Part shown: in pieces, positions 1 to 33,501 of the stretch | Numbering within the stretch: the stretch's first letter is position 1 | How the letters are laid out: each line of letters starts with the position of its first letter | Assembly: GCA_903868245.1 (NCBI GenBank) | Contig: CAIPUN010000060.1 | Location: 1-33,501, forward strand | DNA length: 33,501 nucleotides | Reading direction: 5' to 3' | Source: an uncultured Sphingomonadales bacterium | Lineage (GTDB): Bacteria; Pseudomonadota; Alphaproteobacteria; Sphingomonadales; Sphingomonadaceae | Position numbers and translations under genes: made by a program | The notes under the pieces: generated by a model | The model's input: the letters and a program-made list of their open reading frames with translations, nothing else | The model's database searches: none | Told to the model about the DNA's origin: nothing

Positions 1-303
1 ATCCCATTTATCAAGTTCGTAAGCGATAGAAGCTTCAACCAAACGCTCCCACAATTCAGTAACCACCTCAACGGGAATGCCGCAGCCATTCGCCGCGTCT
101 TGGACGTTTTTGAGAACCTGTTGCTTGCGCGCTTCGTCACGGACGGCGTTGCGGTCTGTTTTGATCCGGGCAGCGGCATCCATATAGGCAAAGCGAGTAG
201 CCAGAAGCTCAACCAATTGGGCGTCAACCGAATCAACGCCCGCACGCACTTGGGTCATATCATTGCACTTGGCGGGTTCAATTGGGCTGGAGGTGCTACT
301 CAT
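1..303 (-). CDS. Chorismate mutase, AroQ-type (C-terminus cut by window edge)
   Basis: Reading the minus strand from the ATG at 303 gives an open frame to base 1 without a stop, so the gene leaves the window on the left. The visible 101 residues fit the small all-helical AroQ chorismate mutase fold. They include [19 protein letters not shown] (typical D-x-x-D/x-x-L-L-x-x-R helix 1) at about residues 20-38, then [20 protein letters not shown] with the helix-2 Lys/Arg, and a final helix with [14 protein letters not shown]. The family converts chorismate to prephenate in the cytoplasm, the branch point to Phe and Tyr. An internal ATG at 259 (MTQVRAG) could be the true start; I chose 303 as the longest frame. 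It is divergent from rpsD, with a 179-base shared upstream region. The family call is secure; the C-terminal end is not visible. Confidence 0.85.
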
Positions 304-347
304 GGCAGCGCCTTTACGGTTCAGCACTCGCAAAGTCGAGCCAGATG

Positions 348-376
348 TTGACACAAGGCCAATCAACGGCCATAGG
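348..376 (+). promoter_or_regulatory. Candidate sigma-70 promoter for rpsD
   Basis: A perfect -35 hexamer TTGACA (348-353) is followed by a 17-base spacer and a weak -10 CATAGG (371-376). It lies about 105 bases upstream of the rpsD start in the divergent spacer. The -10 match is only partial, so this is a candidate. It would leave a leader of roughly 100 bases on the rpsD transcript. Confidence 0.4.
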
Positions 377-482
377 CGCCGCTTCGCAATCGACCCTGCA
401 TTCCGGTGAAGCAGGTGTCCGGCATGTCAAAGATGTGTCGCGCGGTACCGGAAACAAAGTTGTTAGCAATTGGAGACTGAAT

Positions 483-1097
483 ATGTCGATGCGCAAAAGC
501 TCGAAGTATAAACTTGACCGCCGGATGGGTGAAAACATCTGGGGCCGCCCAAAATCCCCTGTAAACAAGCGCGAATATGGTCCAGGCCAACATGGTCAGC
601 GCCGTAAAGGCAAGCTGTCCGATTACGGCATTCAGCTGCGTGCCAAGCAGAAGCTTAAGGGCTATTATGGCGACGTAACTGAGAAGCAGTTCAAGCGCGC
701 CTATCAAGAAGCCAGCAACATGAAGGGCGATACGTCGCAGAACCTTATTGGTCTGCTAGAGCGTCGTTTGGACATGGTCGTATACCGCGCCAAGTTCGCA
801 CCTACCATTTTTGCTGCACGCCAAATCGTTAGCCATGGCCACATCCGCGTCAATGGCGTGAAGTGCAACATCGCAAGCCGTCAGGTTGCCGTTGGCGACG
901 TCATCAGCCTAGGACCGAAGGCCAAGGAAATGGCGTTGGTTATCGAAGCCCAAGGCCTCGCAGAGCGTGACATTCCCGAATATGTTGCTGTTGATGGCAC
1001 CGACAAGGTAACCTTCGCGCGCGTACCTACGCTTGATGAAGTCCCTTATCCTGTGAAGATGGAACCAAATCTGGTCGTCGAATTCTATTCGCGTTAA
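483..1097 (+). CDS. rpsD: 30S ribosomal protein S4
   Basis: This 204-residue protein is the primary 16S rRNA-binding protein of the small subunit, which nucleates assembly of the 30S body. The start at 483 gives [18 protein letters not shown], the usual S4 N-terminus, with GGAGA at 472-476 six bases upstream. The frame is open further upstream, but that part is not S4-like. The N-terminal S4 domain contains [21 protein letters not shown] (split at residues 17-37). The RNA-binding S4 domain (about residues 94-155) carries [20 protein letters not shown] and [10 protein letters not shown]. Length equals that usual for alphaproteobacterial S4. No zinc-type cysteine cluster is seen, so it is the zinc-free form. 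It is a single-gene unit closed by a strong terminator, rather than part of the alpha operon as in E. coli. Confidence 0.98.
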
Positions 1098-1116
1098 TCT
1101 TACACGCAGATTTACG

Positions 1117-1147
1117 AAAAAGGCGGTCCATGTGGCCGCCTTTTTTT
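1117..1147 (+). terminator. Rho-independent terminator of rpsD
   Basis: Arms AAAAAGGCGG (1117-1126) and CCGCCTTTTT (from 1136) enclose a 9-base loop and run into an eight-T tract, 20 bases after the rpsD stop. This is a textbook intrinsic terminator. The A-run on the left makes it potentially active in both directions. Confidence 0.92.
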
Positions 1148-1197
1148 TGCGCCGCACCATATCTGCCCGCAAAGGTTTCTCAATAACCTACTGGTCG

Positions 1198-1286
1198 CCC
1201 CAGCGAAGGCTGGGGCCTATGGCGTCTCGAGATATTGGCTTACGCCGCTTGCCCCGCGCCGCATGATAGGCACCAGCCTCCGCTGG
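1198..1286. repeat. Sphingomonad-type intergenic hairpin repeat (REP-like)
   Basis: Two hairpins with related arms lie about 70 bases apart. The first is CCCCAGC-gaag-GCTGGGG (1198-1215). The second is CCAGC-ctcc-GCTGG (1273-1286). Both share the CCAGC/GCTGG core and a four-base loop. From general knowledge, short palindromes of the form CCCAGC-N4-GCTGGG are scattered between genes in sphingomonad genomes. This pair looks like one two-hairpin element in the gap between rpsD and the peptidase gene (1098-1464). In the rest of that 367-base gap I see only the rpsD terminator and the ribosome binding site at 1454-1459. A small minus-strand reading frame across it is explained by the repeat. Confidence 0.55.
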
Positions 1287-1464
1287 AGCGGCGGTGGCAT
1301 TTCCAAACCCTCTGTCAGCGATATTAGCCAAAACCAGGACCCACAACGTCTGCCCGATATGCCCGTCGATCCGGCACATCCACGGCCCAAAATCTTTTTC
1401 GTTTGAGCGGTGCGGACGGGTCTGGCACAAGGCGCGCAATAATATTTCCCATTAGGAGAATCCC

Positions 1465-3144
1465 ATGCGCCCGCTTTCCCTCGCTATTGTTTCCGCACTT
1501 GCACTAAGCAGCGCGAGCCAAACGGCGGCATCGCCAGCCATAGATACATCGGCATTACCACAAATCGAGGTCCCTGTTTTGTCAGAAATGACAATGAAGG
1601 ATGTCACGCGCGAATTATCACTTGATGCGTATGAAGGCCGCGCACCTGGGACTATTGGCGAAGAAAAGACCGTCGCCCACCTAATTGCAAAGTTTAAAGC
1701 GGCAGGGCTAGAGCCAGGAAATAATGGCATTTGGACACAGGACGTCCCCCTGATTGAAATCACGGCGAAAAACGTCTCGGCCTTAAACATTGCCGACCAG
1801 AACGGAAAGGCCATGTCCTTTGCCTATGGCAGTGAATATGTCATCGGCAGCTATCGTGAATCGCCAACAACCGCGATCAAGCAAAGCGATATGGTTTTCG
1901 TCGGCCATGGCATCGTTGCCCCAGAAAGGGGTTGGAACGATTATGCCGGCATCGATGTGAAAGGAAAAACCGTTGTTGTAATGGTCAACGACCCCGATTT
2001 TGAGAACGAAGGCCTAGATGGTCCGTTCGGTGGCAAAGCCATGACCTATTATGGCCGATGGACCTACAAATATGAAGAAGCGGCGCGTCAGGGTGCAGCA
2101 GCAGTATTAATCATTCACGACACTGCGCCCGCCGCTTATGGCTGGAATGTTGTCAACTCGAGTTGGACAGGCACACAGTTCCTCGCGCAATCCAAAGACG
2201 GTGGAAAGAGCCAGACTCAGGCCAATGGTTGGATACAAAAATCTGTCGCCAAGGACATTTTTGCCGCAGCGGGCCAGAACTTGGAAAAGCAAATGTCTGC
2301 AGCAAAACAAATGGGTTTCAAGGCAGTGCCATTGAACCTCACCGCCTCATTAAGCTTTGAAAACGACATTGCGCGCAAGGCCAGTAAGAATGTTATTGGC
2401 GTCATGAAGGGCACAAAGCGCCCTGACGAATATGTGCTCTACACCGCGCATTGGGACCATCTGGGGCGCTGCACAGCGGCGGCGGATGGCGATGATATCT
2501 GCAATGGCGCCGTTGACAATGCTACGGGCACAGCGGCGCTGGTTGCGCTTGCGGAGGGCTATACCAAAGCCGGTGCGCCCGATCGATCCGTCGTATTCCT
2601 TGCAGTCACTGCCGAAGAAAGCGGCCTGCTCGGTTCTAAATTTTATGCCGAAAACCCGGTATTTCCGCTGTCGCAGACCGTTGGCGGCGTGAATATGGAT
2701 GCGTTTTCAATGTCGGGTCCTGCCAAGAACCTGACCGTCATTGGCAAAGGCAAGTCGCAACTTGATGCCTATTTGGAAGCAGCAGCAAAAGCAGAGGGTC
2801 GTACACCCGAAATGGAACCGACCCCAGAAAAAGGTTTTTATTATCGTTCCGACCATTTTAGCTTCGCCAAGCTCGGCGTGCCGATGGTCTATTTCGAAGG
2901 CGGCGATGATCTGATAATTGGCGGTAAAGCAGCAGCACAGGCGGCCGCAGACGATTATGAGAAAAACCGATACCACGCCCCCGACGATGAATTTGACGAA
3001 TATTGGGACTGGTCAGGCGTTATGTCCGATCTGAAACTTTATTACCGCGTTGGCCGGATGCTTGCGATGACCAATGCATGGCCGAACTGGAACGAAGGCG
3101 ACGAATTCCGCGCGGTTCGTGACAAAAGCCGCAGCGGGAAATAA
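1465..3144 (+). CDS. Exported M28-family zinc peptidase
   Basis: The 559-residue protein begins with a Sec signal peptide (MRPLSLAIVSALALSSASQ, cleavage near TAAS/PA, about residue 23), so it acts in the periplasm or outside. A protease-associated-like domain spans about residues 130-290. The M28 catalytic domain follows, with the expected two-zinc ligand set: H329 in AHWDH, bridging D351 in GAVDNATG, catalytic E384 and ligand E385 in TAEESG, D412 in NMDAF, and H464 in YRSDHFSF. The family comprises aminopeptidases that remove N-terminal residues from peptides. AGGAGA at 1454-1459 precedes the ATG by five bases. The next gene starts three bases after its stop, so it is probably cotranscribed with aguA. 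Substrate specificity cannot be read from the sequence. No key residue is missing. Confidence 0.9.
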   Translation: MRPLSLAIVSALALSSASQTAASPAIDTSALPQIEVPVLSEMTMKDVTRELSLDAYEGRAPGTIGEEKTVAHLIAKFKAAGLEPGNNGIWTQDVPLIEITAKNVSALNIADQNGKAMSFAYGSEYVIGSYRESPTTAIKQSDMVFVGHGIVAPERGWNDYAGIDVKGKTVVVMVNDPDFENEGLDGPFGGKAMTYYGRWTYKYEEAARQGAAAVLIIHDTAPAAYGWNVVNSSWTGTQFLAQSKDGGKSQTQANGWIQKSVAKDIFAAAGQNLEKQMSAAKQMGFKAVPLNLTASLSFENDIARKASKNVIGVMKGTKRPDEYVLYTAHWDHLGRCTAAADGDDICNGAVDNATGTAALVALAEGYTKAGAPDRSVVFLAVTAEESGLLGSKFYAENPVFPLSQTVGGVNMDAFSMSGPAKNLTVIGKGKSQLDAYLEAAAKAEGRTPEMEPTPEKGFYYRSDHFSFAKLGVPMVYFEGGDDLIIGGKAAAQAAADDYEKNRYHAPDDEFDEYWDWSGVMSDLKLYYRVGRMLAMTNAWPNWNEGDEFRAVRDKSRSGK

Positions 3145-3147
3145 TCC

Positions 3148-4128
3148 ATGGCGTTTTGCATGCCCGCGGAATGGGCACCCCATGAATCCGTTTGGATTGG
3201 CTTTCCAAGTTCGAAGGATGCCTGGGGTGAACCGCTGTGTCGCGCCCAGCAACAGATTGCGGCTTTTGCCAATGCCGTTCATGCCTCTGGCCATGGTGAG
3301 CATGTCTATTTGATTGCAGGGAGCGCCGAAGCCGCCGCGATTGCTATAGATCTTGTAGATAGCGGGGTTCATGTCGAACAGCGCCATATAGGCGACGTCT
3401 GGCTGCGCGATACCGGCTGCATCATTGTGAAGGACGGCAATCTCCGTATCGCCCGCGATTTTGGTTTTAATGGATGGGGTGGCCGCTTCGATTATCCGGG
3501 CGACAAAAGCATTGGCTACGACCTCGCCATTGCTGCAGGCTTTGACGTTACCAAGGCTGACTGGATATTAGAGGGCGGCTCAATCGATGTGGACGGTGAA
3601 GGTCTTGCCGCAACCACGGTTGATTGCTTGTTGAACCCGAACCGTAACCCTTCGCTCAATAAGAAGGCGATTGAAGCGCGGCTTCGTGATGACCTTGGAA
3701 TTGAACGCCTGCTGTGGCTGGGCGACGGCTTGGCGAATGATCATACCGATGGGCATATCGACAATCTCGCGCGCTTTGTCGGTGTTAACCACATCCTCAT
3801 TCCGCAAGGCACAGGGGCCGATGACCCCAATGGAGCCGTTTTTGAAGATGCTCGGAAACGTGCGGAAGCATTTGGGTGCCAGGTCAGCCTCATGCCCTCG
3901 GTCGGCCGATTCCTGCAGGACGGAGAAGCGGTTCCCGCCAGCTATATGAATTTTTACATCGGCAATGCAGCCATTGTCGTGCCTATTTATGGGGTGCATA
4001 ATGATGATGCAGCCATTGCCACTTTGGCGTTATTATTCCCCGACCGACAGGTTGTGGGCGTCATGGCGGACGCAGTATTGACCGGCGGCGGTAGTTTTCA
4101 TTGCTCCAGTCAACAAGTGCCGAAGTGA
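3148..4128 (+). CDS. aguA: Agmatine deiminase
   Basis: This is a 326-residue member of the peptidyl-arginine deiminase-like guanidino-group family. It hydrolyses agmatine to N-carbamoylputrescine and ammonia in the cytoplasm. The catalytic residues of the fold are in place: WLRDTG with D88, LEGGSID with E142, TDGHID with H203, and the nucleophile C319 in GGGSFHC near the C-terminus, followed by SSQQVP. The N-terminus PAEWAPHESVWIGFP is typical of the family. The ATG at 3148 is three bases after the peptidase stop, with GGGAA just upstream; M5 (3160) is an alternative. The next-but-one gene encodes the enzyme for its product, which supports agmatine over other guanidino substrates. The protein is slightly shorter than the usual 340-370 residues but complete at both ends. 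Confidence 0.93.
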   Translation: MAFCMPAEWAPHESVWIGFPSSKDAWGEPLCRAQQQIAAFANAVHASGHGEHVYLIAGSAEAAAIAIDLVDSGVHVEQRHIGDVWLRDTGCIIVKDGNLRIARDFGFNGWGGRFDYPGDKSIGYDLAIAAGFDVTKADWILEGGSIDVDGEGLAATTVDCLLNPNRNPSLNKKAIEARLRDDLGIERLLWLGDGLANDHTDGHIDNLARFVGVNHILIPQGTGADDPNGAVFEDARKRAEAFGCQVSLMPSVGRFLQDGEAVPASYMNFYIGNAAIVVPIYGVHNDDAAIATLALLFPDRQVVGVMADAVLTGGGSFHCSSQQVPK

Positions 4129-4192
4129 CACTATTGGAATTTCATGCGCCCATAACCATATCCGGAGCACGCAAACAAGAAGAGGATTTCCA

Positions 4193-5053
4193 ATGAAAAA
4201 AGCTTTTCTACTCGCCCTAGCTGCAACCACTTTAGCCGCCCCAGCCTTTGCCAACCATCATGGGACCAATAAGGCCGACCACGACAAAATGCAGAAGGCA
4301 CATCAGGAACGTCTGGCCAAAATCCTCGCCGACCCAGCCCGAGCAAATGACGCCAAGCGCGACCAGTATCGCCACCCAGCAGAAACATTTGAATTTTTTC
4401 GCCTTCACCCCGATCATGTGATCGGTGAATATGCTCCTGGAGGTGCTTGGGTTTCGCGCCTTCTTGGACGCTATGTCAACGAAGATGGCAAATATACTGG
4501 CCTGTATTTTGGCACAAAAACCCACTTCAGCGACCAGCAAAAACAGGGCATTGCAACTGCCATCACTAAATTTCCGTCGGATGTTGCGGCCGTATCTGGC
4601 CGACCCGCAACCTATTTTAACGCGTTTTCCCTCAGCGAAATCCCTGAGAATGCAAAGGGCGCTTTTGACCGTATTTTGGTGATGCGAATGATGCACAACC
4701 TGATCAGCTGGAACATTGCGGACGCCGAAGTAAAAGCCATGCGCGACCTGTTGAAACCCGATGGCCTACTCGGCATCGAACAACACCGTGCGAAGGTAGA
4801 CGCACCCTATAGCTATACCAATGGCAGTAAAGGCTATATGCGCGAAGCCGACATCATCAACTTCATGGAAATCCATGGCTTTGAACTTGTCGCCAAGAGC
4901 GAAGTGAACGCCAACCCCAAGGACAGCGCAAACTGGCCCGACGGCGTGTGGACATTACCGCCTGCACTGCGTTTGAAAGACGTCGATCGCGCAAAATATG
5001 AGGCGATTGGCGAAACCGACCGGATGACTTTGTTGTTCAAAAAGCGCGCATGA
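4193..5053 (+). CDS. Exported class I methyltransferase-like protein (COG4798 type)
   Basis: The 286-residue protein has a clear Sec signal peptide (MKKAFLLALAATTLAAPAFA, cleavage before NHHG at about residue 20). A Rossmann-like region follows: VIGEYAPGGAWVSRLLGRYV around residues 79-98, which replaces the usual motif I of SAM methyltransferases in this family, then YTGLYFG, and later FDRILVMRMMHNL and LKPDGLLGIEQH, the motif after the fourth strand. From memory this matches the predicted methyltransferase family COG4798, whose members often carry signal peptides; no substrate is established to my knowledge. AGAGGAT lies just upstream of the start. It sits between the two genes of the agmatine pathway in the same orientation, 64 bases after aguA. 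Export to a compartment without SAM argues that it may not be an active methyltransferase. Confidence 0.8.
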   Translation: MKKAFLLALAATTLAAPAFANHHGTNKADHDKMQKAHQERLAKILADPARANDAKRDQYRHPAETFEFFRLHPDHVIGEYAPGGAWVSRLLGRYVNEDGKYTGLYFGTKTHFSDQQKQGIATAITKFPSDVAAVSGRPATYFNAFSLSEIPENAKGAFDRILVMRMMHNLISWNIADAEVKAMRDLLKPDGLLGIEQHRAKVDAPYSYTNGSKGYMREADIINFMEIHGFELVAKSEVNANPKDSANWPDGVWTLPPALRLKDVDRAKYEAIGETDRMTLLFKKRA

Positions 5054-5065
5054 TGATTTTGTGGC

Positions 5066-5093
5066 GGCAGCGGCGCGAATGCGTGTCGCTGCC
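5066..5093 (+). other. Stem-loop between the methyltransferase-like gene and aguB
   Basis: Arms GGCAGCG (5066-5072) and CGCTGCC (5087-5093) are perfectly complementary around a 14-base loop, starting 13 bases after the stop at 5053. No T-run follows on either strand, so it is a poor intrinsic terminator. It may be an mRNA-stabilising or attenuating hairpin within the transcript. Confidence 0.4.
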
Positions 5094-5171
5094 ATCGCAA
5101 AACATGCTAAATGTCCGGTCTGACGACAATGGTGATTGCGGCGCGTTTCTTCGTGCGGCTATAGACGCGGC

Positions 5172-6038
5172 ATGACCAGAAACATCACCGTAGCCGCGTT
5201 GCAATTACCATTATCGGCAAACGAAGCCGAAAACATTGATGCCGTGAGCGATCTCGTCTCGCAGGCAGCTGACCTTGGCGCACAAATCATCCTACCGCCT
5301 GAACTGTTTTCAGGTCCCTATTTCTGTAAAACACAGGAAGAAGCGCATTTCGCATTGGCGCAGCCAACGTTGGATCACCCTGCGGTAAAGGCCATGGCGA
5401 AACTCGCCAAACGCCTTAATGTTGCTATCCCTGCAAGCTTCTTCGAACGCGACGGTGCACATTTCTACAACAGCATCGCCATGATTGATGCCAATGGCGA
5501 AATCATGGGCGTCTATCGCAAGAGCCACATTCCAGACGGCCCCGGCTATCAAGAGAAATATTATTTCCGCCCGGGCAATACCGGATTTAAGGCTTGGGAC
5601 ATTTTCGGTACGCGCATCGGAGTCGGCATTTGCTGGGACCAATGGTACCCAGAATGCGCGCGGGCTATGGCCTTGATGGGCGCTGAGCTTTTATTCTACC
5701 CCACAGCCATCGGTGCAGAGCCGCAGGATGCGACATTGGACACGCGGCACATGTGGCGGCGGGCAATGGTCGGCCATGCTGTATCAAACTGTATGCCCGT
5801 CATTGCGGCCAATAGGGTTGGCAGCGAAGACGAGCATGGTCAGACGGCACAAAAATTTTACGGCACCAGCTTCATCGCCAATGAATGGGGCGATGTTGTC
5901 TGCGACCTGGATGACGCTGAAACCGGCGTCTTGGTATCTACCTTTGACCTTGACCAAACCCGCGCGCACCGCGCCAGCATGGGCTTCTTCCGCGACCGTC
6001 GCCCAATATTATACACACGCCTTGCCGAGGATATCTGA
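5172..6038 (+). CDS. aguB: N-carbamoylputrescine amidase
   Basis: This 288-residue carbon-nitrogen hydrolase of the nitrilase superfamily hydrolyses N-carbamoylputrescine to putrescine, CO2 and ammonia, completing the route begun by aguA. The Glu-Lys-Cys triad is visible: E44 in LPPELF, K117 in YRKSHIP and C154 in GICWDQWYPE. The run HIPDGPGYQEKYYFRPGN and the C-terminal SMGFFRDRRP are characteristic of this subfamily. I chose the ATG at 5172 because the protein then begins MTRNITVAALQLP, as the family does. An upstream in-frame ATG at 5136 would add twelve residues that look non-homologous. A 118-base gap with a stem-loop separates it from the preceding gene. folK follows without a gap. Confidence 0.93.
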   Translation: MTRNITVAALQLPLSANEAENIDAVSDLVSQAADLGAQIILPPELFSGPYFCKTQEEAHFALAQPTLDHPAVKAMAKLAKRLNVAIPASFFERDGAHFYNSIAMIDANGEIMGVYRKSHIPDGPGYQEKYYFRPGNTGFKAWDIFGTRIGVGICWDQWYPECARAMALMGAELLFYPTAIGAEPQDATLDTRHMWRRAMVGHAVSNCMPVIAANRVGSEDEHGQTAQKFYGTSFIANEWGDVVCDLDDAETGVLVSTFDLDQTRAHRASMGFFRDRRPILYTRLAEDI

Positions 6039-6039
6039 T

Positions 6040-6555
6040 CTGTCGCATCTCTATCTCATTGGCATAGGTTCAAATCAGCCACATCCGGTCATTGGGACGC
6101 CAAACCGCATCATCCCGCAAGCGATAGCGGCGCTGGAGATGGATGACATTGATGTCTTCGCGCACTCCGCGACCATTCAATCCAGCCCGATAGGGCCATC
6201 ATCACGCCGTTTTGCCAATGCGGCGGCGGTAGTGGCGACCGAACTGGAACCGCCTGCACTGCTTGCCCGCCTGCATGAAATCGAGAGCCATTTCGGACGC
6301 GTCCGTCGCGGCCAAAGCTGGCGCGCTCGGGTGCTGGACCTCGACATTCTCTTATGGTCCGGCGGCATGTGGGCCGACAGCAACCCGGGGCTTTCCATCC
6401 CCCATCCAGGCCTGCGTTCGCGCGGTTTTGTCCTCACGCCCGCCGCCATGGTTGCCCCCGATTGGCGCGACCCTGTGTCCGGTCTTAACATTCGTCACCT
6501 GCAATCGCGATTTAACCGACCAAAGGCGCTTGACCAGTCCCCCCACCGCCATTAG
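6040..6555 (+). CDS. folK: 2-amino-4-hydroxy-6-hydroxymethyldihydropteridine pyrophosphokinase (HPPK)
   Basis: HPPK transfers pyrophosphate from ATP to hydroxymethyldihydropterin in folate synthesis. The N-terminus LYLIGIGSNQPH and the HPPK signature GRVRRGQSWRARVLDLDILL (about residues 84-103) identify it. C-terminal IPHPGLRSRGFVLTPAAMVAP is also typical. There is no ATG or GTG at the N-terminus. The best ribosome binding site, GAGG at 6027-6030, favours a CTG start at 6040, one base after the aguB stop, giving 171 residues. A TTG at 6022 overlapping aguB is the alternative (177 residues) but lacks such a site. Either way translation is probably coupled to aguB. A six-base C/G hairpin (6538-6560) spans the stop codon and may end the transcript. 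The family call is firm; the start is not. Confidence 0.88.
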   Translation: MSHLYLIGIGSNQPHPVIGTPNRIIPQAIAALEMDDIDVFAHSATIQSSPIGPSSRRFANAAAVVATELEPPALLARLHEIESHFGRVRRGQSWRARVLDLDILLWSGGMWADSNPGLSIPHPGLRSRGFVLTPAAMVAPDWRDPVSGLNIRHLQSRFNRPKALDQSPHRH

Positions 6556-6596
6556 GGGGAGCGCTCTCCTTTGAACCTATGATGGTTCAGGCAGGG

Positions 6597-6672
6597 GGGC
6601 CCTTAGCTCAGTCGGTAGAGCAACTGACTTTTAATCAGTAGGTCGCTGGTTCGAACCCAGCAGGGCTCACCA
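6597..6672 (+). tRNA. tRNA-Lys (anticodon UUU)
   Basis: The 76-base cloverleaf has acceptor arms GGGCCCT (6597-6603) and AGGGCTC, D arm GCTCAGTCGGTAGAGC, anticodon stem ACTGA/TCAGT with loop CTTTTAA, T arm GCTGG-TTCGAAC-CCAGC, discriminator A6669 and an encoded CCA (6670-6672). Loop positions 34-36 read TTT, which decodes the lysine codons AAA and AAG. One G-U pair is present in the acceptor stem (second pair). It stands alone, 41 bases after folK and convergent with the CoA-ester operon. Confidence 0.97.
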
Positions 6673-6680
6673 TATAATTA

Positions 6681-6711
6681 GGGAGCGGAACTCAGTATTG
6701 GGTCCCGCCCC
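6681..6711. terminator. Bulged stem-loop between tRNA-Lys and the convergent crotonase gene
   Basis: GGGAGCGGAA (6681-6690) can pair with TCCCGCCCC (6703-6711) with one bulged base. Read on the minus strand the hairpin is followed by TAATTATA, a modest T-rich tail, so it could end the long minus-strand operon. On the plus strand it could end the tRNA transcript. Confidence 0.45.
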
Positions 6712-6723
6712 GTTTCGAACCTA

Positions 6724-7509
6724 TTATTGGCCGGTGAACGCTGCTTTGCGCTTTTCCACGAACGCTTTGGTGCCTTCGACAGCATCGCTCGAGCTGCCGG
6801 CAATCCGTTGCCCTTCGGCTTCAGCGAGCAATTGTTCGGCGTAAGAGTTTTCCAACGCGGTCAGGATGTTTTTGCGCATCACCGCATATGCGACGGTCGG
6901 GCCATTGGCGAGCCGGGTCGCCAGAGCGCGCGCTTCTGTCTGCAACGATTCATCTTCGACGCATTTGTATATCATGCCCCAATCAGCCGCTTTTTCACCG
7001 CTGATTTTTTCACCTAGCAACATCATTTCTGTGGCGCGCGCTTTGCCAACCAAGCGTGGTAGCATCCACGATGCGCCTCCGTCAGGGACGAGGCCAATAT
7101 TTACAAAAGCCTGAAGAAAATATCCGGATTTGCCCGCAATTACAAAATCGCCGCATAGTCCGATGGAGCAGCCAACCCCGGCTGCAGCGCCGTTGATGGC
7201 CGTGACGATGGGCATATTCAAACGCGCGAGGTTCATCATCAGCGGGTTATAATGGCGTGTCAATGCGATGTAACTGCCTTCCCCGCGGGCAACCGATCGG
7301 TCACCGCGTGCGGATAGATCCGCGCCGGAACAAAAGCCACGCCCTGCGCCAGTAATGACAAGACAGCGTGCGTCGCCAAGACCATTGGAAACGGCATCGT
7401 TTATTTCACCGGCCATTTCGAGTGAGCAAGCGTTCATACGTTCAGGGCGGTTGAGGGTGATAGTTGCAATCTTATCGGCAACATCCAAAGTGATCGTTTC
7501 ATAAGTCAT
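6724..7509 (-). CDS. Enoyl-CoA hydratase/isomerase family protein, PaaG-like
   Basis: A 261-residue crotonase-fold protein. The oxyanion-hole segments are GAGRGFCSGADLS and NGAAAGVGCS. Both glutamates of classical enoyl-CoA hydratase are absent: the E144 position is S115 (GCS) and the E164 position is F135 (QAF). D143 in GLVPDGG matches the catalytic Asp of PaaG, the ring-1,2-epoxyphenylacetyl-CoA isomerase. The C-terminus EGTKAFVEKRKAAFTG also resembles PaaG. An isomerase reaction is therefore likelier than hydration. I set the start at 7509 because GGAGGAGG lies just upstream and the protein then begins MTYETITLDV; the frame is open further upstream but into the preceding gene. It is the last gene of the operon, 43 bases after the preceding acyl-CoA dehydrogenase gene. 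The substrate is unknown. Confidence 0.88.
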   Translation of the reverse strand: MTYETITLDVADKIATITLNRPERMNACSLEMAGEINDAVSNGLGDARCLVITGAGRGFCSGADLSARGDRSVARGEGSYIALTRHYNPLMMNLARLNMPIVTAINGAAAGVGCSIGLCGDFVIAGKSGYFLQAFVNIGLVPDGGASWMLPRLVGKARATEMMLLGEKISGEKAADWGMIYKCVEDESLQTEARALATRLANGPTVAYAVMRKNILTALENSYAEQLLAEAEGQRIAGSSSDAVEGTKAFVEKRKAAFTGQ

Positions 7510-7552
7510 AATTAGGCGCCCTCCTCCGGCGTTCGTCTTCCTGTCGGCTAAT

Positions 7553-8719
7553 TCAGTCGCGCGTTCCGAGCAAGTCTCGTGCGACCACCCAATTGTGAAT
7601 TTCGCTTGGCCCATCATAAATGCGCATCGTCCGCAATTTGTTGGAAAGTAGATAAAGCGGCACTTCACGCGTCATCCCCATACCGCCAAACATCTGCATC
7701 GCATGGTCGACAATGTCATAAGCATTTTCGGTGCAATAGGATTTGATCATCGAAATTTCTTGTCTGGTGTCACGCCCTTCATCCATTTTCCATGCGCAAT
7801 CATATGTCATCAATCGCATGGCATGAATCCGTATGGCGGCATCAGAAACCCAATTCTGCACCGTTTGGCGGGACGATAAAGGTTTGCCAAAAGTCACGCG
7901 TTGCGGCGCATATTCGATCATCATATCAAGCGCGCGCTGCGCCATACCAATTGACCAAGAGGCCATTTCTATCCGTCTTGTGCCCAACCGGACTTGCATT
8001 GGCAAAAACCCCTGTCCACGCTTGCCGAGCAGTTTCCAGCCTGGGACGCGGCAATCGTCGAGCGCAATTTCATAGGTCGCCGTGCCGTCGATCATCGGAA
8101 TTTTACGCAGGACATTGAAACCCGGTGTGTCGCGGTCGACCAGAAATGCCGACATGCCATTTCGGCCTTCGGCATTTTTGTCGGTCACGGCCATCAATAT
8201 GGTAAAATCGGCCTCGTCGGCTTTCGTGATCCAGATTTTGCGCCCGTTGATAATCCAGTCGTCGCCATCCTGAACGGCGGTGGTCTTCATCAATTGCGGG
8301 TCGGCGCCTGCGCCGGGTTCCGATATACCAATAGCAGATATCGTCTCGCCGCGCACATAAGGCGCCAGATAATGTGCGCGCTGCTTTTCGTCCGCAGCAG
8401 CCATCATCATGCGTAAATTGGGCGAGTCTGGCGGGATTGTGTAAGGCGTAACCGTCCGTCCAAGTTCTTCGCCAACACCAACCATAGCGACCATCGGCAA
8501 GTTCATGCCGCCCACTTCCTCTGGCGCATCCAATCCCCATAGGCCCAGATCCTTGGACACGAGATCAACACGCGCCTGTTCTTCTTTGGTCAGATAACTG
8601 CCTTTGCCCGCGGTCTCGCGCGCCAACACGTCGCTTTCTAGTGGCATAAGTTGGGAGTCCACAAATTTGCGGACAAGGTCTTTGAGCATCTGATGCTCTT
8701 CAGCGAGTGCGAAATTCAT
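7553..8719 (-). CDS. Acyl-CoA dehydrogenase (ACAD10/11-like active site)
   Basis: This 388-residue flavoprotein of the acyl-CoA dehydrogenase family should introduce a 2,3-double bond into an acyl-CoA and pass electrons to ETF. Family landmarks are GISEPGAGADPQLMKTTA (FAD/substrate-binding loop), IINGRKIWITKADEADF, and the helical C-terminal domain with MFGGMGMTREVPL. The catalytic base region reads RIYDGPSEIH, so Asp369 occupies the place of the usual YEG glutamate. From memory, DGP-type motifs occur in the ACAD10/11 branch, which tends to use larger or substituted acyl chains. AAGGA lies seven bases before the ATG at 8719. It is seventh in the operon, 15 bases after the previous dehydrogenase gene. 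The substrate is not predictable. Confidence 0.9.
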   Translation of the reverse strand: MNFALAEEHQMLKDLVRKFVDSQLMPLESDVLARETAGKGSYLTKEEQARVDLVSKDLGLWGLDAPEEVGGMNLPMVAMVGVGEELGRTVTPYTIPPDSPNLRMMMAAADEKQRAHYLAPYVRGETISAIGISEPGAGADPQLMKTTAVQDGDDWIINGRKIWITKADEADFTILMAVTDKNAEGRNGMSAFLVDRDTPGFNVLRKIPMIDGTATYEIALDDCRVPGWKLLGKRGQGFLPMQVRLGTRRIEMASWSIGMAQRALDMMIEYAPQRVTFGKPLSSRQTVQNWVSDAAIRIHAMRLMTYDCAWKMDEGRDTRQEISMIKSYCTENAYDIVDHAMQMFGGMGMTREVPLYLLSNKLRTMRIYDGPSEIHNWVVARDLLGTRD

Positions 8720-8734
8720 GGGCGTATCCTTGAC

Positions 8735-9892
8735 TTAATAGCTTCGCGGAAGACCGAGAACATGCTCGGCAAGGTAACTGAGGATCAGGTTAGTACTAAT
8801 CGGAGCAACGGTATAAAGGCGCGCCTCGCGGAATTTTCGTTCGACATCATATTCTTCTGCAAAGCCAAAACCACCATGCGTTTGCACGCACATGTCGGCG
8901 GCGGCCCAGCTTGCTTCTGACGCAAGAAGTTTCGCCATATTCGCCTCTGCTCCCGGGTTACCGCCCGCGTCAAACACCTGCGCCGCATGATGGACCATCA
9001 ATTCTGCTGCACACATTTGTGCGTAGCAGCGCGCGATCGGAAACTGCACACCTTGGTTCTGACCGATGGCGCGACCAAAAACATTGCGTTCTTTAGAGTA
9101 ATCCGTCGCTTTTTTGATAAACCATTTGGCATCACCAATACATTCGGCGGCAATGAGGATACGCTCGGCATTCATGCCCGACAGGATGTAGCGGAAACCT
9201 TTACCCTCCTCACCAACCAAGGCGGATGCTGGAATCCGCATGTCATCGAAGAATATTTCGGTCGTTGAATGGTTCATCATCGTCCGGATAGGCTTGATCG
9301 TCATGCCATTCCCGACCACTTTGCGCATATCGACCAAAAAGATGGAGAGCCCTTCGGTCTTACTCGCCACTTCTTCACGCGGGGTCGTGCGTGCCAGTAA
9401 CATCATGAGGTCCGAATATTCCGCACGACTGGTCCAGATTTTCTGACCATTGATGATGTAATCGTCGCCATCCCTAACTGCGACCGTCCGCAGCGAAAGC
9501 GTATCGGTACCGCTGATCGGTTCAGATACACCAAAGGCCTGCAGGCGTAGTTCCCCTGTTGCAATGCGTGGCAGATATTCCTGCTTCTGTGCTGCGCTGC
9601 CATATTTCAGCAGCGTATTCATAATGTACATCTGCGCATGGGCCGAAGCGCCATTACAGCCGGACGCTTGAATTTCTTCCATGATCACAGCGGCGGCATC
9701 AAGCTTTAACCCTGATCCCCCATAGACTTCCGGGATCAGCGCAGCGAGAAACCCCGCTTTGGTGAGCGCATCGACAAATTCACCGGGATAGGAACGTTCC
9801 TGGTCTTTTTTCCGCCAATATTCGCCAGGAAACTCCGCGCATAATGCTTGGACCGCACGGCGTATTTCGCTAATATCTGGGCTTTCAGACAT
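8735..9892 (-). CDS. Acyl-CoA dehydrogenase (IVD/LCAD-like base position)
   Basis: A 385-residue acyl-CoA dehydrogenase with the FAD-contact segments FGVSEPISGTDTLSLRT and IINGQKIWTSRAEYSD, an R-x-x-FG motif (RNVFGRAIGQNQ), and QTHGGFGFAEEYDVER. The C-terminal segment reads RLYTVAPISTN and lacks the YEG glutamate found in medium-chain enzymes. Instead E243 in GMNAERILIAA aligns with the catalytic Glu of isovaleryl-CoA and long-chain dehydrogenases. That placement is usually linked to branched or longer substrates. The gene start overlaps the hydratase stop by eight bases, pointing to coupled translation. It is the sixth gene of the operon. It most likely acts on a CoA ester from the same pathway, but I cannot name it. 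Confidence 0.9.
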   Translation of the reverse strand: MSESPDISEIRRAVQALCAEFPGEYWRKKDQERSYPGEFVDALTKAGFLAALIPEVYGGSGLKLDAAAVIMEEIQASGCNGASAHAQMYIMNTLLKYGSAAQKQEYLPRIATGELRLQAFGVSEPISGTDTLSLRTVAVRDGDDYIINGQKIWTSRAEYSDLMMLLARTTPREEVASKTEGLSIFLVDMRKVVGNGMTIKPIRTMMNHSTTEIFFDDMRIPASALVGEEGKGFRYILSGMNAERILIAAECIGDAKWFIKKATDYSKERNVFGRAIGQNQGVQFPIARCYAQMCAAELMVHHAAQVFDAGGNPGAEANMAKLLASEASWAAADMCVQTHGGFGFAEEYDVERKFREARLYTVAPISTNLILSYLAEHVLGLPRSY

Positions 9893-10751
9893 TCAGTTGT
9901 TTCCTTTGCGCGGCTGCCGCTGTGACTTGCCGTCCATCGGCGGCAAAGGCGGCCATTTCGATTTCATCCCCCGATCCACGCATCACAAGATGCAAAGCCT
10001 CGCCACAGATTGCCGGCGAGAGGCCTCGGTAAGAAAAATGTGCCAACGCATTATCACCGAGTTCCCGTCGCGCCAAATCCAGTAAAAATGTCGCCGTCAA
10101 CGGACCATGGACAACAAGCCCGCGATAGCGCTCTTCGCCTTGCGTATAAGGTAGATCATAATGGATGCGATGGCTGTTGAACGTTAGCGCGGAGAAGCGG
10201 AATAAAAGTGTTTCGGTTGGTACAAGCATGCGGTGCTTGCTCCAACCCTCTGCGTCGAAGCTTCCCACAATATTTTCAGGCGGTGATAAAGCAGCGCATG
10301 CCGCGGCGGCAGAACGATACACGATGCTCTGCACCTCGCGAACCGCCATGCCCGCTTCGCCAAAGGTTTCATGGGCGACATCGACAAATACTAATTGGCC
10401 AGATCCGCCAGATTTTTCAGTGATGGATTGAACGCGCGACGTCCGGGTAACGGCTTCACCTAACTGCAGGGGTGCAAAAAAATCGACTTTGCTGGATGCC
10501 CACATGCGGCGCGGCAATGGTACGGGCGGAAGGAAACTTTGCGGGCTGTCATCACGCACAGGGTGGCCATCTGGTCCCAATTGCGCAGTTGCTGCGTCTG
10601 GCACGCATAAGCACCAATGGAGCCCCTGTGGTACCGTGCTATCGCCGGTAGCGTCACGATCAAAAGTCGCAAGCCAGCGCGCCACCAAACCATGTTCGAT
10701 GCGATCTGTCCGCACTTCTTCACGTCCAATCCAAGCGTCCCATGCACTCAT
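9885..10751 (-). CDS. FAS1-like/MaoC-type hydratase resembling mesaconyl-C4-CoA or itaconyl-CoA hydratase
   Basis: A 288-residue double-hotdog protein. The N-terminal half has WIGREEVRTD, QGLHWCLCVPD, LGPDGHPV and FLPPVPLPRRMWA, features I associate with the COG3777 family. That family holds mesaconyl-C4-CoA hydratase (Meh, 3-hydroxypropionate bicycle) and itaconyl-CoA hydratase (Ich). The C-terminal half has the hydratase-2-type elements FNSHRIHYD (residues 191-199) and GLVVHGPL (211-218). Meh-type enzymes hydrate a methyl-branched unsaturated dicarboxylyl-CoA to citramalyl-CoA. It overlaps the Mcd-like gene by four bases (ATGA) and the next dehydrogenase gene by eight. The adjacent Mcd-like and Mct-like enzymes support a role in C5-type dicarboxylyl-CoA chemistry. 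The exact substrate is inference. Confidence 0.82.
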   Translation of the reverse strand: MSAWDAWIGREEVRTDRIEHGLVARWLATFDRDATGDSTVPQGLHWCLCVPDAATAQLGPDGHPVRDDSPQSFLPPVPLPRRMWASSKVDFFAPLQLGEAVTRTSRVQSITEKSGGSGQLVFVDVAHETFGEAGMAVREVQSIVYRSAAAACAALSPPENIVGSFDAEGWSKHRMLVPTETLLFRFSALTFNSHRIHYDLPYTQGEERYRGLVVHGPLTATFLLDLARRELGDNALAHFSYRGLSPAICGEALHLVMRGSGDEIEMAAFAADGRQVTAAAAQRKQLNV

Positions 10752-12340
10752 TTGTTGCGACCTCCCATCAGACCCTTGGCTATCACTTGCGCTTGAATTT
10801 CGGCGGCGCCTTCAAAAATATTCAAAATGCGTGCATCGCACAAAACACGGCTGATTTCATATTCCAGCGAATAGCCATTGCCACCATGAATTTGTAGGGC
10901 TGCATCGGCATTATTCCACGCCACGCGGGCAGCCAGCAGTTTCGCCATGCCAGCCTCAATATCGCATCTTTTGTCCAAATCCTTTGCGCGCGCCGCTGCA
11001 TAAGTCAGTTCACGCGACATCACGAAATCAGCCAAGCTCATGGCAATTTTATCGGCAACGCGGGGAAAACCGACAATCGACTTGCCAAATTGCTTGCGGT
11101 TAACGGCATAGTCGAGGCCCAGCTCTAACGCGCGCCTGGCAACACCTACGGCCCGCGCTGCCGTCTGAATACGCGCGCCTTCAAATGTGCGCATCAACTG
11201 TTTGAATCCCTGCCCTTCTTGACCGCCCAGCAAGGCATCATCAGGCGCAATCATAGCATCAAATTGCAGCGCATATTCCCGCATGCCACGATAACCCAGC
11301 ACTTCTATTTCGCTGCCGGACATGCCCTCTGCGGGAAAGGCATCTGATTCTGTTCCGCGCGGCTTTGGCACCAGCAACATGGATAGTCCCGCATAGCCCT
11401 TTATTTCAGGGGCTGTGCGCACGAGCATCGTCATCAGATCAGAGCGACTGGCATGGGTGATCCAAGTCTTTGCGCCGTCAATGATCCAATTTCCATTATC
11501 ACGCCGCGCCCGTGTCTGTAACGCGCCAAGGTCAGAACCCGTGTCGGGTTCCGTAAACACTGCGGTTGGCAAGACTGCTCCACTCGCGATTTTCGGCAGC
11601 CAATGCGCCTTTTGCGGTTCGGTGCCGCCCATGGAAATCAATTCACCAGCGATTTCAGACCGTGTGCTCAGCGAACCCGCACCAATCCAGCCACGCGAGA
11701 GCTCTTCGGTTATCACACACATGACCAGCTTGGATAAGCCAAGACCGCCATATTCGGCAGGAATACACACGCCAAAAGTCCCGAGCTGCGCCATTTCATT
11801 GATGGTCTCATCGGGGATCAGGTCATTCGCAAGGTGCCACTTGTGCGCGTGTGGCAATATTTTGCTTTCCGTAAATCGTCGATATTGGTCGCGGATAACG
11901 TCCAGTTCGCCGTCATGCAGCTTCTCGCTTGGCATCTGCCCATCAGCCAACGCTTGCGCCACTGCAGCCCTCGTTTCTGTTTGGTTGTCATTAAACCAAG
12001 ACACGCAATTTTGGGCGAGCGATTCTGCAGCGCTGGTGATTCCAAGATCGATAGGACGGAAAATTTCGTTCTGGCCCATTGGCAACCCGCCGGTCAGTTG
12101 CGCCAGAGTTTCTGCAAAAATAAGCGATGCGACCAATTGGTCAAGCTGGGTACCGCCGTCATTACTCTGAAGCCAACCGCACACCGCTTCCAACGCCGCA
12201 ACACTGGTTGCTATCCAAGCAAGTCCGTGTGCGGCGCGTTGATTGCTATCAATATCACTCTGCACCAAATGCACAGCGAGCGCCGATTCTGCTGCATCGC
12301 GATAGCCCTCAGCGGCTTTTAGAGCGGCCGCAAAGCTCAT
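10748..12340 (-). CDS. Long acyl-CoA dehydrogenase resembling methylsuccinyl-CoA dehydrogenase (Mcd)
   Basis: At 530 residues this is about 145 longer than ordinary acyl-CoA dehydrogenases, because of an N-terminal helical extension (residues 1-145) ahead of the usual fold. The core reads FRRFTE-like RRFTESKILPHAHKWHL, FTEPDTGSDLGALQTRA, KTWITHASRSDLMT, GSEIEVLGYRGMREY and ALQIHGGNGYSLEYEISRV, ending RILNIFEGAAEIQAQVIA with catalytic E510. From memory this combination, including the extension, is that of (2S)-methylsuccinyl-CoA dehydrogenase of the ethylmalonyl-CoA pathway, which makes mesaconyl-C1-CoA. No crotonyl-CoA carboxylase, ethylmalonyl-CoA mutase or malyl-CoA lyase is nearby, so the context differs from that pathway. 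It overlaps the thiolase and hydratase genes by four bases each. A related substituted succinyl-CoA is a possible alternative substrate. Confidence 0.83.
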   Translation of the reverse strand: MSFAAALKAAEGYRDAAESALAVHLVQSDIDSNQRAAHGLAWIATSVAALEAVCGWLQSNDGGTQLDQLVASLIFAETLAQLTGGLPMGQNEIFRPIDLGITSAAESLAQNCVSWFNDNQTETRAAVAQALADGQMPSEKLHDGELDVIRDQYRRFTESKILPHAHKWHLANDLIPDETINEMAQLGTFGVCIPAEYGGLGLSKLVMCVITEELSRGWIGAGSLSTRSEIAGELISMGGTEPQKAHWLPKIASGAVLPTAVFTEPDTGSDLGALQTRARRDNGNWIIDGAKTWITHASRSDLMTMLVRTAPEIKGYAGLSMLLVPKPRGTESDAFPAEGMSGSEIEVLGYRGMREYALQFDAMIAPDDALLGGQEGQGFKQLMRTFEGARIQTAARAVGVARRALELGLDYAVNRKQFGKSIVGFPRVADKIAMSLADFVMSRELTYAAARAKDLDKRCDIEAGMAKLLAARVAWNNADAALQIHGGNGYSLEYEISRVLCDARILNIFEGAAEIQAQVIAKGLMGGRNK

Positions 12341-13551
12341 GCGCGCTCAAATACCGCCGCAATTCCCTGACCGCCGCCAATGCACATCGTTTCAAGACCG
12401 AAACGGACGTCCCGGCGATGCATCTCGCGGGTGAGGTTCGCCAATATCCGACCACCAGTTGCGCCAATGGGATGGCCAAGCGAAATGCCAGACCCGTTGA
12501 CGTTAAGCATGTCATGACGACCGTCATCATCCGACCAGCCCCAGCCCTTGAGACAGGCCAACACCTGCGGCGCAAACGCCTCGTTCAATTCAATCAGACC
12601 GATGTCGTCCCAAGAAAGGCCATTGCGCGCAAAGAGCCGCTCTGTGGCAGGCACCGGACCATAGCCCATTCGCGAAGGCTCGCAGCCGGCGGCGGCCCAG
12701 CTATGAAAATATGCGATGGGCTCAAGCCCCAGTTCTTCAAGCTTATCCTCCGCTACAACAAGGCATGCTGCGGCCGCGTCATTTTGCTGGCTCGCATTGC
12801 CCGCCGTAACAACGCCACCTTCGAGCGGACGTAAAGACGCCATAGTTTCGACCGTGGCATCGGCGCGATAGCCTTCGTCATGGTCAAAGACGATTGGATC
12901 ACCCTTTCTTTGCGGAATGCTGACTGGCACCAATTCATCATCAAACAAGCCGTTCGCCCATGCCGCAGCTGCACGTTGATGCGATCGCGCTGCATAAGCA
13001 TCGCAAGCTTCGCGGCTGATGCCATGGTCTTTTGCTAGATTTTCTGCGGTCTCAATCATGCCACTAATCACGCCAAAACGCTCGACTGGCTGGCTCATCA
13101 CCCGCCCACGCGTCAGGCGATCATGCAGCGTCAGATTGCCGGCACGAACGCCTTTGCGGATATCCGTAGTGTAGTGCTCGACGTTGGACATGCTTTCGCA
13201 ACCACCGGCGACCACCACATCGCTAACCCCCGTTTGTACCATCATCGCAGCATTCACAATTGCTTGCAGGCCAGATCCACAACGACGGTCGACTTGATAC
13301 CCCGGAACCTCAATCGGAAGGCCCGCCGCAAGCCAAGCCCAATGTCCAATGCAAGGTGCTTCTCCATTGCCATAGCCTTGGGCAAATACCACGTCGTCCA
13401 CGCGGGTCGGATCAATCTTTGTCCGCTCGATCAGTGCCTTGAGGATGATACCGCCCAAGTCACCTGCGTTGAGTGAGGATAAGGCACCGCCAAATTTGCC
13501 GACGGGCGTGCGGATGGGGGCGACAATAGCGGCACGGCGAAGCTTATTCAT
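12337..13551 (-). CDS. Acetyl-CoA acetyltransferase/acyltransferase family thiolase
   Basis: A 404-residue thiolase. The nucleophile is C91 in DRRCGSGLQAI. The second active-site group is H360 in GSGISLGHPIGATG with C390 in MCIGGGQG, and NEAFAPQ is also conserved. Thiolases of this class cleave a 3-ketoacyl-CoA with CoA, releasing acetyl-CoA or propionyl-CoA; the reverse condensation is possible but less likely in a catabolic operon. It overlaps the CoA-transferase gene upstream and the Mcd-like gene downstream by four bases each. No 3-hydroxyacyl-CoA dehydrogenase is encoded in the operon to make its substrate, so that step must come from elsewhere. Full length, no anomalies in the active site. 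Confidence 0.93.
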   Translation of the reverse strand: MNKLRRAAIVAPIRTPVGKFGGALSSLNAGDLGGIILKALIERTKIDPTRVDDVVFAQGYGNGEAPCIGHWAWLAAGLPIEVPGYQVDRRCGSGLQAIVNAAMMVQTGVSDVVVAGGCESMSNVEHYTTDIRKGVRAGNLTLHDRLTRGRVMSQPVERFGVISGMIETAENLAKDHGISREACDAYAARSHQRAAAAWANGLFDDELVPVSIPQRKGDPIVFDHDEGYRADATVETMASLRPLEGGVVTAGNASQQNDAAAACLVVAEDKLEELGLEPIAYFHSWAAAGCEPSRMGYGPVPATERLFARNGLSWDDIGLIELNEAFAPQVLACLKGWGWSDDDGRHDMLNVNGSGISLGHPIGATGGRILANLTREMHRRDVRFGLETMCIGGGQGIAAVFERA

Positions 13552-14750
13552 TTAGCAATTCCTATTATTCCAGAGTCAATAAGACGGGCAATTTCGCCCG
13601 AGGACAGGCCAAGCGACGTACTCAATATTTCCTCGCTATGCTCCCCGTTGCGTGGAGCTGCCTTTGCGTCACCACGCTGCAATTGGGGAATGCTACCAAA
13701 GGCACCAGCGGCAGGATAATTGAAACCCGATGGGTTCGCGTCAAAGGCCGAAAACATGGGATTGTTCCCGACCAAGCGTGGATCATGCGCAGCGTCCAAC
13801 ATGGTTCGATAGGCCGAGTGAACAATTCCTGCCTCATCAAGCGTGGCAGCCATCACCGCGTGATCCAGCGAACCAATCGCTTTTTCAAACAAAGGATAAA
13901 GCGCATCACGATGTTCAAAGCGAAGCCCATCATCTTTGGCGAAGCTAACGCCGCGCGCCGTCTCAATCGCCTCCACTTGCGCCTTCAGACCTAGCGCACC
14001 AATCAGGTTCGCCCATTGGCGGTGCGTAACAACAACGATCATGGTGCGTATATTGTCTTTGGTAACGAAATCACGCCCAAACAAACCATAGACCGCGTTG
14101 CCAAGCCGAGGACGATTGGTCTTGTTATGCAGCACTTCGGCTATACCGCCCAGATTGGAAACTGTGCCGATGGCTACATCCGACAGGGGAATGCGGACTT
14201 CACTGCCTTCCCCAGTTTGTTCGCGCCTCCGAATGGCGGCCAGCATGGCAAATGCAGCATAGGCGCCGCTGATGATATCCCACGCAGGCAAAACATGGTT
14301 GACTGGTTCTGGGCCAGCCCCAGTCATCATGGGATAACCAACGGCATTGTTCACGGTATAGTCGAGTGCAGGCGCACCATCGGCCCAGCCCATCACCCGG
14401 ACGGTGACAAGATCAGCACGCCCTTCCGCCAATATCGCATGTGACAAGAAACCCTCGGCTGGGAAATTAGTGATGAACTGCCCTGTCGCCCGAACGAGTT
14501 CCTGCAACAATTCACGTCCTTGCTGACTAGATAAATCAAGTGCCAGCGACTTTTTGGCACGATTTAGATTTTCCCAGTACAGCGAGTCATTAGCCTCAGT
14601 CACTGGCCAGCGATGATAATCAGGGCCGCCCCCAATTTGGTCGACACGGATGACCTCTGCGCCGAACTGCGCGCAATATAGACCAGCCGTCGGTGACGCC
14701 ACAAAGGACGACGCCTCGATAATCTTCAGTCCATCCAACAAGTTATACAT
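13548..14750 (-). CDS. CaiB/BaiF CoA-transferase resembling mesaconyl-CoA C1-C4 isomerase (Mct)
   Basis: A 400-residue class III CoA-transferase. The N-terminal Rossmann part reads LDGLKIIEASSFVASP, QFGAEVIRVDQIGGGPD and NRAKKSLALDL. The catalytic Asp of the family is D158 in VNHVLPAWDIISG. From memory VNHVLPAWD, together with ITNFPAEG and RPRLGNAVYGLFGRDF, is close to 2-methylfumaryl-CoA (mesaconyl-CoA) isomerase, Mct, of the Chloroflexus 3-hydroxypropionate bicycle. Mct moves CoA within one molecule from the C1 to the C4 carboxyl. Ordinary family members transfer CoA between two acids, and that role (activating a free acid) remains possible. It starts 17 bases after the first dehydrogenase gene and overlaps the thiolase gene by four bases. 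The Meh-like and Mcd-like neighbours favour the Mct reading. Confidence 0.83.
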   Translation of the reverse strand: MYNLLDGLKIIEASSFVASPTAGLYCAQFGAEVIRVDQIGGGPDYHRWPVTEANDSLYWENLNRAKKSLALDLSSQQGRELLQELVRATGQFITNFPAEGFLSHAILAEGRADLVTVRVMGWADGAPALDYTVNNAVGYPMMTGAGPEPVNHVLPAWDIISGAYAAFAMLAAIRRREQTGEGSEVRIPLSDVAIGTVSNLGGIAEVLHNKTNRPRLGNAVYGLFGRDFVTKDNIRTMIVVVTHRQWANLIGALGLKAQVEAIETARGVSFAKDDGLRFEHRDALYPLFEKAIGSLDHAVMAATLDEAGIVHSAYRTMLDAAHDPRLVGNNPMFSAFDANPSGFNYPAAGAFGSIPQLQRGDAKAAPRNGEHSEEILSTSLGLSSGEIARLIDSGIIGIAK

Positions 14751-14767
14751 GCATCAGGCTTCCAACA

Positions 14768-15922
14768 TCAGGATTGGGCAGCCCATTCACGCAGCATATG
14801 TTTCGCAATCTGGAGCTGCAAAATTTGCGTCGTACCCTCATAAATCCGGTAAATGCGGGCGTCGCGGTAGAAGCGCTCCGCGTCATATTCCGCAAGATAG
14901 CCAGCACCGCCGTAAATCTGGACAACACGATCAACGACCCTACCACACATTTCGGTGGCGAATACCTTGGCCGCAGCGGCCTTTCGCAGGACATTCTCGC
15001 CTGCATCAGCCCGGCGGGCAGCATCATCGAGCATACATTCAGCGGCGTAGATTTCGATGTCACTATCCGCCAGCATTTGCTGGATAAGTTGGAAGTTGGC
15101 AATGGGTTCGCCAAAGGCTTTACGTTCATTGGCGTAACGCAGAGCGCTATCGAGCGCACGGCGGGCATATCCCGCAGCCGCAGCGCCAACGGACAGGCGT
15201 CCATTATCGAGGCTCTGCATCGCAAAGCCAAAGCCCTTACCTTCTTCGCCGCCCAAGATCGCATCGGCCGGCAATTTTACATCTTCCATAATGATATCGG
15301 CAATGTGGCTTCCCGCCTGCCCCATTTTCTTGTCGGAATTACCCACGCTAATGCCAGCCGTGTCCATAGGTACAATAAAGGCCGAAACATGGGCATTTTT
15401 TGGCAAGGCTTCTTTGCTGGTTCGCGCCATAATCAGCGCAACCTTTGCGAAGGGCGCATTGGTTATGTACCGCTTGGTCCCATTTAATACCCAGCCATTA
15501 CCGGATTTCACCGCGATGGTCTGCATAGCAGCAGAATCCGAGCCGGACCCTGGCTCCGTAAGCCCGAATGAGGCAATTTCACCCGCTGCCAAACGCGGTA
15601 GCCATTCTGCTTTCTGTGCGTCAGTGCCACCATTTTTGAAAGCCGAACACACCATCCCGATGTTGATAGATGTAATTGACCTATAACAGGGCATGGCATA
15701 GCTCAATTCACGGATCGTGCGGATATATTGCTGAATATTCATTCCCGCGCCGCCATATTCTTCGGGCATCGTCAAACCAAACAGACCCATGTCGCGCATT
15801 TCGGCAAGGATCGGGTCAGGAATTATGTCTGTTTCGAGAATTTCCTTCTCAGCTGGAATTAACCGTTCGCGAACATAGCGTTGAAGCTGCGCAATAAACT
15901 GTTCGAAAATGTCGTTATCCAT
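14768..15922 (-). CDS. Acyl-CoA dehydrogenase, short/medium-chain type, first gene of the CoA-ester operon
   Basis: A 384-residue acyl-CoA dehydrogenase with all standard features: MPEEYGGAGM, FGLTEPGSGSDSAAMQT (FAD/acyl contact), LNGTKRYITNAPFAKV, NERKAFGEPIANFQ, QIYGGAGYLAEYDAER, and the catalytic glutamate E362 in RIYEGTTQIL, as in medium- and short-chain enzymes. It oxidises an acyl-CoA to the 2-enoyl-CoA using ETF. The ATG at 15922 is preceded by AGGGGAGG (minus strand, 15931-15938) eight bases upstream, the strongest ribosome binding site in the operon, as expected for the first gene. A candidate promoter lies at 15988-16015. The chain-length preference cannot be deduced. Confidence 0.92.
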   Translation of the reverse strand: MDNDIFEQFIAQLQRYVRERLIPAEKEILETDIIPDPILAEMRDMGLFGLTMPEEYGGAGMNIQQYIRTIRELSYAMPCYRSITSINIGMVCSAFKNGGTDAQKAEWLPRLAAGEIASFGLTEPGSGSDSAAMQTIAVKSGNGWVLNGTKRYITNAPFAKVALIMARTSKEALPKNAHVSAFIVPMDTAGISVGNSDKKMGQAGSHIADIIMEDVKLPADAILGGEEGKGFGFAMQSLDNGRLSVGAAAAGYARRALDSALRYANERKAFGEPIANFQLIQQMLADSDIEIYAAECMLDDAARRADAGENVLRKAAAAKVFATEMCGRVVDRVVQIYGGAGYLAEYDAERFYRDARIYRIYEGTTQILQLQIAKHMLREWAAQS

Positions 15923-15987
15923 GATGTCCGCCTCCCCTGAGATTCAAAAATATCATTTCCGTATGCGCTCTCACTCACCAATCTTGC

Positions 15988-16015
15988 ATCGTAAATTCGA
16001 AAAACTGTTTGGCAA
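15988..16015 (-). promoter_or_regulatory. Candidate sigma-70 promoter of the CoA-ester operon
   Basis: On the minus strand TTGCCA (16015-16010, five of six matches to TTGACA) is followed by a 16-base spacer and TACGAT (15993-15988, four of six to TATAAT). It lies about 65 bases before the first start codon. The spacing is acceptable. No competing site of equal quality was seen. Confidence 0.4.
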
Positions 16016-16124
16016 AGCCGTGACATTAGGTTCAACACTTGTCGACAGAAATGCTACTTTCCCATTCCGCTCATTACAGATAGATCTCATGACTGTTAGG
16101 TCCAGAATTTGTAATCACTTGCAT

Positions 16125-16153
16125 TTGGTTATCTTCGCTAAAACAGAGATATT
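16125..16153 (+). promoter_or_regulatory. Candidate promoter of the cysD operon
   Basis: TTGGTT (16125-16130), a 17-base spacer and GATATT (16148-16153) form a weak sigma-70-like promoter 75 bases before cysD. The -35 match is only three of six, which would fit a promoter that needs an activator such as a CysB-type regulator. That last point is inference. Confidence 0.3.
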
Positions 16154-16228
16154 CGCCCATGCAAGAATGTCTTGTTTGCCCGACGCTATGAAACCTGACT
16201 ATGAAGCGCATAGGAAGAATATCAAACC

Positions 16229-17131
16229 ATGACCAAAACCCTGACGCATCTCGCCCGCCTTGAGGCAGAAGCAATCCACATCATGCGGGAGGTTGTTGCC
16301 GAAGCTGACAAGCCGGTGATGCTGTATAGCGTGGGTAAGGACAGCGCCGTTATGCTCCATTTGGCGCGCAAGGCATTCTATCCGGCGCCTCCGCCATTTC
16401 CATTGCTTCATATCGATACAACGTGGAAATTCAAGGCGATGTACGCGTTGCGTGAAAAGGCTGCACGCGATGCCGGTATGGAATTGCTGGTGCATCAAAA
16501 CCCCGAGGCACATGCGCGTGGCATCAACCCTTTTGATCACGGATCATTGCACACCGACATGTGGAAAACCCAAGGGCTAAAGCAAGCGCTTGACCGATAT
16601 GGTTTTGATGTCGCCTTTGGTGGAGCAAGGCGTGATGAGGAAAAGAGCCGGGCTAAGGAACGCATTTTCTCCTTCCGCACTGCGACCCATATCTGGGACC
16701 CAAAGAACCAGCGGCCCGAATTATGGAACCTGTATAATGCCCGCAAGGCGAAAGCAGAGAGCATAAGGGTCTTCCCCATCTCCAACTGGACCGAGCTCGA
16801 TATCTGGCAATATATCCATCTTGAGAATATCGAGATTGTGCCGCTATATTTCAGCGCGCCGCGCCCCACGGTCACACGCGACGGCATGCTTCTGATGGTC
16901 GATGATGAACGTTTCCCTTTGAAGAAAGGCGAGGTTCCCGTCGAACGCTCGATCCGTTTCCGGACGCTTGGCTGCTATCCGCTAACGGGCGCTGTCGAGA
17001 GTATGGCGTCAACCTTGCCTGAAGTTATCCAGGAAATGCTGCTGACAACCACCTCGGAACGCCAAGGGCGCGCGATTGACCATGATCAGGCCGCAAGCAT
17101 GGAGAAAAAGAAACAGGAGGGCTATTTCTGA
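16229..17131 (+). CDS. cysD: Sulfate adenylyltransferase subunit 2 (small subunit)
   Basis: The 300-residue CysD catalyses formation of adenosine 5'-phosphosulfate from ATP and sulfate, driven by GTP hydrolysis in its partner CysN. The PP-loop [18 protein letters not shown] lies at about residues 31-48. [20 protein letters not shown] and the C-terminal [14 protein letters not shown] are characteristic. The ATG at 16229 has AGGAAGA at 16212-16218. The stop codon shares one base with the cysNC start (TGATG), so the two subunits are translationally coupled, as expected for a 1:1 complex in the cytoplasm. It is the first gene of the sulfate activation operon. Its length is normal for the family. 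Confidence 0.97.
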
Positions 17132-19053
17132 TGTCAGATGTGCCCCCCCATAATAGCATTTATAAAACCGATAAGCTTATTGCTTCGGACATAGACGCCT
17201 ACCTGAATGTCCACCAGCATAAGTCGCTTTTGCGGTTCATCACCTGCGGCTCCGTAGATGACGGCAAATCGACTCTCATCGGTCGATTATTGTACGATTC
17301 CAAAATGATTTTTGAAGATCAACTTGCGACTTTGGAATCCGATTCCAAACGAATGGGCACGCAAGGCCAGGAAATTGACTTTGCTTTGCTTGTGGACGGT
17401 CTTGCAGCTGAGCGTGAGCAAGGCATCACGATCGACGTCGCCTACCGATTTTTCGCCACAGAGAAGCGAAAATTCATCGTCGCCGATTGCCCCGGCCATG
17501 AACAATATACACGGAATATGGTAACGGGCGCATCAACGGCCGACCTTGCTGTAATCTTGATCGACGCCCGAAAAGGGGTACTCCTCCAAACACGGCGTCA
17601 TAGCTACCTTGCCAAGTTATTGGGCATTCGAAACATCGTTCTGGCCGTGAACAAGATGGACCTGATCGATTATAATCAGGCAAAATATGATGCTATCGTT
17701 GCCGAATATACCTCATTTGCGAATAGTATCGGCATAGACGATTTTACCGCCATGCCGATTTCCGGTTTCAAAGGCGATAACATCACAGAGCGTTCCGTCC
17801 ATATGCCATGGTATACAGGGCAACCGCTGATAACGCATTTGGAGACCGTCGCGCTGGATAACGACGCGGACCAAACCAAAGCATTGCGAATGCCAGTACA
17901 ATGGGTCAACCGCCCAAATCTGGATTTTCGGGGATTTTCAGGCCAGATCGCAACCGGCACACTGCGTCCCGGTGATTCCATTCGAGTGCTGCCGTCTGGT
18001 AAGACGTCAACGATCACCAAGATCGTCACGCTGGATGGCGAGCTTAGCGAAGCCGTTGCAGGTCAATCGGTCACCCTGTGCTTTGCTGATGAAATCGACT
18101 GTTCACGCGGAGATGTGATTGCCGCAGCAGACAATCCACCCGAGATGTCCGACCAGTTTGAAAGCACCATTGTCTGGATGGCTGACGAGGCTTTGGTTCC
18201 GGGACGAGCCTATTGGCTTAAGCTTGGGACGCAAACGGTTTCCGCCACTGTTCAGTCGCCAAAATACGCAATCAGTGTAAACAACATGGAGCATATGGCC
18301 GCCAAGACGTTGGAACTCAACGCTATTGGGGTCGCGGAAATATTAACTGACAAAGCTATTGTGTTCGAACCCTATGTGAACAACCATGTTCTGGGCGGAT
18401 ATATTCTGATCGATAAGATCACCAATGCGACCGTTGCGGCCGGCATGCTGCACTTTTCTCTGCGTCGCGCACAGAATGTTCATTGGCAAGCGACCGACAT
18501 TGGTCGCGAGGCACATGCTGCGCTTAAAAACCAAAAACCAAAGATATTATGGTTCACCGGTCTTTCTGGTTCGGGTAAATCGACAATTGCCAATGAAGTG
18601 GAAAAAACACTCAATCTGCTGAACCGGCATACATTTTTGCTCGATGGCGACAATATTCGCCACGGCCTCAATAAGGATTTGGGCTTTACCGAAACCGACC
18701 GGATTGAAAACATTCGCCGAGTCGGTGAAGTTGCAAAGCTGATGGCAGATGCAGGCCTTATTGTCCTGACTGCGTTTATTTCGCCTTTTCGCGCGGAACG
18801 AGACATGGTGCGCGCGATGATGCCTGAAGGTGAGTTTATCGAGATATTCGTCGACACGCCACTTGAGGTCGCTGAGGCGCGCGACGTGAAGGGGCTTTAT
18901 AAAAAGGCCCGCGCTGGACAATTAAAGAATTTTACAGGTATCGACAGTCCCTATGAACCACCCGAAAACCCAGACATCCGCGTGAACACAGTTGAAATGA
19001 GCGCTGCCGAAGCCGCGGAACATATCGTTCGTCAATTGATGCCGCTGAAATGA
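17131..19053 (+). CDS. cysNC: Bifunctional sulfate adenylyltransferase subunit 1/adenylylsulfate kinase
   Basis: A 640-residue fusion. The N-terminal CysN part (about residues 30-455) is an EF-Tu-like GTPase with [15 protein letters not shown] (P-loop from residue 40), [17 protein letters not shown] (G3) and NKMD (G4), followed by beta-barrel domains. The C-terminal CysC part starts near residue 470 with [15 protein letters not shown] and continues with [17 protein letters not shown] and [15 protein letters not shown]. CysC phosphorylates APS to PAPS. The fusion therefore passes APS directly from sulfurylase to kinase. It overlaps cysD by one base and cysQ by four (ATGA). CysNC fusions are common in alphaproteobacteria. 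No motif residue appears to be lost in either half. Confidence 0.97.
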
Positions 19054-19802
19054 GCATTATAGCCGATGATAGCGCATTGGCTGCGCATTTAGCCGAAATC
19101 GCAGGCAAATTACTGTTGCAAGTGCGGGACAGCGGGCTGCTGTCATTGAAAGCGCTGGGTAAAGCTGGCGATCAGACCGCTAACCAGTTTTTGATCCATG
19201 CAATTACCGAACAACGGCCTGACGACGGATTGTTGTCGGAAGAAAGCAAGGATACCGATGCGCGCCTATCAAAATCGCGCGTGTGGATCATTGATCCAGT
19301 CGATGGCACCAGAGAATATGGTGAAGGCCGCACCGATTGGGCTGTCCACGTCGCGCTCGCTATAGATGGCGCGCCAGTAATTGGTGCGGTTGCACTGCCC
19401 GGTCTAGGTATTGTTTTGAGAAGCGACCAGCCGACTGAAATTCCCGCCGCCCCAAATAAACTGCGCATGGTGATAAGTCGCACAAGGCCCGCAGCGGAAA
19501 CCCTGACCGTAGCAAATGCTTTAGGCGCTGAGTGCATTCCAATGGGTTCAGCAGGCGCGAAGGCAATGGCAGTCGTGCGTGGTGAGGCGGACATCTACCT
19601 ACACAATGGCGGGCAGTATGAATGGGACAATTGCGCACCAGCCGCCGTCGCTGCCGCTTTTGGCCTGCACGTAAGCCGTATTGATGGTAGCGCTTTGGTT
19701 TATAACCAGGCGGATACTTACATCCCAGACTTGCTGATTTGTCGCAAAGAGCATGCCCAGAGCGTATTGAACGCGCTGAAGGCAGCCACGTCGGTCACCT
19801 GA
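19050..19802 (+). CDS. cysQ: 3'(2'),5'-bisphosphate nucleotidase
   Basis: A 250-residue inositol monophosphatase-superfamily enzyme that dephosphorylates 3'-phosphoadenosine 5'-phosphate (PAP), and possibly PAPS, to AMP or APS. It thereby removes the by-product of sulfate activation. The metal-binding motifs are present: LLSEES (about residues 64-69), [12 protein letters not shown] (75-86) and [12 protein letters not shown] (about 190-201). Its start overlaps the cysNC stop by four bases. Placement directly after the PAPS-forming fusion supports CysQ over other inositol-phosphatase relatives. The stop codon lies in the loop of a hairpin that may terminate the operon. PAPS reductase and sulfite reductase genes are not in this window. 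Confidence 0.92.
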
Positions 19803-19822
19803 GCGACCGATCCGATGTTTTT
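19791..19822 (+). terminator. Terminator-like hairpin at the end of cysQ
   Basis: TCGGTC (19791-19796) and GACCGA (19805-19810) are perfectly complementary around an eight-base loop that contains the cysQ stop codon. A short T-run (19818-19822) follows after seven bases. The stem is short and the T-run offset, so efficiency is uncertain. The convergent S41 gene ends at 19821, inside this segment. Confidence 0.4.
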
Positions 19823-21269
19823 AAAACAACCCCGGAACTTCACGCTGCGCTGTGCTGGCGTTTATCGGCGCAGGTAAAACACGACGTTCGTTTCGTGAAT
19901 TTATGTTTTGCGCGCTTTGGGCGAGCGGGATTGGCGTGCAACTGCGTCCCGCCACGAAATCCAGCGCCGCGCGAAGCGATGCCTCTTGCGGGTCACCTAA
20001 AGGCCGGGTGATATCGTCATCCGCCTTACAAGTGGTGCGCATGGTGCCTGCAAGGCCGGAAAAATAATCACCCTGCCCGGCAGCATTCTCGTTGGAAAAA
20101 GCAACAACGCGAATTCGGTCATCACAAGCTGTCAGATCAAGCGCGATCTGCCCAACGGGCTTACCGAAACTGTTGCTGCCCACCAAAGCGGCATTGGCCC
20201 CGAGGAACGGCACGAAGGCCACCGCTACATTTTCGCTGGCAGACGCCGTAGCTCTGGTGGAGATGAACGCGATCTTCACGGGTGACACAGACTGCGTTTG
20301 CGGCGCAAAGCGACGCGTTTTATTATATTCGGCTGACTTTGACGCGCGGAAACGCGTAACTGAGAAAATGTCGCTGCTAGAGCGGTTGCCGCCAAGCAAG
20401 TCGCCCATCACCTCCGCCGTTGCGACAAGCCCGCCGCCATTATAGCGGAAATCGATAACAAAGTTTGTGATGCCCTGTGCGCGGAAATCGGCGAACGCGG
20501 TGCGTAACTGATTATCTGCAGTCGAAATGAAGGTTCGCATGTTGATGTATCCAACACGCTGTCCGCCGCCATTGTCGATAATCTTTACGCCATAACGCGA
20601 TGACAGCGGCCTAACTTCATATTCTGCTTTGGCCACCGTGACATTGCGTGTGCCGGTTGCGTCAACAATGCGCAATACGCGGCTGGTCCCAACGGTATTC
20701 GGACCTAAAGCGCTGGATACGCCCGCAGAGCCTTGCGCCGCAATTATGTCAGATACCAGCTGGATATTCGAAGAATTTGTTCCGATTCCTAGAATTTCCG
20801 TGCCTCGGTCAATACCCGCGGCAAGCGCTGGCGCGCCCTCGAAGGCTTCGATAACGAACACACGTGTGCCTTGATAGGAAAAGCGCACGCCGAACCCGGC
20901 TGTCGCACCTGACAAGAAATAAGCGTCTTCCTCTTGGATTGAGGTAACATAAGTGAAATACCGGTCACGTCCTTGGCCACGAGCTGTCGCGGTTAAAGCA
21001 TTAATATATTCGTCAACCGTGCTGTAAGCTGAGGGGCTAAGCGTTGTTGGCAGCGTTTCTGGAAACAAATACCATTCATTCAGAACGCCTGCTGCAACAT
21101 TCTGCCGATTGAGCAAACTACAAGTCGTCGAAGTCGGCGGCGGTGGTGGAGATGGAGGCGTTGGTGGAACGGTGACTGTGTCGTTACCCGAACCACTTCC
21201 GCCGCCGCCACATGCCGAAACGCTCGCAGCTAGTACAAGTATAATGCTGCTTAATGCCCGTCTTTTCAT
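19821..21269 (-). CDS. S41-family peptidase, lipoprotein
   Basis: This 482-residue protein carries a lipoprotein signal peptide with lipobox VSAC, giving lipidated Cys20. It then has a Gly/Ser-rich stretch and a proline-rich linker (residues 35-46), so it is probably anchored to a membrane facing the periplasm. A PDZ-like region (about residues 115-200, with GFGVRF and GTEILGIG) precedes the S41 protease domain, which contains FVIDFRYNGGG (about 270-280). The active site shows S343 in TASASENVA and K370 in NSFGKPVGQ, the Ser-Lys dyad of C-terminal processing proteases. ACDDRIRVV and a Cys-containing tail follow. The substrate is unknown. It is a single gene, convergent with cysQ 18 bases away. 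An imperfect inverted repeat (21289-21325) lies just upstream of its start and may be an operator. Confidence 0.88.
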   Translation of the reverse strand: MKRRALSSIILVLAASVSACGGGGSGSGNDTVTVPPTPPSPPPPPTSTTCSLLNRQNVAAGVLNEWYLFPETLPTTLSPSAYSTVDEYINALTATARGQGRDRYFTYVTSIQEEDAYFLSGATAGFGVRFSYQGTRVFVIEAFEGAPALAAGIDRGTEILGIGTNSSNIQLVSDIIAAQGSAGVSSALGPNTVGTSRVLRIVDATGTRNVTVAKAEYEVRPLSSRYGVKIIDNGGGQRVGYINMRTFISTADNQLRTAFADFRAQGITNFVIDFRYNGGGLVATAEVMGDLLGGNRSSSDIFSVTRFRASKSAEYNKTRRFAPQTQSVSPVKIAFISTRATASASENVAVAFVPFLGANAALVGSNSFGKPVGQIALDLTACDDRIRVVAFSNENAAGQGDYFSGLAGTMRTTCKADDDITRPLGDPQEASLRAALDFVAGRSCTPIPLAQSAQNINSRNERRVLPAPINASTAQREVPGLF

Positions 21270-21583
21270 AATCTGATCCTATTATTCTTGCACCGTTTCG
21301 GCACTACTTGGGTGAACGGTTTGCACCCTATTTACAAGTGACTTTGCCACCTTAAACCACCGAATAAATGCTATTTCTTGTAAATTCTTATGATGCCCGG
21401 CTTTGCCAATTGGCCTGGAACATAGCGACGGACATCACCAGAAGCATGTTACTGAGTGACGGGAGGCATCTGCCATTTTCCACAGCGACAGCTTATTTGG
21501 GAAGTGGCACTTGGCCGGGCCTTCTTGTTGGCCAGTCGGTTAAAGGCGTTTGTGGATGTCAACGACATCTTTGCTCGCTATAT

Positions 21584-21598
21584 GTGCGATAATCGCAC
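21584..21598. promoter_or_regulatory. Perfect 15-base palindrome, candidate operator upstream of ahpC
   Basis: GTGCGAT-A-ATCGCAC has seven-base arms around a single central base. It is centred 151 bases before the ahpC start and about 45 bases before the second inverted repeat. The sequence suits a dimeric regulator. I cannot assign it to OxyR or another known regulator from the sequence. Confidence 0.4.
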
Positions 21599-21642
21599 CT
21601 TCGACAGTGGGCGTTGAATAGGTTTATCATCGACAAAAGCGA

Positions 21643-21671
21643 TTAGTCATTGCAAAAAGCGTTGCTAGACT
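21643..21671 (+). promoter_or_regulatory. Candidate ahpC promoter
   Basis: TTAGTC (21643-21648), a 17-base spacer and TAGACT (21666-21671) lie about 70 bases before ahpC. The ATCG-N7-CGAT repeat (21629-21643) touches the -35 element, where an activator or repressor would act. Matches to consensus are three and four of six. Confidence 0.3.
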
Positions 21672-21741
21672 ATCGCAAAAAAATCGTGTTCAGGCGTGAC
21701 AGTCAAATTCAACCTCTCCTCAATTAAAAAGGGTAATTCAC

Positions 21742-22305
21742 ATGGGTATCATTGGTACGAGCATTAAGCCATTCACTGCGCAATCCTATAAAGCAGGCAA
21801 GTTTGTTGAGGTGTCGGACGCCGACGTTAAGGGCAAATGGGCCGTCTTTTTCTTCTATCCAGCCGACTGGACTTTCGTCTGCCCCACCGAATTGGAAGAT
21901 CTCGCCAATCAATATGCAGACCTGCAGGGCATGGGCGTTGAAGTCTATTCGGTTTCGACTGACACGCATTTCAGCCACAAGGCATGGCATGATGGATCGC
22001 CAGCGATCGGCAAGATCAACTTCCACATGCTTGGCGATCAAAACCACGTCATCAGCAACAATTTCGGCGTGTTGCGCGAAGGCCAGGGCCTTGCAGATCG
22101 TGCGACCTTTGTCGTCGATCCAGACGGTGTCATCCAGGTTATGGAAATCACCTGTGAAGGCGTTGGCCGCAATGCTGTTGAGCTCGTCCGCAAGATTAAG
22201 GCCGCAATTTACGTTCGCGAAAATCCAGGTCAGGTTTGCCCTGCAAAGTGGGAAGAAGGCAGCGAAACGCTTGCACCTTCGATCGACCTCGTCGGCAAGA
22301 TCTAA
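21742..22305 (+). CDS. ahpC: Alkyl hydroperoxide reductase subunit C (peroxiredoxin)
   Basis: A 187-residue typical two-cysteine peroxiredoxin that reduces hydrogen peroxide, organic peroxides and peroxynitrite in the cytoplasm. The peroxidatic C47 lies in [15 protein letters not shown]. The resolving C166 lies in [13 protein letters not shown] near the C-terminus, as in enterobacterial AhpC. The C-terminal segment [14 protein letters not shown] matches the flexible tail of the sensitive, overoxidisable form. AAGGG (21729-21733) stands eight bases before the ATG. It is followed 113 bases later by ahpF, encoding its reductase, with a stem-loop in between. Control by a peroxide-sensing regulator is likely from the upstream operator-like repeats, but no regulator gene is nearby. 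Confidence 0.97.
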
Positions 22306-22315
22306 ATTGAATATC

Positions 22316-22342
22316 GGGTGCTGCGTAAACTGCGCAGCACCC
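22316..22342 (+). other. Intercistronic stem-loop between ahpC and ahpF
   Basis: GGGTGCTGCG (22316-22325) and CGCAGCACCC (22333-22342) form a perfect ten-base stem with a seven-base loop, 11 bases after the ahpC stop. No T-run follows. It may be a partial terminator or a 3' stabiliser that keeps ahpC mRNA more abundant than ahpF. Confidence 0.65.
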
Positions 22343-22418
22343 ACTTTACCATTTCTCAAAGATTTTCGGCCGCGTATGTTCGCGGCGTGCTTTTGCTCGC
22401 TTAAAAAAGGCCTCTCCG

Positions 22419-23969
22419 ATGCTTGATGCTGCTACAACTGCCCAACTAAAAACTTATTTGGCAAATCTGCGCACGCCCGTTGAACTGATTGCAACGCTGG
22501 ATGCCAGCCCAAAGTCTGCCGAAATGCGCACGCTGGTGGAGACCGTAGTAGAACAATCGCCTTTGTTGTCGGCGCGCTATGATGGTCATGCAGACCGCGT
22601 GCCTTCCTTTGCTATTCGCCGCGCCGATGGGACTGCGGAAACGCACTTTGCTGGCTTGCCGCTTGGCCATGAATTTACATCATTGGTGCTCGCATTGTTA
22701 CACATGGGTGGTCACCCGCCAAAGGAAGAAGCCGAACTGCTTGATTCTGTGAAGGCGCTTGAAGGCACGTTCAAGTTCGAAACATTTTTCTCTCTATCCT
22801 GCCAGAATTGTCCTGATGTTATTCAGGCGATTAACATCATGGCTGCACTCAACCCCGGTGTGAGCCATGTGGCCATAGATGGGGCGCTATTCCGTGAAGA
22901 GGTTGAAACTCGCAAGGTCATGGCGGTGCCGGCGGTTTACTTAAACGGCGAACCATTTGGTCAGGGCCGCATGGACCTGTCGCAGATCATGGCAAAACTT
23001 GACACGGGTACGATTGCGCGTGCTGCGGAAAAGATCGCGGCCAAGGAGCCATTTGAGGTTCTGGTTGTTGGCGGCGGCCCTGCTGGCGCAGCAGCATCTA
23101 TTTACGCCGCGCGTAAGGGCATTCGCACGGGTGTTGTGGCAGAACGCTTTGGCGGCCAGGTGCTCGACACTATGGGTATCGAAAACTTCATTTCGGTTCA
23201 GCACACAGAAGGGCCAAAACTCGCTGCCCAACTGGAACAGCATGTTCGCGAATATGACGTCGACATTATGAATTTGCAGACGGCCACAGAACTCATTCCC
23301 GCTGGAGCCGATGGTCTGCACGAAGTAAAACTCGCAAGTGGTGCCTCGCTGAAGGCGCGGACGCTGATCCTGTCCACAGGCGCGCGCTGGCGGCAAATGG
23401 GCGTGCCCGGCGAGGAAGAATATCGGAATCGGGGTGTTGCTTATTGTCCGCATTGCGATGGTCCTTTGTACAAAGGTAAGCGCACCGCGGTCATTGGCGG
23501 CGGCAACTCTGGCGTTGAGGCCGCGATCGACCTTGCCGGTATTGTCGCGCATGTCACATTGATAGAATTTGACTCGCAGTTGCGCGCCGATGCTGTGTTG
23601 CAGAAGAAACTCCGCAGCCTGCCTAATGTAGATATCATCACCTCCGCACTCAGCACTGAAGTCATTGGCGACGGCGAAAAGGTTCAGGCATTGATCTACA
23701 CGGACAGAAATACCGACGAGTCTCATCGTATCGATCTGGACGGCATTTTTGTACAGATTGGCTTGGTCCCCAATACCGAATGGCTCAAAGGTCCGCTGAC
23801 ATTGTCACCGCGCGGCGAAATAGAAATCGACGCGCATAATGCGACCAATATTCCCGGCGTGTTTGCCGCAGGCGATGTTACAACTGTACCCTATAAACAG
23901 ATCATCGTCGCTATGGGCGAAGGAACGAAGGCCGCTCTTTCGGCGTTTGATCATATCATCCGGCATTGA
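22419..23969 (+). CDS. ahpF: Alkyl hydroperoxide reductase subunit F
   Basis: A 516-residue NADH-dependent disulfide reductase that recycles AhpC. The N-terminal double-thioredoxin-like domain (about residues 1-200) carries the redox pair C128/C131 in [10 protein letters not shown]. The flavoprotein part resembles thioredoxin reductase: the FAD-binding segment [19 protein letters not shown] near residue 210, the redox-active C343/C346 in YCPHCDGPL, the NAD-binding [17 protein letters not shown], and [16 protein letters not shown] near the C-terminus. Electrons pass from NADH through FAD to C343/C346, then C128/C131, then AhpC. The ATG at 22419 has an AAGG-type site upstream. It lies in one transcription unit with ahpC. 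Length and cysteine spacing are normal for the family. Confidence 0.97.
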
Positions 23970-24117
23970 TGAAAAATAAGCCACCCTCCAGATTGATGCC
24001 AAAATGGGTTTTTTAGAGAAAAGCCTCTTTTGTCGAAAATGACTGGTCGATTGGGATAAGTTCCGCCAACAGATGGTTTGCGGTATTCCCCATTCTGAAA
24101 CCTCAACCGGTGAGAAA

Positions 24118-25164
24118 ATGCGTAAGCCAATCATTGTGTCATTAATGTTCTGTGTGGCCGCATGTGGTGGTAGCGAAGAAAAGCGCGAGCGCCCTGCACC
24201 GTTGGTTACCATGGACGCGGCATCTTCCCATGAATTTTCGGATGTTTACGTCACCGTAGGAACGGCCAATGCAAATGAGCAAGTTTCGGTCCGCGCGCCG
24301 GTCACCGAACGAATAACACAACTTGGCTTTTCCGACGGCGACTATGTGCAAAAGGGGCAAATGCTTGCGGTTCTGGCGCAAGGCCAGGAAACGGCATCCC
24401 TAGCTAGTGCGCAAGCCCGCGCACGCGAGGCCGAACAGCAACTAACGCGTATCAGCGAATTGCATCGTCGTGGCTTTGCAACAAACGCAAGTTTGGACGC
24501 GCAAACCGCCTCTGCAAGTGCGGCAAAGGCCTTAGCAAATGAAGCGCGAGCGTCGATTGGCGACCGTGTCGTGCGTGCGCCTTTCTCCGGCTATGTATCG
24601 TTGCGGCGCATCTCTGTTGGCGCAGTGGTTAGCGCGGGAGATGAAATTGCTGCAGTGAGCGATCTGAGTTCAATCAAGCTCGACTTTAATGTGCCAGAAA
24701 CCATGCTTGCTAATGTTCGGGTGGGACAGGTCATAACGGCAAAGGCCGCGGCCTTTTCAGACTATGTCGCATCAGGTCAGATTACCGCTATTGACCCCGT
24801 TATCAATCCACAAACCCGCACCGCAACTTTGCGTGCCGTTTTACCCAACCGCGATGCCATGTTGAAACCGGGTATGCTGTTATCTGTCACAATAGCATCG
24901 AAAAATCGCACGGCCCCCGCCGTGCCCGAATTGTCCTTGGTCCGCGAAGGCGATACTAGCTTCGTCTACACCGTCAGTTCCAACCTTAAGGTAAAGCGCA
25001 CGCCTGTCATAACCGGCACGCGCGACGGCAACTTAGTTGAAGTTGTTGAAGGACTTAAAGTGGGTGACAAAATCGTTACCGAAGGCGTCGTAAAACTCTC
25101 TGATGGCACCACCGTACGGACTGGTCCCGCCAAGGCCAGCGACGCTCCCGCCAAAGCGCGCTGA
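24118..25164 (+). CDS. RND efflux periplasmic adaptor subunit (lipoprotein)
   Basis: A 348-residue membrane fusion protein of the HlyD/AcrA type. It joins the inner-membrane pump to an outer-membrane channel. The start at 24118 gives a lipoprotein signal MRKPIIVSLMFCVAAC with lipidated Cys16; an ATG fifteen codons upstream would bury it. A lipoyl-like half (VRAPVTERI, GFSDGDYVQKGQMLAVL) comes first. A short helical hairpin rich in Ala and Gln (about residues 88-140) follows, then the second lipoyl half VVRAPFSGYVSLRRISVGAVVSAG and a beta-barrel with DPVINPQTRTATLRA. The hairpin is short. The pump gene starts 12 bases after its stop. The substrate and regulator are unknown; no regulator gene lies beside it. 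The 148 bases upstream show only weak promoter-like matches. Confidence 0.93.
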   Translation: MRKPIIVSLMFCVAACGGSEEKRERPAPLVTMDAASSHEFSDVYVTVGTANANEQVSVRAPVTERITQLGFSDGDYVQKGQMLAVLAQGQETASLASAQARAREAEQQLTRISELHRRGFATNASLDAQTASASAAKALANEARASIGDRVVRAPFSGYVSLRRISVGAVVSAGDEIAAVSDLSSIKLDFNVPETMLANVRVGQVITAKAAAFSDYVASGQITAIDPVINPQTRTATLRAVLPNRDAMLKPGMLLSVTIASKNRTAPAVPELSLVREGDTSFVYTVSSNLKVKRTPVITGTRDGNLVEVVEGLKVGDKIVTEGVVKLSDGTTVRTGPAKASDAPAKAR

Positions 25165-25176
25165 TGTTCGTCTGAC

Positions 25177-28100
25177 ATGAAACTCTCCGACACATCCGTC
25201 CGCAGACCGGTATTCGCAGCCGTTATTGCGATTTTAATGGTGCTCGTCGGCATTGTCGGGTTTTTAAGTCTGCCCGTCCGCGAATATCCCGATACGGAAC
25301 CGCCTATCGTATCCGTCGGGACAACCTACACTGGTGCGGCTGCCACAGTCGTTGAATCGCGCGTTACGCAAGTCCTCGAAAATTCACTTGCTGGTATTGA
25401 GGGGATACAGACCATTACATCGCGTTCACGTGATGGGCAGTCTGACATTACCATCGAATTTGCGCCGGGCCGGTCGGTAGATAGCGCTGCCAATGACGTC
25501 CGTGACCGAGTCGGAGGCGCAGCGGATGACTTGCCCGAAGAAGTGCTACCGCCCGAAGTGCGCAAGGTCGACGCAGACGCGTCGCCAATTCTGTTCTTAG
25601 TCGTGTCAAAGCCCGGTTGGTCGCGACTGGAGCTTAGCGATTATGTTGACCGCAATCTCGTTGACCGCTTTTCATCCTTAGACGGCGTTGCGCGAGTATT
25701 TGTGGGCGGCGAAGCACGCCCCTCAATGCGGATCTGGCTTCAGCCTGATCGCTTGGCGGCATTGGGTCTCACGCCAATCGACATTGAAAATGCGTTGCGC
25801 AGCCAAAATGTTGAACTTCCCGCTGGCCGACTTGAATCCACCGATCAAAATGTCACGCTGCGGGTTAGCCGGCCCTTTGGCACAGAAGCTGAATTTCGCC
25901 AGTTGATTGTCGCGCGCGGTGCAGATGGATCGCTGACGCGACTAGGTGATGTTGCGCGGATCGAAACTGGTCCGGAAAATCCTTACGCAGCGTTCCGCCT
26001 CAATGGGGAATCTGCATTAGGCATGGGTATTGTGCGCCAATCCGGCGCGAACACACTGGCCGTGGCAGAGAGCGCGAAAAAACTCGCTGAGCAAATCAAA
26101 CCCACTTTGCCGCAAGGCATGACAATCACGGTTGGCTCCGATGACTCGCTTTTCATTAGCAAGGCAATCAGCAGCGTGTGGATTACGTTGGCCGAAGCAG
26201 CAGCGCTAGTTGTCTTGGTCATTTTCCTGTTTTTGGGCAGTTGGCGCGCGACCATCATTCCTGCTGTGACAGTGCCCATTTGTTTGCTCGCAACTTTTGC
26301 CGTCCTCTGGTTCCTTGGTTTTTCGATTAACTTGCTGACGCTATTGGCAATGGTTCTGGCTATTGGCCTTGTTGTCGATGACGCTATTGTTGTGCTCGAA
26401 AACGTCTATCACCGCATTGAGCAAGGCGAGCCGCCCTTGGTCGCGGCGGTAACCGGAACCCGCCAGGTGGCATTTGCCGTTATCTCCACCACCGTCGTTG
26501 TTTGCGCTGTCTTCGTGCCAGTAATGTTTTTGGCTGGCCAGACTGGCTTGCTTTTCCGCGAATTGGCCGGTGCAATGATTGCGGCCATTGCTTTTTCCGG
26601 CTTTGTCGCTCTCAGCCTTGCCCCCATGCTGTGCTCCAAACTTTTGAAGCAAGAGGAGCGTGGACGGATTGCAAAATGGATCGATGATAAGTTTCAGCGG
26701 CTTGAGGCACGGTATACTGTTCTGCTTTCGCGGGTTATCGCAAAACCATTGGCCACATCACTTGGGATTTTTGGTTTCCTTTTACTTGCCGGATTCCTGT
26801 TTACCACATTAGAATCCGAACTCGCGCCTGCCGAAGATGTTGGCATTTTAAACGCCAACATTTCTGCACCTGAAGGTACTGGCTTCGAAGCCATGGACAA
26901 GTATATGTTGCAGGCATCAGAACCGATTGTGAAGCTAATCGACAAAGGTACGGTGCGGTCCATCATTCAGCGCACGCCTGGCGGATTTGGGCCCAGTGAC
27001 GATTTCAACAGCGGGACGTTTATTGTCTTTTTGAAGCCGTGGGACGAACGCACGGAAAAAACTGAAGATGTCGTCGCGCAAGTGAACAAGATCCTCGCTG
27101 AATTGCCAGCCGTTCGCGGCAATGCTTCCGTACGCTCATCTATAGGACGTGGACGCGGTCAACCGATAAATTTCGTGATTGCAGGCTCCACATATGAATC
27201 GCTCAGCATTGCACGTGACCGCATATTGGCCGCCGCAAACGAAAATCCTGGACTGGTGAATATGGATTCCGATTATAAGGAAACCAAACCTCAGATGGAG
27301 ATTCAGGTCGATACTGCCCGCGCGGGTGATCTCGGAATTTCCGTCGCGGAGGTCAGTCAGGCACTGCAAACGCTTTTGGGTTCGCGCCGGGTATCAACCT
27401 ATTTGGATCGCGGCGAAGAATATCGCGTTATTGTGCAAGCGGATGCCGCAGATCGCGCCACTGCCGAAAATCTCGCGGCCATCCAGCTTCGGACGCGTGA
27501 TGGATCATTGGTGTCTCTCGCCAACCTCATAAAATACACCGAGACTGCAGGCGCGCGCGATTTAGGTCGCTACAACAAGCTGCGCGCTATCACGCTTCAG
27601 GGTGGCCTTGCGCCCGGCTATACTATGGGGGAGGCTTTGGCCTTTTTGGAAGAGCAAGCCACCGGATCTCCAGAGGTTCTGGCGGTTGGGTATCGCGGGG
27701 AAAGTCAGGCTTTTAAAGAAACTGGCGGCTCTATCATGCTGGTATTCTTACTAACTATCCTTCTCGTGTATCTCGTGCTCGCTGCGCAATTTGAAAGTTT
27801 TGTGCACCCCGTCACCATTATTATGACGGTGCCATTGGCGGTTGGTGGCGGCATCATTGGCCTTGCGCTGACAGGTATGACGTTGAACCTCTATAGCCAG
27901 ATTGGCATTGTGATGCTTGTCGGTCTAGCCGCGAAGAACGGAATCTTAATCGTCGAATTTGCCAACCAGTTGCGTGACGAAGGCATGGAGATATTGGAGG
28001 CCGTTCAACAAGCCGCGACCCGTCGCTTACGACCCATTTTGATGACATCTATTGCGACTGTATTCGGCGCTATTCCCCTTGCTATTGCAAGTGGTGCAGG

Positions 28101-28281
28101 TGGCGCCGCGCGGTCCGCCATTGGTGTGGTGATTGTTTTCGGCGTGACACTTGCGACGTTCATAACACTCATACTCATCCCAATCATTTATGCACGGCTT
28201 GCCAAATATACAGGCTCGCCCAAGGCGGTATCGCGCCGCTTGGAACAGGAAATGAAAATGCAAGAAGAACCGCTGCCTTAA
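25177..28281 (+). CDS. RND-family efflux transporter permease subunit
   Basis: A 1034-residue inner-membrane proton-driven pump of the hydrophobe/amphiphile efflux family (AcrB/MexB-like). TM1 lies near residues 13-32, TM2-6 around 335-500, TM7 around 520-545 and TM8-12 after about 850, with two large periplasmic loops between. The proton relay is intact: D401 and D402 in GLVVDDAIVVLEN and K920 in GLAAKNGILIVEF. PVREYPDTEPPIVSV near the N-terminus and GRGRGQPINFVIAGS in the second loop are typical of the MdtB/MexF side of the family. It follows the adaptor gene by 12 bases with no clear ribosome binding site of its own, so coupling is likely. No outer-membrane factor gene is present here. The drug range is not predictable. 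Confidence 0.95.
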   Translation: MKLSDTSVRRPVFAAVIAILMVLVGIVGFLSLPVREYPDTEPPIVSVGTTYTGAAATVVESRVTQVLENSLAGIEGIQTITSRSRDGQSDITIEFAPGRSVDSAANDVRDRVGGAADDLPEEVLPPEVRKVDADASPILFLVVSKPGWSRLELSDYVDRNLVDRFSSLDGVARVFVGGEARPSMRIWLQPDRLAALGLTPIDIENALRSQNVELPAGRLESTDQNVTLRVSRPFGTEAEFRQLIVARGADGSLTRLGDVARIETGPENPYAAFRLNGESALGMGIVRQSGANTLAVAESAKKLAEQIKPTLPQGMTITVGSDDSLFISKAISSVWITLAEAAALVVLVIFLFLGSWRATIIPAVTVPICLLATFAVLWFLGFSINLLTLLAMVLAIGLVVDDAIVVLENVYHRIEQGEPPLVAAVTGTRQVAFAVISTTVVVCAVFVPVMFLAGQTGLLFRELAGAMIAAIAFSGFVALSLAPMLCSKLLKQEERGRIAKWIDDKFQRLEARYTVLLSRVIAKPLATSLGIFGFLLLAGFLFTTLESELAPAEDVGILNANISAPEGTGFEAMDKYMLQASEPIVKLIDKGTVRSIIQRTPGGFGPSDDFNSGTFIVFLKPWDERTEKTEDVVAQVNKILAELPAVRGNASVRSSIGRGRGQPINFVIAGSTYESLSIARDRILAAANENPGLVNMDSDYKETKPQMEIQVDTARAGDLGISVAEVSQALQTLLGSRRVSTYLDRGEEYRVIVQADAADRATAENLAAIQLRTRDGSLVSLANLIKYTETAGARDLGRYNKLRAITLQGGLAPGYTMGEALAFLEEQATGSPEVLAVGYRGESQAFKETGGSIMLVFLLTILLVYLVLAAQFESFVHPVTIIMTVPLAVGGGIIGLALTGMTLNLYSQIGIVMLVGLAAKNGILIVEFANQLRDEGMEILEAVQQAATRRLRPILMTSIATVFGAIPLAIASGAGGAARSAIGVVIVFGVTLATFITLILIPIIYARLAKYTGSPKAVSRRLEQEMKMQEEPLP

Positions 28282-28303
28282 CGCACGTTAGCCTGAACAA
28301 TTT

Positions 28304-28332
28304 TTGTAAAAAAATTCGTTATTTTTTAATAT
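28304..28332 (+). promoter_or_regulatory. Candidate promoter of the UDP-GlcNAc epimerase gene
   Basis: TTGTAA (28304-28309), a 17-base spacer and TAATAT (28327-28332), each four of six to consensus, sit in the most AT-rich stretch of the window (about 28297-28340). They lie 50 bases before wecB. The A/T runs could also help end the upstream efflux transcript. Confidence 0.5.
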
Positions 28333-28382
28333 GTTATTTTTATCCATGTTTCTGGTCCAGACCGAGGATTCAGGAACCGTGG

Positions 28383-29501
28383 ATGTACAAGAATATGGTC
28401 ATTTTCGGCACGCGGCCTGAGGCCATTAAGCTGTTTCCGGTCATAAACGCACTGTCGCAATATCCGGACATGCACACCGAAGTCCTGGTCAGCGGGCAAC
28501 ATCGGCAGATGCTGGACCAAGTGCTGTCGATTAGCGGCATTATGCCAGATTATGATCTAGACCTCATGCGTCAGGGACAATCACTCGATACGATCACGGC
28601 GCGCCTGCTGCAAACAATTGGCATGGTGCTGGACCGCGCGAAACCTGACCGTGTCATCGTACAGGGCGATACCGTAACGGCAATGGTCGGCGCGCTGGCC
28701 GCATATTATCGCAAAATTCCGGTAAGCCATGTCGAAGCGGGGTTGCGCAGCCATGATATCTATCAACCCTGGCCCGAAGAGCTAAATCGCAAGATTATAG
28801 GCAATATTGCTCATCAGCATTTCGCCGCGACCGAGATGTCGGCAGCGGCATTACGAGCAGAATCTATTCCCGCCGATCGTATATTTGTAACGGGCAATAC
28901 CGTAATTGACGCGTTGCATTGGGCCTTAAAGCGAATTGCCCAAGATCCGTCGCTCATTCATGACCTTGCGCCGTTGGAGGCCCGGTTTCGTGGTCGAAAA
29001 ATTATCAGCATCACGGCCCACCGCCGAGAGAATTTTGGTGATGGCATGGTTAACATAGCTGCAGCCATAAAAGCCATCGCCGCGCGCGACGATGTCGCCT
29101 GTATTTTTCCTGTCCACATGAACCCGCATGTCCGTGCGGTCATGCATGCTGCTTTGTCAGAGTTACCCAATGTCGCAATGATTGAACCGCTGGATTACCC
29201 AAGCTTTGCATGGCTCCTATCGATAAGCTACCTCATTCTCACCGACAGCGGCGGGGTTCAGGAGGAGGCGCCCGCCCTCGGCAAACCGGTATTGGTACTG
29301 CGCGAGACCACCGAACGCCCCGAAAGCGTTACAACGGGAATAGCAAAGCTAATCGGGACAGATACCCAGCGGATCATTTACGAGATTTCGACGCTTTTGG
29401 ACGATGACGCCGCTTATGCTGCGATGGCCCGTGGGCGATATTCCTTTGGCGATGGGCATGCGGGCCAGAGAATAGCCAAGATAATCTCCAACGCGCGGTA
29501 A
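28383..29501 (+). CDS. wecB: UDP-N-acetylglucosamine 2-epimerase (non-hydrolysing)
   Basis: A 372-residue GT-B-fold enzyme that interconverts UDP-GlcNAc and UDP-ManNAc in the cytoplasm, supplying ManNAc units for surface polysaccharides. Motifs are IFGTRPEAIKLFPV at the N-terminus, VIVQGDTVTAM, VSHVEAGLRS, FVTGNTVIDAL, SITAHRRENFG and LTDSGGVQEEAPALGKPVLV with LRETTERPE. These residues bind the UDP and carry the Asp/Glu/His catalytic groups of the family. AGGAA (28371-28375) lies seven bases before the ATG. It is preceded by its own AT-rich promoter region. It is followed after 146 bases by a nucleotide-sugar dehydrogenase gene, so both probably feed one polysaccharide. No glycosyltransferase or export gene is in the window. 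Confidence 0.94.
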   Translation: MYKNMVIFGTRPEAIKLFPVINALSQYPDMHTEVLVSGQHRQMLDQVLSISGIMPDYDLDLMRQGQSLDTITARLLQTIGMVLDRAKPDRVIVQGDTVTAMVGALAAYYRKIPVSHVEAGLRSHDIYQPWPEELNRKIIGNIAHQHFAATEMSAAALRAESIPADRIFVTGNTVIDALHWALKRIAQDPSLIHDLAPLEARFRGRKIISITAHRRENFGDGMVNIAAAIKAIAARDDVACIFPVHMNPHVRAVMHAALSELPNVAMIEPLDYPSFAWLLSISYLILTDSGGVQEEAPALGKPVLVLRETTERPESVTTGIAKLIGTDTQRIIYEISTLLDDDAAYAAMARGRYSFGDGHAGQRIAKIISNAR

Positions 29502-29647
29502 CATTATTACCATAATATAGCGTCAACGCGGGGCTTAGATTGCGTGTCTCAGCTTTGCTTGGTTACCGATTGTCCCAAGACTTGTTCCTGCGCGGATAAC
29601 ATCATATGGCGCACAAATCGGGATACCGCCTTTAAGAGGGAAAGTTC

Positions 29648-30949
29648 ATGAAAATTGCGATGATCGGCTCGGGCTATGTCGGCCTTGTGTCTGGCGCGTG
29701 CTTTGCCGATTTTGGCCATGACGTTGTCTGCGTGGACAAGGATGAGTCCAAAATTGCCCGCCTACATGCGAATATCATGCCGATTTACGAGCCTGGCCTT
29801 GACGCGCTTGTCAAAACCAATGTCGATGCGGGCCGGTTAAGCTTTTCAACCAATGTGACCGAGGCGGTCAAAGGGTGCGATGCGGTTTTCATCGCCGTGG
29901 GCACGCCGTCGCGCCGTGGTGATGGCCATGCAGACTTAAGCTATGTCTATGCCGCTGCCGAGGAACTGGCGCGCGCAATCGACCCGCGCACGGTTGTTGT
30001 TACCAAATCGACTGTTCCAGTAGGTACGGGCGACGAGGTCGAACGGATCATCCGCGAAACCAACCCTGATTTGGACTTTGCGGTGGTTTCCAACCCCGAA
30101 TTCTTGCGCGAAGGCGCTGCCATTGGTGACTTTAAGCGGCCCGACCGCATTGTCGTGGGCAGCGATGTCGAATGGGCCCGCGATGTCATGCGCGCTGTCT
30201 ACCGTCCGCTCTTCCTCAACGAATCCCCCTTATTGTTCACCAGCCGCCGGTCGTCGGAATTGATCAAATATGCGGCCAATGCATTTTTGGCGACGAAGAT
30301 TACCTTCATCAATGAAATGGCCGATCTCTGTGAGAAACTGGGTGCAAATGTGCAAGACGTGTCGCGCGGCATTGGCCTTGATAACCGCATCGGTTCGAAG
30401 TTTCTTCATGCAGGCCCAGGCTATGGCGGCAGTTGCTTCCCAAAGGACACTCTCGCGCTCCTTAAGACCGCGCAGGACCACGAAACACCTGTTCGGGTGG
30501 TTGAGGCCGTGGTGCAAGCAAATGACCTTAGAAAGCGCGCTATGGGCCGCAAAATCATCACGGCGCTGGGCGGCGATGTCCGTGGCCTCAAGATCGGCCT
30601 GCTTGGCCTGACATTTAAGCCCAACACCGACGATATGCGCGATGCGCCATCGATTGCGATCGTACAGACCCTGTTGGACGCTGGCGCAATCGTGCACGCG
30701 CATGACCCCGAAGGCATGGAAGAAGCCGCAAAGATCCTGCCCGATGTCATCATGGCCGACAGCGCATATGATGCCGCAAAAGGCGCGCACGCTGTGGCGT
30801 TGGTCACCGAATGGGACGCCTATCGCGCACTTGACCTAAAGAAACTGCACGCGGCAATGGCAGGCGATGTGCTAGTAGATTTGCGCAACATCTACCGCCC
30901 TGAAGATACAGCCGCAGCAGGGTTTAATTATGTCAGCGTCGGGCGCTGA
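29648..30949 (+). CDS. ugd: UDP-glucose 6-dehydrogenase
   Basis: A 433-residue NAD-dependent dehydrogenase that oxidises UDP-glucose twice to UDP-glucuronate. The N-terminal NAD domain begins MKIAMIGSGYVGLVSGACF. The middle contains KSTVPVGTGDEVE and NPEFLREGAAIGDF. The catalytic cysteine is C263 in GYGGSCFPKDT. The UDP-binding C-terminal domain has LLGLTFKPNTDDMRDAPS. A GAGGGA site lies upstream of the ATG. The position after wecB makes UDP-ManNAc dehydrogenase (WecC) a possible alternative, but KIAMIGSGYVGLV and FKPNTDDMRDAPS are the Ugd forms. The 146 bases before it show no obvious terminator, so it may share the wecB transcript. It is convergent with the acyl-CoA ligase gene, 18 bases away. 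Confidence 0.93.
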   Translation: MKIAMIGSGYVGLVSGACFADFGHDVVCVDKDESKIARLHANIMPIYEPGLDALVKTNVDAGRLSFSTNVTEAVKGCDAVFIAVGTPSRRGDGHADLSYVYAAAEELARAIDPRTVVVTKSTVPVGTGDEVERIIRETNPDLDFAVVSNPEFLREGAAIGDFKRPDRIVVGSDVEWARDVMRAVYRPLFLNESPLLFTSRRSSELIKYAANAFLATKITFINEMADLCEKLGANVQDVSRGIGLDNRIGSKFLHAGPGYGGSCFPKDTLALLKTAQDHETPVRVVEAVVQANDLRKRAMGRKIITALGGDVRGLKIGLLGLTFKPNTDDMRDAPSIAIVQTLLDAGAIVHAHDPEGMEEAAKILPDVIMADSAYDAAKGAHAVALVTEWDAYRALDLKKLHAAMAGDVLVDLRNIYRPEDTAAAGFNYVSVGR

Positions 30950-30964
30950 ATTCCATTGTCAGCG
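30944..30964. terminator. Hairpin in the ugd/acyl-CoA ligase convergent junction
   Basis: CGCTGA (30944-30949, including the ugd stop) pairs with TCAGCG (30959-30964) around a nine-base loop. The arms fill almost the whole 18-base gap between two convergent genes. There is no T-run, so termination in either direction is possible but unproven. Confidence 0.35.
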
Positions 30965-30967
30965 GCG

Positions 30968-32527
30968 TTAGTTTACCTGCCTCTCATAGCCAGCCCAATA
31001 TGGCGCGCGTAAATCTTTGCGTAGGATTTTGCCCGACGCATTGCGCGGCAAAGCCGCGATGATGTCAACCGAGCGCGGCACCTTAAAACCTGCGATGCGT
31101 TCGCGCGCCCAGCCAATGACGCTTTCAGCATCAATATCCGCACCGGGTTTGGGAACGCATATCGCCTTCACCGCTTCCCCCCATTTTGCGTCCGGTACGC
31201 CAATCACTGCGACCTCCAATATGTCTGGATGCCCGTAAATCGCGCTTTCGACTTCAGCGGGATAGACATTTTCCCCGCCCGTGATGATCATGTCTTTCAC
31301 GCGGTCGTGGATATACATATATCCATCTTCATCCAGATATCCGGCATCACCGGTTTTAATCCAGCCGCCATCCGCAACGGTGCCTTTCGTAGCGTCGGGT
31401 AAGTTCCAATAGCCAATCATATTGTTCGACGACCGCGTCCAAATCTCTCCGACTTCGCCCACCGGAACATCGTTGCCAGCGCTATCCACCACGCGTAATT
31501 CGACACCGGGAAGTGGCTTACCAGCCGAACGCATACGTGAGTTGCCATTGGGATCATGATCCTCGGGCGGCAACATGCAAATCGTGCCAGTCGTTTCCGT
31601 CATACCATAGACCTGGATAAATTCTGCACTGAACACGTCCATGCATTGGCGCAGCAGTTCCAGCGGGATTGGCGCCGCACCATAGAGGATATATTTCAGT
31701 CGGCTATAATCTACGCTACGGCAACGCGGATGGTTGACCATCATCTGCAAAGCGGCAGGAACGATAAAAAGCCGAGTTGCCCCGCCCTTCTCAATCGCAT
31801 CAAAGACGGAATCTGGCGAAAACTCGGCCTGTACAAGCGCGGGCAGACCGGACGCCATTGCCATGATGCCAAGTCCAGTTCCGCCGATATGCGCGCAAGG
31901 CATAGCGATGAGGACGACCTCATCATCGTCCCATTTGCTATAGGCATGCTCCGCCTCAGCCGCGTTTTTACGCAGCGCGAACAGGTTCCGGTTGGAAAGC
32001 ACCGCGCCTTTGGGATTACCCGTCGTGCCGGACGTGTAAAGTTGCAGCACAGCGTCATCAGGGCCTGCAGGATCAAAAGCAATGCGCGCTGAGGCGTCAA
32101 TCATTACGCGGGCTTCTTCTTCGGCTATGACCCTATCAACACCCGATACATCGCTAGCCAAAGCGTGCACGCCCGCCTCAAACCCCTGCCCTGCAAAGAG
32201 CAAACGTGCGCCCGTGTCCTTGGCGATATAGGCCCATTCCGCTGGCGCAAGACGCCATCCGACGGGCACCATCACCACACCGATCCGCGCCGCGCCGTAA
32301 AAAAGGGCAAAATAAAGATCGCTGTTTTTGCCAATCCAGGCAATCCGGTCGCCTTTTTTCAGGCCTAACCCAACAAGCATCGCAACGATCTTCGCGGTCC
32401 GCTCCTCCAGCTGGCCATAAGTGAAATGGCGGTCATCCTGCGAAAGCGCGACCCAGTCGGGCCGTTCCGCCGCCCAGTGCGTCAAAAAACCATCAAAGCT
32501 TACTATGTCGTAGCTGGCAACGGCCAT
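30968..32527 (-). CDS. AMP-forming acyl-CoA synthetase (fatty acid-CoA ligase family)
   Basis: A 519-residue member of the adenylate-forming superfamily that activates a carboxylic acid with ATP and CoA. The P-loop-like motif YTSGTTGNPKG is at residues 164-174. QVYGMTETTG, the GYLDEDGYMYIHDRVKDMI hinge and GGENVYPAEVE are in the second half. The catalytic lysine is K500 in NASGKILRKDL. I chose 32527 as the start because AGGAGAG precedes it at normal spacing and the protein then begins MAVASYDIVSF. The frame is open for 16 more codons upstream, but they contain this binding site. It is the only CoA ligase in the window and could serve the CoA-ester operon 15 kb away, which is speculation. The chain-length range is unknown. 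Confidence 0.92.
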   Translation of the reverse strand: MAVASYDIVSFDGFLTHWAAERPDWVALSQDDRHFTYGQLEERTAKIVAMLVGLGLKKGDRIAWIGKNSDLYFALFYGAARIGVVMVPVGWRLAPAEWAYIAKDTGARLLFAGQGFEAGVHALASDVSGVDRVIAEEEARVMIDASARIAFDPAGPDDAVLQLYTSGTTGNPKGAVLSNRNLFALRKNAAEAEHAYSKWDDDEVVLIAMPCAHIGGTGLGIMAMASGLPALVQAEFSPDSVFDAIEKGGATRLFIVPAALQMMVNHPRCRSVDYSRLKYILYGAAPIPLELLRQCMDVFSAEFIQVYGMTETTGTICMLPPEDHDPNGNSRMRSAGKPLPGVELRVVDSAGNDVPVGEVGEIWTRSSNNMIGYWNLPDATKGTVADGGWIKTGDAGYLDEDGYMYIHDRVKDMIITGGENVYPAEVESAIYGHPDILEVAVIGVPDAKWGEAVKAICVPKPGADIDAESVIGWARERIAGFKVPRSVDIIAALPRNASGKILRKDLRAPYWAGYERQVN

Positions 32528-32623
32528 GTCATTCTCTCCTAACACTGGCCATTTTTTCGCAAAGGCCTGATGCAATGTGTTGAGAGATTATAGCGGCATG
32601 TCAATATTGTGATTTACTGACGA

Positions 32624-33253
32624 CTAAGCGCGGAAAATCAGCGACAGATTGTTCGCGGGCATGTCGATGACTTGATCAAGGTGTAACCCGAGTTTGTGCG
32701 CTTCTTCTGCAATGTCCTCGACAAAACGAAGGCCCCAGGCGGCATTTTGTTGCCGCAACGATGCATCGAACGCCGCATTGCTGTCGGCCAGCGGGACGTC
32801 GCGTTGGTTGTAGGGTCCGTAAATGAAAAGCACGGCAGACGGCGGCATTACACGCGCGGCGTTGCGTAGTAGACCCAAGGTGGCCGACCATGGACTGATA
32901 TGCGTCATGTTGATGCAGATGACCGCATCCGCTTGCGATATCGGCCAATCTGCCGACGCGTCGAGTTGCATGGCGGGCCGCAGGTTGGCCATTTTGGAGT
33001 CCGCGCGCCACGCGTTAATCGATGCAATGGCGATAGGATCCGGGTCGCTAGGTTGCCAGATCAGCCCCGGAAAGCACTTTGCAAAGTGGACGGCATGTTC
33101 GCCGGTCCCGCTCGCCACTTCGAGCACAAGTCCCTCCGCCGGAAGCACCCGCGCTAATGTTTCAGCAATCACATCGCGGTTGCGCTCAGTCGCCGGCGCG
33201 TAACGTTTTACGTCCGGGCCGCTTTCGAAGATGAACGGTTGCGGTCCGTTCAT
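32624..33253 (-). CDS. DUF938 family SAM-dependent methyltransferase-like protein
   Basis: A 209-residue protein with a Rossmann methyltransferase core. Motif I is LVLEVASGTGEHAVHFAKCF (about residues 42-61). WQPSDPDPIAIASI corresponds to the SAM-ribose-binding strand, and ADAVICINMTHISPW to the following strand. The N-terminus KRYAPATERNRDVIAE is, from memory, typical of the DUF938 family, which lacks an established substrate. The start ATG at 33253 overlaps the gcvPB stop by four bases (ATGA), so it is probably translated from the glycine-cleavage transcript. The 96 bases between it and the acyl-CoA ligase gene contain only the ligase's ribosome binding site. Function is unknown beyond likely SAM binding. 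Confidence 0.85.
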   Translation of the reverse strand: MNGPQPFIFESGPDVKRYAPATERNRDVIAETLARVLPAEGLVLEVASGTGEHAVHFAKCFPGLIWQPSDPDPIAIASINAWRADSKMANLRPAMQLDASADWPISQADAVICINMTHISPWSATLGLLRNAARVMPPSAVLFIYGPYNQRDVPLADSNAAFDASLRQQNAAWGLRFVEDIAEEAHKLGLHLDQVIDMPANNLSLIFRA

Positions 33254-33501
33254 TCTGCCGCAACCGCTTGTTCGGGTTCGCGCCAGACCAACACCGGCTT
33301 ACGCGCAGCTTGGGTTTCATCAAGGCGGCGGCGCGGCGCATGATGCGGCGCGGACTTTAAAGCGGGATCACCTGACTTGGCCCGTTCTGCGACTGACCGC
33401 ATCGCGCCGATGAACTGGTCGAGTGTGGCCTTGCTCTCCGTCTCAGTCGGTTCCACCAACATCGCGCCATGGACGACGAGCGGGAAATATACCGTCATCG
33501 G
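33250..33501 (-). CDS. gcvPB: Glycine dehydrogenase (decarboxylating) subunit 2, C-terminal end
   Basis: Only the last 83 residues are visible; the gene continues past the right edge. VVHGAMLVEPTETESKATLD and FIGAMRSVAERAKSGDP, then RRRLDETQAARKPVLVW, are the typical C-terminus of the PLP-containing P protein of the glycine cleavage system in organisms where it is split into GcvPA and GcvPB. P protein decarboxylates glycine and loads aminomethyl on lipoylated GcvH. I see no PLP lysine because that part lies outside the window. It overlaps the DUF938 gene by four bases. The ATG at 33498 is internal, not the start. Identity rests on the C-terminal motif only. Confidence 0.85.
   Translation of the reverse strand, partial: PMTVYFPLVVHGAMLVEPTETESKATLDQFIGAMRSVAERAKSGDPALKSAPHHAPRRRLDETQAARKPVLVWREPEQAVAAE

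Follow-up and report, generated by a model that had tools for sequence, protein, structure and literature searches.

An eight-gene operon on the minus strand

The window, by which we mean the whole stretch of 33,501 nucleotides that was analysed, from an uncultured Sphingomonadales bacterium, carries an operon of eight genes (A to H), all on the minus strand and running from 15922 to 6724. The first-pass annotation of this DNA had described the block B to E, and these four genes are present where it had placed them, on the minus strand. The chain of ATGA overlaps that it had drawn through the thiolase gene was likewise verified, four-base overlaps joining B to C (13548-13551), C to D (12337-12340) and D to E (10748-10751), all on the minus strand. 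The operon is nevertheless larger than first reported, genes A, F, G and H having been missed, of which F matters most; E and F overlap by eight bases (9885-9892, minus strand). Scans for promoters (13 sites versus 7.9, s.d. 3.2, in shuffles) and for terminators (8 versus 11.7 in shuffles) were of no use.

Four of the genes are of general β-oxidation types. Gene A (14768..15922, minus strand; 384 residues) encodes a short-chain-type acyl-CoA dehydrogenase, its best PDB matches being short-chain acyl-CoA dehydrogenases (272 bits). Gene C (12337..13551, minus strand; 404 residues) encodes a thiolase of the PRK06205 group (profile score 683 bits against a cut-off of 551) that probably releases methylsuccinyl-C1-CoA from a substrate resembling 4-methyl-3-oxoadipyl-CoA. 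Gene G (7553..8719, minus strand; 388 residues) was identified as an acyl-CoA dehydrogenase by profile match, and copies of it, 92-97% identical, occur in 8 of 80 named loci. Gene H (6724..7509, minus strand) encodes a PRK05981/PaaG-like enoyl-CoA hydratase/isomerase of 261 residues when read from the ATG at 7509, where we placed the start; the listed open reading frame extends to 7668, and the profile match, which begins at residue 54 of that frame, scores 333.6 bits against a cut-off of 351.

Among the remaining genes, the scores of B, D and E against the PDB are far beyond chance. Gene E (9885..10751, minus strand; 288 residues) encodes a Meh/Ich-like hydratase, in keeping with its earlier description as Meh-like: its best PDB match is the itaconyl-CoA hydratase 8khg (165 bits), in a comparison that contained no Meh sequence, and no NCBIfam model matched it in the NCBIfam profile search. 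Gene F (8735..9892, minus strand) encodes a candidate dehydrogenase of the (RS)-methylsuccinyl-C4-CoA type, being 64% identical to that of P. aeruginosa and 60-64% identical to its Marinobacter and Variovorax counterparts, with both of which it groups in a tree (SH-aLRT 100). F sits outside the conserved cluster of the characterised C4-type enzyme, the basis for a possible orthology being the 64% identity and the tree grouping.

Active sites of the Mcd and Mct homologues

Gene D (10748..12340, minus strand) encodes the 530-residue, N-terminally extended Mcd-like dehydrogenase that the first-pass annotation had recognized. In the PDB it matches Paracoccus Mcd (6es9) best, with 592 bits over residues 30-525 of 530, followed by 8ciw (265 bits), which is titled (2S)-methylsuccinyl-CoA dehydrogenase. 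Since the match to 6es9 spans residues 30-525, most of the extension is homologous to that of Mcd, and D has the Mcd architecture of an approximately 170-residue N-terminal extension followed by an acyl-CoA dehydrogenase core. The hallmarks of Mcd, as given in PMC5798300, are three carboxylate-binding arginines, an Ala/Phe methyl pocket and a catalytic Glu. All are found in D, as R252, R376 and R421, A285 and F287, and E535, respectively, in Paracoccus numbering. Altogether 11 of 13 positions checked are kept (S248, R252, A285, F287, Y375, R376, E380, T418, R421, F534 and E535), the departures being Y243W and K379R. As controls we used A, F and G from the window together with two dehydrogenases of rhizobia; on alignment of the 13 positions A, F and G lacked the Mcd set, A sharing with it the catalytic Glu only. 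These data make D a candidate methylsuccinyl-C1-CoA dehydrogenase.

Gene B (13548..14750, minus strand; 400 residues) encodes a family III CoA transferase, described earlier as an Mct-like CaiB/BaiF protein with catalytic D158, and this holds: two Mct structures lead its PDB matches (325 and 320 bits), the next family scoring 94 bits. Its best NCBIfam model is TIGR04253, at 341.5 bits (383 under the cut-off of 725), and the next scores 101 bits. On sequence, the enzyme most similar to B is mesaconyl-CoA C1-C4 transferase (Mct), and B is proposed to carry out C1/C4 CoA transfer on mesaconyl-CoA or methylsuccinyl-CoA. In our own alignment it is 45% identical to Chloroflexus Mct, of which D165 (D158 of B; codon 14277..14279, minus strand), R47, Y136, N100, D37 and F101 are kept, and L43, R75, R104, S132, E133 and R314 are changed.

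The identity of B also bears on whether the operon is simply a cluster for degrading itaconate and methylsuccinate, with B activating the free acid from succinyl-CoA, as the Ich-like E and the dehydrogenase type of F might suggest. B is however just 23-24% identical to the CoA transferase (Ict) of such clusters in Marinobacter and Variovorax and nearest to Mct, profile searches found no MmgE/PrpD isomerase among the eight operon genes, and a C1-type Mcd would be superfluous. We consider this explanation very improbable and, on the 23-24% identity, reject B as an itaconate CoA transferase.

A different question is raised by position 43 of Mct, which is Pro in B; Leu or Ile at this position is said, in the part of PMC9813914 concerned, to be common to all known intramolecular Mct enzymes. 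B lacks this residue and others that narrow the Mct tunnel, and the operon's enzyme types might instead handle another branched dicarboxylyl-CoA, perhaps a larger one such as a ring-derived diacid, with B relocating CoA to the opposite end and thereby allowing β-oxidation to continue. Such logic has a precedent, according to sections of PMC11659651, in ThnP/ThnO of anaerobic naphthalene breakdown, and A, C, G and H, as general β-oxidation genes, would suit it. Against it, Mcd is highly specific for its substrate, and D retains the methyl-pocket residues A285 and F287 as well as the three arginines of that enzyme.

Co-occurrence and gene order in related genomes

We examined 296 genomes, of which 213 belong to the window's family (Sphingomonadaceae and close relatives) and comprise 116 with Mct and 97 without. 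Mcd was found in 87 genomes, 63 in the window's family and 24 in four further families of the order. Within the family it is present in 63/116 genomes with Mct versus 0/97 without (Fisher counts over the 213 genomes, kinship ignored); all 63 Mcd genomes thus carry Mct, and none carries Ccr (crotonyl-CoA carboxylase/reductase). In the four other families, by contrast, Ccr adjoins Mcd in all 24 Mcd genomes, within 400 bases by coordinates. A close homologue of thiolase C (best E at most 1e-170) accompanies Mct still more tightly (111/116 versus 4/97), and an F-type gene follows the same pattern (88/116 versus 7/97). In the five genera that hold both kinds of genome, Mcd occurs in 34/37 with Mct versus 0/39 without, and F in 34/37 versus 4/39. 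In 29 of 40 loci Mct has gene A beside it on the same strand, and in 28 of the 63 Mcd genomes Mcd and Mct are more than 10 kb apart or on different contigs.

Mcd is missing from 53 of the 116 Mct genomes, and Mct therefore does not need Mcd. F, only 64% identical to the characterised type, may account for the 46 of these 53 that contain it; Mcd or F is present in 109/116 genomes with Mct versus 7/97 without, and five of the seven Mct genomes that lack both have an 8ciw-type protein.

In the Mcd tree, which comes from a quick search, the split between Mct-linked and Ccr-linked Mcd has SH-aLRT 83 and 87, and two Mct-linked Mcds (L041 and L087) lie on the Ccr side. Left out of the tree were L063 and L037, both duplicate retrievals, and L112, which belongs to a set of eleven Ccr-adjacent Mcd genes and whose match fell just under the length filter. 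Over its cut-off, Ccr occurs in 27 of the 296 genomes and in none of the 213 of the window's family. The earlier statement that diagnostic genes of the parent pathways are missing from the window is true for Ccr across the whole of its own genome, a 95% complete MAG (10 matches, none over the cut-off), and D is therefore not part of the ethylmalonyl-CoA pathway, which we reject as an assignment. The search for mesaconyl-C1-CoA hydratase (Mch, PF19315, E 1e-40), another enzyme of that pathway, says nothing: it returned 0/296 genomes, but also nothing in 14 controls or the 27 Ccr genomes. That the operon serves the 3-hydroxypropionate bicycle or an ethylmalonyl-CoA-type pathway is scarcely credible given the absence of Ccr over its cut-off from this genome and the 213 of the family and given that the tightest partners of Mct are the thiolase and the second methylsuccinyl-CoA dehydrogenase type, even though Mct and Meh belong to the former and Mcd to the latter, and even though a figure legend in PMC6593406 names both Mct and Meh among the enzymes of Kentron, a non-autotrophic symbiont.

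Gene order in relatives was taken from homology and annotated plasmids, because automatic calling of open reading frames gave false genes in these G+C-rich genomes; the plasmid comparison covered all plasmid matches except 4 of the 24 and several from Azospirillum, and two plasmid records carry no annotation. On plasmid pSHV1, Mct, Mcd, Meh and a lyase form one gene run. Plasmid pCADAB1 of Sphingomonas sp. ERG5 carries an Mct-Mcd pair, and Sphingorhabdus rigui DSM 29050 has B, D, E and F of the present type. Sphingobium estronivorans has the order Mct-thiolase-Mcd-Meh-lyase-hydroxyacyl-CoA dehydrogenase-two hydratases, and S. psychrophilum has Mct-Mcd-F-Meh-ACAD-lyase. The pSHV1 lyase scores best against RipC/Ccl (266 bits, cut-off 375; citE 122, malyl-CoA lyase 41), as does that of S. 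psychrophilum (173 bits, cut-off 375; citE 135, malyl-CoA lyase 28), and the S. estronivorans lyase is 61% identical to that of pSHV1. The lyase gene lies outside the window: the sole HpcH/HpaI-type gene found in its own genome is on another contig than the operon, adjoins a MaoC gene and a piece of a biotin-dependent carboxylase, and scores only 167 bits to RipC/Ccl (citE 134).

In some relatives neighbouring genes look like steroid-type side-chain genes. Both these neighbours and the 53 Mcd-less genomes would suit a larger or different substrate, as discussed above, whereas F, E and the relatives' lyases all indicate C5 branched dicarboxylates, and on balance we judge the larger substrate unlikely. 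The residues of D, the co-occurrence, the lost link to Ccr and the in-operon citramalyl-CoA-lyase-type gene of relatives instead support the central idea of the first-pass annotation, that Mcd, Mct and Meh homologues would act jointly on methylsuccinyl- and mesaconyl-CoA outside both parent pathways.

A proposed route for methylsuccinyl-CoA and its relation to known systems

We therefore regard the operon as probably a catabolic module that takes either CoA isomer of methylsuccinyl-CoA through mesaconyl-CoA and citramalyl-CoA to acetyl-CoA and pyruvate, every reaction being inferred from homology, residues, co-occurrence and gene order. Against this reading speak the changed residues of B, Pro at position 43 above all, and its score below the TIGR04253 cut-off, the 53 Mct genomes without Mcd, the 28 genomes in which Mcd is remote from Mct, the position of the lyase gene outside the window, the kinship ignored in the Fisher counts, and the SH-aLRT values and two misplaced Mcds of the tree. 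Gene A would first oxidise the parent methyl-branched dicarboxylyl-CoA, most simply 4-methyladipyl-CoA, and after hydration and a second oxidation thiolase C would cut the product to acetyl-CoA and methylsuccinyl-C1-CoA. D would convert the latter to mesaconyl-C1-CoA and B would turn this into mesaconyl-C4-CoA; F would form mesaconyl-C4-CoA directly from methylsuccinyl-C4-CoA, so that both isomers would converge. Hydration by E would then give citramalyl-CoA, and a CitE/Ccl-type lyase whose gene lies in another part of the genome would split this into acetyl-CoA and pyruvate. With CoA attached throughout, no ATP would be spent on re-activation.

An isoprenoid acid is a possible source of methylsuccinyl-CoA and fits the chemistry. 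More broadly, we see an even chance that this is a so far undescribed lower pathway, widespread in the family. It would consume either regio-isomer of methylsuccinyl-CoA arising from β-oxidation of methyl-branched dicarboxylates, whose origins would be isoprenoid acids, for instance the chain of phytol, and methylated aromatics such as MCPA. It would proceed via mesaconyl-CoA to citramalyl-CoA with the help of an altered Mct, end in pyruvate and acetyl-CoA, and have arisen by Mcd leaving Ccr and joining Mct. Among the matches listed, the full-text literature held no description of this operon type and no bacterial route linking phytol or methyl-branched acids with methylsuccinate. For several methylated compounds it has so far been uncertain which enzymes use the methylsuccinyl-CoA that forms as they are degraded: the relevant part of PMC6449761 names it as a product of methylaromatics, and a study of 3-methylcatechol breakdown, as excerpted from PMC4321380, could not resolve the later steps, whole cells leaving methylsuccinate unconverted. 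The operon appears to combine enzymes of three known pathways in a single route to ordinary fuel. If the proposal is true, it would supply the missing C1 branch, place Mct, an enzyme of autotrophic CO2 fixation, in ordinary catabolism, correct annotations that assign such genes to the ethylmalonyl-CoA pathway or to CO2 fixation, and offer concrete genes for growth tests as well as components for synthetic pathways that connect methylsuccinyl-CoA with pyruvate.

Compared with the Mcd of the ethylmalonyl-CoA pathway, as covered in excerpts of PMC5798300, D is alike in residues 30-525, extension included, and at the 11 conserved positions, but in the window's family Mcd accompanies Mct rather than Ccr. 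Likeness to the Mct and Meh of the 3-hydroxypropionate bicycle (8apq, 7xkg; parts of PMC9813914 and PMC9196870) lies in the 45% identity of B to the Chloroflexus enzyme and in the retained D165, R47 and Y136. B differs in the replacement of L43 by Pro and in its tunnel residues. Methylsuccinyl-CoA dehydrogenases and a thiolase are not known to be part of that bicycle. With Rv2498c-type (S)-citramalyl-CoA lyase (PMC6689899) the own-genome lyase candidate shares membership of the wider CitE-like family. It differs in being a putative lyase whose gene is on another contig than the operon. Rv2498c itself lies in a leucine-breakdown operon.

Like ThnP/ThnO (PMC11659651), the operon would move CoA within one molecule and so give an acyl-CoA dehydrogenase access from the opposite end. 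ThnP is a family I transferase, and its ring substrate is larger. With the pseudomonad itaconate/methylsuccinate cluster it shares the homologues F and E of the C4-type dehydrogenase and hydratase, but it has neither MmgE/PrpD isomerase nor Ict-type transferase and adds a C1-type dehydrogenase and Mct; a 2025 paper on that cluster (PMC12290011) describes a methylsuccinate route for the C4-CoA isomer and regards the C1 isomer as a dead end in C. necator. Finally, in the modified 3-oxoadipate (mml) pathway for methylaromatics, as outlined in extracts of PMC6449761, a thiolase likewise gives methylsuccinyl-CoA and acetyl-CoA, and the operon would be the lower route that consumes its methylsuccinyl-CoA.

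An eight-gene operon and its candidate enzymes

The source genome is a 1.97 Mb MAG (95% complete), and the window is one entire contig of it (G000:C60); among the matches listed, its closest named relatives are Sphingorhabdus, the Mct (mesaconyl-CoA C1-C4 transferase) of S. rigui DSM 29050 being 94% identical. Eight minus-strand genes (15922 to 6724), flanked by cysDNC-type sulfate genes and folK, encode in order of transcription an acyl-CoA dehydrogenase (A), an Mct-like CoA transferase (B), a thiolase (C), a dehydrogenase resembling methylsuccinyl-C1-CoA dehydrogenase, Mcd (D), a Meh/Ich-like hydratase (E), two further acyl-CoA dehydrogenases (F and G) and an enoyl-CoA hydratase (H). The sulfate genes at 16229-19802 (cysD, a cysN/apsK fusion and a cysQ-like gene) are divergent from the operon. 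ATGA overlaps link B/C, C/D and D/E, and E/F overlap by 8 bases. The first-pass annotation had proposed a methylsuccinyl-type CoA route at 9885-14750; B to E and their ATGA links were borne out, but that stretch spans B to E only, whereas the operon has eight genes, and dehydrogenase F had been overlooked.

The Mcd-like and Mct-like identities proposed there held. The top PDB match of D was Paracoccus Mcd (592 bits, residues 30-525), followed by 8ciw, a structure titled (2S)-methylsuccinyl-CoA dehydrogenase (265 bits). We compared 13 positions picked from passages of the Paracoccus Mcd structure paper (PMC5798300); 11 are kept in D, including the catalytic Glu, the methyl-pocket Ala/Phe pair and three arginines that lie close to the free carboxylate, the two differences being Y243W and K379R. 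The full residue set at these positions is absent from A, F and G. On this sequence evidence D is an Mcd homologue. Paracoccus-type Mcd is reported to be ∼200-fold slower with succinyl-CoA, its activity with the (2R) isomer being undetectable.

B matched the two Mct structures at 325 and 320 bits, against 94 bits for the next-best family. D165, R47, Y136, N100, D37 and F101 (Mct numbering) are kept, the catalytic Asp, R47 and D37 being invariant across a ten-member alignment (A1). L43 is replaced by Pro; the Mct structure paper (PMC9813914) gives Leu or Ile at this position for every intramolecular enzyme known. R75, R104, S132, E133 and R314 are changed too. That the cork residues differ counts against the proposed route. 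The predicted active site is thus conserved at the substrate end but not at the CoA-tunnel end, which limits our claim to B probably working like Mct, not to strictly intramolecular transfer.

In the PDB search E matched itaconyl-CoA hydratase (165 bits), for which mesaconyl-C4-CoA is a further substrate (PMC12290011, in part). F shares 64% identity with the dehydrogenase encoded in the itaconate/methylsuccinate cluster of P. aeruginosa, and 60-64% with its counterparts in similarly composed clusters of Marinobacter and Variovorax. The only HpcH/HpaI-type gene found in the source genome lies on contig C92, adjoining a small MaoC gene and a biotin-dependent carboxylase piece; its best NCBIfam models were RipC/Ccl (167 bits, cut-off 375) and then citE (134). 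This candidate lyase is unlinked to the operon in its own genome, which also counts against the proposed route.

Distribution across the order

Our searches covered 296 genomes from the order, an even sample of a larger group, with 213 of the 296 in the window's family, using E-value thresholds of ≤1e-60 for Mct, ≤1e-150 for Mcd and F, ≤1e-170 (best E) for thiolase C and ≤1e-100 for crotonyl-CoA carboxylase/reductase, Ccr (all above cut-off). Mct was found in 118 genomes (116 in the family), Mcd in 87 (63 in the family) and Ccr in 27, none of them among the 213 family genomes at that threshold. All 63 family genomes with Mcd carry Mct and none carries Ccr; outside the family, each of the 24 genomes with Mcd also has Ccr, by coordinates ≤400 bases from Mcd. 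A search for the Mch family gave zero matches anywhere, Ccr-bearing genomes included.

Within the family, genomes with and without Mct differed in Mcd (63/116 versus 0/97), F (88/116 versus 7/97), thiolase C (111/116 versus 4/97) and Mcd or F (109/116 versus 7/97), with Fisher p <1e-21 for these counts, kinship being ignored. The five genera holding both kinds of genome gave Mcd in 34/37 versus 0/39 and F in 34/37 versus 4/39; 20 other genera have Mct in every sampled genome and 24 (58 genomes) in none. Mcd lies ≤10 kb from Mct in 35 of the 63 family genomes, on the same strand in 34.

Against the proposed route, 53 of the 116 family genomes with Mct lack Mcd, and F is their substitute only by inference; where Mct and F occur without Mcd, B may act one step earlier, on methylsuccinyl-CoA. 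Seven Mct genomes lack both, five of which (G160, G182, G219, G252 and G264) carry a protein that shares 56-64% identity with the long dehydrogenase encoded next to Mct in Paraburkholderia D15, whose own top PDB match was 8ciw (686 bits; the search was run on the D15 protein). G126 and G168 have no Mcd, F or D15-type dehydrogenase. Outside the family, G098, a MAG 77% complete, carries Ccr, Mcd, Mct and F (contigs C288, locus L043, and C142), which may reflect transfer or contamination.

Gene order and tree of relatives

At 40 selected Mct loci (from 40 of the 118 genomes; two of the loci span only 9 kb), the genes found on the strand of Mct and ≤6.5 kb away were C (31, identity ≥50%), A (29, ≥45%), E (25, ≥30%), D (23, ≥55%) and F (11, ≥60%). 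Among the best 80 named genome loci, the run in Sphingobium estronivorans AXB reads Mct-thiolase-Mcd-Meh-lyase-3-hydroxyacyl-CoA dehydrogenase-two enoyl-CoA hydratases, and genes for a TonB receptor and an IclR-type regulator adjoin it. In S. psychrophilum AR-3-1 and Sphingobium sp. AS12, also among the 80, the order is Mct-Mcd-F-Meh-ACAD-lyase. Upstream of an Mct-Mcd-F-Meh-lyase run, L214:1630-8948 holds a Rieske oxygenase, a fatty acid desaturase-type protein, an SDR, a MaoC, an HMG-CoA-synthase-like/OB-fold protein and another thiolase, a set reminiscent by analogy of steroid or terpenoid side-chain genes; Sphingomonas paeninsulae (L083) has a similar set.

Gene order was read from 13 of 24 plasmid records with Mct. 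Sphingobium herbicidovorans pSHV1 has consecutive Mct-Mcd-Meh-lyase, and the Paraburkholderia D15 plasmid has dehydrogenase-Mct with MaoC-lyase close by. On the MCPA-degradation plasmid pCADAB1 of Sphingomonas sp. ERG5, one short unknown gene stands between Mct and Mcd, a pair that may handle the methyl-branched end product of MCPA; the main text of the plasmid's paper (PMC3877037) has no word starting with acyl or methylsuccin. A Tn3 transposase gene adjoins this pair (L081). Several other plasmids among the 13 have no Mcd beside Mct. On Qipengyuania citrea plas1 (L105:12813-17317), acyl-CoA dehydrogenase-Mct-thiolase-MaoC, without Mcd, lies near the phenylalanine 4-monooxygenase gene phhA. 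The Comamonadaceae OTU4NAUVB1 plasmid (L107:3104-11149) joins Mct to an acetate--CoA ligase family gene, FabG, an enoyl-CoA hydratase, a thiolase and two MaoC-type hydratases; this cluster has no acyl-CoA-type dehydrogenase, and perhaps the branched acid that enters it is unsaturated from the start. The Paraburkholderia 22B1P plasmid (L108:5523-10248) has a row of two CoA transferases, two MaoC-type hydratases and a CoA ester lyase, with Mct last, which resembles a cluster for mesaconate or itaconate.

In an Mcd tree built by a quick method, ten Ccr-adjacent Mcd genes group together (SH-aLRT 87). The opposite side (SH-aLRT 87) holds 26 of 27 family rows near Mct, 17 of 17 far from it and 5 of 6 plasmid rows, the exceptions that group with Ccr-type Mcd being L041 (near Mct) and L087 (plasmid).

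A proposed route and its known counterparts

Thiolase C would release methylsuccinyl-C1-CoA, which D would convert to mesaconyl-C1-CoA and B to mesaconyl-C4-CoA; F would form mesaconyl-C4-CoA from methylsuccinyl-C4-CoA, entering at the same point as the product of B. E would then yield citramalyl-CoA, and a Ccl-type lyase acetyl-CoA and pyruvate. The operon would thus hold one dehydrogenase candidate per CoA isomer, with B linking both. Thiolysis of 4-methyl-3-ketoadipyl-CoA gives methylsuccinyl-CoA and acetyl-CoA (PMC6449761, in part); the saturated precursor would be 3-methyladipate, described in a passage of PMC7754141 as the end product of phytanate omega-oxidation in humans. A, C and H would suit such a beta-oxidation, as would the PaaH-like gene and the hydratases of S. 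estronivorans. Breakdown of MCPA would give a methyl-branched 3-oxoadipate and, from it, methylsuccinyl-CoA. The source compound is the weakest step of the whole route, itself a proposal from genes, residues and co-occurrence.

Among the matches listed in the open full-text literature, with subscription papers mostly outside, we found no account joining Mcd with Mct and Meh catabolically and no treatment of the operon itself. Every part of the operon is, to judge by its matches, a homologue of a known enzyme. The pseudomonad itaconate/methylsuccinate cluster described in PMC12290011 encodes a dehydrogenase homologous to F.
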